Shown piece by piece: positions 1 through 50,069 of a stretch of DNA of 50,069 bases. Under the pieces are notes generated by a model. The model was not told the origin of the DNA. It searched no databases and saw nothing but the letters and a program-made list of their open reading frames with translations. Source of the stretch: an uncultured Synechococcus sp. (lineage in GTDB: Bacteria > Cyanobacteriota > Cyanobacteriia > PCC-6307 > Cyanobiaceae). Every line of letters begins with the position of its first letter. The stretch's first letter is position 1. The stretch is taken from assembly GCA_913057985.1 (NCBI GenBank), contig CAJXPL010000018.1:1-50069 (forward strand), given 5' to 3'. The position numbers were made by a program, and so were the translations under genes.

Positions 1-53
1 TGCTGCATTCAGATTGAATCCGCAGATGCCGATCGACAATGGGTCGTCATGTT

Positions 54-67
54 GGTTTTTAAAAACC
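54..67. repeat. Perfect 14-bp palindrome upstream of the first gene
   Basis: GGTTTTT/AAAAACC is a perfect inverted repeat lying 32 bp before the ATG at 100. It could be an operator or part of the end of a preceding transcript; nothing else in the sequence assigns it a role. No coding region is visible in bases 1-99. Confidence 0.3.
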
Positions 68-99
68 GGGCTTAAGGTCGACAGACTTTCCTAGCTTGC

Positions 100-603
100 A
101 TGTCCCCCGTACGCCAGAGGCAACTTGCGGCAATTTTGCTGATCCTGGGTGCCATCGCTGCGATCCTTCTGCCCTTCATTTCTGCGACGCTGCTCACGCT
201 CGCCCTCGGTGGAATTGCCTTCTCCGCAGGGGTGAGTCAACTGTTGCGATTCGGCCAAGACCAGGCCAGCGGAAAGTTGTTCCGTCTGCTTTCCGCCCTG
301 CTTTACATCGGCGGTGCGCTGTTCATCCTGATTGACCCCATCGAAGGAGAAATCAGCCTGACCCTCTTCGCCGGGGTTGTGGTGTTGGTGGAGGGAATGA
401 TGGAACTGGCGGCGGGGGCCAGTTCAAAAGCGCCGATGGCCGGGCTCGTGCTGCTCGATGGCTTGCTCTCCGCAGGCATCGGCCTGCTGTTGGTGCTCGA
501 GTGGCCCAGTGACAGCGTCTGGGCTCTGGGAACACTCTTCGGCATCACCCTGTTCTCATCAGCCCTGAAACTTCTGCAAAAGCCCAGTGGAGCAATTGTC
601 TGA
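100..603 (+). CDS. HdeD-like (DUF308) integral membrane protein
   Basis: This 167-residue protein is almost entirely made of hydrophobic segments, about six predicted membrane helices in three pairs. That is the layout and length of the HdeD/DUF308 family, named after an E. coli acid-resistance membrane protein. The glycine- and alanine-rich helices with short polar loops (for example around residues 22-45, 60-85 and 120-160) fit this family. The ATG at 100 gives a short polar N-terminus before the first helix and is the natural start. The biochemical role of the family is not established; a stress-related inner-membrane function is the usual guess. It faces the next gene convergently with an 80-bp spacer and is probably transcribed alone. 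Confidence 0.75.
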   Translation: MSPVRQRQLAAILLILGAIAAILLPFISATLLTLALGGIAFSAGVSQLLRFGQDQASGKLFRLLSALLYIGGALFILIDPIEGEISLTLFAGVVVLVEGMMELAAGASSKAPMAGLVLLDGLLSAGIGLLLVLEWPSDSVWALGTLFGITLFSSALKLLQKPSGAIV

Positions 604-630
604 ATCAGACGTTTTATCTTTGTAACGGGA

Positions 631-654
631 AACCTTGGACCTTGGGGTCAGGTT
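631..654. other. Imperfect hairpin in a convergent intergenic spacer
   Basis: AACCT-TG-GACC, a TTGG loop, then GGTC-AGGTT can fold into a 9-bp stem with a 2-nt bulge. It lies between the stop codons of two convergent genes (603 and 684). No uridine run follows on either strand, so it is not a standard intrinsic terminator. Confidence 0.3.
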
Positions 655-683
655 AATCCATCCCAACATCGCTTAAAGAGCAT

Positions 684-968
684 TCAACAAGCATCAAATC
701 CCAACAGGATCCTGTCCTGCAAGGCAGCGTGATTGAGGCCAGGACGGTGCAATTGCAGGGCCGGAAGAAGATCGAGCACAAGATTGTTGGCCCGGCGGGA
801 TTCAACGCAAACGCCAACACGATCCCCCATGGACCGCGCCAGACGGATCTGATCCATCACCAGCTGCAACTGGAACACCTGCTGGTCGAGGCTTCTGGCG
901 TGGGCAGCCCCGCTGAGACTGCAGCCCAGCAGCAAAGCCAACCACCAACCCTGTGATCGCATCGGCAT
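684..968 (-). CDS. Small secreted protein of unknown function
   Basis: A 94-residue protein beginning with a clear Sec-type signal: a short basic N-terminus, a WWLALLLG-type hydrophobic core, and an AHA-like cleavage site near residue 25. The mature part, about 70 residues, is mostly helical, rich in Leu and Asp, and has two cysteines (one mid-protein, one as the last residue) that could pair in the periplasm. I do not recognise the family. ATG 968 is chosen because it puts the signal close to the start. ATG 986, preceded by a GAGGGGGG stretch, is an alternative that adds six residues. It starts 8-26 bp after the oxoprolinase stop and is probably co-transcribed with it. Confidence 0.6.
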   Translation of the reverse strand: MPMRSQGWWLALLLGCSLSGAAHARSLDQQVFQLQLVMDQIRLARSMGDRVGVCVESRRANNLVLDLLPALQLHRPGLNHAALQDRILLGFDAC

Positions 969-993
969 CACACCACCAGAAGGCATCCCCCCC

Positions 994-3900
994 TCAACGT
1001 CCCATGCCGCCTCCCCCTGGGGTGAGCATGCGAATGGCCTCGCCTGCCAGGAGCTCCAGCTGCACGGCACCTGGCAGGGGATGGGCCACCCCCTCACGAT
1101 CCAGCCGCAGGTTCTCGCCACAGGCACCACAGGCCCCGCCGTTGAGACCGAACGGGGCAACCTTCCGAGAGCCACTGATCAGCGACACACTCATCGGCTC
1201 GAGGAAACGGATCGTGCGCTCCAAGCCATCGCCCCCTGGCCACCGGCCCTGGCCGCCACTGCCGGAGCGCACCGCGAAGGATTCCAACCGCACCGGATAA
1301 CGGCTCTCGAGCACCTCGGGATCCGTCAGCCGCGAGTTGGTCATGTGCGACTGCAGCCCCACCGATCCAGCAAAGCCCTCACCCGCGCCGCCACCACCGG
1401 CCACCGTTTCGTAGTACTGGCAGCGGCCATTGCCGAAGCTGACGTTGTTCATCGTTCCCTGGCCGGCCGCCTGGGCGCCGAAAGCCGCAAACAGCAGATT
1501 GCAGAGGGCCTGAGACACCTCCACGTTGCCGGCCACCACAGCGGCGGGGGGCCGCGGATTCAACAGACAGCCCTCCGGCACCACCAGATCGAGTGGCGCG
1601 AAACAGCCCTCGTTCAAGGGGATGTCGCTGTCGAGGAGACAACGGATCACGTACAGCACAGCCGCCCGCGTCACCGCCAGGGGGGCATTGAAATTGTCCG
1701 GCCGTTGCGGCGATGTTCCGCTGAAATCCAAACGCAACCGTTGGCGTTTGGGATCAAGGCACACCTGCACCACCAAAAAAGAGCCGTCATCCAGGGCCAG
1801 CTGATGCCGGGCGTCCGTCAAACGCAACAGCAGTTGTTGAACACTGCGGGCTGCGTCCTGCTGCAGCAGGGTCATCTGCCGTTGCACCAGGGTCAGCCCC
1901 TCCCGCTCCACGAGGGATTGCAGCGCCACAATCCCCGCCTGATTGGCCGCCACCTGCGCCTGCAGGTCGGCCAGCAGTTCCGGAGGGTTGCGGGGCGGCG
2001 TCGCCATGCCGCTCCACACCGCTTTCAGATCAGCGGCAAGAACCCGGCCCTGGCGCACGAACAGCTGGTTGCGCAGCAGCAGGCCCTCATCGGCAATGGT
2101 GCGACTGAAGGACGGCATTGATCCGGGAGCGATTCCACCCACATCGGCGTGATGGCCACGGCTGGCCACAAAGAAGCTGGGCTGATCCCCGTTGCAGAAG
2201 ACCGGCGAGATGGCAGTGATGTCGGGCAGGTGGGTGCCGCCATGGAAAGGGTCATTGCTGAGCAGCGTGTCGCCGGGCTGCAGCGGTGCGACATCACCGT
2301 TCGCCACCTGGGCCAGCAGGTCGCGAACGCTGTCGCCCATCGATCCGAGGTGCACCGGAATGTGGGGGGCATTGGCCACCAGGGCCCCCATGGCATCGAA
2401 CAACGCACAGGAGAAATCCAGGCGCTCGCGAATGTTCACGGAGCGACTGCTCTGCCGCAGCTGTTCCCCCATCTGTTCAGCGATCGCCATGAAGCGGTGG
2501 CGAAACAGTTCCGCCTGCAACGGGTCGTGCTCACCGGCCTGGGCCAGCAGCAGTGATCCGTCTGCGGGATGCAAGCGCTCCAGCAACAGCGTGCCCCCCT
2601 CCGCCACCCGGGCCTGCCAGCCCGGCTCCAGCACTGTGCAGTCCGTGGCTTCAGCGATCAGGGCCGGGCCTGCAAGCCGCTGATTCAGCCGCAGGGCAGC
2701 GCGGTTCAGCAACGGCACCTCCATCCAGCCGCTCGACTCCAGGTGCATCGACACATGCGGCGATGGCTGCACCTCTGGCGTTGGTTCGGCCTTCTCAGCT
2801 GCGGCTGTTGCTGTAGCTGCGGTTGTGGCGTCGAACTGTTGCGGAGCTGTGACCTCAACATTGAGCTGTTCGACGATGAGGGCCTGATCGGCATCAATGC
2901 AGTAGCCGTAGCGTTGCTGATGGCTCGCCTGGAAGGCAGAGATCACGGCATCAACGCCTTGCTCGGCGGACCAGGGGAGCACCAAGGTCTGCTCGGCAGA
3001 GGGATAACGCAGGGCGAGGCTGACCCAGACCTCCGGCTCCCCCGCCTCGGCATCAGCACCATCCCCCTGGCGATGCAAGGTCTCCTGCGCTTCACCCATC
3101 AGCCGCTTCACCTGATCCGGCAGGGCCGCCAAGAGTTCAGGCGAGAGGGCAGCACCGAGATGCATCTGCCGCCGGCAGCGCTGGCGGGCCTGACCCATAC
3201 CGAAAGCGGAGAGAACGCCGGCCATGGGATGCAACAGCACCGTGTTCAGCCCCAGTTCATCCGCCAGGCGACAGGCGTGCTGACCACCAGCCCCTCCATA
3301 GGCCACCAACACCCCGCCGCGAATGTCCTCACCGCGATGCAGTGACACCCGGCGAATGGCAGCAGCCATGGTTTCCACCGCCAGTTGCAACGCCCCGGAT
3401 GCCACCCGCTCCGAGGTCTGCCCCAGCGCTGCCGCGAGCTCGGCGAAGCGATGCCGCACCACCTCCACATCCGGTGGCAGATCCCCGGAGGGGCCAAACA
3501 CCGCCGGGAAGCGGTCCACCTGCAGCCGCCCCAGCAACAGGTTGGCGTCGGTGATGGTGAGCGGTCCGCCGGCGCGATAACAGGCCGGGCCCGGTTGTGC
3601 TCCGGCGGAGCGAGGTCCCACCCGCAACCGCTCCCCCTGGAGCTCCAGCACTGATCCGCCACCGGCCGCCACCGTTTCAATCGGCAGTCGGGGGGCGAGC
3701 AACTGCAAACCGGCGATCTCGGTCTGCTCCTTCACTTGCCGCAGGGCCTGCACATCGGCGCAAGCCACACAGAACACATCCGTCGACGTGCCACCCATAT
3801 CGAAGCCCAGCACCGGCACCCCGTCAAAGCCGGCCATCCGCGCAGCGGCGATCGCACCAACCATCCCCGCCGCCGGCCCCGAAAGGATGGTGTCTTTGGC

Positions 3901-4647
3901 CTGCAGCCTGTCTAGAGCCTGCAACGCACCACTGGACGTCATCACCCGCAGGGGCGTGGCGGCGCCCAGTGCCCCTTGCACCTGCTGCAGGTAACCATCC
4001 AGCACCGGATGGACGGCCCCCTCCACCAACGCCGTCTGCCCCCGCGCCACCAGGCGGGGCACCACGCTCACCTGATGGGAGCAGACCACGGTGCGAAAGC
4101 CAACCTCCTGCAGCAATGCGGCACATCGCTGCTCATGGGCTGGGTTGCGCTGAGCATGCAACAACGCAACCACGGCGACGTCCAGGCCGGAACGCCGCAG
4201 CTCCTCAAGACGCCGCCGGAGCGGCTGATCCAGCACCAGGGGCTCCACCTCTTCACCCCGGGCATCGAGCCGACCGGGCAACTCCAGCACCGTTTGCGCC
4301 AGGAAGGGGCGCTGGGGCTGCTCAAGCGCGAACAGATCGTCGCGATGTTGATCGCCGATCCACAGCTGATCCCTCAGCCCGGCATTGGTGAGCAACAGCA
4401 AAGGAGCACCAGCCCCCTCCAGCAGCGCATTGGTGGCCACGGTGGTGCCGAGGCGCACGTCGTCGACGTCCCCCAGATCCACGGGCGGTGAAACCGACGC
4501 CAACATCGCTTCCATGGCCGACACCGCAGGGTCTCCAGCACCGGCCTGCTCCGAGAGCACCTTGCGCACGTGCAGCTGGCCATCTGGATCCCGACCGATC
4601 AGATCGGTGAAGGTGCCACCGCGATCAATCCAGAAGCACCACCCCAT
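994..4647 (-). CDS. 5-oxoprolinase / hydantoinase, fused HyuA-HyuB type
   Basis: A 1,217-residue cytosolic enzyme combining both hydantoinase halves. The N-terminal HyuA half shows IDRGGTFTD near residue 10, MGGTSTDV near 300 and a GGAGGQHA motif near 460, all typical of the ATP-grasping acetate/sugar-kinase-like fold. The HyuB half, from about residue 690, shows NDPFHGGTHLPD and GHHADVGG, as in eukaryotic-type 5-oxoprolinase. Family members couple ATP hydrolysis to opening of 5-oxo-L-proline, giving glutamate, or of related cyclic amides. Length matches the fused eukaryote/bacterial form (about 1,200-1,290). The ATG at 4647 lies just before the glycine-rich motif; a TTG at 4698 would add 17 residues. 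Substrate cannot be told from sequence. It heads a minus-strand unit with the small secreted protein. Confidence 0.9.
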   Translation of the reverse strand: MGWCFWIDRGGTFTDLIGRDPDGQLHVRKVLSEQAGAGDPAVSAMEAMLASVSPPVDLGDVDDVRLGTTVATNALLEGAGAPLLLLTNAGLRDQLWIGDQHRDDLFALEQPQRPFLAQTVLELPGRLDARGEEVEPLVLDQPLRRRLEELRRSGLDVAVVALLHAQRNPAHEQRCAALLQEVGFRTVVCSHQVSVVPRLVARGQTALVEGAVHPVLDGYLQQVQGALGAATPLRVMTSSGALQALDRLQAKDTILSGPAAGMVGAIAAARMAGFDGVPVLGFDMGGTSTDVFCVACADVQALRQVKEQTEIAGLQLLAPRLPIETVAAGGGSVLELQGERLRVGPRSAGAQPGPACYRAGGPLTITDANLLLGRLQVDRFPAVFGPSGDLPPDVEVVRHRFAELAAALGQTSERVASGALQLAVETMAAAIRRVSLHRGEDIRGGVLVAYGGAGGQHACRLADELGLNTVLLHPMAGVLSAFGMGQARQRCRRQMHLGAALSPELLAALPDQVKRLMGEAQETLHRQGDGADAEAGEPEVWVSLALRYPSAEQTLVLPWSAEQGVDAVISAFQASHQQRYGYCIDADQALIVEQLNVEVTAPQQFDATTAATATAAAEKAEPTPEVQPSPHVSMHLESSGWMEVPLLNRAALRLNQRLAGPALIAEATDCTVLEPGWQARVAEGGTLLLERLHPADGSLLLAQAGEHDPLQAELFRHRFMAIAEQMGEQLRQSSRSVNIRERLDFSCALFDAMGALVANAPHIPVHLGSMGDSVRDLLAQVANGDVAPLQPGDTLLSNDPFHGGTHLPDITAISPVFCNGDQPSFFVASRGHHADVGGIAPGSMPSFSRTIADEGLLLRNQLFVRQGRVLAADLKAVWSGMATPPRNPPELLADLQAQVAANQAGIVALQSLVEREGLTLVQRQMTLLQQDAARSVQQLLLRLTDARHQLALDDGSFLVVQVCLDPKRQRLRLDFSGTSPQRPDNFNAPLAVTRAAVLYVIRCLLDSDIPLNEGCFAPLDLVVPEGCLLNPRPPAAVVAGNVEVSQALCNLLFAAFGAQAAGQGTMNNVSFGNGRCQYYETVAGGGGAGEGFAGSVGLQSHMTNSRLTDPEVLESRYPVRLESFAVRSGSGGQGRWPGGDGLERTIRFLEPMSVSLISGSRKVAPFGLNGGACGACGENLRLDREGVAHPLPGAVQLELLAGEAIRMLTPGGGGMGR

Positions 4648-4766
4648 CTCATGCCCTGGCCAACGTCGCCCCAGCCTGCCGCGCAGGCCGATCAACAAAC
4701 CATGTCAACGCCCCCCGATGGGCGAGCTGAACTGAGAACGTTGAGAAGCAACTGCCGCCCAAACGC

Positions 4767-5723
4767 TTGGACAAGCTCGCCACGGCCTGGGCGATCTTTC
4801 AGGGGTTACTGCTGGAAGCCGTTCCGTTTCTGCTGCTCGGCGTTGCCATCGCAGGGCTGGCCCGATGGGCGGTGCCACCGGGTGCCTGGATCGAGCGGCT
4901 CCCGAAGAACCCCGTGCTGGCACCGATCATCGGAGCCCTGATGGGCTTTGCACTTCCGGCCTGCGAATGCGGCAACGTCCCCGTCGCCCGTCGTCTGCTG
5001 GCCAGTGGGGCACCGATGGGCACGGCCTTCGGCTTTCTGTTTGCAGCTCCGGTGCTGAATCCCATCGTCCTGGCCAGCACCTGGGCCGCGTTTCCTGATC
5101 AGCCCTGGCTGCTGGTGGCCCGGCCATGGGGGGCCTTTCTGCTGGCGATCCTGCTGAGCTTGTTGCTGGTGCAACTGCCCGAGACGCAGCTCCTGGCAAC
5201 GGCGCTTCTGGAGGAACGCCGCATGAGCCAGCCCCTCAGCAACCTGGGGCTGCTGCAACGCAGCAGTGGTGTGATCGGCGGATCACCCAGCCCACCCCGA
5301 TCCATCAGCGGCAAGCGCCTCAAGGCCTTTCAGGTGCTGGATCAGAGCTGCCGCGAATTTCTCGATCTGCTGGCTCTGCTGGTGCTGGGATGCGTGATTG
5401 CGGCCCTGGTTCAGACCTGGCTGCCGCGCAGTTGGCTGTTGGCCGTGGGGGGTGCGCCGACGGCATCAATCCTGGCCTTGATGCTGCTGGCGGTGGTGGT
5501 GTCGGTCTGCTCCAGCGTGGATGCCTTTCTTGCCCTGGGGTTTGCCGCTCAGATCACCCCCGGAGCCCTGCTGGCCTTCCTTTTACTGGGGCCCATTGTG
5601 GATCTCAAACTCGCGGGCCTGTTCACCGTGCTGATGCGGCCAAGGGCGATCCTGATCACGGCGATCGGTGCCAGTCTTGGCGTGCTGCTGATCGGTCAGT
5701 GGATCAACCTGTGGCTGCTGTGA
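4767..5723 (+). CDS. DUF318/ArsP_1-family permease (YcgR-like)
   Basis: A 318-residue polytopic membrane protein with two groups of four or so helices separated by a hydrophilic linker (about residues 155-190). Two signatures mark the ArsP_1 (UPF0718) permease family: the PACECGN motif with a CxC pair near residue 71-76 in the first half, and the CSSVDAF motif near 250 in the second half. Relatives export organoarsenicals or other substrates, and thiols in these motifs can bind metals. The start is TTG 4767, since no in-frame ATG or GTG exists between the upstream stop at 4728 and the first helix. The next gene, 10 bp on, is its usual partner. Being close to zinc-uptake genes suggests a metal substrate, but that is inference. 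Confidence 0.85.
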   Translation: MDKLATAWAIFQGLLLEAVPFLLLGVAIAGLARWAVPPGAWIERLPKNPVLAPIIGALMGFALPACECGNVPVARRLLASGAPMGTAFGFLFAAPVLNPIVLASTWAAFPDQPWLLVARPWGAFLLAILLSLLLVQLPETQLLATALLEERRMSQPLSNLGLLQRSSGVIGGSPSPPRSISGKRLKAFQVLDQSCREFLDLLALLVLGCVIAALVQTWLPRSWLLAVGGAPTASILALMLLAVVVSVCSSVDAFLALGFAAQITPGALLAFLLLGPIVDLKLAGLFTVLMRPRAILITAIGASLGVLLIGQWINLWLL

Positions 5724-5733
5724 GGGGCCGGTC

Positions 5734-6390
5734 GTGTTGAAGCGCGGAACCCTGCTGCTGCTCTGGGGCCTGACGCTGTTGTGGAGCTTACACAGCGGTC
5801 GCCTCGATCTGCTGCTTCGCGGGGTCTTCCATGGCCTGGTGGGGGTCACCGGCCTGGTCTTGCTGATGCTGGGCGTGGCTCTTCTGCTGAAAAGAGAGAA
5901 GCAAGACGAACGCTGGCGATGGCCCTGGTTGCTCAGCGGCGTGATGGCTGCGCTAGTGCTGATCCTTCCGCCCAACCCCTCCTTCAGCGATCTGGCCAGC
6001 AACCGCCCCCAGGGCCTGCCCGATCCACCGGAGTTGGCCTTTGTTCTGCCCCCCGAACAACGCAGCCTCACGGAATGGGTGCGCTTGCTGCGCAGCCAGC
6101 CCGATCCCGACCTTGTGGCCGGCAATCCTGTGCGCATCAGCGGTTTTGTCTGGAGGCAACCCCAGGGCCCACCGCTGATCGCACGTCTCACGGTGCGCTG
6201 TTGCCTGGCCGATGCCACACCCGCTGGCCTGGCCGTGGAGTGGCCTGAGTCGTTCAGCCCCCAAACCAACCAGTGGTTGGCCATCGAGGGAACGATGGGC
6301 GTGCAGACGCGGAAGGAACGGCGCATCCCCGTCGTGATTCCCAAAAACATCACGCCGATTGCCAGGCCCGAGCGGCCCCTGGAACCATGA
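5734..6390 (+). CDS. TIGR03943/DUF1980 permease partner protein (YcgQ-like)
   Basis: A 218-residue protein with two N-terminal membrane helices (residues 5-18 and 30-52), a third near 70-80 and a soluble C-terminal domain of about 110 residues. That domain contains 'RISGFVWR' and 'RCCLADATPAG' motifs, which match the TIGR03943/DUF1980 family. This family is nearly always encoded next to a DUF318 permease, as here, and is annotated as a putative permease subunit. The GTG at 5734 starts 10 bp after the permease stop, and the stop overlaps the next ATG (ATGA), so the three genes form one operon. The paired cysteines could bind a metal; no function is proven. Confidence 0.85.
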   Translation: MLKRGTLLLLWGLTLLWSLHSGRLDLLLRGVFHGLVGVTGLVLLMLGVALLLKREKQDERWRWPWLLSGVMAALVLILPPNPSFSDLASNRPQGLPDPPELAFVLPPEQRSLTEWVRLLRSQPDPDLVAGNPVRISGFVWRQPQGPPLIARLTVRCCLADATPAGLAVEWPESFSPQTNQWLAIEGTMGVQTRKERRIPVVIPKNITPIARPERPLEP

Positions 6391-7709
6391 CGCGGCGGCC
6401 CTTGCTGCTGATGCTGTTGGCCTGCGCCGCAGTTCTGGCGCAGCAACAGCTGCTGTTGCGACAGCCTCCACGGCTGCTGCGCCTGATGCCTCAGCAGGTG
6501 CAAAGTGGCAGCGCGGCCCTGGATCTGCAGTTCAGTCGCCCGATGGACCGGCCGAGGGTCAGCGAGGCCACTCGAATCACTCCAGCCGTACCCCATCAGT
6601 GGCTGGGGGAGACGACAGCACTGCGGATGGTGATTGATGCGGATGTCGTGCTCACGGCTCCGCTCGAGCTATCGGTCGCAGGGGACGACCAGCGCGGGCT
6701 GCAGCTGGGGCAGCAGCAATGGTGGTGGGACCCGAGACCTTGGCTGATCGCAACACGGCCCGTGCCGGGAGGTGAGCAGGTTCAACTGCAGACGCGATCG
6801 GGAGCATGGATGCCGATCAGTCGGATCTGGCCCGCCATCCCCAGCGTCGTCCCCCTTGGGAATGGCCGGGGCATTGCCCTGGTGGGACGCGATCAGAACG
6901 GCACCGAACAGGTGTGGTGGGACCAACTGACACCCCGCAGCACCGCCAACCGCCTGGCGGCCTTGGGGCCACCAACGCTGAGCCGAACGGAACCCCTGTT
7001 GAAAGGGGAGGTGCTCTTCGCCCATCTCAGCAGCAATCTCAATGGTGATCTGCTGGTGCAGAGCGGTGGGTTCCAGCCGGGCAGTGACCAGGCCCTGTTG
7101 CTGCAGGCCGATGGCAAACGCAAGGCTCTGGCACTGAAACCCTCCGGGCCGATGCAGTTGCTGCCGGCAGGAGGGGGCGTGGTGATGCCCACCAGCAACG
7201 GCCTGAGCCTCCGCCCCTTGCAAGCAACCGAGCAAAAGCCGCAGATGCTGCCGGGCAGCCGGGAGCTGGGGGCCTTCTGCGGTGCCTCAGGACGGGCCGT
7301 GCTGATCCGGCACTGGCCGGATTACAGGCGCTCGATCGAGCTGGTGGTTCCAGGGCGGGCACCAAAGCAACTGCACCTCGGTGATCAAGCGGTGCTGGGG
7401 GTGGCCTGCGACAACCGCGGCAAACGGATCTGGGCGGTGCTGGGGCGCTGGGAGCAGCAACGGGGCAATCACGAACTGGTGCTGATCAGCGACGCGGGAG
7501 AGGTGACACAACGCAGGGCCCTGGAGCCATGGACGCTCAAGGCGGGCAGCCCCATCCAGTGGAATCCAGTGACGAATCAATTGCTGATGACGCTGACGCG
7601 AGCGAAGCAAACCCATGCCCGTGCCGGCCTGATCGATGGCGACAGCTTGAAGCTCATCAAGGTGATCAACACACCCATCAGCGAAGCCCAGTGGCTGAAT
7701 GCAGGATGA
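6387..7709 (+). CDS. Membrane-anchored protein with Ig-like and propeller-like regions, unknown function
   Basis: A 440-residue protein with an N-terminal hydrophobic anchor (residues 5-20). Next comes a segment reading 'LDLQFSRPMDRPRV', typical of SbsA/Big_5-type Ig-like domains. A long beta-rich region follows, with short repeated strands ending in Gly/Asp turns and resembling a WD40-like propeller (residues about 120-430). Only one clear cysteine pair is seen, near residue 290-320. I do not recognise a named family. It begins at the ATG inside the ATGA overlap with the TIGR03943 gene, so it belongs to the permease operon and probably acts on the periplasmic face beside it. It ends 77 bp from the convergent barrel gene. 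Confidence 0.7.
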   Translation: MTRRPLLLMLLACAAVLAQQQLLLRQPPRLLRLMPQQVQSGSAALDLQFSRPMDRPRVSEATRITPAVPHQWLGETTALRMVIDADVVLTAPLELSVAGDDQRGLQLGQQQWWWDPRPWLIATRPVPGGEQVQLQTRSGAWMPISRIWPAIPSVVPLGNGRGIALVGRDQNGTEQVWWDQLTPRSTANRLAALGPPTLSRTEPLLKGEVLFAHLSSNLNGDLLVQSGGFQPGSDQALLLQADGKRKALALKPSGPMQLLPAGGGVVMPTSNGLSLRPLQATEQKPQMLPGSRELGAFCGASGRAVLIRHWPDYRRSIELVVPGRAPKQLHLGDQAVLGVACDNRGKRIWAVLGRWEQQRGNHELVLISDAGEVTQRRALEPWTLKAGSPIQWNPVTNQLLMTLTRAKQTHARAGLIDGDSLKLIKVINTPISEAQWLNAG

Positions 7710-7728
7710 GCACCAAAAGCTGAGCAAC

Positions 7729-7755
7729 AAAAAAGGAGGGCAAAACTGCCCTCCT
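7729..7755 (-). terminator. Intrinsic terminator for the znuA-porin operon
   Basis: Read on the minus strand, AGGAGGGC, a six-base loop and GCCCTCCT form a perfect 8-bp GC-rich stem, directly followed by six T. It sits about 30 bp after the porin stop codon. It lacks a T run on the plus strand, so it serves the minus-strand operon. Confidence 0.9.
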
Positions 7756-7786
7756 GATCAAACAAAGTTCAAGCGATTGTTGAGAC

Positions 7787-8842
7787 TTAGAAGGTGAATG
7801 TCACGCCAGTGCCGACATGGTGCTGCCAACCTTCACCCCAGCCAGGAGCATCTTCCCAGCTGTAGGTCTGCTGCCAGTGCAGAAAAAGCGTGGCATCACC
7901 GACGGGTACCGAAAGTTCGATTTCACCCGCAAAGTCTGTGCGGGGATCCAAGCCGGCGTAGCTGCCTGGAACGTAGAAGCGAGGACCAGCTTCAATCATC
8001 AAGGAGATTTCATCACCACCAAATGTGAATCCCAGGCCAACACGAGGATCGGTGTAGTTGCCCACATACATCCCATCAGATTCCCATCCCTGACGATGAT
8101 CCACTGACAGATAAACACCATTCACCAGATCTTCGATGCCATCGCCGAGGGCGAAGTTCACATCTCCATCACCCAAAGCCCAGATCGCCTTGGCTCCAAG
8201 CTCATTCTTCAAGCCCTGAATATCCTCACCCTGATCCTTAGTGACGTAATAGGGGTTCCAGGACAGCTCAAAACTTAAGCGGTCATTGGGTGCATATCGG
8301 GCCTGGAGGAAGCCCTTGATGTCGGTGCGCTTGAAGTCGGTGTCATGGTCGTGAGCATGTCCATGACCTTCATGGTCATGATCTTCATGATCGTCGTCGT
8401 GATCATCATGATCTTCGTCATGATCATCATGGTCGCCATGATCGTCTTCATGGTCATGATCTTCCTCATGATCATGATCGTCGTGTTCTTCTTCATGGTC
8501 GTCGTCGTGATCATCGACGTGAACCTTGCCGTAGAAGTGTTCTGCTTCTCCCCAAACCAAAGCAGGCCCAATGGCAACTTCGATCGCAAAAGAGCCGCCA
8601 TTGCTAAGGCCCCACTCAAAGACGCCACCAAACATGCCATCGATGGCGTAGTGCTTGGGATCCCCCTCAAGGTTGGTGTCAAATCCACCATGGCCTTCGA
8701 TGGTGATGATGGGCGTGAAATCGAATTCACCGGCCTCGAGAGACTCTCCACCGCCACCATGGGAGCCATGGGCCTCGGCAGGCGAAACGGAAGCGAACGG
8801 GCTCAACAGAAGAGCCAGAAGAGCAAGGCGTGAACGGAACAT
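7787..8842 (-). CDS. Histidine-rich outer-membrane beta-barrel, probable zinc porin
   Basis: A 351-residue protein with a signal peptide (cleavage after SPAEA, about residue 24). The body is alternating beta-strands, and the C-terminus GVTFTF ends in Phe, as in outer-membrane barrels. Between strands, residues 108-166 form an extreme low-complexity loop of His, Asp and Glu containing 20 histidines. A shorter HGSHGG cluster follows the signal peptide. Such loops bind Zn(II) and similar ions. The gene lies 47 bp downstream of znuA on the same strand and is closed by a strong terminator, so it is almost certainly co-transcribed with znuA. I infer a surface zinc-binding or zinc-passing porin under the same Zur-type control. 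Specificity for zinc is by context only. Confidence 0.85.
   Translation of the reverse strand: MFRSRLALLALLLSPFASVSPAEAHGSHGGGGESLEAGEFDFTPIITIEGHGGFDTNLEGDPKHYAIDGMFGGVFEWGLSNGGSFAIEVAIGPALVWGEAEHFYGKVHVDDHDDDHEEEHDDHDHEEDHDHEDDHGDHDDHDEDHDDHDDDHEDHDHEGHGHAHDHDTDFKRTDIKGFLQARYAPNDRLSFELSWNPYYVTKDQGEDIQGLKNELGAKAIWALGDGDVNFALGDGIEDLVNGVYLSVDHRQGWESDGMYVGNYTDPRVGLGFTFGGDEISLMIEAGPRFYVPGSYAGLDPRTDFAGEIELSVPVGDATLFLHWQQTYSWEDAPGWGEGWQHHVGTGVTFTF
8339..8521. repeat. Low-complexity GAT/CAT-type tract encoding the His/Asp loop
   Basis: About 180 bp of near-repetitive atcatgatc/tcttcatg units on the plus strand, encoding the His-Asp-Glu loop on the minus strand. Unit spacing varies by 6, 9 or 12 bp, so the tract is likely to expand and contract by slippage while staying in frame. 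Confidence 0.85.
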
Positions 8843-8889
8843 GAGACGAGACGGAAGAAAAAGAAGACCGAAGAGGAAAAAGCGTTACG

Positions 8890-9807
8890 TCACCGGATCG
8901 ATGACCACTGCGCGTTCAAGGCATTGGCTCCCGCGGTGTCGCAGGAACCTCCCTGGCCCTTGACGATCGTGCACACGTTGAGGGTCGCCGTCGAAACAGC
9001 ATTGCGACCGGCAGCAATCCCCTCTCCATAGAGCGGTGTGGACGCAATCGGCAATCCCGTGGCCTTGCTGATGCGCCTCAGGGTTTTGTTCGGAGTGGCC
9101 GAAGGGGAAAAGATGGTTTTGGCACCGGATGCTTTCACCTCTTGGGTGATTGTTTTGAGGCTGGAGGGCCGCAAAACGCCACCGGTGGTGTGACTGTCCA
9201 ACATCGCAATCTCGACAAGTCCGAAGCGATCCGCGAGATGGCTGTAGGTCCTGTGATCGGTCACCAGGACCCGCTGGGCCGGGGGCAAAGAACTGAACTG
9301 CTTGGCTTCCCAGCTCTGCAAAGCCTGTAAAACAGCAACGGCACGAGCCGTGCGTTGCTGCAATGCCGCACGATCACTGGGTGGAAGAACGGGGGCCAGA
9401 GAACTTGAGATCACCCGCACCATTGCTGCGGAATTGGCCGGGTCGTGCCAGACATGGGGGTCGCTGCCGCCATAGGACGGCAGAGCGACTTCACCGACGG
9501 CCACCACCGTTCCAGGTGACTGGAGCTTTTTGGCCGACGGGGTCAGCCCGAAACCGATGTGCACAACCAGATCACTCTTGGCGATCTGGCTGCGATCACT
9601 GGGCTTCAAGCGATAGGAATGGGGATCACCACCAGGAGGGATCAGGCACGTGACCGACGCGGCACCGGCAGCCAGGGTCTTGGTGAGATCACAGAGCGTT
9701 CCGTCAACGGCCACCACCACAGGTTGAGCCGCATGGGCCGGAACTACGGCAGCTCCAATGGCCAAAGCAAGGCTGACCCCCGCCGATCGAGCCAAAACAG
9801 GACGCAT
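8890..9807 (-). CDS. znuA: Zinc ABC transporter, periplasmic binding protein ZnuA
   Basis: A 305-residue cluster-9 (A-1) metal-binding lipocalin-unrelated solute receptor with a signal peptide ending at AHA (residue 26). Ligand-like histidines occur in GGDPHSY (H63), DPHVWHD (H118, H121) and DHRTYSH (H185, H190), as in ZnuA/TroA. The His-rich loop that many ZnuA proteins carry between the first and second ligand is absent; only H83 lies there. A C-terminal cysteine pair (279, 289) could form a disulfide. The ATG at 9807 is chosen because it begins the signal peptide. Upstream in-frame codons lie inside the Zur-type operator. It is divergent from znuC and followed by the His-rich barrel. Confidence 0.92.
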   Translation of the reverse strand: MRPVLARSAGVSLALAIGAAVVPAHAAQPVVVAVDGTLCDLTKTLAAGAASVTCLIPPGGDPHSYRLKPSDRSQIAKSDLVVHIGFGLTPSAKKLQSPGTVVAVGEVALPSYGGSDPHVWHDPANSAAMVRVISSSLAPVLPPSDRAALQQRTARAVAVLQALQSWEAKQFSSLPPAQRVLVTDHRTYSHLADRFGLVEIAMLDSHTTGGVLRPSSLKTITQEVKASGAKTIFSPSATPNKTLRRISKATGLPIASTPLYGEGIAAGRNAVSTATLNVCTIVKGQGGSCDTAGANALNAQWSSIR

Positions 9808-9822
9808 GGACGTCTTGATGAG

Positions 9823-9835
9823 AATGATTATCATT
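9823..9835. promoter_or_regulatory. Fur/Zur-type operator between znuA and znuCB
   Basis: AATGAT-T-ATCATT is a perfect 6-1-6 inverted repeat embedded in AGAATGATTATCATTTT. It matches the core of Fur-superfamily operators. It lies 16 bp before the znuA ATG and 78 bp before the znuC ATG, so one site can control both divergent units. Zur rather than Fur is inferred from the zinc genes it faces. Confidence 0.85.
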
Positions 9836-9912
9836 TTGCTGAGCACTTGATTCCTCGCCAACATGAGGTGTGCAAAACATCAAGAGGCCCAAGTCCGGCC
9901 ACCGAAGAGTTG

Positions 9913-10602
9913 ATGAGCCATTCGTCGTGCGTGCTGAGCACAACAGAGCTGTGCTTCAGCTACGGAGGTCGCAACACCGTCGACCGCGTCAACCTGCAAC
10001 TCCAAGCGGGAACACTGACGGCGCTGGTGGGGCCCAACGGAGCCGGCAAATCAACCCTGTTGCATCTGATCGAAGGACGACTGAAACCCAGCCAAGGAAC
10101 AATCAACACCAGCAAGCCAATCGGCCTAATGCCCCAGCGGGCAGCCATTGATTGGTCGTTTCCGATCACCGCCCGCGACATGGTGCAGCTAGGGACGCCC
10201 AAAAAGGGCAAAGCCACAGCAGCGCACCACTGCGAACAGCTGCTGGAACGCGTCGGCATGGCAGCCATGGGTTCACGACGCCTCAACCAGCTCTCGGGCG
10301 GCCAGCAACAACGCGTCCTGCTGGCAAGAGGATTGATGCAGCAGACCGACATCCTGCTGCTGGATGAACCCTGCAGCGCCATCGATCCACCGACGCGCGA
10401 GCACCTGCTCAAGGTGATGCGGGATCAGGCGGAAGCCGGCCAGACGCTGCTGGTGAGCAGCCACGATTGGGGCAGCGCCCTCGACAGCTACGACCAGGTG
10501 GTCGTGATGGACGGCCAAATCCTGGCCAACGGATCACCCAACACGGTTCGAGAAAAACTGAGCGACCTGACTTGCATGATGGGGAGCCACTGCTGTGGTT
10601 GA
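9913..10602 (+). CDS. znuC: Zinc ABC transporter, ATP-binding protein ZnuC
   Basis: A 229-residue ABC ATPase that powers zinc import at the inner membrane. It shows Walker A GPNGAGKST near residue 40, signature LSGGQQQRV near 130, Walker B ILLLDEP near 150 and the switch histidine in SSHDW. The ATG at 9913 follows a GAAGAG ribosome site and precedes the usual first strand. Reading upstream in frame only adds sequence antisense to znuA. Its stop overlaps the znuB GTG by 8 bp, so synthesis of the two is likely coupled. Transcription starts from the region of the shared operator. Confidence 0.93.
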   Translation: MSHSSCVLSTTELCFSYGGRNTVDRVNLQLQAGTLTALVGPNGAGKSTLLHLIEGRLKPSQGTINTSKPIGLMPQRAAIDWSFPITARDMVQLGTPKKGKATAAHHCEQLLERVGMAAMGSRRLNQLSGGQQQRVLLARGLMQQTDILLLDEPCSAIDPPTREHLLKVMRDQAEAGQTLLVSSHDWGSALDSYDQVVVMDGQILANGSPNTVREKLSDLTCMMGSHCCG

Positions 10603-11389
10603 GCCCGACGTCTGGTGGCTTCTACCACTCACGATCTCGCTGTTGATCGGGGCCATTTGTCCGGCCACTGGAGCATTGCTGATCACCCAACGCCGGGTGC
10701 TGCTGGCCAACCTGATGGCCCATTCCGTTCTTCCCGGTTTGGTGATCGCCCTGGCCATTGGCATCGACCCAAGCATCGGCGGCCTGATCAGTGGACTGCT
10801 GGGAGCATTGGTGGCTGAACGCTTGAACCGACGCTTCAAAGGCCGGGAAGAGGGCGCTATCAACACTGTGCTGGCAGGCTTCACGGCCCTGGGCGTGCTG
10901 TTGGTGCCTCTGCTAGAGGCACGGGTGGACCTGGAGACAATTCTGTTCGGCGATCTGCTGGCTGCCACCACAACAGATCTGCTGCGAACAACCATCTCAG
11001 CCAGTGCCCTGTTAGCGATGTTGGTGTGGGGCTACCGCGACCTGGTGTTCGTTGGCATCGACCCCGAGGGAGCAGCCATCGCCAAACGACCGGTGCTCTT
11101 GATTCGGCTGATCTGCAGCCTGATCACCGCCCTGGTGGTGATCAGCGCCATCACTGCCGTGGGGGTGATTCTGGTGATTGGCCTGCTGTGCGCTCCGGTG
11201 CTGATGCACGTGGAGCGCAGCCGAAGCCTGAAGGAACTCATGCTGCGCAGCGCGAGCACAGGGCTGCTTCTGTGTGGCGGCGGAATGATGCTGGCGATTG
11301 CTATTGACCTGCCACCGGGTCCACTGATCGGAACACTGTGCTTGGCTCTTCTATTCAGCTACAGGGGCAACACTGCAGAGCAACGGTGA
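10595..11389 (+). CDS. znuB: Zinc ABC transporter, permease ZnuB
   Basis: A 264-residue inner-membrane permease with about eight to nine helices, of the ABC-3 family that imports Zn, Mn or Fe. The ABC-3 pattern is visible in 'GALLITQRRVLLANLMAHS' near residue 28-46 and in the Gly/Ala-rich helices at residues 50-75, 170-200 and 225-255. It starts at GTG 10595, overlapping the end of znuC, and ends in a hairpin region shared with the convergent small gene. Together with ZnuA and ZnuC it makes a complete high-affinity zinc importer. Confidence 0.92.
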   Translation: MVEPDVWWLLPLTISLLIGAICPATGALLITQRRVLLANLMAHSVLPGLVIALAIGIDPSIGGLISGLLGALVAERLNRRFKGREEGAINTVLAGFTALGVLLVPLLEARVDLETILFGDLLAATTTDLLRTTISASALLAMLVWGYRDLVFVGIDPEGAAIAKRPVLLIRLICSLITALVVISAITAVGVILVIGLLCAPVLMHVERSRSLKELMLRSASTGLLLCGGGMMLAIAIDLPPGPLIGTLCLALLFSYRGNTAEQR

Positions 11390-11393
11390 TAAG

Positions 11394-11415
11394 GGAAGCC
11401 TTCTTTACGGCTTTT
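11394..11415 (+). terminator. Probable weak terminator after znuB
   Basis: GGAAGCC, an eight-base loop and GGCTTTT form a 5-bp core stem extended by G-T pairs and run into four T. It lies right after the znuB stop and reaches into the last codons of the convergent small gene. Short stem, so moderate confidence. Confidence 0.5.
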
Positions 11416-11569
11416 GCTGCAGGAACATCCGATTAAGGCGGCGCCGCATTCTCCGCATCAATGTGCGTTCCTGCTCCTGGCGGAAGGTGCGCCGAAAGGC
11501 CAGGAACAACACAGTCAGCGTTGGGGCCATGCCGACGCTGAATAGGGCGATCAAGCTTGCGTCGCTCAT
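11405..11569 (-). CDS. 54-residue single-pass membrane protein
   Basis: A very short protein with one membrane helix at residues 4-25 (SLIALFSVGMAPTLTVLFLAF) followed by a strongly basic tail in which about ten of 24 residues are Arg or Lys. I do not recognise a family. The ATG at 11569 gives the helix right at the N-terminus. It begins 17 bp after the stop of the next upstream small gene, so both are probably co-transcribed. The basic tail would sit on the cytoplasmic face and could bind lipid head groups, nucleic acid or a protein partner; that is inference. Confidence 0.5.
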   Translation of the reverse strand: MSDASLIALFSVGMAPTLTVLFLAFRRTFRQEQERTLMRRMRRRLNRMFLQQKP

Positions 11570-11585
11570 GACTCCATCCACCCCG

Positions 11586-11822
11586 CTATTGAACAACGGC
11601 CAACCAACCACCAGCCAGGGCTGCAATCAAGCCACAGGCGAGGGCTTGAAGCACAAATTGGCCTGAATCTTTCTTGTCCCAACGATCAATGGCCTTCGAT
11701 GCCGTCACAAATGGTTCTTTATTCCTGATCAACTTATCGATGTACAGCTCGATAAATTGATCATCGAGTTCAAGCCGCCGCAGCTTGGAACGAATCTGGT
11801 TGAGCTCAAATTGATTCATCAT
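11586..11822 (-). CDS. 78-residue tail-anchored membrane protein of unknown function
   Basis: Residues 1-55 are charged and helical (QIRSKLRRLELDDQFIELYID and onward), and residues 58-77 form a C-terminal hydrophobic helix with Gly/Ala, giving a tail-anchored layout. Two adjacent ATGs (11822 and 11819) are equally possible. I do not recognise the family. The GC content is lower than in neighbours. With the following 54-residue protein it forms a pair of tiny membrane proteins in tandem, which suggests a shared small complex or stress role, but nothing in the sequence proves it. Confidence 0.6.
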   Translation of the reverse strand: MMNQFELNQIRSKLRRLELDDQFIELYIDKLIRNKEPFVTASKAIDRWDKKDSGQFVLQALACGLIAALAGGWLAVVQ

Positions 11823-11852
11823 TCGAAAATCTCACAACTTCGCAGCCATGAA

Positions 11853-11872
11853 CATTGCATTACATTGCATTA
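11853..11872. repeat. Tandem 10-mer repeat upstream of small gene
   Basis: CATTGCATTA occurs twice in direct tandem in the 234-bp spacer 11823-12056. This spacer is AT-rich, holds no convincing gene and presumably contains the promoter of the minus-strand small-gene pair. Confidence 0.5.
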
Positions 11873-12056
11873 CCGTTCCGAACGAATCAATGCTGAAAAC
11901 ACCAACCATGTATCAACAGAGCCGATCTCAAAAAAGAAGATCAATCATTTTAGCGAGACCGAACTCTTGACGTGGTCCCCCAAGAAAAGAAAGCTCACTG
12001 CTGGCAGAGCAAGTCATCCCAAACTCGATTGACGACGGTAGGGCTCCTCAAAATCC

Positions 12057-12248
12057 CTAAAAACCTTTGGCACTGCCGCGTCGCTTCGGTTGCATCACTT
12101 CAATCGTCTTTGGCCGTGTCTTGCTGGAATACCAAACGCGTTGCGCTGCGTCGTAGCTCTCAACATCCTTGAACGACCCATCACACAACCAGACGCGGTA
12201 GTGGTGACGGTCATAGGGGTCGGAACTGGTTTCGGTGAACTGTTTCAT
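12057..12248 (-). CDS. 63-residue conserved-looking protein of unknown function
   Basis: A small soluble basic protein. Its N-terminal two thirds carry a beta-rich YRVWLCDGSFKDVESYDAAQ segment with Trp, Tyr and Cys, and a basic tail ends in RRGSAKGF. The compact fold-like pattern and codon use suggest a real gene. I do not recognise the family. The ATG at 12248 is preferred to the codon at 12290, since the extra 14 residues are low in structure. It lies 38 bp after the stop of the hydrolase gene on the same strand and may be its distal operon partner. Confidence 0.6.
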   Translation of the reverse strand: MKQFTETSSDPYDRHHYRVWLCDGSFKDVESYDAAQRVWYSSKTRPKTIEVMQPKRRGSAKGF

Positions 12249-12286
12249 GCAACTCAATAACGATCGTGTCGAGCCAGGTCTGCTGG

Positions 12287-13462
12287 TCAATCAGAGCCAA
12301 GCCTGGTGAATGCTGCGCGGCGAGGATCTCGATACCGCTCCGCCACATGCTTGCCCCATAAGCCTTCCCAGTAGAAGAAGATCACGCCATGACCGCGTTG
12401 CCGGGCCAGGCGGACTTTTTGTTCCAGAACGGCCATCGAGGTGGTGCGTTTGCCGAATCCCGCCAACACGCCAATCTGCGAGGGGATGCCCCAGCTGCGG
12501 GCTTTGCGCAGCGCCGGCTGATCCAGGTCTTTGGCGAATCCTCGAACCGAATAGGCATAGTTCTGAACCACCAACTCTTCAATCAGCCCGCCCAAAGCCC
12601 AGAGCTCCCAGTCCTGCAGCCAGAGGTTGTAGGCCGAACGGAAGGGGCCTGGAGACAGGCTGATTCGGGTGGAAAGGCGTTCCTGCTTGAGACGTTGCCG
12701 CAACTCACGCAAGAGAGAGGTGAGTTGATTGCGCCGCCATTTCATCCACTGCCGATTGCTGTGATCCCGAGGAGGTACCAGTCCCGTCTCCTGCCGGTAC
12801 AACGCCACGGTGGTGGGGTCATAACCGAACTGAACCGGCCAGGCGAAGTGGTCGTCCAGTTGCAGGCCATGCATCGGACAGCGCTTCAGGGTTTCCACCA
12901 CCAAACCGATGAAGCGGGCACGAACCTCCGGATGGGCAGGATTGAGCCAAGCCATCCGATGGTTGCCATGCATGACCATCCAACGTTGGCCATTGGCTTT
13001 GGCCAACACCCAGCTGGGGTTGTTGCGCACAACGGATGAATCGGCCGGCTCCATCAGGCCGTACTCAAACCAGGGCATCACCTTGATGCCGCGGCGCCGA
13101 CCTTCCGCCGCCAGGGTGCAGATGGGATCAAGACCGACCCCAGCCTTCTGCAACGGCGGCTCCACTGGAGCGAAGCGGCTGCGATGAAACGTGGTGCCAC
13201 GGCTCCAGACGTTCGGCACCACGCGATTGAAACCCGCATCCTGCAGCTGTTGCATCGCAGCGCTGATGCGCGTCCGGTCGTAATAGAGCTGGCTGGGGCT
13301 GTTGGTCAGCCACACCCCCATCGTGCTGCGGGTTCGGTGCAACCGGTCCAATCGGGACTCAGCCATCAGAGGTGCGGGAAGCCCCGCCATCAGGCTGGCC
13401 AGAGCAACACCAAACAGAGGCTTCCACCGCTGAGCCAACGCCGTTGAAGCACCGGGCCTCAA
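12287..13462 (-). CDS. GHL10/DUF187-like glycoside hydrolase family protein
   Basis: About 390 residues. An N-terminal signal-like segment ends near PAPLMA (residue 33). Next is a TIM-barrel domain with the DUF187/GHL10 hallmarks: RGVWLTN-like 'MGVWLTN' near residue 49, 'NRVVPNVWSRG' near 80, 'WFEYGL' near 130, 'WLNPAHPEVR' near 172 and 'LQLDDHFAWP' near 198. Relatives include YngK-like lipoproteins; the natural substrate is mostly unknown, with cell-envelope glycans suspected. The start is uncertain: the only codons placing the signal at the N-terminus are TTGs (13462 or 13438). Acting place is probably periplasm or envelope. It is followed by the 63-residue gene. Confidence 0.8.
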   Translation of the reverse strand: MRPGASTALAQRWKPLFGVALASLMAGLPAPLMAESRLDRLHRTRSTMGVWLTNSPSQLYYDRTRISAAMQQLQDAGFNRVVPNVWSRGTTFHRSRFAPVEPPLQKAGVGLDPICTLAAEGRRRGIKVMPWFEYGLMEPADSSVVRNNPSWVLAKANGQRWMVMHGNHRMAWLNPAHPEVRARFIGLVVETLKRCPMHGLQLDDHFAWPVQFGYDPTTVALYRQETGLVPPRDHSNRQWMKWRRNQLTSLLRELRQRLKQERLSTRISLSPGPFRSAYNLWLQDWELWALGGLIEELVVQNYAYSVRGFAKDLDQPALRKARSWGIPSQIGVLAGFGKRTTSMAVLEQKVRLARQRGHGVIFFYWEGLWGKHVAERYRDPRRAAFTRLGSD

Positions 13463-13537
13463 GGATGGCGCGGATCAACCGTGATCAAGCCGAACCAAGC
13501 CCGCTCGTTCAACAGTCCATGGGCCCGCGGCCAACGG

Positions 13538-14533
13538 TCAGCGGAACATCGAGCTCACAGAGCTCTCTTCATGGATGCGCCAGATCGCTTCCCCAAGCAT
13601 GTTGGCCACGGAGAGCACCTTCAGCTGAGGGAAGACCCGGTCCTGCGGGATCGGGATGCTGTTGGTCACCACCACCTGCTCAAACAGGCCCTCAACGGAC
13701 AGGCGTTCGCTGGCGGGGGGAGAGAAGACGGCGTGGGTGGCGCAGGCCAGCACCCGCTTGGCTCCTTGCTCCCGCAGCAAGCGTGCACCGGCGCAGATCG
13801 TGCCGCCGGTGTCGATCATGTCGTCGATCAGGATCGCCGTCCGCCCCGCCACATCACCAATCACCGTGAGGCTTTCGGCCATGTTGTGGCCGGTACGGCG
13901 CTTGTCGATGATCGCCAGCGGGGCATCGTTCATCTGCTTGGCGAAGGCCCGGGCCCGCGCCACGCCCCCAACGTCAGGAGACACCACCACCACATCTCCC
14001 AGATCCTGGGTGGAGAGGTAGTCCACCAGCACGGGAGAGCCGTAGATGTGATCGCAGGGGATATCGAAATAGCCCTGAATCTGGGCGGAGTGCAGGTCCA
14101 TTGCCAGCACGCGGTCAACGCCCGACGTCACCAGCAGGTTGGCCGTGAGCTTGGCGGTGATTGATTCACGACCAGCGGTCTTGCGGTCGGCACGGGCGTA
14201 GCCGTAGTAGGGCACCACAGCGGTGATCTGCCGTGCAGAAGCCCGTCTGCAGGCATCCACCATGATCAGCAGCTCCATCAGGTGATCGTTCACCGGTGCG
14301 CAGGTGGGCTGGATCAAGAACACGTCGCAGCCACGGATCGACTCCTGGATCTGCACGTAGAGCTCACCGTCGGCAAAACGCTTGCAGACGCGGGGGCCAT
14401 CAGGCACCCCGAGATAAGCGGAAATCTCCTTGGCCAGAGCAGGGTTCGAGGTGCCGCTGAACAGGCGCAGACGGCGGCTGTCAGGGGCCAGCTGCTCCTG
14501 TTCGGCACGGGCAGCTGTCAGGAAACTTGTCAC
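13538..14533 (-). CDS. prs: Ribose-phosphate pyrophosphokinase
   Basis: A 331-residue class I PRPP synthase, which transfers pyrophosphate from ATP to ribose 5-phosphate, feeding purine, pyrimidine, His, Trp and NAD synthesis. Landmarks are FADGELYVQI near residue 54, the flexible-loop YYGYARADRK near 118, DLHSAQIQGYF near 153, PDVGGVARAR near 190 and the PRPP-binding loop ILIDDMIDTGG near 242. The start is GTG 14533; the 20-residue tail before the core is common in cyanobacterial forms. It is divergent from the next gene by about 50 bp and probably monocistronic. Confidence 0.96.
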   Translation of the reverse strand: MTSFLTAARAEQEQLAPDSRRLRLFSGTSNPALAKEISAYLGVPDGPRVCKRFADGELYVQIQESIRGCDVFLIQPTCAPVNDHLMELLIMVDACRRASARQITAVVPYYGYARADRKTAGRESITAKLTANLLVTSGVDRVLAMDLHSAQIQGYFDIPCDHIYGSPVLVDYLSTQDLGDVVVVSPDVGGVARARAFAKQMNDAPLAIIDKRRTGHNMAESLTVIGDVAGRTAILIDDMIDTGGTICAGARLLREQGAKRVLACATHAVFSPPASERLSVEGLFEQVVVTNSIPIPQDRVFPQLKVLSVANMLGEAIWRIHEESSVSSMFR

Positions 14534-14589
14534 GGCGCCCGCGGAACGAATTCTGCTGTAATCCGATGGTAAAGGTGAGCAGTGCCCCC

Positions 14590-15090
14590 ATGTCCACAGG
14601 TTTCCCGCTGCTGGTGGGTGCGGGCCCCCTGCCTGAACTCAAAATGCGCCAGGCCTGCGAAGCCCTGGCCAGGGCATGCCGATGCCCCCTGACCACCGTG
14701 GCCAGTGGTGCATCACCGGCCGAAGTCCTGCAGGACAACCCCGCGGCTGAAGGGTTGGTGCGGCTCAGTGGTGACGCAGCCAGGCCCACGCAAGAGGGTG
14801 ATGCCAGCTGGCTCCAGGCCCTGGCCGACTGGCGTCAGCCGGTGCTGCTGCTGACCACTGCTGAACAGGACGGTTCAATCTCTGGCGCAGCCGCGGCCTA
14901 CGCCGCTCTCTGCCGGGAACTGCAGGTGCCCCTGTTGGGCCTGGTGCAGCTCCAGGGCCCCTGGAACGGCCCAGCGCGACGCCGGGACGGCCTCAGCTGG
15001 CTGGGCTGGATCCCCGATGAGAAGCATCCGGATCAGGCCGAATGCGTCGACGCCCTGGCCCTGAGACTGCAGCTGCGGAACCCCGCTTAA
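14590..15090 (+). CDS. Conserved hypothetical protein, 166 residues
   Basis: A soluble protein with a glycine-rich N-terminus (FPLLVGAGPLP), alternating beta/alpha pattern and a strand-like 'QPVLLLTTAEQDGSISGAAAAYAALC' region followed by 'VPLLGLVQLQ'. This is the look of a Rossmann- or P-loop-like alpha/beta fold, vaguely like dethiobiotin-synthetase relatives, but no canonical Walker A is present. I do not recognise a family with confidence. ATG 14590 has an AAGGTGAG ribosome site at a suitable distance; ATG 14566 is an alternative. Its TAA shares bases with the convergent stop at 15087. Confidence 0.65.
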   Translation: MSTGFPLLVGAGPLPELKMRQACEALARACRCPLTTVASGASPAEVLQDNPAAEGLVRLSGDAARPTQEGDASWLQALADWRQPVLLLTTAEQDGSISGAAAAYAALCRELQVPLLGLVQLQGPWNGPARRRDGLSWLGWIPDEKHPDQAECVDALALRLQLRNPA

Positions 15091-16019
15091 GGCTGGGGCC
15101 AGAGGGGACGGCGGGCACCGGCTTTGATCTGGCGCAACGTCTGCTCACCGACTCGCTCGTCCAAGGGAAGGCGGCTGATCCGTGCAGGTTCAGGGCTGGC
15201 AATGATCGCCGCGGCCAGGCTCAGCTGCTCCGAACGATTGAGGTTGGTCTCCACCTCGGTGTTCAGTTGGTTCAACAAGGCAGGAATCACCGCGATGCCA
15301 CTGGGGTCCTTGACCTGTTCGATCAGCCCCTCCACAAGGATGTTCTGACGCTGGCGACGCTGGGCGACAGCCTTGGGGTCGGGCAGGTGGCGCACCAGCT
15401 GTTCCGCCTGGGCGCCATTAAGACGCTGTCGCCCGGCCTGGAGCAGGACGGTGTAGCCCTGCGTCTTGTCATGGCGCTTGTAGGAGTCGCTCAACACCAC
15501 CTCCACCTCGCCCAGACCATCCACCAGGCGGCGCAAGGCCGCACGGGGCATCACCACATAGCGATTGGGATCACCCGGCTGAAGACCAACAATGTCGCTG
15601 ATGGCATCGCTGAGAAGACTGACGCCACCCCGTCGCCACAACTGAGCCAAGGGGCCCGGATTCTCTGCGCCAGGGAGCTGAACTCCGAGCTCCGTGGGGA
15701 TCTGGAGCACCTGAAGCGGCTCCTGGGCGGCAATGCGAAGCAACAGCAGTGCATCGGCATTGGGGGGCCCCTTGGGCGCGGCCTGATTGGAGGCGGCACC
15801 CAGCCGATCCGCATCAACACCGATCACCAACACCGTCACCGGTACTTCCGGGAAGGGGGCCAGAGTTTCAGGTTGATCCGCACTCAGCGGAGCGCCCGCG
15901 GCAACGCGATCGGGTTTTGGCCAGAGGGTCGCCATCAACCACCCGGTCACACCAATCCCGAGCACGGCAGCACCGACGCACAGCGCACCGCGAACTCGGG
16001 ATGGCGACAACCAGATCAT
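15087..16019 (-). CDS. LytR-CpsA-Psr (LCP) family protein
   Basis: A 310-residue protein with one N-terminal membrane helix (residues 12-31) and an extracytoplasmic LCP domain starting at [12 protein letters not shown] (about residue 60). The C-terminal LCP motif '[15 protein letters not shown]...RRQRQ' is well kept. LCP enzymes attach glycopolymers to the cell wall from polyprenyl-phosphate donors. The usual 'IPRD' motif, whose Arg and Asp take part in phosphate binding, reads IPTE here, so the active site may be altered. In cyanobacteria such proteins are thought to work on wall or surface polysaccharides. It is convergent with the previous gene and diverges from bciA. Confidence 0.85.
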
Positions 16020-16083
16020 TTCGCTGGACGAACCGCAATGGCGCTTAGTTTCGCCCAGATCTCCAGTTCCTAGCCTGGGCCCC

Positions 16084-17127
16084 GTGAAGCCGTCATCGAT
16101 GTCCCTCCGCCACGACTACCGCAGCCGACCACCCGAACAGGTGCGCGTGGTGGTGTTCGGAGCCACGGGCTACATCGGCCGCTTTGTGGTGAAGGAACTG
16201 GTGGATCGGGGCTACCAGGTGATCGCCTTCGCCCGCGAGCGCAGCGGCATCGGTGGTCGTCAGAGCAGGGACGAAGTCATCGCTGATTTCCCGGGTGCTG
16301 AGGTGCGCTTCGGGGATGTCACCGATCCAGCCTCAATCGCCGCCGAGGCCTTCGATCAACCCACGGATGTGGTGGTGAGTTGCCTGGCGTCACGCACCGG
16401 CGGCCGCAAGGATTCCTGGGCGATTGACCACGCAGCCACCCTCAACACCTACGAGCAGGGACGGGCGGCCGGGGTGGCCCACTACGTGCTGCTCTCGGCC
16501 ATCTGTGTGCAGAAGCCGCTGCTGGAATTTCAGAAGGCGAAGCTGGCCTTCGAAGCCGTGTTGCAGGCGGATGAGGAGATGAGCCACTCCATCGTTCGCC
16601 CCACCGCCTTTTTCAAAAGTCTGGGCGGACAGGTGGAAAGCTGCCGCAAGGGCGGCCCCTACGTGATGTTCGGAGGCGGAACCCTGGCCAGCTGCAAGCC
16701 GATCAGCGAAGCCGATCTGGCCAGGTTCATGGCCGACTGCATCCATGACGCGTCCAAACGCAACCAGGTGCTGCCGATTGGGGGGCCGGGTCCGGCGCTG
16801 AGCGCCCGGGAGCAGGGAGAGATGCTCTTCCGCGCTCTGAACAAGCCCGAACGGATGCTGTCAGTGCCGATTGCCCTAATGGATGCACCGATCGCCGTGC
16901 TGGGCGCCCTGGCTCGCGTGTTCCCAGGCATCAACGACACGGCGGAATTTGGTCGGATCGGCCGCTACTACGCCAGCGAATCGATGCTCGTCTGGGATGA
17001 GCAGAAGCAGTGCTACGACGCGGATGCCACGCCGTCCTATGGAACCGACACGCTGGAGCAGTTCTTTGAGCGCGTGGCCCGGGAGGGCATGGCCGGGCAG
17101 GACCTGGGGGATGCGGCGCTGTTCTGA
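16084..17127 (+). CDS. bciA: 3,8-divinyl (proto)chlorophyllide 8-vinyl reductase, BciA type
   Basis: A 347-residue NADPH-dependent short-chain/NmrA-like reductase that converts the C8 vinyl group of (proto)chlorophyllide to ethyl, making monovinyl chlorophyll. The sequence shows the Rossmann motif [15 protein letters not shown] near residue 26, '[19 protein letters not shown]' near 100, '[14 protein letters not shown]' near 175 and '[14 protein letters not shown]' near 238, all typical of BciA/DVR. Marine Synechococcus use this form, while Prochlorococcus lacks it and keeps divinyl chlorophyll (established knowledge). Start may be GTG 16084 or ATG 16099. malQ follows 15 bp later, probably co-transcribed. 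Confidence 0.92.
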
Positions 17128-17142
17128 AGCCGCCATCCTTGG

Positions 17143-18729
17143 GTGACCAAGCCCCCCCCCATGGATCACTCCACCGTTGACCCGGCCAAGGCCGGAAGGG
17201 GGCGCAGCACCGGGGTGCTGCTGCATCCCACCGCGCTGCCAGGCAGCCCCGTCTGCGGCAGCTTTGGTGAGCCCTGCCGCCGTTGGCTCCAGCTGCTGGC
17301 CGACCATGGCATCGGCGTCTGGCAGATGCTGCCCCTGTCCCCGCCGGATCCCACCGGCTCGCCCTACAGCTCTCCCTCCTGCAACGCACTGAACCCCTGG
17401 TTCCTTGACGGCCAGGACCTGGCCAACGAGGGATTCATCAGTCATGACGCCCTCAGAGCTGCTCCCGGAGCTGATGCACCGCTGGAGGGTGCGGAGCGTG
17501 TGGAGTTCAACCTGGCCCAGCAACGGGCCACTGCCCTGGGGGATGCCCTGCTTGCCGCCTGGCCTGAGCAGGATCCAGCGCGACATGCCGTCTTCGAGCG
17601 CTGGGCGCAACGACAGCGCAGCTGGCTGCAGGACCATGCCCGTTTCCAGGTTCTGCACGATCAACACAACACCGCTTGGTGGGAGTGGCCGCTGCCCCTG
17701 GCCCGGCATGACAACAAAGCCCTCAAGGCCTGGGCGCAGCAACACCAAGACGCGTTGCTGCGGGAACAGCTGATCCAATGGCAGCTCGACCGGCAGTGGC
17801 AGGCGATCCGCCGCCAGGCCACCAACCTGGGCATCCAGCTGTTTGGCGATCTGCCCTTCTATGTGAGCAGTGACAGCGCCGATGTCTGGAGCAACCGTTC
17901 ACTCTTCACCGTTAAGGAGAACGGCCAGCTCACCACCCAGAGCGGTGTTCCGCCCGATTACTTCTCGGCAACCGGACAGCTGTGGGGCTCACCGGTGTAC
18001 CGCTGGGGACAGCATCGGATCACGCGCTTCCGCTGGTGGCGGCAAAGAATTGCGCGCCAGCGGGAGATGGTGGATCTGCTGCGCCTGGATCACTTCCGGG
18101 CCCTTGCGGCGTTTTGGGCCGTCCCCGGAGGAGACAGCACCGCAGAGAACGGACATTGGCAGCCCTCGCCGGGTCACGCCCTGCTGCGCAAGCTGCGCAG
18201 AGATGCCGGTGGTGCTCTCCCCTTGATTGCCGAGGATCTCGGCGTGATCACACCGGATGTGGAACAACTCCGCGATGCCTTCCGGTTGCCGGGCATGAAA
18301 GTGCTGCAGTTCGCATTCGACGGCGCATCCGACAACCCCTATCTGCCGGAAAACACCGATGGACATCGCTGGGTCGTCTACACCGGCACCCACGACAACC
18401 CCACAACGCTGGGCTGGTGGAACGGGCTGGATGCCGACAGCAGGGGCCGCATCGCAACGCGGGTGAATGGTGAGATCAGTGCTCCGGCCTGGCATCTGCT
18501 CGACATGGCCTTTGCCACGACCGCAGGCCTGGTGATCGCCCCATTGCAGGACCTGATGCACCTCGACGACCGGGCCAGGTTCAACACCCCCGGCACCTGC
18601 GAAGGCAACTGGAGCTGGAGGCTGGGCAGCTTTGATGCCGCGCTGGGGAATGCCCTGTGCGGCTACGGGAGCAGGGGAGCGGTCTGGGGACGGTCGCTTG
18701 CGGGAGCAGTCAGTTTGTTGACCCGATAA
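17143..18729 (+). CDS. malQ: 4-alpha-glucanotransferase (amylomaltase)
   Basis: A 528-residue GH77 enzyme that moves alpha-1,4-glucan segments between chains during glycogen turnover in the cytosol. The fold markers are present: 'GVLLHPTALPG' near residue 24, 'WQMLPLSPPDPTGSPYSS' near 60, 'GDLPFYVSSDSADVW' near 236, the nucleophile Asp in RLDHFRA, the acid/base Glu in AEDLG and the third carboxylate in GTHDNPTT. Start is GTG 17143 or, less likely, ATG 17161 after a C run. Its last 67 bp overlap the convergent RodZ-like gene. The end, with 'CGYGSRGAVWGRSL', matches the family, so the overlap looks real. Confidence 0.94.
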   Translation: MTKPPPMDHSTVDPAKAGRGRSTGVLLHPTALPGSPVCGSFGEPCRRWLQLLADHGIGVWQMLPLSPPDPTGSPYSSPSCNALNPWFLDGQDLANEGFISHDALRAAPGADAPLEGAERVEFNLAQQRATALGDALLAAWPEQDPARHAVFERWAQRQRSWLQDHARFQVLHDQHNTAWWEWPLPLARHDNKALKAWAQQHQDALLREQLIQWQLDRQWQAIRRQATNLGIQLFGDLPFYVSSDSADVWSNRSLFTVKENGQLTTQSGVPPDYFSATGQLWGSPVYRWGQHRITRFRWWRQRIARQREMVDLLRLDHFRALAAFWAVPGGDSTAENGHWQPSPGHALLRKLRRDAGGALPLIAEDLGVITPDVEQLRDAFRLPGMKVLQFAFDGASDNPYLPENTDGHRWVVYTGTHDNPTTLGWWNGLDADSRGRIATRVNGEISAPAWHLLDMAFATTAGLVIAPLQDLMHLDDRARFNTPGTCEGNWSWRLGSFDAALGNALCGYGSRGAVWGRSLAGAVSLLTR

Positions 18730-19583
18730 ACCCCCGGCCGTTCTTGATCCACAGTCAGAGGCTCTCCATTCCAGAGCACCTGATCCTCAGCACCAGCGGG
18801 GGGATCCAGAAGGACCTCAATCGGGGCCTGCAACTGCAGGGTCAACCTGCCGGCACTGGCCATGAATTGAACCCGGTCTCCCCCACCGCTGGAGAGCTTG
18901 AGCGCTCTCGGCTCAGCCACCACAACCTCAAGCACCCCCTGGGACTGCGGCATGGCGTCCCGCACCAGCTCAAACCACTGCTGAGGCGTGCGTTGCTGGA
19001 CCTGTTCCAAGGGACGCAGGGCCGCGATGCCTTCGTCTGAACCCGCCAGGTTCGGACCGCGGCTGATCGCCTCAACATCGGCGCGCACGGGCTCAAGGCT
19101 GAGGCTGTTGCGCAGAGCCAGATCCTGTTGTTGGCGGTTAATGGCCAGCAGGCTGAAGGCGATCACCGCCGCATAAACGACCGTTCCCTGCCAGGTGGTG
19201 AACACATCGATGTTGCCCAGGGTGAAGCGACCCAGTCCCGCTTTGGCGGGTCCTCGGCGGAGCAACACCGGCGGGGGGAGCAGGGGGTTGAGGCAGCCAC
19301 CGGGCAGGGCCAGACGACGCTCGATCTGCGGAAGCATCGAGGCGAGATAGGCCCGCTCGGGCAGGCGATCTCGCCAGCCCCGCTCCAGAGCTTCGATCAC
19401 GGGGGTGGTGATGCGGGTCTCGTTGGCGAGATCACGAAGCGAGAGGCCCAGTTCCTCACGCCGCCGCCGCAGCATCAGCCCCAGATCCTGGCGCTGTTGC
19501 TCCTGGGCCTCTACCGTGCCGGCATCAGGGCTGGAACCCTTGCGGGGACGTCGCCACCAGAGTCCTGGACGCTTCAGTCGCAT
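18663..19583 (-). CDS. RodZ-like helix-turn-helix membrane protein
   Basis: A 306-residue protein. Residues 34-90 carry a RodZ-type HTH with the RREELGLSLRDLANET pattern, a single membrane helix lies at about residues 134-150, and an extracytoplasmic beta-rich domain follows with 'VEVVVAEPRALKL'-like strands to the end. RodZ tethers the cell-shape actin MreB to the membrane; cyanobacterial members of this type are less studied. ATG 19583 is chosen; it overlaps the end of the pseudouridine synthase gene by 10 bp. It is the last gene of the phoB-phoR-rlu unit. Its C-terminal coding part overlaps the end of malQ by 67 bp. Confidence 0.8.
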   Translation of the reverse strand: MRLKRPGLWWRRPRKGSSPDAGTVEAQEQQRQDLGLMLRRRREELGLSLRDLANETRITTPVIEALERGWRDRLPERAYLASMLPQIERRLALPGGCLNPLLPPPVLLRRGPAKAGLGRFTLGNIDVFTTWQGTVVYAAVIAFSLLAINRQQQDLALRNSLSLEPVRADVEAISRGPNLAGSDEGIAALRPLEQVQQRTPQQWFELVRDAMPQSQGVLEVVVAEPRALKLSSGGGDRVQFMASAGRLTLQLQAPIEVLLDPPAGAEDQVLWNGEPLTVDQERPGVYRVNKLTAPASDRPQTAPLLP

Positions 19584-20326
19584 GGGCTGTTGGGCAGATC
19601 CATCGAACCAGCCCGCTCGAGCAGGGGCTTCCATTCTCCCTCGCTCAACCAGATCCAGCACCCCTCGGCCAGATCACCGAGCGGCAACCCGGCAATCGCC
19701 GTGCGCTGCAGGTCCAGAACCGGATGGCCAAGAGCTTCCGCCATCCGGCGGATCTGTCGGTTGCGCCCTTCCCGCAGCTCAATCTCCAGAAGCGAGCGGT
19801 CACCCCAAGTCCGCAACTGGCGCACCCGAGCGGGGCGGGTCAAGCGCCCATCCAGGGGCACACCCCGACTCCAGCGATCGAGGACCGGCTCCGGTGGCAC
19901 ACCCTGCACCCACACCCGGTAGGTCTTGGCGTGGCTGTAACGCGGGTGGGTGAGTTTCAAGGTGAGTTCGCCCAGATCGGTGAGCAGAAGAGCACCATGG
20001 CTGTCGGCATCCAGGCGGCCAACGGGGTGAAGACCAGCCCGATGCTCAGGAGGCAGCAGGTCAAGCACCGTACGGCGACCCTGCGGGTCATCACAGCTGC
20101 AGATCACGCCCATCGGCTTGTTCATCAGCAGGACCCGTGCCACTCCACGGGACGGCAACGGCTGACCATCCACATGAATCGTCTGCTGCTGCGGATCGGC
20201 CTGGTCGCCAACGCGGGCGACCTGACCATCCACCGTCACGCGGCCGGCCTGCAGCCATTCCTCAGCCCGGCGCCTGGAGCAGAGGCCGGCAGCAGCGATC
20301 AGTTTCTGCAGGCGCTGCCGCGTCAT
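19574..20326 (-). CDS. rRNA large-subunit pseudouridine synthase, RsuA/RluB family
   Basis: A 250-residue enzyme that isomerises a uridine in ribosomal RNA. It has an N-terminal S4 RNA-binding domain (residues 1-60, RLQKLIAAAGLCSRRRAEEWL) and a catalytic domain with GRLDADSHGALLLTDLGEL containing the catalytic Asp (about residue 107). The late motif REGRNRQIRRMAEALGHPV is typical of RsuA/RluB/RluE/RluF. RluB-like activity is likely, but the subfamily cannot be fixed by eye. Start ATG 20326 overlaps the phoR stop (ATGA). It sits between phoR and the RodZ-like gene in one transcription unit. Confidence 0.92.
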   Translation of the reverse strand: MTRQRLQKLIAAAGLCSRRRAEEWLQAGRVTVDGQVARVGDQADPQQQTIHVDGQPLPSRGVARVLLMNKPMGVICSCDDPQGRRTVLDLLPPEHRAGLHPVGRLDADSHGALLLTDLGELTLKLTHPRYSHAKTYRVWVQGVPPEPVLDRWSRGVPLDGRLTRPARVRQLRTWGDRSLLEIELREGRNRQIRRMAEALGHPVLDLQRTAIAGLPLGDLAEGCWIWLSEGEWKPLLERAGSMDLPNSPCD

Positions 20327-21453
20327 TGCAGGGGCTCCCGGGGCAGGAGCAGATCCATGCAGGCTCCACCGGCGGGATGGTTGCGGGCTTCGATGCGGCC
20401 ACCATGGTTGACGGCGATCTGCTGCACGATGGCCAGTCCCAGGCCACTGCCGCTGCGATTGGAGCGGGTGCGGGAGGGATCCCCCCGATAGAAGCGTTGA
20501 AACATGCGCGTGAGATCGGCCTCACTCAAGCCAGGGCCATGGTCACGAATGCTGAGCAACCACCAGCCGCCGCTCTGGCGGACGGACACGTCGATGCTGC
20601 TCCCATCAGGGGAGTAGCGCAGGGCATTGTCGAGCAGGTTGAGCACCGCACGGTGCAAACGGCGCTGATCACCACGTAGGGGGCCGGATTCGCTGCGGTC
20701 CAGCTGCAGCGTCACCCGCCGTTCCTCCGCAATCGGGCCAATCGATCCCCAGGCGCTGTCCACCAGCTCCTCCAGGGTTAGGGGCACATGCTCGCTGTCG
20801 TCCTGAGGCAGGCTGTTCTCCAACCGCGACAGCTCCAGCAAGTCCTCCACCAGCAGCTGAAGACGCCGGAGTTCCTTCTGCAGCCGCTGCACCAGAGCCG
20901 CGTCGTCCTCCTTGACGGCCAGCTCCAGCCGATCGCTCACCAGCATTAGTGCGGTGAGGGGGGTCTTGAGCTCATGGGCCACATCACTCACCCAGCGTTC
21001 CTGCTGCTGTTGCTGGGCTTCGAGGGACTGACGGCTCTGGATCAGCACCAGCCAGCATTCGTCGCTGCCTGGCAGAACAACGGCCTCGAGCGGGGTCCCC
21101 TGTTGATCCCATTCACAACGCTGGGAACGCAGCTGATAGCGGCTGCTGAAAATCAACTCCTCCAAGGCAGGAATGTCGAGGACATCCCGGAGCTTCATGC
21201 CACGAACCAGGCGATTGGAGGGGATTTGAAGAAGGCGTTCGGCCCGGTCGTTGATGTAAGCGATCGAGTGATCCGGGGCCAGGATCATCCAGCCCTGGGT
21301 GGCCGCATCAATCCAGGCCAGCAGCTGGGGAGCGTTCAAGACGATGAAGCGCTCCTTGGGCGTTCGCTTGGAAGCCAGAACACGGCGGCGACGCTGCAGC
21401 AGAAGCGTGATCCCGATGCCAGCTGCAAAGCCGAGTGCGGCGGAGATCACCAC
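20323..21453 (-). CDS. phoR: Phosphate-sensing histidine kinase PhoR
   Basis: A 376-residue kinase with one N-terminal membrane helix (residues 2-20), a PAS-like domain (about 45-140), and the kinase core: H-box 'VAHELKTPLTALML' near 155-170, N-box 'NLLDNALRYSPDG', G1 'RDHGPGLSEADL' and G2 'GSGLGLAIVQQI'. It autophosphorylates and passes phosphate to PhoB when phosphate is scarce. The single helix and PAS domain match the cyanobacterial and PhoR pattern rather than a large periplasmic sensor. It begins 8 bp after the phoB stop. Confidence 0.92.
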   Translation of the reverse strand: MVISAALGFAAGIGITLLLQRRRRVLASKRTPKERFIVLNAPQLLAWIDAATQGWMILAPDHSIAYINDRAERLLQIPSNRLVRGMKLRDVLDIPALEELIFSSRYQLRSQRCEWDQQGTPLEAVVLPGSDECWLVLIQSRQSLEAQQQQQERWVSDVAHELKTPLTALMLVSDRLELAVKEDDAALVQRLQKELRRLQLLVEDLLELSRLENSLPQDDSEHVPLTLEELVDSAWGSIGPIAEERRVTLQLDRSESGPLRGDQRRLHRAVLNLLDNALRYSPDGSSIDVSVRQSGGWWLLSIRDHGPGLSEADLTRMFQRFYRGDPSRTRSNRSGSGLGLAIVQQIAVNHGGRIEARNHPAGGACMDLLLPREPLQ

Positions 21454-21460
21454 AGCACCC

Positions 21461-22225
21461 TCAGCCGAAGCGATACCCGAAGCCGCGGACCTTACGGATC
21501 AACTGAGGCGATGAGGGCTCCTGCTCCACCTTTTCCCGCAGCCAGCGGATGTGAACGTCCACGGTTTTGGTGTCGCCGATGAAGTCGACACCCCAGATTT
21601 TCTCCAGCAGCTGATCGCGGCTCCAGACGCGCTTGGGGTTCTGAATGAACAGCTCGAGGATCTTGTATTCCTTGGGGGAGAGGGTGAGGTCCATGCCATC
21701 CCGGGTGACCCTGCATTCACTGGGGAACAGGCAGAGGTTGGCGTGAGTGAAGGAATGCGGTTGGGAGGGCGACGTCTCCGATTGACTGGACCGCCTCAGC
21801 AAAGCCCTGCAGCGGGCCACCAGCTCCCGCAGGCCAAAGGGTTTGACCAGGTAATCGTCGGCGCCCACCTCCAGCCCCAGCACCCGATCGGTCTCACTGT
21901 CGCGGGCGCTGATCACCAGGATCGGTGTGGTGTTGTTGATGCGACGGAGCTCGCGGCACAGATCAAGCCCGCCCAAACCCGGAAGCATCAAATCGAGCAC
22001 GATCAAATCCACCGGATCTGAACTGCCGGTTGTGATCAGAGTGAGGGCGGAGGCGCCATCGGCGCAGGTGTTCACCTCGAAACCTTCAGCGCGCAGGGCC
22101 TCTCCAACTGTTTCGCGAATGCTGTCGTCGTCTTCCACCACAAGGAGACGACGGGTGAAGACAGCCGCAGACAGGGTTGTCACGTCCAAATGGCAAGGAC
22201 AGGTCCATTTTGGTCGGAGGCGCAT
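21461..22225 (-). CDS. phoB: Phosphate response regulator PhoB
   Basis: An OmpR/PhoB-type response regulator of up to 254 residues. The receiver holds the acidic VEDDDS near residue 30, phospho-acceptor Asp78 in VLDLMLPG and Lys in LVKPFG. A winged helix follows with 'LSPKEYKILELFIQNPKRVWSRDQLLEKIWG' and 'TKTVDVHIRWLREKVE'. It controls the phosphate-starvation regulon with the adjacent PhoR. ATG 22225 is the longest start. GTG 22183 is a serious alternative that removes 14 odd residues, because a hairpin just upstream of 22225 would hide any ribosome site there. Confidence 0.94.
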   Translation of the reverse strand: MRLRPKWTCPCHLDVTTLSAAVFTRRLLVVEDDDSIRETVGEALRAEGFEVNTCADGASALTLITTGSSDPVDLIVLDLMLPGLGGLDLCRELRRINNTTPILVISARDSETDRVLGLEVGADDYLVKPFGLRELVARCRALLRRSSQSETSPSQPHSFTHANLCLFPSECRVTRDGMDLTLSPKEYKILELFIQNPKRVWSRDQLLEKIWGVDFIGDTKTVDVHIRWLREKVEQEPSSPQLIRKVRGFGYRFG

Positions 22226-22230
22226 CCCAA

Positions 22231-22251
22231 CGAAGCAGAACAGCTGCTTCG
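22231..22251 (-). promoter_or_regulatory. Perfect 8-bp hairpin in the leader of phoB
   Basis: CGAAGCAG, a five-base loop and CTGCTTCG pair perfectly. It lies 6 bp upstream of the phoB ATG at 22225 and about 9 bp after the previous stop. No T run follows, so it is not an intrinsic terminator; it may stabilise or regulate the phoB message. Confidence 0.55.
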
Positions 22252-22260
22252 CTTAAGGGC

Positions 22261-22680
22261 TCAGAAGAATTCGTCGAAGTTGTCGAAATCAACCGCTTTG
22301 AACTTGCCCGCTTCCACCTGCTGCATCAGGCGCTCGAGCTGAGAAAACAAGGCTCCACCGGTCAGCAGCGAAAGCAGCAGGGCCACCAGCAGAGCAGCGC
22401 CTGAGGCAAATCCGAAGATCTGAAGGCAGCAGCCAATGAACAACGTCACCCCAATGAGGGTGCCGGCGTAGCTGAGGTTGATCTCCGCAGTCCCCAGGGG
22501 CATCAGGGGAAGTCGATCCTGTTTCCAGCCATCCAGCTTGTTCTGCACCTGACGGCCGAAGGTGAGGCCGCAGAGCACACCCATCAACAGACCGATGCCC
22601 GCCAGCAGGTAGGGGGGCTGGGGCAGAGTCATCATCTGGAGCAGCTGCTCAAGCTCCTGGGCGCTGATCTCCTCAGGCAT
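22261..22680 (-). CDS. Conserved membrane protein of unknown function (139 residues)
   Basis: The N-terminal 20 residues are acidic (EEISAQELEQLLQMM). A helix spans about 26-42, a soluble loop of 30 residues with Lys/Asp follows, then two adjacent helices at about 71-105, and an acidic amphipathic tail ends DFDNFDEFF. I do not recognise a family. ATG 22680 is chosen over the codon at 22695. It lies 35 bp upstream of phoB on the same strand and may share its message, though the hairpin between them could separate expression. Confidence 0.65.
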   Translation of the reverse strand: MPEEISAQELEQLLQMMTLPQPPYLLAGIGLLMGVLCGLTFGRQVQNKLDGWKQDRLPLMPLGTAEINLSYAGTLIGVTLFIGCCLQIFGFASGAALLVALLLSLLTGGALFSQLERLMQQVEAGKFKAVDFDNFDEFF

Positions 22681-22751
22681 CGACGCCGATCTCAAAGAGC
22701 TGAGACCTTAGCGGTGGGTTCGACAATCTCGCTGAAGTTGTGATCTCCGGA

Positions 22752-24401
22752 TCAGGCTGCCGCCAATGGATTGAGACGCTGCAACAGCCCGCCGGCCAGA
22801 CGTCCTGGGCCAAAGGTGCGTCCGAGCAGACCGACCAGGGCACGCACGTCATCGGTGTGCAGACGATCGTCACGGATCAGCGTCATCAGCAGACGCTTGC
22901 GCAGGTCGGCACCATCGCGGCTGAGCAGCAGCCGCAGGCCTGCCCCGGCCACAGGGATCAGTTCCTTGCCAGGAGCAGGGGCGTCCTGACCCACCACATC
23001 CAGCAAACTCTCCAGCCGATCCAGGCGCAGGCGGCCTGATTCATCAAAGATCACCTCCAGCAACTTCTCGCGCATTTCGCTGGTGTCTCCCGCCAGCAGT
23101 CGACGGGCCACGTAGGGATAGGCCACAGCGATGATCCGGAAGTTCGGATCCAGCCGCAAGGCAAGCCCTTCCTGACTGACGACGGCCCGGATGATCAGAG
23201 CGAAGCGCGCCGGCACCCGGAAGGGGTAATCGAACATCAGCTCGGAAAAGCGATCGGTGATCGCCTTGAAGTTGAACGATCCAACCGAGTCGCCAAGGCT
23301 GCCGCCGAGCACCTCTTCCAGAGCAGGAATGATCGGCGTGAGATCGGCCGTGGGGCTGAGAAAACCCAGGGATTGGAAGTCCTTGGCCAACCCAGAGAAA
23401 TCACGGTTGATCAGATGCACCACAGCGCCGGTGAGGGTGAGCCGGTCGCTGTCGCTGATGGAATCCATCATTCCGAAGTCGACATACCCCACATGGCCGA
23501 GATCGCCGGTGCGACCCGGCAAGGCGAAGAGGTTGCCGGGGTGAGGGTCGGCATGGAAGTAACCGAACTCCAGCAGTTGCTGCAGGCCGCAGATCACGCC
23601 CGTGCGGATCAACGCCGTTGGGTCAAGACGCTTGGAACGCAGCTCTTCGCTGTCGCGCATTTTGGCGCCGTCGATCCAGGTGGTGGTCAGCACCCGGGTG
23701 GAGCTGAGCATCCGCTCCACCTTCGGGATGTAGACCGCGTCGTTGTCCGCGAAGAGCGCGGAAAAACGCTCGGCATTGGCCGCTTCCAGGCCGTAATCGA
23801 TCTCCTCAAACAGGCTGCGGCCAAACTCATCAATGATTCCGCCCAGCCCGAAACCCAGATTGAGCGGCAACAGCGGCGCCGTCATCACCCCCAAAGCCCG
23901 GATCAACACCAGATCCCGCCGCAGGATGAAGGTGAGGTTGGGGCGCTGCACCTTCACCGCAACCCAGTGCTGGCCCTGCAGACGGGCCTTGTACACCTGG
24001 CCCAGGCTGGCGGCGGCGACCGGCGTGTCGGGGAACTCCTCAAACAACTCGTCCGCCGGAGCACCGAGTTCCTCCCGGATGCATTCCAGGGCGATGGCAT
24101 GGGGGAAGGCCGGCAGATCGTCCTGCAGGCGCGTCAATTCCTCCAGCCAATCCCGACGCACCAGGTCCGGCCGGGTGGAGAGGGCCTGTCCCAGCTTGAT
24201 GAAGCAGGGCCCCAGACCCGTCAGGGTGTTGAGAATGCGACGCGCCAGCCCCTGCTGAACGGCGGGGTCACTGCTGCCTCCACGCAGGAGCAGCACCAGC
24301 ACCAGCCCCGCCAGGGACCACAACACCTGAATCAGGCGCGGGATGGCGACCCAGGGACGCAGCAGCAGCCAGCCGAGATCCCGCCCGGGGTCGTAACGCA
24401 T
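22752..24401 (-). CDS. ABC1/UbiB-family (AarF) atypical protein kinase
   Basis: A 549-residue kinase-like protein. The family marks are 'GPCFIKLGQALSTRPDL' (KxGQ motif, about residue 65-80), the Lys in VAVKVQRP, 'HADPHPGNLF' near 285 and 'VDFGMM' as the DFG-like motif. UbiB/ABC1 proteins support lipid and quinone (here plastoquinone or tocopherol-type) biosynthesis and transport in cyanobacteria and chloroplasts; ATPase activity is typical rather than protein phosphorylation. A hydrophobic segment at about 22-40 near the N-terminus could anchor it. It diverges from the decarboxylase gene by 50 bp. Confidence 0.92.
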   Translation of the reverse strand: MRYDPGRDLGWLLLRPWVAIPRLIQVLWSLAGLVLVLLLRGGSSDPAVQQGLARRILNTLTGLGPCFIKLGQALSTRPDLVRRDWLEELTRLQDDLPAFPHAIALECIREELGAPADELFEEFPDTPVAAASLGQVYKARLQGQHWVAVKVQRPNLTFILRRDLVLIRALGVMTAPLLPLNLGFGLGGIIDEFGRSLFEEIDYGLEAANAERFSALFADNDAVYIPKVERMLSSTRVLTTTWIDGAKMRDSEELRSKRLDPTALIRTGVICGLQQLLEFGYFHADPHPGNLFALPGRTGDLGHVGYVDFGMMDSISDSDRLTLTGAVVHLINRDFSGLAKDFQSLGFLSPTADLTPIIPALEEVLGGSLGDSVGSFNFKAITDRFSELMFDYPFRVPARFALIIRAVVSQEGLALRLDPNFRIIAVAYPYVARRLLAGDTSEMREKLLEVIFDESGRLRLDRLESLLDVVGQDAPAPGKELIPVAGAGLRLLLSRDGADLRKRLLMTLIRDDRLHTDDVRALVGLLGRTFGPGRLAGGLLQRLNPLAAA

Positions 24402-24451
24402 CGCATCGCGCTGGATAGAGAGGGAGACTTTAAGAAGATCAGACGGATTTG

Positions 24452-25855
24452 ATGGCGCTTCTGCCCCAGCTCACCCGTCGCCTCGGTCAGCCCCTGTTTC
24501 TGCCGGCCCATGGACGGGGGGCTGCCCTTCCGGATGGACTGCGTCAATTGCTGCGACGCCGCGCTGGCATCTGGGACCTGCCGGAACTCCCGGCCCTTGG
24601 CGGTCCGCTGGAGGCGGACGGCGCCATCGCCGACAGCCAACGTTCCGCCGCAGCACAGATGGGAGTGGCGCGCTGCTGGTACGGGGTGAACGGGGCCACG
24701 GGGTTGCTGCAGGCCGCACTGCTGGCCATGGCCCGGCCCGGAGAGCGGGTGCTGCTGCCCCGCAACGTCCATCGCAGCCTGATTCAGGCCTGCATTCTTG
24801 GGGACCTGCGGCCAGTGCTGTTCGATCTCCCCTTTCAAAGCGAACGAGGCCAGCCGGCACCGGTGCATTCGGCCTGGATCGAGCGGGTTTTGGAGGCCCT
24901 ACCCCGCGATGGAGCACCGATCCGTGCAGCAGTTCTGGTGCATCCCACCTACCAGGGCTATGCCAATGACCCAACGGCGGTGATTCAGCGGCTGCAGCAA
25001 CAGGGCTGTTGCGTGCTGGTGGATGAAGCCCACGGCTGTCATTTCGCCGCTGGGGTGGACCATCCCCTCCCCCCCAGCGCCCTGCACTGCGGCGCTGATC
25101 TGGTGGTGCATTCCCTGCAGAAATCTGCTGCTGCACTGGCGCAAACGGCGGTGCTCTGGCTGCAGGGGGAGCGTCTGGATCCCATGCGGGTGGAACGCAG
25201 CCTGGGCCTGCTGCAGACCACCAGCCCCAGTGCGCTACTGCTGGCCTCCTGCGAAGAAGCCCTTCAACACTGGCAGCGGCGCAAGGGACGCCGGCAATTG
25301 CTGCGGCGGCTGCAGGAGGCTGAAGCGCTCGCCAATGGACTACGCCACAGCGGCGTGCCTCTGCTGAGCAACCAGGATCCGCTGCGCCTGATCCTGCACA
25401 CGGGGCAGGCGGGCATCACCGGCCTGGATGCCGACGATTGGTTCCTGGCCCGCGGTTTGGTGGGCGAATTGCCGGAGCCAGCCAGCCTCACCCTCTGCCT
25501 GGGGCTGGCACGCCACCGAGGGCTGGGACGGCAGATGCGTCACCACTGGCAGAACCTGCTGCGGAGCTTCCCCGATCGCACTCCCTTGCCAGCCTTCGAA
25601 GCCCCACCGCTTCCGCTGGTCACCTCCCCAGCCCAGTCACCGACCCAAGCCTGGACGGCGGAGCATCAACAGGTGGCATTGAAGGATGCGGAGGGGTGCA
25701 TCGTGGCTGAATTGCTGTGCCCTTACCCACCGGGCATCCCCCTACTGATTCCCGGCGAACGGCTCGATCGCCAGCGGCAGCGCTGGCTTGAACGCCAGCA
25801 ACTGTTCTGGGGAGACCAGATCCCAGACGCACTGTCTGTGGTGAGCGGGGGGTGA
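24452..25855 (+). CDS. Orn/Lys/Arg decarboxylase-family PLP enzyme
   Basis: A 467-residue fold-type I PLP enzyme, short form. It shows 'YGVNGATGLLQAALLAM' near residue 77, 'LLPRNVHRSLI' near 101, 'PTYQGYANDP' near 165, DEAHG at 191-195 and the PLP lysine K224 in the HSLQK context. The C-terminal domain, from about 370, ends in 'LLCPYPPGIPLLIPGERLD', the usual tail of arginine/lysine decarboxylases. It probably forms a polyamine precursor from arginine, lysine or ornithine; the substrate cannot be told from sequence. ATG 24452 is chosen. It is the last core gene but one before the AT-rich island. Confidence 0.88.
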   Translation: MALLPQLTRRLGQPLFLPAHGRGAALPDGLRQLLRRRAGIWDLPELPALGGPLEADGAIADSQRSAAAQMGVARCWYGVNGATGLLQAALLAMARPGERVLLPRNVHRSLIQACILGDLRPVLFDLPFQSERGQPAPVHSAWIERVLEALPRDGAPIRAAVLVHPTYQGYANDPTAVIQRLQQQGCCVLVDEAHGCHFAAGVDHPLPPSALHCGADLVVHSLQKSAAALAQTAVLWLQGERLDPMRVERSLGLLQTTSPSALLLASCEEALQHWQRRKGRRQLLRRLQEAEALANGLRHSGVPLLSNQDPLRLILHTGQAGITGLDADDWFLARGLVGELPEPASLTLCLGLARHRGLGRQMRHHWQNLLRSFPDRTPLPAFEAPPLPLVTSPAQSPTQAWTAEHQQVALKDAEGCIVAELLCPYPPGIPLLIPGERLDRQRQRWLERQQLFWGDQIPDALSVVSGG

Positions 25856-25901
25856 AATCCAGCCCCACAAACGCTTCAATCCATGCATTCGGCTGCGGGG
25901 G

Positions 25902-26432
25902 ATGAAACATCGGATCTGGCTCGTTATGGCGCTTCTGGCTTTCCCCTCCGTTGCGGCCAGCCCAAGCAGCGAAGAGTTCGTGATCGAAGACCTAGAAGAC
26001 GGCGAAATCATGCGAACGTTCACACAACGAATGGAGGGACATGAAGTCAGCCAACCAACAGCTCCCAGTGTTCCAGCACTCCACCCGTCGGCCACTTCGA
26101 CGCCCCAACCAAGCAAATTAATTCGGGTGGTTCAAGGTGCCGCAAGCTGGTACGGGCCTGGGTTTTACGGCCGCAAAACTGCCAGTGGTGAGCGCTTCCG
26201 CAAGGGCACGATGACGGCGGCCCATCGAACACTCCCTTTCGGATCCAAGGTGCGCGTCACCAATCTGAACAACGGCCGCAGCGTTGTGGTTCGGATCAAT
26301 GACCGTGGGCCGTTCAAGTACCACCGAGTGATTGACCTCGCCCATGGAGCAGCACAGGAATTGCGAATGATGCAAGCCGGAGAAATACCGGTGCGACTGG
26401 AGGTGCTCAAAGAGGAAATGGAAAGAAATTAG
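25902..26432 (+). CDS. rlpA: RlpA-like double-psi beta-barrel protein
   Basis: A 176-residue secreted protein with a signal peptide (residues 1-19, cleaved after VAA). A Pro/Ser-rich linker runs to about residue 75, and a DPBB domain follows with ASWYGPGFYGRKTASGERF, 'AAHRTLPFGSKVRVTN' and 'VVVRINDRGPF' including the conserved Asp. RlpA proteins act at the septum and some cleave peptidoglycan glycan strands lacking stem peptides. Length and lack of a SPOR domain suggest the short form. The ATG has a GGGG ribosome site. It is the last gene before the AT-rich island. Confidence 0.9.
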   Translation: MKHRIWLVMALLAFPSVAASPSSEEFVIEDLEDGEIMRTFTQRMEGHEVSQPTAPSVPALHPSATSTPQPSKLIRVVQGAASWYGPGFYGRKTASGERFRKGTMTAAHRTLPFGSKVRVTNLNNGRSVVVRINDRGPFKYHRVIDLAHGAAQELRMMQAGEIPVRLEVLKEEMERN

Positions 26433-26473
26433 AAACCAAGTGACAAACAAAAAGCGCGAACTAGGGTTAAACG

Positions 26474-27373
26474 ATGATGGCCAAGGTGGAGATGACGGCA
26501 TCAACCGCGCTTAAGCCGCTTTCGACAGGGCTGATCAGAGCATCTGCAGGCCTCAATCTCTGCCATGAAAACGCGGATGAGCTTTACAACCAAAGGCCAG
26601 AACTAGACTTCATCCAAATCCACCCTGAGCACATCATCCAAGAAGAGGGCGGAACTTACAGGGAACAACTAGATGCCTTGAGGCATCACTACAACGTGAT
26701 TCTCCATGGTTTCGGATTATCAATTGGATCATCCGCACCACTTGATCGCGACTACCTCCTACTCGTCAGGGATCTGCTAGAGGAACATCCAGAGGCCGTG
26801 TTCTCAGACCATTTCTCCTGGAGTTCACTCTCCAAGCATCACTTCCACGACCTAATACCGTTAATTCAAAACAAGGAAACAGTTGACTACATGGTCGAAA
26901 GAATTGATACAGCGCAGGAGATCATCGGATCGCCGATTCTCCTTGAAAACATCAGTAGCTACATGCGATACAAGGAGTCAACAATGAGCGAATTTGAGTT
27001 CATTAATGAGATCACAAAAAAAACCGGTTGCTATGTCCTGCTCGACGTCAACAACATTTGGTGCAATGCCGTCAATTTCAAGGAAGACCCATTAGCAGTC
27101 ATCAGCACTCTAGAAAAAGACTCTGTCAAGGGTTACCACCTAGCTGGATGCAGCCTGGAACACATGGGCAATGGCCCGGTCTACATCGATTACCACAAAG
27201 AAGCTGTACACGAAGAAGTCTGGACTTTATACAAAAATTGTCTGGAGCGATTTGGTCCATGGCCGACGCTACTGGAATGGGAGAACAACGTCCCAAAACT
27301 CGAAAGGACCCTGGAAGAAGTTCAAAAAATAAACAAATATCTCCGCCCCTATGCTGGAGGAGTCGAATCATGA
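26474..27373 (+). CDS. MNIO (DUF692) multinuclear non-heme iron oxidase
   Basis: A 299-residue TIM-barrel protein of the DUF692/MbnB/BufB type. Family motifs and likely metal ligands are present: LHG (H78), SDH (H113), LLEN (E158), LLDVNN (D191, N193), HLAG (H222), DYH (D239, H241) and LLEWEN (E268). Two usual positions differ: the first ligand motif reads HPEH (H53 where Asn is common) and the residue after HLAG is Cys226 instead of His. MNIOs use Fe clusters to remodel Cys or other residues in RiPP peptides. It is first of a tight operon with its usual DUF2063 partner. Codons are more AT-rich than in flanking genes. Precursor peptide not found. Confidence 0.9.
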   Translation: MMAKVEMTASTALKPLSTGLIRASAGLNLCHENADELYNQRPELDFIQIHPEHIIQEEGGTYREQLDALRHHYNVILHGFGLSIGSSAPLDRDYLLLVRDLLEEHPEAVFSDHFSWSSLSKHHFHDLIPLIQNKETVDYMVERIDTAQEIIGSPILLENISSYMRYKESTMSEFEFINEITKKTGCYVLLDVNNIWCNAVNFKEDPLAVISTLEKDSVKGYHLAGCSLEHMGNGPVYIDYHKEAVHEEVWTLYKNCLERFGPWPTLLEWENNVPKLERTLEEVQKINKYLRPYAGGVES

Positions 27374-28221
27374 GATCCCCTCAAATCGTTCGACTTCAGC
27401 AACAGTTTCTGGCCAGCCTCCATGACAAACCACGGCAATGGCTGATTGATCAAATCATTCCTGCGCCTGGCTTCGAAAATGCAGAGGAAATTTTAAAAAT
27501 CTACTTGCACCGAGCCAAGGCAAGAACGGTCGATCCACTCAACAGCATTTACAACTGTTTGAGATGGCTGATTGGAGAGGCAGCGCTGCATAAACTGATC
27601 GACAAATTCTATGCAGACTCAATGGGAGAACCACTGAACTCCCAAACAATGGCAACAGAATTCGGTGCATTTATCGGCAATCTGAGCGCAGAAGAAATGA
27701 GAGATGCAACATCAGATATGGACAAGACGATTGAAAGTGAATCAGATGCATGCACGGCAATGGTCTCAGCAGCCTTACTGGACTGGCGTTGTCACTGGGT
27801 AGCGATGATTGAGCATCGATCCGAAGAAAATACGGCTGTGCTCAACAAAAAATTGATGCATCGATCATCAATGTGGTTGAGACCGAGAATGAACAAAACC
27901 ACACGGCTCTGCACATCAGGCATTGCACTCGACAGCTTTTGGGAAAAAGCTCAAGCCAATTCAACTGACAAATCAATTCCTCACTGCAGCGATGGACCAA
28001 AAACTTTTCTAATCCACGCGGACCAGGCACACAAACCAGTCGTGAGGGATCTCAGCAACGATGAAGATCACCTTCTCAATCATTGCGACGGGACACACAC
28101 CATCGCCTCTCTTTGCCATGAAGCAAAATTCTACGGAAGGTCAAAGGAACAGACCGTAGAACTGATTAGGAAGCTCATCGATGAAGGCGTAATCAGGAAT
28201 CTCGACGACTTGTTGATATAA
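27370..28221 (+). CDS. DUF2063-family MNIO partner with C-terminal RRE/PqqD-like segment
   Basis: A 283-residue protein. Its N-terminal half matches the DUF2063/BufC-type partner of MNIO enzymes ('LQQQFLASLHDKP...' start and 'YLHRAKARTVDPLNSIYNCLRWLIGE'). The last 75 residues read like a PqqD-type winged helix ('LLNHCDGTHTIASLCHEA' followed by a Leu-rich helix), the RiPP recognition element fold that binds leader peptides. The start codon overlaps the DUF692 stop (ATGA), so the pair is translationally coupled. I infer that it presents a leader-bearing substrate to the MNIO. The substrate itself is not seen. Confidence 0.85.
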   Translation: MRSPQIVRLQQQFLASLHDKPRQWLIDQIIPAPGFENAEEILKIYLHRAKARTVDPLNSIYNCLRWLIGEAALHKLIDKFYADSMGEPLNSQTMATEFGAFIGNLSAEEMRDATSDMDKTIESESDACTAMVSAALLDWRCHWVAMIEHRSEENTAVLNKKLMHRSSMWLRPRMNKTTRLCTSGIALDSFWEKAQANSTDKSIPHCSDGPKTFLIHADQAHKPVVRDLSNDEDHLLNHCDGTHTIASLCHEAKFYGRSKEQTVELIRKLIDEGVIRNLDDLLI

Positions 28222-28225
28222 ACAG

Positions 28226-29812
28226 ATGGAGTCACCCATGACAACTGCCGACCAGCTGTTGAGTCAGGTCGAAGCCAAGTTGGGCGCGGCGCAGACCATT
28301 GAACTACTCAAAAACTTAGGAGCGCACCCAACACAACTTGACTCTGGGACACCACCCGACGTTGGGCCCGTCAATCCAGAGACGCGAATCGTTGTGGTGG
28401 GAGCAGGCGTTGCAGGTCTGGCCTTGACCTATGAGCTTGCAAAAAGAGGGGCAAATGTTGAGCTTTGGGAGGCCACAGGAAGAGTTGGGGGGCGAAACAG
28501 GAGTATCCGGCATGGTGAACGATTGGAGGAGATCGGGCATCCGAGCCAACGATGCAATCTGCCCCATGAGGGGTATCTCAATGCTGGTCCAGGACGCATT
28601 TCACACCACCACCGTGCAGTGTTGCACTACTGCAGGAAGTTTGCACTAACACTGAAGCCGTATCAGACATTAAATCGAGCGGCGTTACTGCACCGATATT
28701 TCCCGGAAGTGCAGCAGGACCTTGTGATACGCAATCGTCAAGTTCAGTTTGATGGGCAAGGAAGAATCGGAGAACTGGCCGCCAAGGTTGGGCCGTGGAT
28801 TGCTACAGACAGCCCAGTGACAGCTGAATTGGCCGATGCAATGCGCGACTGGTTGCGCGACAACTTTGAAGTGAGTCAGCAAGGTGATGGGGAATGGCAG
28901 TACCGAACCAGTGGACGAACAGGATATGAGAAACAACGAGGCGGTCCAGATGATCAGGGGGTCCCGGAAAAACCCCTATCGCTGGAACAACTGCTGGGGT
29001 TGCGACTCTGGTACGACGACCCACGCCGAAGTCCAGATGTCATCGACGAACAACTCAGCATGTTCGAACTGGAAGGTGGAAATGATGCACTCGTACGTGC
29101 ATTCGCAGATCAAATCGGACCCAGAGTAAAACTCAATCGAGAACTCAAGAGAATGAGGGTTAACAGTAATGGCACAGTCGAGTTAGTGGGAGACGACCAA
29201 GAATATGGTCAGATCAGAAAAGAAGCTGACCGGGTCATCCTGGCGATGCAACCCCAGGTGATGATTGAGATGGACCTTGAGTTACCAGAAACAATCAAAA
29301 ATGGAATGAAAGATCTTCCGCCGAGATATGCCGTCAAAGTAGCCGCATGGATGAAGCGACGATTCTGGGAAGAAGACTTAGCCATCTACGGAGGAATTAC
29401 ATTCACCAACATGCCGAACCAACAAATCTGGTACCCCAACAGTGGTTTTCATGATCATCGCGGCGGCCTTCTTGTTTTGGCCTACGCAGCCTTAAATCAT
29501 GGAAAAACATTGGGTGAGCTGCCACCGCAGGAACGTTGCCAAGCCACAGTCGCGCTGGCCAAGCGAATTCACCCACAGATCACGGGGGAGATTGACGAAG
29601 ATTCATTAATCACAATCGCATGGCAAAACATTGCGCATATCCGAAGCCCGTGGGTGGCCTGGACACCGGATCGCTATCAACGCTGGTTCAAGTTGATGAC
29701 ACAGCCCATGGAGTCTGTTGCGTTCGCCGGTGACTGGTGCAGCCATTTACCGGCTTGGCAAGAGGGAGCCATTCGTTCTGCTTACTCCTTGCTGTCGTGG
29801 GCGACGAAATGA
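28226..29812 (+). CDS. Flavin amine/amino-acid oxidase with N-terminal helical extension
   Basis: A 528-residue FAD enzyme of the monoamine/L-amino-acid oxidase family. The dinucleotide motif VVVGAGVAGLALTYELAKRG lies near residue 56-76, 'VGGRNRSI' near 87 and a C-terminal FAD motif 'SVAFAGDWCSHLPAWQEGAIRSA' near 505. Before the flavin motif is an unusual extension of about 50 residues, a helical 'TADQLLSQVEAKLGAAQTIE' stretch and a Pro-rich linker. Family members oxidise amines or L-amino acids to imines and H2O2. Possible starts are ATG 28226 and ATG 28238. It is 4 bp after the partner gene and overlaps the exporter start by 4 bp. Role with the MNIO (for example oxidising a peptide amine) is inference. 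Confidence 0.88.
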   Translation: MESPMTTADQLLSQVEAKLGAAQTIELLKNLGAHPTQLDSGTPPDVGPVNPETRIVVVGAGVAGLALTYELAKRGANVELWEATGRVGGRNRSIRHGERLEEIGHPSQRCNLPHEGYLNAGPGRISHHHRAVLHYCRKFALTLKPYQTLNRAALLHRYFPEVQQDLVIRNRQVQFDGQGRIGELAAKVGPWIATDSPVTAELADAMRDWLRDNFEVSQQGDGEWQYRTSGRTGYEKQRGGPDDQGVPEKPLSLEQLLGLRLWYDDPRRSPDVIDEQLSMFELEGGNDALVRAFADQIGPRVKLNRELKRMRVNSNGTVELVGDDQEYGQIRKEADRVILAMQPQVMIEMDLELPETIKNGMKDLPPRYAVKVAAWMKRRFWEEDLAIYGGITFTNMPNQQIWYPNSGFHDHRGGLLVLAYAALNHGKTLGELPPQERCQATVALAKRIHPQITGEIDEDSLITIAWQNIAHIRSPWVAWTPDRYQRWFKLMTQPMESVAFAGDWCSHLPAWQEGAIRSAYSLLSWATK

Positions 29813-31191
29813 GCAACAGCAGCACCAATCTTGAATGGAAAAGCCTGACACTCCTGTGCTTGCCGACACTCTCCATCTCGCTAAGCACGAATATCGTTGT
29901 TGCCGCACTATCAGATATCAATCATGCCTTCAAAGGAATTGAGGGGTTAGGAAGCTGGACTTTATTGCTGTACTCAGCAACTGCAGCCAGCCTCTCCATT
30001 GCAGCAGGAGAACTAGGTGATCGGGTCGGACTCCGTCGCGTGTACGGACAGGGGCTCATGATTTATCTGATTGGCAGCTGTATCGCTGCTCTCGCCATCA
30101 ATGGGCCAATGCTCTTGGCAGGGCGAGTGGTGTCAGGAACCGGTGCGGCCATTCTGGCACCCGTTGCTTTGGCATTTCTGAGCCGAATGTATCAAGGTCG
30201 AGACAAACCAATCGCCTTTGGATATTGGGCTGCGAGCGTCACGATTGGAAAAGTCGCTGGACCAATCCTTGGGGGATTGATTGAAGCCATGAGCAGTTGG
30301 AGGTGGACGTTCATCGTCGCCGCCGCACCAGCACTGCTTGGCTTAATCATGATCAGAAAATTGCCTCGATTCGAGAGGACAGAAGACACAAAAAATCAAC
30401 CAATCGATCTGATCGGCATTGGAGGACTATCAACACTCCCAGCCATTGGATTGATCACACTCAATCTATCCACTCACATACATACAAACATCCTGGCGAT
30501 ATTAACCATCATTATCTTCGCGATAGGTACTTTAACTTGGAGACACCTGAACAGTACACAACATCCCGCTATTCCACTTGCGCGCCTTAAAGAAAGCTCC
30601 TGGTGGAGACCAACAATCTTACAACTGATTGTTCGCATTGTATTCATGGCAATGCTTGTGATACTGACAAGCTATTTTCACAGCATACGTGGCGAGAGTG
30701 AAATCAACGCATCGAGAGATCTTCTGCCATTCTGCATTGCAGTGGGTATCATGTCATTCTCAACTGGCTATATCTGCCAATCACTGGGAGTTCGTAAACT
30801 GCTTCAAAGCGTCTTCGTGTTAGCTACAGCAGGTGCTGCAATACTGTTGTCAATAACTACAAGTGGGTTCCGACCAATTGATTGGGCCGCAATCATCACC
30901 ATCGGTATTCTGGCAGGAAGCACATCACAACTAAGCCGTTTAGCGCTTTCAAATTTCGCACCAGAGGAGGCTATGAGAGGAGCATCTCTGAACACACTGG
31001 TGATTAATTTAGGATTAGCACTGGGCGCAGCATATCCAAACATGATTCATGGAATCGTCTCCAATGAACTTCACTTGGGCGGCCTGATGAGTCAAATAGA
31101 AATGCTATTCACAATGCGTCTTGAAATCATGATTCTACTTTTCCTCTTTATAGCAGGGACCTGGCAAGCAGGGAAAATCAAAGAGGCATAA
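29809..31191 (+). CDS. MFS transporter, DHA2 (14-TM) drug-exporter type
   Basis: A 460-residue polytopic protein with 14 predicted helices. The MFS loop-2/3 motif 'GELGDRVGLRRVYGQG' lies near residue 65-80 and a motif-C-like 'GPILGGLIEAMSSWRWTF' near 145-162, matching EmrB/QacA-type exporters. Its ATG overlaps the amine-oxidase stop (ATGA), so it closes the operon. Its presence suggests the operon exports a product or confers tolerance. Codons are AT-richer than flanking genes. It is convergent with the cupin gene, with only 10 bp between stops. Confidence 0.88.
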   Translation: MSNSSTNLEWKSLTLLCLPTLSISLSTNIVVAALSDINHAFKGIEGLGSWTLLLYSATAASLSIAAGELGDRVGLRRVYGQGLMIYLIGSCIAALAINGPMLLAGRVVSGTGAAILAPVALAFLSRMYQGRDKPIAFGYWAASVTIGKVAGPILGGLIEAMSSWRWTFIVAAAPALLGLIMIRKLPRFERTEDTKNQPIDLIGIGGLSTLPAIGLITLNLSTHIHTNILAILTIIIFAIGTLTWRHLNSTQHPAIPLARLKESSWWRPTILQLIVRIVFMAMLVILTSYFHSIRGESEINASRDLLPFCIAVGIMSFSTGYICQSLGVRKLLQSVFVLATAGAAILLSITTSGFRPIDWAAIITIGILAGSTSQLSRLALSNFAPEEAMRGASLNTLVINLGLALGAAYPNMIHGIVSNELHLGGLMSQIEMLFTMRLEIMILLFLFIAGTWQAGKIKEA

Positions 31192-31200
31192 ACAACTTGA

Positions 31201-31566
31201 TTAGTGTAGATGGGCAAAATCACTTTCACGCGCTGAAACACTGGCAGTGAGGAATTCAACCTCATAGGCAATCACATCACAATTGCCAGTATTTACGGCG
31301 TTATGCAAAAGGGGCACTTTGTGCGTCACAGCGGTTCCAGGCTTGAAATGAGTTTCACGGCCTATTGCCGAAGAAACCTCTTCAGGACCCTTGGCAATGT
31401 AATTCGTGAGAGTGCCTTCAGACAGCTGTATTGTAAGAAAATCCAGGTGATGAAAGTGCCATCCAGTCTTCTCACCAGGCTTCAAGACGTATTTAATCAC
31501 TCTCGCCAAACCACTTTTCTCTAAGACCTCGATGTGATGCGCACTATCAGAATCAGCACTAAGCAA
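31201..31566 (-). CDS. Cupin-domain protein with an apparently frameshifted signal peptide
   Basis: A 121-residue single-domain cupin. The metal-binding motifs are GWHFHHLDFLTIQLSEG (three His and one Glu) and 'KVPLLHNAVN' with the last His. The coding frame has no ATG; TTG 31566 is its only usual start. Upstream, the same frame reads a strongly hydrophobic signal-like segment (LLFQFIFSVFLLSA) that lacks any start codon up to a stop. An ATG at 31613-31615 lies in the neighbouring frame, exactly where a one-base shift would restore a complete signal peptide. So the gene may be a young pseudogene, or carry a sequencing error. Function unknown; a periplasmic metal or small-molecule binder is possible. 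Confidence 0.65.
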   Translation of the reverse strand: MLSADSDSAHHIEVLEKSGLARVIKYVLKPGEKTGWHFHHLDFLTIQLSEGTLTNYIAKGPEEVSSAIGRETHFKPGTAVTHKVPLLHNAVNTGNCDVIAYEVEFLTASVSARESDFAHLH

Positions 31567-31800
31567 AAATACTGAGAAGATGAATTGGAAGAGAAGAGTT
31601 TTGTATAAGAGCCATCAGGGCCTAGCGAGTCACTCACAGCGATGGAATCAAAGTGTCACTTTACTATGGCAAGGGCACCATCAAATGGCAAGCAAGATTC
31701 CGGCAACTGGGCAAACCAATCAAAATATAAATAAAGGATTTGAAAAGAAGACCCTCTGCAGGAGATGGCTAGATTTAGAAATGAACAATAGACAAATGAG

Positions 31801-34800
31801 ATGAATTTCATCATCGGAAGCCTGTTTCCAAAAGGCTCTGACGGAAAAGCAAATATTCAACTATCATCCAGATTTGAACAGGTCAAAACCGATAACGGTG
31901 AAATCATTATTCGCGAGAAAGACGACAACGACAAGACAAAAAGGCATAAACTCAAGTCAAATCTAGATATCACGAGCAAGCCTGTAACCATTACGAATGC
32001 CTCGGGCTTCATCAATAGCTGGTTCAAGGATGGAATCACATCAATTTATGATGAAGATGGGAACTTAGACAGCTCCTCAATCTTTGGCGGTGTTTACAGC
32101 AGAATAAAAAGTAAATGGACAAAGCAGCCAATTAATCAATCATTGAAATCATTGGTGATGCTTGGCTATGGTTTCACCAACAAAGATGCACCAGGGGCAG
32201 ATCAGGTTGCCTCCACAGATGCCGAATGGATGGCCAAGGGTAAACAGGATTCGGAACTATATAATGCCGTCTTCAATCTAGAAAACTATGATCCAGCAGC
32301 AATGTGGGATCAATACAGTGGGTCCGACCTTGTTATCTCAAACTACGAAACGAAAAACCTACGACAGAATCTACCTGAAGGAAAAGCACAGTTAGAAGAG
32401 GGAGACAGCCCTAACCTCTGGCTCCCGGCTCTGCTATACAGCTATGGCGTAAAAGGAAAAGGCACAAGTTATCCAGGTCCCGTATTGATGGTGGCACCAG
32501 GCGATAAAATCAAGCTCAATTTCAGAAACAGAATCCGCATCGGGAATCTCAATACTGAAGAAACTCAGCAAGCAACATTGGTTAAAAATAGCACCTATGG
32601 AAATAGTGCTAGTGATGGTCTTGGCGGCACAACATCAACCAATTATCACTTTCACGGCTCACATACAAATCCCAATGGATTTGGAGACAATGTTGTATCC
32701 CGATTCACAACTGGTCAAAAATGGACAACGGAAATTGATCTACCTGAAGATCATGGCCAGGGCTCGTATTGGTATCACCCCCACTACCATCCCTCAGTCA
32801 ACCAGCAGGTTTATGGAGGAGCTTCAGGCTTCATTCAAGTTGGTGATCCACTGAGTAAGATTCCCGGCTTTGAAAATATCCCCAGGAATCTTGCCATCCT
32901 GAAGACGATGGATCTTGGTCTCGATGAAAAATCGGGGCAGCTGCAGCTAGGGGCCTTTGACAACTATGGCGGTCCGTTGACCAATGCGATGACGATGGTC
33001 ACGGTCAACGGAGAGTTCCAACCGCAAGCGGATGCAAAGCAAGGAGGGTGGCAATCGATTTCACTGAGCAATCAGTCCAACCAGGCTTTCTACAACGTCT
33101 CCCTAATTCATCAGGAGTCAGGAGAACGTCTCCCCCTCTACATTTACGGTGAGGATGGTCATCAGTTTCCAGAAATCAGACAAGCACATGGGACACTCTC
33201 TCAATCCACAAGCGCAAAAACTGGATTAATCGACGGGTACAAGCAGCAAACCGATGTCATCTCCATGGCACCGGGTAAGCGCGTTGATGTATTGGTGTAT
33301 CTGCCTGATGGCAAGACGGAGATGGTGTCGCAATACAAATTTGTTGATGATGATGGCACGGAATTTACGACCGCCAATATGGGGGGATATCCAGATCTCA
33401 GCAGTGAAGCGAACGCACTAAAAAATGCAGACGGATCGCCGGCTGGTGCAACTGGCGGACAAAGTGCTGGAGCACTTGCAGTGTTTAATGTAAGTGATGG
33501 AACTCCTTTACTAAGTCAACAAAAACTTGATCGCAAGATCAATAGGGCCAATCAGAAGATCCAAGTTCAAGACATCGAGCCATCCACAAAACCAGAGGAC
33601 TACAACAGCGAAGCTGTTCCCAGCGTGAATCTCTTCGAGCTCAATGGCAAAGGCAAAGAAATTTGGTCACCATTGCGCAAAAGAATCTTCAATTGGGCCA
33701 AAGAAACACTTGTAGGACCGAAGAAAGAATATGATCTAGCAACACGAGAACGCATCAAGTCATACAACAAGGGTGTTGATGCTGAGAATCGCTACAAACG
33801 ATATGAAACGATCAACGGGTTGTTGGATGAAGAGAATCCAACATGGTTTGGCTATGAAAAACCATTTCTAATTAATGATCATGTATTTCCCAATGGCTCA
33901 ATGACCATTGCCCAACTTGGGACAATGGAAGAGTGGACACTCAGGAACTGGAGTGTTAATGGACCTTCCAAATACATTGGCCACCCCTTTCATATTCACA
34001 TCAATGACTATCAAACCAAGAACAGTGACACCGAATTAGACCAGAAGCGGAGCCTCGAAGATGTCACGATGCTGAATTCCTCGGGCTATCAATATATTGA
34101 TACCAGCCCAAGTGCATCTGAAGGCAACAATGAAAAGTCTTTGGAACCGTTCCGTGGAAATTTTCACTCCATTGGAGTGAACGGACCTGACTATGATGCA
34201 ACAGACAAAAATTCGCCCGTTGGCACGTGGGGAGCAAATGATCAAACAATTCGAATGTTATATCAAGACTATATCGGAACTTATGTTTTCCACTGCCACA
34301 TTCTCCCGCATGAGGATGCTGGAATGATGCAAGTGATCACCATCGTCGAAAACACCGATAGCAGTTGGATTGTGCCGGCAGAATCCGACAACTATCTGAA
34401 TTCCGACGGCTCAATCAACCTCAGACGTGCTCAGGACTTTCAAAAGTATTCCCTCATCCCTTCGGCAGTAAGTGGCTCCATACAGAGAATCCAGGTCGGT
34501 GATCTGACCCATGATTTCAGCCAAGATATTGCCATCAGCCGTACGGGCATCGATGGCGAGGGCGGCGTGGTTGAGTTGTATGACGGGGCCTCACTACTCA
34601 ACAAGACAACACAACAACTGAGCTCCCTTACCCCCTATGCAAGATCAACAATCGCACCCTGGGCCTTCATCGAAGATTTCACAGGTGATGGAAAACGTGA
34701 TTTAGTGACCGCTGGATTCAAGGGAGACAAAATTAATCTCTCAGACTTAAAAATCAAAGCCTGGACATCGAAAAAGAACGGCAAAGAATGGAGCCAGGCC

Positions 34801-36252
34801 TTTAAATTCAACCCGTTTGATGATATTGAGACTGATCTGCACACCGATGCTGGTCATCGCATGCCACACAGCAATCTGACAGCAGATCAAGTTAGTGTTG
34901 CCATGGCTGATATGAATCTGGATAATTTTCAGGATATCGCGATCACCTATGCCCTTAAAAATGGAGGCATACGTTTTGTTGTTCTGGATGGTGCCGCTTT
35001 ATCGCTGAACTATCAAACCAACACGATGGAGGGGGGCTACCTCCCCGACGACAATGTTCTGGTTGACGCCGTCATCGATGATCCTGCACTCGACGCTCTC
35101 AGCAACATCGTGCTCACTGCTGGTTTCAGCAGCTATGCACAATCGGCACTGGAAGACGTGATCATCACCGCTAAATCAAAAGACAACAAACACAAGACAG
35201 TTTTTACAACGCAGCTCCAGGCCGGTCATTTCATTGCCACCTCCGAAATGGAGGCCTCAGATGATGGTGGTTCCCATGCTGGGCATGGCATGCCAGCACC
35301 GGATGACGAGCGTGTGCTCAATCTCCGCCATGATTCGATGCCTCTTCAGATTGTTGAAACCCAGACGTTCAGCAAATCAGGTGAAGCGGCGACTCCAACC
35401 ATTCATGGTGTGTTTGGAACAACAGGGCTAGCCATTGGTGACAAGTTGGTGATTGCCCAAGGCATCAGCAGTCAGGACGGTGAGACCAGCTATGGCAATG
35501 CTTCGTCCTCCAACAATCTGTTCAACACATCCCAACAACTTGCTCTGGATCTGGATGAATTGACTCGCGTTAATTCCAAGGATCTCCGCGGTGTCGTGGG
35601 ATCTGACCTTGACACGACGTACAAACCCAGGCAAACCCAGCAGCGGGTGAACATGGCGAATTTGCTCTACTTCGCTTACACGGGACAAACCATGGCCCCG
35701 TCCGACCTGGCCAATGCGGCGGGTTCGGAATTGGGCGGAGGGAAAAGTGCCAAGGAACTCGCCTTTGACTTGCTGGACGGTGAAGCGATCAAACCAGCGA
35801 TGACCACCAACTTCAAAAGGAAGAATGTCCCTCTGGCCGAGAAATCGGTGAAGGACATCGTGACAGGAACCACCAAGAATCTGTTCCACCGTCGTCCAAC
35901 CTCAGCTGAGCTCGATCGCTGGACAGCCGAAGTGGACAGTGGTCTCGACAAATCACTGCTGCCTCTCGCCGTTCTTCAGGCTGTCGATGGTGATGACGTG
36001 TACCGCACCAGTCTGCTGTCAGCCATCGCCCAATGGAATCAAGCTCAATGGAGCACCAACGCAGTGCAGAAAGGGGCCTTTGGCCAGGGTTTTAGCAGCG
36101 ACAAAAAGCGCTTCCGCGCCACGACCAAGCAGATCTCAGACATCGGACTTCAAACCGGCTGGGACAGCGCCCGCGATGCCTTCTCGACCTACACCGAAGA
36201 GACCTTGGAGCGTCTGATTGGCACTGAGATCTCGAAGTCCGGCTTCTTCTGA
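31801..36252 (+). CDS. Giant multicopper oxidase with FG-GAP-like repeats and DUF4214-like C-terminus
   Basis: A 1,483-residue protein. It has all four multicopper-oxidase motifs: HFHGSH (H283, H285, H288), HPHYH (H326, H328, H330), HPFHIH (H728, H731, H733) and the HCHILPHEDAGMM block (H831, C832, H833, H837, M842/M843), giving type 1, 2 and 3 copper sites. Long insertions separate them. Residues about 880-1130 hold FG-GAP-like Asp-rich motifs (DFTGDGKRDL, DMNLDNFQDI), and a His/Met-rich patch lies at about 1150-1175. The final 200 residues resemble DUF4214 ('LFHRRPTSAELDRW'). No signal peptide is visible, so type I or other secretion is likely. Substrate unknown (Mn, Cu, Fe or phenolic). 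Confidence 0.85.
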   Translation: MNFIIGSLFPKGSDGKANIQLSSRFEQVKTDNGEIIIREKDDNDKTKRHKLKSNLDITSKPVTITNASGFINSWFKDGITSIYDEDGNLDSSSIFGGVYSRIKSKWTKQPINQSLKSLVMLGYGFTNKDAPGADQVASTDAEWMAKGKQDSELYNAVFNLENYDPAAMWDQYSGSDLVISNYETKNLRQNLPEGKAQLEEGDSPNLWLPALLYSYGVKGKGTSYPGPVLMVAPGDKIKLNFRNRIRIGNLNTEETQQATLVKNSTYGNSASDGLGGTTSTNYHFHGSHTNPNGFGDNVVSRFTTGQKWTTEIDLPEDHGQGSYWYHPHYHPSVNQQVYGGASGFIQVGDPLSKIPGFENIPRNLAILKTMDLGLDEKSGQLQLGAFDNYGGPLTNAMTMVTVNGEFQPQADAKQGGWQSISLSNQSNQAFYNVSLIHQESGERLPLYIYGEDGHQFPEIRQAHGTLSQSTSAKTGLIDGYKQQTDVISMAPGKRVDVLVYLPDGKTEMVSQYKFVDDDGTEFTTANMGGYPDLSSEANALKNADGSPAGATGGQSAGALAVFNVSDGTPLLSQQKLDRKINRANQKIQVQDIEPSTKPEDYNSEAVPSVNLFELNGKGKEIWSPLRKRIFNWAKETLVGPKKEYDLATRERIKSYNKGVDAENRYKRYETINGLLDEENPTWFGYEKPFLINDHVFPNGSMTIAQLGTMEEWTLRNWSVNGPSKYIGHPFHIHINDYQTKNSDTELDQKRSLEDVTMLNSSGYQYIDTSPSASEGNNEKSLEPFRGNFHSIGVNGPDYDATDKNSPVGTWGANDQTIRMLYQDYIGTYVFHCHILPHEDAGMMQVITIVENTDSSWIVPAESDNYLNSDGSINLRRAQDFQKYSLIPSAVSGSIQRIQVGDLTHDFSQDIAISRTGIDGEGGVVELYDGASLLNKTTQQLSSLTPYARSTIAPWAFIEDFTGDGKRDLVTAGFKGDKINLSDLKIKAWTSKKNGKEWSQAFKFNPFDDIETDLHTDAGHRMPHSNLTADQVSVAMADMNLDNFQDIAITYALKNGGIRFVVLDGAALSLNYQTNTMEGGYLPDDNVLVDAVIDDPALDALSNIVLTAGFSSYAQSALEDVIITAKSKDNKHKTVFTTQLQAGHFIATSEMEASDDGGSHAGHGMPAPDDERVLNLRHDSMPLQIVETQTFSKSGEAATPTIHGVFGTTGLAIGDKLVIAQGISSQDGETSYGNASSSNNLFNTSQQLALDLDELTRVNSKDLRGVVGSDLDTTYKPRQTQQRVNMANLLYFAYTGQTMAPSDLANAAGSELGGGKSAKELAFDLLDGEAIKPAMTTNFKRKNVPLAEKSVKDIVTGTTKNLFHRRPTSAELDRWTAEVDSGLDKSLLPLAVLQAVDGDDVYRTSLLSAIAQWNQAQWSTNAVQKGAFGQGFSSDKKRFRATTKQISDIGLQTGWDSARDAFSTYTEETLERLIGTEISKSGFF

Positions 36253-36304
36253 TCCATGGTCCGAAGCACGATTGATACGCTGGATTGATGAACCTCGAGC
36301 CAGC

Positions 36305-37171
36305 GTGATCAGCGAGGTCATCAACAAGGAATCGGCCGCAGCCTACCGATCAAACACTCTGCGCAAACGTCTCCTCAGTGGCCTCGGTGTGGGCGGCTTT
36401 GGCCTGCTTGTCGTGAGCCTGGGGGGGTGGTGGTTCACCGCCGCGCTGGGGGGAATGGTGCACCTTGGCCTGCTGGAGTTCTTCCGGATGGCGCAATTCA
36501 AGGGGATTCGCCCCGCCACCAAAACTACCCTGGTGGCCTGCCAACTGCTGCTGTTCACCACCCAGTGGGCGATCCAGGGCGGGCTGCCGGCTGATGTGGC
36601 CCATGCCGTTCTGCCCCTCTCTGGAGCCGCCATCTGCGGTTGGCTCCTGCTGCAACCGGTGACAGGTTCCATCGCCGACATTGCGGCATCGATCTTCGGG
36701 TTGTTCTACCTCGGTTTTTTGCCCAGCCACTGGCTGAGTCTGCGCGGTTTGGACAACGGTCTGGAGATCACCCTGTCGGCCTGCCTGATGATCGTGGCCA
36801 CCGACATCGGCTCCTGGGCCGTGGGACGGCGTTACGGGCGCCGGCCCCTCTCACCGATCTCCCCTGGGAAAACCATCGAGGGGGCGATCGGGGGATTCAT
36901 CTCGGCCATGCTGATCGGCCTGATCTGCGGCCAGCTGATGGGCTGGGCGCTGCATGGCCTGCCGGGCCTGCTGCTGGGGGCGCTGATCGCTCTGTTCGCC
37001 CTGGTGGGAGACCTGACGGAATCGATGATGAAACGCGATGCAGGCGTGAAGGACTCCGGTGACGTGCTGCCCGGCCATGGCGGGATCCTGGACCGAATCG
37101 ACAGCTATCTGTTCACCCCAGCGGTGGTCTTTTACGCGATCGCTCTATGCCAACCGCTGTTGGCCCCATAA
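36305..37171 (+). CDS. cdsA: Phosphatidate cytidylyltransferase
   Basis: A 288-residue inner-membrane enzyme that forms CDP-diacylglycerol, the branch point for phosphatidylglycerol synthesis. About eight membrane helices and the C-terminal CDP-alcohol signature 'SMMKRDAGVKDSGDVLPGHGGILDRIDS' region with its Lys/Asp residues (near 235-260) identify it. GTG 36305 gives the typical CdsA length; alternative starts further upstream would run into the oxidase gene. GC content returns to the host level. It marks the right edge of the island. Confidence 0.9.
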   Translation: MISEVINKESAAAYRSNTLRKRLLSGLGVGGFGLLVVSLGGWWFTAALGGMVHLGLLEFFRMAQFKGIRPATKTTLVACQLLLFTTQWAIQGGLPADVAHAVLPLSGAAICGWLLLQPVTGSIADIAASIFGLFYLGFLPSHWLSLRGLDNGLEITLSACLMIVATDIGSWAVGRRYGRRPLSPISPGKTIEGAIGGFISAMLIGLICGQLMGWALHGLPGLLLGALIALFALVGDLTESMMKRDAGVKDSGDVLPGHGGILDRIDSYLFTPAVVFYAIALCQPLLAP

Positions 37172-37177
37172 GCAGCG

Positions 37178-37798
37178 CTAAGGGATGACGCTGGCCTGGC
37201 CTTTGAGGGCCATCTGGCCACCCGCCAGCTGCACCTGCTCGATTCGAATGGCGGGATCCATCGGCAGCAAGGTGCGCGGTTCATCGGCGGTCTCCGGCCG
37301 GAAGCACAGTGTTCCCTGCTCCGCATTGAGGCGGAAGCGACGGCAAACAGGGTCTTGATGGGCCGCAACGGGCACCTGCAACTCGAGCAGATCCACGTCA
37401 ATGCGCAGCGCCCCCAACGGGCTGAGCCCCATCAGCTGCTCAGCCATCCAGTCCCCGAGCCAGCGCCAGGGTTCGGCCAGCAAGGCGCTGTTGAGCTGAC
37501 GGCCGTTGAAGCTCACCTCACCCGCCACCTGGAACGGCTGCTTCAGGGCCAGCATCTGACCGGGACTGAGCAGCTTCATGTCCACCGCAATCGAACCGCT
37601 GCGCAACTCAACATGCTGCAAGGGCAGCCCCTGGAAACAGGCATCCCTCGCCGTGAGGGTCACACCATCCAGACGCCCCCGCAGCAATGACCAGCTGGAG
37701 CCGTTCAGGGCCAGTTCGAGGCTGCCGATGCTGTCGCATTGGCTGCGAATCCACAGGCGCAGGGCCCCTGCCAGCACATTGAGAACAGGATCAGCCAT
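37178..37798 (-). CDS. DUF2993 (LmeA-like) protein
   Basis: A 206-residue protein matching DUF2993, with the 'LNVLAGALRLWIRSQC' start, 'LDGVTLTARDACFQGLPLQHVELRSGSI' core and 'VAGEVSFNGRQLN' strand. DUF2993 proteins are lipid-associated and mostly uncharacterised; the mycobacterial LmeA trims lipoglycans. No signal peptide is evident. The start overlaps the upstream alpha/beta hydrolase stop by 8 bp, so the two are translated together. It faces cdsA convergently with 6 bp between stops. Confidence 0.85.
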   Translation of the reverse strand: MADPVLNVLAGALRLWIRSQCDSIGSLELALNGSSWSLLRGRLDGVTLTARDACFQGLPLQHVELRSGSIAVDMKLLSPGQMLALKQPFQVAGEVSFNGRQLNSALLAEPWRWLGDWMAEQLMGLSPLGALRIDVDLLELQVPVAAHQDPVCRRFRLNAEQGTLCFRPETADEPRTLLPMDPAIRIEQVQLAGGQMALKGQASVIP

Positions 37799-38657
37799 GG
37801 TTCAACAGCGCCTGACACCGCTCAGCCACCTTGCGAGGCTGATCGATATGGGGGAGATGGCCGCAGGAAGGGAAGGTCTCCACCGGCTGATCCAACAAGG
37901 CCTGAAGCGCCTGCTTCTGCGGTGCACGCAGAATCCGATCGTTGTCACCCCAGATCACGTGCAGTGATTGGGAGGGCAGGGGATCCCCACATCCGGCGAA
38001 ACCACCGCTGCGGGCGAAGGCCGCCAAGGCCTCCGCCCAGCCGGGGCATTGCAGGTGCAACGAGGCGATTTGCTCTTCCGGAGCACCCACATCCGCATCG
38101 GGATCAGCGAAAGCCTGGCGACACAGCCCCCGCCGCACACCAGGACGCCCCAGAAACCAGGCACCAAAACGATCCAACAGGGGCGGAACAGGCATCGGAC
38201 GCCCCGTGAGACCGGCAGGAGCCAGCAGCAGCAGAGAAGCCACACGATCGGGATGACGCCGGGCCAGCTCCACGGCTACTGACCCTCCCATGGAGGCCCC
38301 GATCAGGCTCAGGGGAGCGTCTGTGGGAAGCCGCTCAAGCAGTGCATCGAGATGGCGCAGCACCGGCTCCGGACCGTAGTCAAGCCCGAGGGGACGGGGG
38401 GAGAAGCCGAAGCCGAACAGGTCGGGGATGAACAGCTGAAAGCGATCCGCCAGCAAGGGAGCCAGACGCCGATATTCGAGAAAACTGCTGTCAAATCCAT
38501 GCAGCAGCAGCAACGGAGTGCCCTGACCCAACATGGCTACCGGGAAGGGGTGATCAAGGCCCAGGCCAGGGAGGTCCCACCACTGCACTTGGGCGGCCAG
38601 GGACTTGGCCTGCGGGTCAAGCAGAGCCGGCCGCAGTTGATCCAGAAGCGTCTTCAA
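37791..38657 (-). CDS. Alpha/beta hydrolase
   Basis: A 288-residue soluble hydrolase. The oxyanion-hole region LLLLHGFDSSFLEYR is near residue 50. The nucleophile elbow GASMGGSVAVEL gives Ser at about 123, the acid is likely the Asp in WGDNDRI (about 237), and the base is the His in CGHLPHID (about 265). This is a complete catalytic triad. Substrate is not predictable; relatives in cyanobacteria include chlorophyll-related esterases and haloperoxidase-like proteins. It overlaps the next gene by 8 bp and the GldA-like start by 4 bp, making a three- or four-gene unit with clpC upstream. Confidence 0.9.
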   Translation of the reverse strand: MKTLLDQLRPALLDPQAKSLAAQVQWWDLPGLGLDHPFPVAMLGQGTPLLLLHGFDSSFLEYRRLAPLLADRFQLFIPDLFGFGFSPRPLGLDYGPEPVLRHLDALLERLPTDAPLSLIGASMGGSVAVELARRHPDRVASLLLLAPAGLTGRPMPVPPLLDRFGAWFLGRPGVRRGLCRQAFADPDADVGAPEEQIASLHLQCPGWAEALAAFARSGGFAGCGDPLPSQSLHVIWGDNDRILRAPQKQALQALLDQPVETFPSCGHLPHIDQPRKVAERCQALLNHG

Positions 38658-39753
38658 CGGCTGACGGGGCTGAGTTCAGCGGCACCCACAAGGGCCTCCA
38701 ACAAGGCACCAGGCGTCACGGGGAAGGGCAGATGATGCAGGTCGGAGCCCTCGCGACAGGCAAAGCGGCACACCTCCTGCAACTGACTGAGGCTGGCCTG
38801 AGCCAAGCCGAGATCATCGAGGCTGACCGGCAGGCCCAGCTGCCGCAGCAGCGGTAACAGTTGACGGTGCGCCTGGCCGGCAAGCCGGTTACCACCCAAA
38901 CGTTCCTCCAGGCGAAGCTGCACAAGGATTCCAAACCCCACCTTCTCGCCATGCAGAACGTGGTGACAGGCCTCCAGCTGGGTGAGGCCGTTGTGAACGG
39001 CATGGGCCGCAACCGTGCGGCAACGGGCACCGCCCAGTCCCCCCATCACGCCAGCAGTGAGAGCACAGGCTTCGGCGGTGCGCACCCAGGCTTCACTGTC
39101 TGGATCCTTCAGCGCCGTAAGGCTGTCGATCAGCAATTGATCCCGCAGCACCCGTGCCATCTGCACGGCCTGCTGCACCAGACCATCGCTGCTGTCGCCG
39201 CTGCTCACCGAGGCCTCATACCACTTGGCCAGGGCATCAGCGACACCACTGACCAGCGTGCGGGGTGGGGCCTGGCGCACCAGGCCGTGATCGAAAACAA
39301 GAAGATCAGGACAGCGATCAAGGGCCACATCCCCTTCGAAAGCACCCTGAGGGGAATAGATGTTGGAGAGAGCCGTCCAGCCGGCACAGGTGGAGGCGCT
39401 CAGTGGAACGGTGATGCAGGGCAGGGAAAGGCGATGGGCCAGCAACTTGCCGGCGTCCAGAACTTTTCCGCCCCCGGCAGCCAAAACGGCGTCACAGCGC
39501 TGGGCTTCAGCAGCCACCCTCCGGAGATCCTGCTCACAGCAGTCGAACTGAAGCTGAGCTTGGAGGGGTTTGAGCCCCTGAGCCAAGAGATCCGACACCA
39601 AACGCTGACGCTGATCGGCAGTAGACGCACTGCGACCCAGCACTAGCGGACGTGAGCAGAGATATTTGATCTGAGGCAAGGCCTCATCCCAGGCTCCATC
39701 CCCCCGCAAAACGCTGGCGGGGGCAATGGAGTGGGACGAGATGGATCGACCCA

Positions 39754-39754
<1 letters not shown>
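38654..39754 (-). CDS. GldA-like metal-dependent alcohol dehydrogenase
   Basis: A 366-residue Fe-ADH-family enzyme of the glycerol dehydrogenase/glycerol-1-phosphate dehydrogenase type. It has the NAD-binding 'AAGGGKVLDAGKLLAHR' near residue 92 and metal-ligand motifs 'SGVADALAKWYEA' (Asp, near 170), 'AAHAVHNGL' (His near 252) and 'HHVLHGEKVGFGI' (His near 270). It probably oxidises or reduces a polyol or short-chain alcohol with NAD(P); substrate unknown. ATG 39754 overlaps the clpC stop by one base (TGATG). Its stop overlaps the hydrolase start. Confidence 0.85.
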
Positions 39755-42294
<2,540 letters not shown>

Positions 42295-42373
42295 CGCTGG
42301 GCCAATGCAGTGATGTGACCAAGCTATCAGGGCTGAGGGAGCGTTGCGAGTGTTCGGTTTGTACGGTCACTTT

Positions 42374-42388
42374 CCAGTCTGAGACTGG
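42374..42388. other. Perfect short hairpin upstream of clpC
   Basis: CCAGTC-TGA-GACTGG forms a perfect 6-bp stem about 80 bp upstream of the clpC ATG. No T run follows, so it is not an intrinsic terminator. A regulatory role is possible but unproven; it does not resemble a CIRCE element. Confidence 0.35.
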
Positions 42389-42400
42389 CCTGAAGCGCAC

Positions 42401-42430
42401 AAAAAATAACAATGAATCCCTCAAGATTCA
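42401..42430 (-). terminator. Probable intrinsic terminator after rimI
   Basis: On the minus strand, TGAATC, a six-base loop and GATTCA form a 6-bp stem, followed by a T-rich run (TTGTTATTTTTT). It lies about 40 bp after the rimI stop and upstream of the clpC promoter region. Confidence 0.55.
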
Positions 42431-42469
42431 CCGCTTTTTTGTCTCCCAGGGACGGGAAACCGAACAACT

Positions 42470-42985
42470 TCAAGTCGCCGGCGTGGGCGACGGCGCTGAC
42501 GGGATGCGACACCACTGAATGAGGGCATCGCGACCATCGGAGTAGTACCCGGAACGGGTACCGGCGGCGCGGAAGCCAGCTTTGGCGTATAGCGCCAGAG
42601 CGGCAACGTTGTCGCTGGCCACTTCGAGGGTGGCGTGCACGGCACCGTGCCGTCGTGCCCGTTGCAACAGTGCTTGCAAAAGCAAACCTCCATGGCCGCT
42701 GCGGCGCCGTTCTGGATCCACAGCCACGGCGGTGATGTGCAGTTCATCGGCCACCAGCCAGCCGCAGGCCACACCCAGCAGAGTTTCAGAAGCAACAAGC
42801 CCAATGCAGAGCCGCCGGGGATCGTCCAGCTCCCGCCGCCATTGCTCTGCCGTCCACAGTCCATCGAGGGCGCGCTGATCCAGCGCCACACAGGCCTGCA
42901 ACCAGGACGGATCCAAACGCAGGATCTGCGGGGTTGATCCGACGCCCGCAGCATCGATTCTTAGATTGCCCTTCGATGCCGCCAC
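42470..42985 (-). CDS. rimI: Ribosomal-protein-alanine acetyltransferase family (RimI-like GNAT)
   Basis: An N-acetyltransferase of about 171 residues. It has the GNAT motif A region 'ITAVAVDPERRRSGHGGLLLQALLQRARRHG' (acetyl-CoA pyrophosphate loop, near residue 92-120) and the 'TLEVASDNVAALALYAKAGFRAAGTRSGYY' RimI/TsaB-neighbour motif. RimI acetylates the N-terminal alanine of ribosomal protein S18, and possibly other targets. Start is uncertain: GTG 42985 puts it 3 bp from the divergent lysA GTG; TTG 43012 would overlap lysA. Its 3' end is followed by a terminator-like hairpin. Confidence 0.85.
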   Translation of the reverse strand: MAASKGNLRIDAAGVGSTPQILRLDPSWLQACVALDQRALDGLWTAEQWRRELDDPRRLCIGLVASETLLGVACGWLVADELHITAVAVDPERRRSGHGGLLLQALLQRARRHGAVHATLEVASDNVAALALYAKAGFRAAGTRSGYYSDGRDALIQWCRIPSAPSPTPAT

Positions 42986-42988
42986 TCC

Positions 42989-44368
42989 GTGACCCAAATC
43001 ATCACCAGTCAACGGCCCTTCGAGGTCAACCGGGATGCGGAGAGCCCCAATCGCAATCTGACCCCGATCACCACCGAACTCGATGGCACCGAGCGGCTGG
43101 TGGTGGGCGGCTGCCGTCTTAGCGACCTGGCGGAGCGCTACGGCACACCGTTATATGTGCTCGACGAGGCGACCGTTCGCAGCACCTGCCGGGCCTACCG
43201 CCAAGCCCTGGAGAAGCACTACGCCGGGCCCTCGCTGCCGATTTACGCCTCCAAAGCCAACAGCTCCCTGGTGATGAGCAGCCTGGCGGCTTCCGAGGGG
43301 CTGGGTCTGGATGCCGTGTCCGCCGGGGAACTGCTGACGGCGTTGCGCGGCGGCATGCCGGGAGAGCGGATGGTGCTGCACGGCAACAACAAATCCGATG
43401 AGGAGCTGCTGCTCGCCTATGCCAACAAGGTGACGATCGTGGTGGACAACCAACACGATCTCGATCGCCTGGCCGCACTGGTGCCCGCAGGAGCTGAACC
43501 GGCACACCTGATGCTGCGCTTCACCCCTGGCATCGAGTGCCACACTCACGAATACATCCGCACAGGACACCTCGACAGCAAGTTCGGCTTCGATCCCGAC
43601 CAGGTGGAGCCCGTGCTGCGCAGCCTTGTGGGACAACCCTGGGCCCAGCTCACCGGTCTGCACGCCCACATCGGATCCCAGATTTTTGAACTGGAGCCTC
43701 ACCGGGATCTGGCGGCGGTGATGGGCGACAAGCTGAAACTGGCCCGCGACCTGGGCCATCCCGTCAGCGACCTCAACGTGGGGGGCGGCCTGGGCATCCG
43801 CTATGTGAAGTCTGACGACCCGCCGAGCATTGAGCAGTGGATCCAGGTGGTGGCCGAGGCCGTGACCAGTGCCTGCCGCGAAAGGGGCCTCGAGCTGCCC
43901 CGGTTGATGTGCGAGCCGGGCCGGTCCCTGGTGGCAACCGCGGGTGTGACCCTCTACACGGTGGGCTCCCGCAAAACGATCCCCAACGTGCGCACCTATG
44001 TGGCCATTGATGGCGGCATGAGCGACAACCCCCGCCCGATCACCTACCAGTCCCTCTACACCTGTTGCCTGGCCGACCGGCCCCTGGCCCAGCCCGACGA
44101 ACGCGTGAATCTGGTGGGCAAGCACTGCGAATCCGGCGATGTGCTGCTGAAGGACCTCCCCCTGCCCTCCACCAAGAGTGGTGACATCGTCGCCGTGTTT
44201 GCCACCGGTGCCTACAACGCCTCGATGAGTTCGAACTACAACCGGATCCCGAGGCCCGCTGCCGTGCTGGTGCATGACGGGTCGGCGGAGTTGGTGCAAA
44301 AGAGGGAGCAGCCGGATGACCTGCTGCGCTACGACGTTTTGCCAGAACGATTCAACGCGTTACGTTGA
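42989..44368 (+). CDS. lysA: Diaminopimelate decarboxylase
   Basis: A 459-residue fold-type III PLP enzyme that makes L-lysine from meso-diaminopimelate, the last step of the pathway. K89 in YASKAN holds PLP, and 'GLHAHIGSQ', 'GGGLGIRY' and 'CEPGRSLVA' are the other usual motifs. The N-terminal 35 residues precede the 'GTPLYVLDEA' core and are common in cyanobacteria. It starts at GTG 42989 and is the first gene of a plus-strand run lysA-cdaA-uppS-bioB with very short spacers. Confidence 0.95.
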   Translation: MTQIITSQRPFEVNRDAESPNRNLTPITTELDGTERLVVGGCRLSDLAERYGTPLYVLDEATVRSTCRAYRQALEKHYAGPSLPIYASKANSSLVMSSLAASEGLGLDAVSAGELLTALRGGMPGERMVLHGNNKSDEELLLAYANKVTIVVDNQHDLDRLAALVPAGAEPAHLMLRFTPGIECHTHEYIRTGHLDSKFGFDPDQVEPVLRSLVGQPWAQLTGLHAHIGSQIFELEPHRDLAAVMGDKLKLARDLGHPVSDLNVGGGLGIRYVKSDDPPSIEQWIQVVAEAVTSACRERGLELPRLMCEPGRSLVATAGVTLYTVGSRKTIPNVRTYVAIDGGMSDNPRPITYQSLYTCCLADRPLAQPDERVNLVGKHCESGDVLLKDLPLPSTKSGDIVAVFATGAYNASMSSNYNRIPRPAAVLVHDGSAELVQKREQPDDLLRYDVLPERFNALR

Positions 44369-44390
44369 AGCCATTGGTGCGAAGTGCGAA

Positions 44391-45221
44391 GTGAACGTGT
44401 TGGCGGTGGTGGATCCGCGCCTGGTGCTCGACGTTCTCTTTGCCTCTTCCATCGGCTTTCTGCTGTTCTCGCGCGTCAACGAACAGCGCACTCTTTGGTT
44501 GCTGAGGGGCTGGCTGTTCCTGGTGGCCATGGCCTGGTTTGTTCAGCGCTTCGCCAACCTGCCCCTCACCACCAAACTGGTGGACGCGCTCGTCATGGCC
44601 TGTTCGCTGTCCCTGGCCATCCTCTGGCAGGGCGAGCTGCGTCGCTTGATGGAGCTGCTGGGGACCGGTCGTCTGGCGGTGCTTCTTGGCAATCCCCAGA
44701 AAGAGTTCCGCGCCTCAGCCGGCACCGTGAGCCAGATCACCGAAGCTGCCGGCCGGCTGTCGCAGCTGCGGCGTGGCGCCTTGATCGTGGTTGACCTGGG
44801 AAGCGACCTGCGGCCTGAGGATTTTCTCAACCCTGGCGTCCCCATCGGGGCGGTGCTGAGTCGGGAATTGATGCTGAATCTGTTTGCCGCCGACACGCCC
44901 CTCCATGACGGCGCCGTATTGGTGCGGGGCAATCGCATCGAGTCGGCAGGGGTGATCCTTCCGCTGTCCCGCCACAGCGTGAGCCGTTTCGGCACCCGCC
45001 ACCTGGCGGCACTGGGCATCACCGAACGCTTCGACCGCTGCATCTGCATCGTGGTGTCGGAGGAAACAGGAACCCTGTCCCTGGCCAACCAAGGCAAGCT
45101 GGAACGACCGATCACCAGCTCTCGTCTTCAGGAGCTGCTTCAGGAGTTGTTCAGCACCGCCGAATCGATGCCGCCGGCACGACGTACGGTGGGTAGTGCC
45201 CCGTCCGAATCGCTGTCTTGA
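44391..45221 (+). CDS. cdaA: Membrane diadenylate cyclase CdaA
   Basis: A c-di-AMP synthase of about 276 residues. Three membrane helices lie at its N-terminus (about residues 8-28, 35-50, 58-75) and the DAC domain includes 'LHDGAVL' (DGA motif) and '[12 protein letters not shown]' in place of the common RHRAALG; the second Arg of RHR is Leu. c-di-AMP controls potassium, osmotic and night survival in cyanobacteria. GTG 44391 is chosen; GTG 44397 is also possible. It is 22 bp after lysA. The stop overlaps the TTG of uppS (TTGA), so translation is coupled. Such a cdaA-uppS order is common in cyanobacteria. Confidence 0.92.
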
Positions 45222-46000
45222 GCCGCCCTCCGGCCACCAGCACTGACACGTCCGATCGTTCGCTTCTGCCGGCGGACCTTGACCCCGGCCGGCTCCCCCA
45301 GCACTTAGCGTTGATCATGGACGGCAACGGACGCTGGGCCAAGTCCCGCGGCTTGCCCCGCGTGATGGGGCACCGTGCCGGTGTCGAGGCGCTCAAGTCC
45401 ACCCTGCGGCTCTGCAGCGACTGGGGCATCCCAGCCCTCACGGCCTACGCCTTCTCCACGGAGAACTGGTCGCGGCCAGGAGAGGAGGTGAATTTCCTGA
45501 TGACCCTGTTTGAACGGGTGCTTCAGGCCGAACTCAAGGCCCTGGAGGCCGAACAGGTGCGGATTCGCTTTCTTGGTGATCTGGACGCCCTGCCCCCGAA
45601 ACTGCAGGAGCTGATTGCGGACGCCACGGCCCGAACGGCAGCCAACAACGGTATTCACTTCAACGTGTGCACCAACTACGGGGGGCGCCGGGAGCTGGTG
45701 CAGGCCACCCAGCGCCTGGCCCGACGCGCTGCAGCTGGGGAGCTGGATCCCGACAGCATCGACGAGAACAGCATTGCCTCCGAATTGTTCACCGCCGGCG
45801 AGCAGGATCCCGACCTGCTGATCCGCACCAGTGGCGAGTACCGGATCAGCAATTTCCTGCTCTGGCAGCTGGCCTATGCCGAAATCCACGTCACCAATGT
45901 GCTCTGGCCCGATTTCAATGCCGCTGCCTTGAAAGACGCCCTGCTCGATTTCCAACGCCGCAACCGCCGCTTCGGCGGCCTCGATCCGATCCGCCCATGA
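45218..46000 (+). CDS. uppS: Isoprenyl transferase (undecaprenyl pyrophosphate synthase)
   Basis: A 260-residue cis-prenyltransferase making the C55 lipid carrier for peptidoglycan and O-antigen. It has IMDGNGRWA (catalytic Asp), 'GHRAG', 'FSTENW' and '[18 protein letters not shown]' motifs at the usual places. Start TTG 45218 overlaps the cdaA stop. The bioB ATG overlaps its stop (ATGA), so these four genes make one operon. Confidence 0.95.
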
Positions 46001-46992
46001 CCCTCAGCACCCGCCACGACTGGACCACCGCGGAGATCCAGGCTCTGCTGGAACTCCCCTTAATGGAGCTGCTCTGGCAGGCGCAGACCGTGCATAGGGA
46101 GGCGAACCCGGGCTATCGTGTACAGCTGGCCTCCCTGCTGAGCGTGAAAACAGGGGGCTGCGAAGAAGACTGCTCCTACTGCTCCCAGTCGATCCACAAC
46201 AGCAGTGACGTCACAGCATTTGAGGCCCAGATGCAGGTGGAGCCGGTGCTGCAGCGCGCCAGGGCTGCCAAGGAGGCAGGTGCCGATCGCTTCTGCATGG
46301 GCTGGGCCTGGCGGGAAATCCGCGACGGTGCTCCCTTCGAAGCGATGCTGGAGATGGTGCGCGGGGTGCGCGGCATGGGCATGGAGGCCTGCGTGACCGC
46401 CGGAATGCTCACCGATCAACAGGCGGAACGTTTGGCCGAAGCCGGGCTGACGGCCTACAACCACAACCTCGACACCAGCCCCGAGCACTACGACCGAATC
46501 ATTTCCACGCGCAGCTATCAGGACAGGCTGGACACCCTGCAACGGGTGCGCAAGGCCGGGGTCACCCTCTGCTGCGGCGGCATCATCGGCATGGGCGAAA
46601 GCCTGCGGGACCGCGCCTCGATGCTTCAGGTGCTGGCCAGCATGAACCCCCATCCCGAAAGCGTGCCGGTGAACGGTCTGGTGGCGGTGGAAGGCACCCC
46701 TTTGGAAGAGCAAGACCCCTTTGACCCGCTGGAACTGGTGCGGATGGTGGCGACGGCCAGGATCCTGATGCCCCATGCCCGGGTGCGGTTGAGTGCCGGG
46801 CGGGAGTCGATGAGCCGGGAAGCTCAGATTCTCTGCCTGCAGGCCGGCGCCGACTCGATCTTCTACGGCGATGTTCTGCTCACCACAGGCAATCCTGATG
46901 TGGAGGCCGACCGCCAGCTCCTCGCTGATGCGGGGGTCACCGCCAACTGGCAGGAGGAAGCGGCGGCTCCTGCCAGCTGTTCTCCCCGCTGA
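45997..46992 (+). CDS. bioB: Biotin synthase
   Basis: A 331-residue radical-SAM enzyme that inserts sulfur into dethiobiotin. The Fe-S motif CEEDCSYC is near residue 55. 'NHNLDTS' near 157, '[11 protein letters not shown]' near 189 and Arg-rich '[10 protein letters not shown]' near 266 are typical. It ends with an extra 'AAAPASC' tail. ATG 45997 sits in the ATGA overlap with uppS. The 90 bp after its stop contain a weak AGGGCT/AGCCCT inverted repeat at 47046-47068 that may be a poor terminator. Confidence 0.95.
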
Positions 46993-47081
46993 TCAGACGC
47001 ACCCATGTAACGATCGCCCCACTGGCACACAGGCTGAGCGGATTCAGGGCTAGACCGAAAACAGCCCTTCGATGAGGCGCC

Positions 47082-47189
47082 GTGATTGATCCCGTCGTCA
47101 TCCTCTCGCTGTTTGGTCTGTTTGTTCTCTCGGTCATCCTTGAAACCATCAAGGACGACAAGCAGCGCCACCACCATCACCGCTATTGA
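47082..47189 (+). CDS. 35-residue single-helix membrane peptide with a His tail
   Basis: A very short gene starting at GTG 47082 after a GAGGCGCC ribosome site. It encodes a helix at residues 4-22 (PVVILSLFGLFVLSVILE) and a basic tail with four consecutive His before the end (KDDKQRHHHHRY). It stands alone in the bioB-trhO gap. Its hydrophobic length, good ribosome site and close fit of the coding frame suggest a real mini-membrane protein, like the many photosystem and regulatory peptides of cyanobacteria, but I do not recognise it. The His cluster could bind a metal. It is below the usual size cutoff. Confidence 0.5.
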   Translation: MIDPVVILSLFGLFVLSVILETIKDDKQRHHHHRY

Positions 47190-47501
47190 GATCCGGCCAG
47201 ACAGGTGATGCGCGGACATTCCCAACTGTCACCAACCGGAAACACTGCACAAAACACTCATTGTGGGTGGCATCCCGGGCGAGCTACACCGTGCTCGTCT
47301 GTGGCTCAGCCATGAAGATCGACAGCGCCAACGCTCAACCGATGGGAAGCCTGATCTTTGAAGGAGGGCACAAGCCCTTCCATGCCCTGGCCTGTCCCCT
47401 GAAGCCGGCTTCGGTGCGCATCAGCAGGAAGGCCTGACGACGAACCACGGGGGCACGCCCCGGCCTGATGCAGGCTGGAGGACTCTTGAACCGGTAAGAG
47501 C
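47190..47501. other. Intergenic stretch between the mini peptide and trhO
   Basis: This 312-bp spacer holds no convincing gene. A frame of 41 codons from ATG 47312 ('MKIDSANAQPMGSLIFEGGH' start) stays open, and a weaker minus-strand frame (47306-47536) overlaps it; neither has family likeness. The trhO promoter presumably lies here. Short GC-rich inverted sequences near 47447 have no T run and are not called terminators. Confidence 0.5.
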
Positions 47502-48500
47502 GTGGATCCAAGCAACCTGGAGCCTGTGCTGGTCAAGGACAGCCGACTCCTGGTGGCAGCGTTCTATGCCTTCACGCCCCTGAATGACGGGCGTCGGGAG
47601 GCGTTGCTGACCCGCTTGCCGAGCCTGGCTCGCGAAGGCAGCGTGCTCGGATCTGTGTTGGTGGCCCATGAAGGGGTGAATGGCACGATTAGCGGACCAG
47701 AGCACGGCGTTGATGCGGTGCTGGATCACCTGCGCGCCTCGTTGGATCTGGGCGACGACCACTACGCACGGCTCGAGGTGAAGCGCAGCTGGGCCGACAA
47801 ACCGGTGTTCCGCCGCTTCAAAGCCCGGCGCAAAAAGGAGATCGTGACCATCGGCGTGGCCAGCGCGGACCCCAGCGCCAGCGTGGGCACCTATGTGGAA
47901 CCCGAACACTGGAATGCCCTGGTGGATGATCCCGACACCCTGGTGATCGACACCCGCAACAGCTACGAAACGGCGATTGGCACGTTTGAGGGGGCCATCG
48001 ACCCCAGCACCGAGAGCTTCCGCGACTTTCCGCAATGGGCAGAGTCCACGCTGAGACCCCTGATCGAACAGCAGGGCAGCAAACGCATTGCCATGTTCTG
48101 CACCGGCGGGATCCGCTGCGAAAAAGCCAGCAGCTATCTGCAGCAACAGGGTTTCGGGGAGGTGCACCACCTACGCGGCGGCATCCTCAAGTATCTCGAG
48201 CAGGTGCCAGAGGCCGAGAGCCGCTGGCAAGGGGAGTGCTTTGTTTTTGATCAACGGGTGGCGTTGAACCATCGGCTGGAACCCGGAGAGCACAGCCTTT
48301 GCCACGCCTGTGGTCTGCCGGTGTCAGCCCAGCAACGCGAACTGCCGAGCTACATCAAGGGGGTGCAGTGCCTGCACTGCGTGGATCGCTTCAGCGATGC
48401 CGACCGGGAACGCTTCGCCATGCGGCAACGCCAGATTGATCAACGTCAGATCGATCAACGCCAGATCGACCAACACAACATCGCCCAGCAGCAGGCCTAA
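47502..48500 (+). CDS. trhO: tRNA uridine-34 hydroxylase TrhO, rhodanese-like
   Basis: A 332-residue rhodanese-domain protein (YceA family). The N-terminal domain (residues 1-110), a rhodanese domain with catalytic Cys in FCTGGIRCEKAS near residue 206, and a C-terminal Cys-rich zinc-like part (CHACGLP and CLHCVDRF) match the known family, which introduces 5-hydroxyuridine in tRNA wobble positions. GTG 47502 is the start. The tail has a repeat of RQIDQ, three copies in 15-bp units, so its end has grown by tandem duplication. Confidence 0.92.
   Translation: MDPSNLEPVLVKDSRLLVAAFYAFTPLNDGRREALLTRLPSLAREGSVLGSVLVAHEGVNGTISGPEHGVDAVLDHLRASLDLGDDHYARLEVKRSWADKPVFRRFKARRKKEIVTIGVASADPSASVGTYVEPEHWNALVDDPDTLVIDTRNSYETAIGTFEGAIDPSTESFRDFPQWAESTLRPLIEQQGSKRIAMFCTGGIRCEKASSYLQQQGFGEVHHLRGGILKYLEQVPEAESRWQGECFVFDQRVALNHRLEPGEHSLCHACGLPVSAQQRELPSYIKGVQCLHCVDRFSDADRERFAMRQRQIDQRQIDQRQIDQHNIAQQQA
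48432..48476. repeat. Three 15-bp tandem repeats in the 3' end of trhO
   Basis: Three near-perfect copies of CAGAT(C/T)GA(T/C)CAACG(T/C) follow one another in frame and encode repeated QIDQR/H units. They add a polar tail beyond the folded protein and are prone to length change by slippage without loss of frame. Confidence 0.85.
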
Positions 48501-48548
48501 TCAGTCAGTCCGCATCGGACAATCCCTGCCAGGGACCACCCCGATGCC

Positions 48549-49520
48549 GTGCTGCCGATGCTTTACAGCTTTCGACGCTGCCCCTACGCCATGAGGGCCC
48601 GCTGGGCTCTGCTGGAGGCAGGACTGTTGGTTCAGTGGCGGGAAATCGCACTGAAGGCCAAACCGGCGGAGATGTTGGCGGTCTCCCCGAAGGGCACCGT
48701 GCCCGTGTTGGTGTTGCCGGACGGCAGCGTGATCGAAGAAAGCCTGGCGGTGATGCACTGGGCCCTGGATCAGGCGGACCCTCGCGAGCTACGCAACGCC
48801 GGCGATGCCTCAGCGTTGATCGAGCAGAACGACGGCGCGTTCAAGCATCATCTCGACCGGTTCAAGTACACCGACCGCTACCCCGGCACCAACAAAGACG
48901 AGCAACGCGCCGCCGGGCTGGCCATCCTTCAGAACTGGAACCAGAAGATCGCTGATCAGGGCTGGCTGCTGGGCGAGCGCTGCTCGCTGGCGGATGCCGC
49001 CCTCTGGCCGTTCGTGCGGCAGTGGCGCATCGCCGATCCCGAGGGATTCGACAACGACAACAGCCTGGAGGCCCTCCGCCAGTGGCTCCAACGTTTCCTT
49101 GAGGATCCCCGCTTCGAGCGGCTGATGCAACGGGCCGATCCCTGGAGTGCCGGCGGACAACAACACCACTTCCCCGCCGATGCCGTGGCGGTGCCCCTGG
49201 ATCAGCCCCTGTTTCACCTCGCCCTCAAGGCCGACTGGCAGGCCGCCCAGGCCAACGGCAGTTACCGCATCTCCACCCGGGGAATGAGCCTGGAGCAGGT
49301 GGGCTTCATCCACTGCTCCTGGCAGGAGCAGGTGCAGACCACCTTTGAGCGGTTCTACGCCGACGCCGGCGAGGTGCTGCTGCTGGAGATTGATCCCGCC
49401 GCCGTGAACGCTCCCCTGCGGGCCGATGCCATCCCCAGCGGCGAACTGTTCCCCCATCTCTACGGGCCGCTGCCCCTGAAGGCAGTGCGTTCGGTCGGCA
49501 CCATGCCCGCGGCAGCATGA
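48549..49520 (+). CDS. GST-DUF952 fusion protein
   Basis: A 323-residue protein. Residues 1-200 form a glutathione-S-transferase with an N-terminal thioredoxin fold (SFRRCPYAMRAR, Cys11 as the catalytic thiol, like Omega/Grx2-type GSTs) and an all-helical C-domain. From about residue 215 to the end a DUF952 domain follows: 'LFHLALKADWQAAQANGSY' then 'GFIHCSWQEQV' and 'LFPHLYGPLPLKAV'. DUF952 is a small domain of unknown function. A fused pair is unusual. The start may be GTG 48549 or ATG 48558. It shares a short spacer with the next gene. Confidence 0.9.
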   Translation: MLPMLYSFRRCPYAMRARWALLEAGLLVQWREIALKAKPAEMLAVSPKGTVPVLVLPDGSVIEESLAVMHWALDQADPRELRNAGDASALIEQNDGAFKHHLDRFKYTDRYPGTNKDEQRAAGLAILQNWNQKIADQGWLLGERCSLADAALWPFVRQWRIADPEGFDNDNSLEALRQWLQRFLEDPRFERLMQRADPWSAGGQQHHFPADAVAVPLDQPLFHLALKADWQAAQANGSYRISTRGMSLEQVGFIHCSWQEQVQTTFERFYADAGEVLLLEIDPAAVNAPLRADAIPSGELFPHLYGPLPLKAVRSVGTMPAAA

Positions 49521-49530
49521 CCGGACGACC

Positions 49531-50052
49531 ATGACCGTGGCCAGATCCCAATCGATGCTTGAGCAACTGGAAGCCGAAGCCCGTGATCGGGGACTGCTGC
49601 TGAGGTTGCAGGTGGGCCGCCCCCTGGGGCTGTGGAGCCTGCGGCTGGTGGTGGCCCAGCAAGCCTCCAGCGGCAGCCTGCTGCTGCTGGGGGAAATGAA
49701 GGGATGGGCTTATTCCGCCGCCACAGGCCTGCAGCTCGACACGATGCGGGTGATGCCAAAGGCGCCTGCCGGCGTGGGTGATCTGATCTGGGCGGCCACC
49801 ATGGTCTGGGCCCAGGAGGCCACCCCCTGCTCACGGGCCCGGTTGCTGGCCATCCGCGACGACGAGCAGCAGCACCGCCGGCTGGTGCGCTACTTCCGCC
49901 AACGCGGCTTCAGCAAAACTCGCGATGTGGAAGCGGCGCTCTGGGATCTGCCCCTGCGCATGGTCTGGGGCGGCGCCGGGGCCCTGATGAGTGGTGATGT
50001 GGCCACCGTGCTGGAGCGCAGCCTGCGGGGCTGGCGTCAGTCGGCGGCGTGA
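49531..50052 (+). CDS. Conserved hypothetical protein, 173 residues
   Basis: A soluble alpha/beta protein with an N-terminal helix, strands 'LWSLRLVVAQQASSGSLLLLGEMKGW', and a later 'ARLLAIRDDEQQHRRLVRYFRQRGF' segment whose pattern vaguely recalls GNAT acetyltransferases ('LVRYFRQRGF' near residue 118-127). The tail contains a Gly/Ala-rich helix 'VWGGAGALMSGDVATVLERSL'. I cannot assign a function. ATG 49531 is 10 bp after the GST-DUF952 stop, so the two are likely co-transcribed. The remaining 17 bp of the window contain no complete gene. Confidence 0.7.
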   Translation: MTVARSQSMLEQLEAEARDRGLLLRLQVGRPLGLWSLRLVVAQQASSGSLLLLGEMKGWAYSAATGLQLDTMRVMPKAPAGVGDLIWAATMVWAQEATPCSRARLLAIRDDEQQHRRLVRYFRQRGFSKTRDVEAALWDLPLRMVWGGAGALMSGDVATVLERSLRGWRQSAA

Positions 50053-50069
50053 TAACTGCTGCGCACCAG

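Follow-up and report, generated by a model that had tools for sequence, protein, structure and literature searches.

A cyanobacterial MNIO–DUF2063 gene pair that recurs with a giant multicopper oxidase and may serve it

Introduction

The peptides that MNIO enzymes are known to rewrite are small and mostly rich in Cys. The stretch of DNA analysed here, a 50,069-nucleotide piece from an uncultured Synechococcus sp. (assembly GCA_913057985.1, contig CAJXPL010000018.1) that we call the window, encodes such an enzyme in a run of four genes, and an earlier note on this DNA had seen no precursor peptide among or beside them. What, then, does the enzyme act on?

Results and discussion

Gene content of the locus

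The features of the locus are as follows.

26474..27373, + strand: MNIO enzyme (MbnB/TglH/ChrH family, DUF692), 299 aa; PF05114 at 308.9 bits (cut-off 25)
27370..28221, + strand: DUF2063 partner with a C-terminal RRE-like domain, 283 aa; PF09836 at 39.1 bits (cut-off 27.2)
28226..29812, + strand: flavin amine oxidase of the L-amino-acid-oxidase type, accessory, 528 aa; PF01593 (Amino_oxidase) at 124.1 bits
29809..31191, + strand: MFS exporter, DHA2/EmrB-like, accessory, 460 aa from the ATG at 29809; PF07690 (MFS_1) at 134.9 bits
31201..31566, − strand: small cupin-like ORF, 121 aa, assigned by eye; unmatched in Pfam and NCBIfam
31801..36252, + strand: giant multicopper oxidase (MCO), 1483 aa; PF07731 and PF07732 over cut-off
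26474..36252, no strand: the low-GC block as a whole, flanked by RlpA (25902-26432) and a CdsA-like gene (ORF 36218-37171)

Coordinates and Pfam scores place the first four genes where they had been described: the MNIO/DUF2063 and amine oxidase/MFS junctions are ATGA overlaps, and 4 bp separate the DUF2063 and amine oxidase genes. The end of the unit, set at 31191, proved too early. The block goes on with the cupin-like ORF, which lies 10 bp beyond the end of the MFS gene, and with the giant MCO, which begins 610 bp downstream of the four-gene set. In 1-kb windows, GC is 0.424-0.568 in the 10 that lie in the block and has a mean of 0.631 (sd 0.033, minimum 0.534) in the 39 outside it.

The MNIO is the sole PF05114 match in its genome by profile search. 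Its top NCBIfam match is BufB (277.9 bits, below the cut-off of 310), and the scores against the ChrH model (53.5 bits, cut-off 600) and the MbnB equivalog (42.5 bits, cut-off 325) also fall short. All nine Fe-ligand positions of TglH/MbnB, as set out in parts of PMC8888699 and PMC10880893, are present. The amine oxidase has as its top PDB match 2jae, an L-amino acid oxidase (E 6.3e-43). The MFS protein, with 14 partly overlapping hydropathy windows in a crude scan, best matches the DHA2/EmrB type in NCBIfam (TIGR00711, 97.7 bits against a cut-off of 230.2).

The Cu-oxidase domains of the window MCO score 43.5 and 31.7 bits (cut-offs 20.4 and 21). The protein has a single Cys, C832, and ends in ISKSGFF. 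Giant MCOs are 1451-1744 aa long and share a conserved C-terminal domain, with FG-GAP-like matches below cut-off. The motifs HxH, HxH, HxxHxH and HCHxxxH are invariant in an alignment of 11 of them, and we take these to be the copper ligands; in most giant MCOs, that of the window included, the lone Cys is one such ligand.

The RRE-like end ascribed to the DUF2063 protein gains support from structure. In Foldseek, the structure predicted for this protein (mean pLDDT 81) has three PDB matches with E < 0.001: 8hci and 8hi7, both TglHI structures in which it matches chain A, and 3dee. As chain D is given as the DUF692 protein, chain A is presumably TglI; 3dee is a DUF2063 plus RRE protein according to part of PMC12452194.

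Search for a precursor

No standard precursor adjoins the operon, as the earlier note had held. Between 25850 and 31900, the nine ORFs of at least 20 aa that lie mostly outside genes have 0 to 3 Cys and include no recognisable precursor, and the DUF2282 profile has no match in the window genome. DoxX is absent among the eight region proteins scanned against Pfam. DUF2282 was also sought beside the operon in close relatives. Across nine genomes, six, the window's included, have no match, and the sole clear match, in G086, lies at a bufferin locus beside a different MNIO paralogue. The match in WH7803 is borderline (22.3 bits, or 22.5 with its neighbours; cut-off 22.4) and carries an internal stop, and that in G024 is below cut-off. 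Among 846 small ORFs from 13 loci (18-199 aa, threshold E 0.001), no family is common beyond syntenic or sister loci; this comparison excluded any ORF with at least half its length within a longer open frame of 200 aa or more, which drops nearly all ORFs in GC-rich loci (L010 kept 6).

These results bear on whether the locus is an operon of the bufferin type for copper protection, with the gene for its Cys-rich precursor at another place in the genome. BufB is the best NCBIfam match of the enzyme, and the partner is of the DUF2063+RRE kind (PME-type 1) that belongs to a bufferin cluster. However, the BufB score is below cut-off, the tree sets the window MNIO clade apart from the bufferin-type paralogue, and DUF2282, the family that the genome-wide precursor search covered, is distributed as described above. 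We therefore consider a bufferin operon improbable.

Recurrence in relatives

The recurring core is the MNIO, its DUF2063/RRE partner and the giant MCO, not the four-gene set. Ten intact MNIOs from nine genomes, two of them from WH7803, form a single clade among 36 (support 100/100). A giant MCO is present in 8 of the 9 genomes, and in 7 of those 8 it lies in one cluster with the MNIO. The gene order varies: MNIO-DUF2063-AOx-MFS-MCO in the window, where AOx is the amine oxidase, MNIO-DUF2063-MFS-MCO in G006, MNIO-DUF2063-MCO in G024 and CS-1328, and MCO-MNIO-DUF2063-AOx in G086, with 29 bp from MCO to MNIO. In G244 and G253 the MCO and MNIO are divergent; each genome has one MNIO and one DUF2063 partner, the latter unlinked to the MNIO. 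In WH7803, the single MCO is linked to neither of the two MNIO-DUF2063 loci. In the ninth genome, G021, a 517-bp stretch beside MNIO-DUF2063 is 85% identical to the start of the G024 MCO. In a sample of 386 genomes from the phylum, an MNIO more than 50% identical was found in 4, the MCO tail domain in 4 and both in 3, two of these three belonging to one genus.

The accessory genes do not follow this pattern. Among the 10 intact copies, the amine oxidase is near 3 (with a remnant in L018) and a homologous MFS gene near 4 (53% identical to the window's in G006, 41% in G244 and G253), and the two occur together only in the window. The claim that the four genes form a unit is not supported. The wider proposal of a new RiPP-like pathway with a non-Cys substrate loses that part and keeps the MNIO with its DUF2063/RRE partner, acting probably on something other than Cys, which may also be encoded at a distance from the operon.

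Because the three core genes co-occur, are linked in several orders, involve one MNIO clade and share no small precursor among the ORFs compared, we regard the MNIO, its partner and the giant MCO as very probably linked in function. The low GC common to the window block speaks for this as well.

A different account of the same neighbourhood is that the MNIO and MCO do not work together and only happen to sit on one genomic island, where the MNIO genes would be cargo in decay. One chromosomal site is indeed common to the loci of the window, G006, G024 and G021. Three of the nine ligands are lost in the G024 MNIO, beside an intact MCO, and four in that of G021; in AG-412-I05 the MNIO and amine oxidase are remnants. 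Between G024 and G021, dN/dS is higher for the MNIO (0.19) than for DUF2063 (0.10), OKR (0.11), CdsA (0.08) or RlpA (0.03). But these values are all well under 1, the nine ligands are intact in 8 of the 10 copies, and the linkage reappears, in new gene orders, in further genera and a further family. Mere co-residence thus seems to us an unlikely explanation.

Possible function of the MNIO pair

Our tentative proposal is that the MCO is what the MNIO pair serves, most likely through a modification at a site other than Cys. The MCO polypeptide itself could plausibly be the MNIO substrate, with a chance somewhat short of even. In its most specific form, which we put forward with less assurance, MNIO-DUF2063 would be a dedicated maturase of the giant MCO, altering this large redox enzyme oxidatively at a residue other than cysteine. 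The RRE-like domain of the partner would, in the cytoplasm, hold a segment of the MCO polypeptide while the multi-iron MNIO oxidised a non-cysteine residue of it. After export, the MCO would act extracellularly, with a phenolic, an amine or a metal as its substrate. The amine oxidase and the MFS exporter would be lineage-specific additions. Such maturation would take place in picocyanobacteria and in one or more further families of cyanobacteria. The usual MNIO Cys chemistry on the MCO appears unlikely, since its only Cys is a copper ligand.

Candidate sites on the MCO were also considered. All 11 MCOs compared have the C-terminal GFF, and its coding pattern occurs nowhere else in the window genome. 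That large cyanobacterial ChrH-type precursors are modified at a C-terminal motif (PMC12636315) added to its appeal. It was demoted as an MNIO site: because it also occurs in an MNIO-less MCO clade (G398, G023), it is no mark of MNIO action, and judging from these sequences it more probably has to do with export or folding. The model of the C-terminal 306 aa is weak (mean pLDDT 60, last five residues below 50). The positions specific to the MNIO-linked clade are 19 scattered columns with no clear motif. In the parts of three exoproteome and pili papers that bear on secretion in WH7803 (PMC4949707, PMC5839243, PMC7994388), the MCO is unnamed.

Several observations count against the MNIO serving the MCO. 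Three genomes (G398, AG-412-I05 and G023, the last a MAG that is 68% complete) have an intact MCO and no intact MNIO that we found. To these add the ligand loss beside an intact MCO in G024, the unlinked MCO of WH7803, the lack of a clear clade-specific MCO site, and the GFF tail that is also present without an MNIO. The MNIO and MCO trees conflict for G086, whose MCO, flagged for odd composition, groups with G244/G253 and whose MNIO groups with WH7803b; the genes are adjacent all the same, as if newly brought together, and this adjacency speaks for the link. Block GC is without clear difference from the flanks in G086 and CS-1328.

The main rival proposal is that the MNIO pair, with amine oxidase and pump, turns an amino acid, or a precursor that is unlinked or went unrecognised, into an exported product, and that the MCO, outside the cell, oxidises this product, uses it as a mediator or takes its copper. 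An MFS or MFS-like gene lies near seven MNIO copies (window, G006, G244, G253, both WH7803 loci and G086), although those of WH7803b and G086, near the amine oxidase, look unrelated and are below Pfam's cut-off. Coq4-like genes lie near three copies (both WH7803 loci and G086), and together with the MFS-like genes near most copies they suit a small product better. The L-amino-acid-oxidase-type enzyme near three copies points the same way, as do the MCO's best NCBIfam match, the o-aminophenol oxidase PhsA, at a score far under cut-off (58.1 against 950), and the copper binding by known MNIO products described in part of PMC12452194. Yet no small ORF is common to the loci among those compared, exporter types differ, the G024, G021 and CS-1328 loci have no MFS match, and the amine oxidase is missing from 7 of 10 loci. 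We hold this rival to be a real but tentative possibility.

Should the MNIO pair indeed mature the MCO, the case would be that of an MNIO maturing a working enzyme at a non-Cys residue, which is apparently unreported so far. It would also bear on copper use by marine picocyanobacteria. The cassette offers a concrete candidate target, enzyme and partner, and the genome of Synechococcus WH7803 holds all three.

Comparison with known systems

We found no paper joining an MNIO with a multicopper oxidase. A literature search for DUF692 with multicopper gave only a Caulobacter copper-stress paper, in the available part of which the terms are unconnected, and MNIO with laccase gave papers that are unrelated by their titles. 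PMC12636315 treats cyanobacterial MNIOs and makes no mention of multicopper, copper oxidase, DUF2063 or Synechococcus; the main text of PMC12452194 does not mention cyanobacteria, copper oxidase or amine oxidase.

The closest parallels for a large target come from these two papers, each drawn on here in part. In PMC12636315, a cyanobacterial ChrH-like MNIO modifies a 34-kDa repeat protein at a C-terminal motif, so that protein-sized targets are not new in themselves. Those clusters resemble the window in their cyanobacterial MNIO and protein-sized target (>30 kDa), but their targets are tetratricopeptide-repeat proteins ending in the Cys motif CPACGMG, whereas the window MNIO neighbours a one-Cys enzyme. 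According to PMC12452194, real proteins are probably the targets of some MNIOs. Its TIGR04222 membrane proteins and long bufferin-type precursors are likewise large proteins encoded beside an MNIO; the targets proposed there carry Cys-rich segments or repeats, in contrast to a redox enzyme with one Cys.

Among peptide systems, the TglHI (3-thiaglutamate) and MbnBC (methanobactin) enzymes have the same iron-ligand set, and TglHI provides the structural match to the partner, but the window MNIO is far below the MbnB model cut-off; no TglA- or MbnA-like peptide was noticed at the window locus, where none was sought with a model. Bufferin clusters (DUF2282, MNIO BufB, DUF2063/RRE BufC, DoxX) share the MNIO superfamily and the DUF2063+RRE partner. 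The window differs from them in a genome without a DUF2282 match, an MNIO that falls short of the BufB cut-off and belongs to a different clade, and a linked giant MCO. That MCO resembles laccase and phenoxazinone synthase-type MCOs in its Cu-oxidase domains and its histidine and Cys motifs, and is set apart from them by its giant size, its conserved C-terminal domain and its linkage to an MNIO.

Extent and composition of the block

The four genes proposed earlier as an operon are present as described, overlapping or nearly touching in a sequence check. In Pfam searches, the MNIO matched PF05114 (308.9 bits), its partner DUF2063 (39.1 bits), the flavin amine oxidase Amino_oxidase (124.1 bits) and the exporter MFS_1 (134.9 bits). 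The closest PDB structure to the amine oxidase is the L-amino acid oxidase 2jae, and the MNIO keeps all nine iron-ligand positions, with the ligands taken from PMC8888699 and PMC10880893. A partner fold was predicted from 8 sequences (mean pLDDT 81), and Foldseek returned three PDB matches to it with E below 0.001. Two are to chain A, presumably TglI, in TglHI structures (TM-scores 0.52–0.55), and the third is to the DUF2063 protein 3dee (TM 0.57 by query, 0.78 by target). Because of these matches, the predicted RRE-like end of the partner is well supported; its sequence profile found no match among PDB chains.

The four-gene unit of the earlier note proved too small, as the block (26474–36252) runs on through two further ORFs:

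31201–31566, minus strand: cupin-like ORF, assigned by eye
31801–36252, plus strand: giant multicopper oxidase (MCO) of 1,483 aa, downstream of the four genes

GC content across the block is 0.424–0.568 (10 windows of 1 kb), against a mean of 0.631 outside it (sd 0.033, minimum 0.534; 39 windows of 1 kb). The block, MCO included, looks like a single insert between RlpA and CdsA; no matching empty site was seen in relatives. Block GC is also below that of the adjoining CdsA and OKR genes in two relatives, G006 and G024, and differs little or in a mixed manner from its surroundings in G086 and CS-1328.

Distribution and linkage of MNIO and MCO

Among 148 relatives, the window genome counted, five were found to carry this MNIO type, and G244 and G253, from another family, carry MNIOs 53–54% identical to the window's. 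A further search returned five loci: two in Synechococcus WH7803, one in CS-1328, a deltaproteobacterial protein 33% identical to the window MNIO, and a 94-aa MNIO piece in Prochlorococcus AG-412-I05. On the CS-1328 contig (G487:C68, 38,110 bp) the locus is repeated in mirror-image form, which is probably an artefact of assembly, and the two MNIO copies there count as one. In a phylum sample, 24 of 386 genomes had an MNIO match; identity exceeded 50% in four and was 40% or less in the remaining 20. When 36 MNIOs were placed in a tree, the ten copies of this type formed one clade with 100/100 support.

The giant MCO occurs in 11 genomes (window, G006, G024, G086, G244, G253, WH7803, CS-1328, AG-412-I05, G398 and G023). 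Apart from the CS-1328 mirror, its 89-aa C-terminal domain is found once per searched genome having the MCO and, at E 0.001, in no other protein of the 386- and 148-genome samples. Eight of the nine genomes with an intact clade MNIO have the MCO, and in seven of these eight the two genes cluster, the MCO lying downstream, upstream or divergent; in WH7803 it is distant from both MNIO loci. The ninth genome is G021, whose MNIO locus retains a 517-bp stretch matching the beginning of the G024 MCO with 85% identity. The partner adjoins the MNIO in the eight copies outside G244 and G253 and is unlinked in those two; the amine oxidase lies near 3 of 10 MNIO copies and a homologous MFS gene near 4 of 10.

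About 3 kb from its MNIO, G021 also has a pair of large ABC exporters (L011:12941–17277), one of which, as judged by eye, begins with a C39-peptidase-like stretch. Elsewhere, G021 encodes a different multicopper oxidase of 1,470 aa (L070:3852–8264), in which RTX-like repeats were recognised by eye and a C-terminal GFF is absent, and in WH7803 a CuZn-superoxide-dismutase-like ORF, also assigned by eye (L069:13135–13692), lies ~1.7 kb from the giant MCO.

Search for a precursor

No precursor had been visible beside the operon. DUF2282, sought in 9 genomes, gave no clear match at any clade MNIO locus. The single clear match, in G086, sits 75 bp upstream of where a second MNIO of that genome (36% identity to the window's) was matched, so that one genome itself provides the contrast with an MCO-linked locus. 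The WH7803 match is borderline with a stop inside, that in G024 falls below the cut-off, and six genomes gave none. At 13 loci, 846 small ORFs outside longer open frames cross-matched solely between syntenic or sister loci, with none of those compared shared more widely.

The MCO as a candidate client

We tentatively take the MCO as the client of the MNIO–partner pair, because it is the sole large protein keeping company with the MNIO and its peptide-holding partner. The usual MNIO chemistry on Cys is improbable, since 9 of the 11 MCOs have a single Cys, the copper ligand, against three in those of G024 and G398. MNIOs are known to act on Asp, Asn and Phe as well (PMC12452194). The MCO would be modified first and then exported, and no signal peptide was seen in it by eye.

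Alternatively, the system may make a small product, a reading favoured by MFS-like genes near most MNIO copies and by Coq4-like genes near three, namely both WH7803 loci and that of G086:

L014:11883–12545: Coq4-like (PF05019)
L015:14678–15313: Coq4-like (PF05019)
L010:2952–3608: Coq4-like (PF05019)
L014:15633–16295: Coq4-like, by eye only

Several observations count against the MCO as client. G398 has the MCO and no MNIO match, and no MNIO was found in G023 (68% complete), which also has the MCO. In the MCO tree these two proteins stand apart on the opposite side (100/100); an MCO can therefore occur in the absence of the MNIO, and its C-terminal GFF is not tied to the MNIO. The MCO genome AG-412-I05 holds only MNIO and amine oxidase remnants, decayed pieces that precede the intact MCO (L018, ~10001–10711), and no match to the partner. 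The MNIO of G024 lacks equivalents of H107, D184 and H231, and that of G021 lacks those of D184, N187, H231 and E258. With three and four of nine ligands lost, these full-length proteins (L009:8297–9178 and L011:9196–10077) are possible pseudoenzymes or cases of early decay. G024–G021 dN/dS is 0.19 for the MNIO versus 0.10 for DUF2063 and 0.11, 0.08 and 0.03 for neighbours, and selection on the MNIO thus appears relaxed yet not free. Finally, the G086 MCO groups with those of G244 and G253 whereas its MNIO groups with one WH7803 copy (WH7803b), so one-to-one co-evolution is not tight; judged from the gene arrangements, MNIO and MCO seem to re-associate despite this conflict.

Comparison with known systems

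The MNIO–DUF2063 pair is standard; its genomic company, a giant MCO, is not. That MNIOs lie beside or act on large proteins is already known from PMC12452194 and PMC12636315, and our literature search found no paper linking MNIO or DUF692 to a multicopper oxidase or laccase. The window MNIO differs from the ChrH type (53.5 bits against a model cut-off of 600). Cyanobacterial ChrH-like MNIOs, which according to PMC12636315 modify proteins >34 kDa ending in a CPACGMG motif, offer a precedent for protein-sized MNIO targets.
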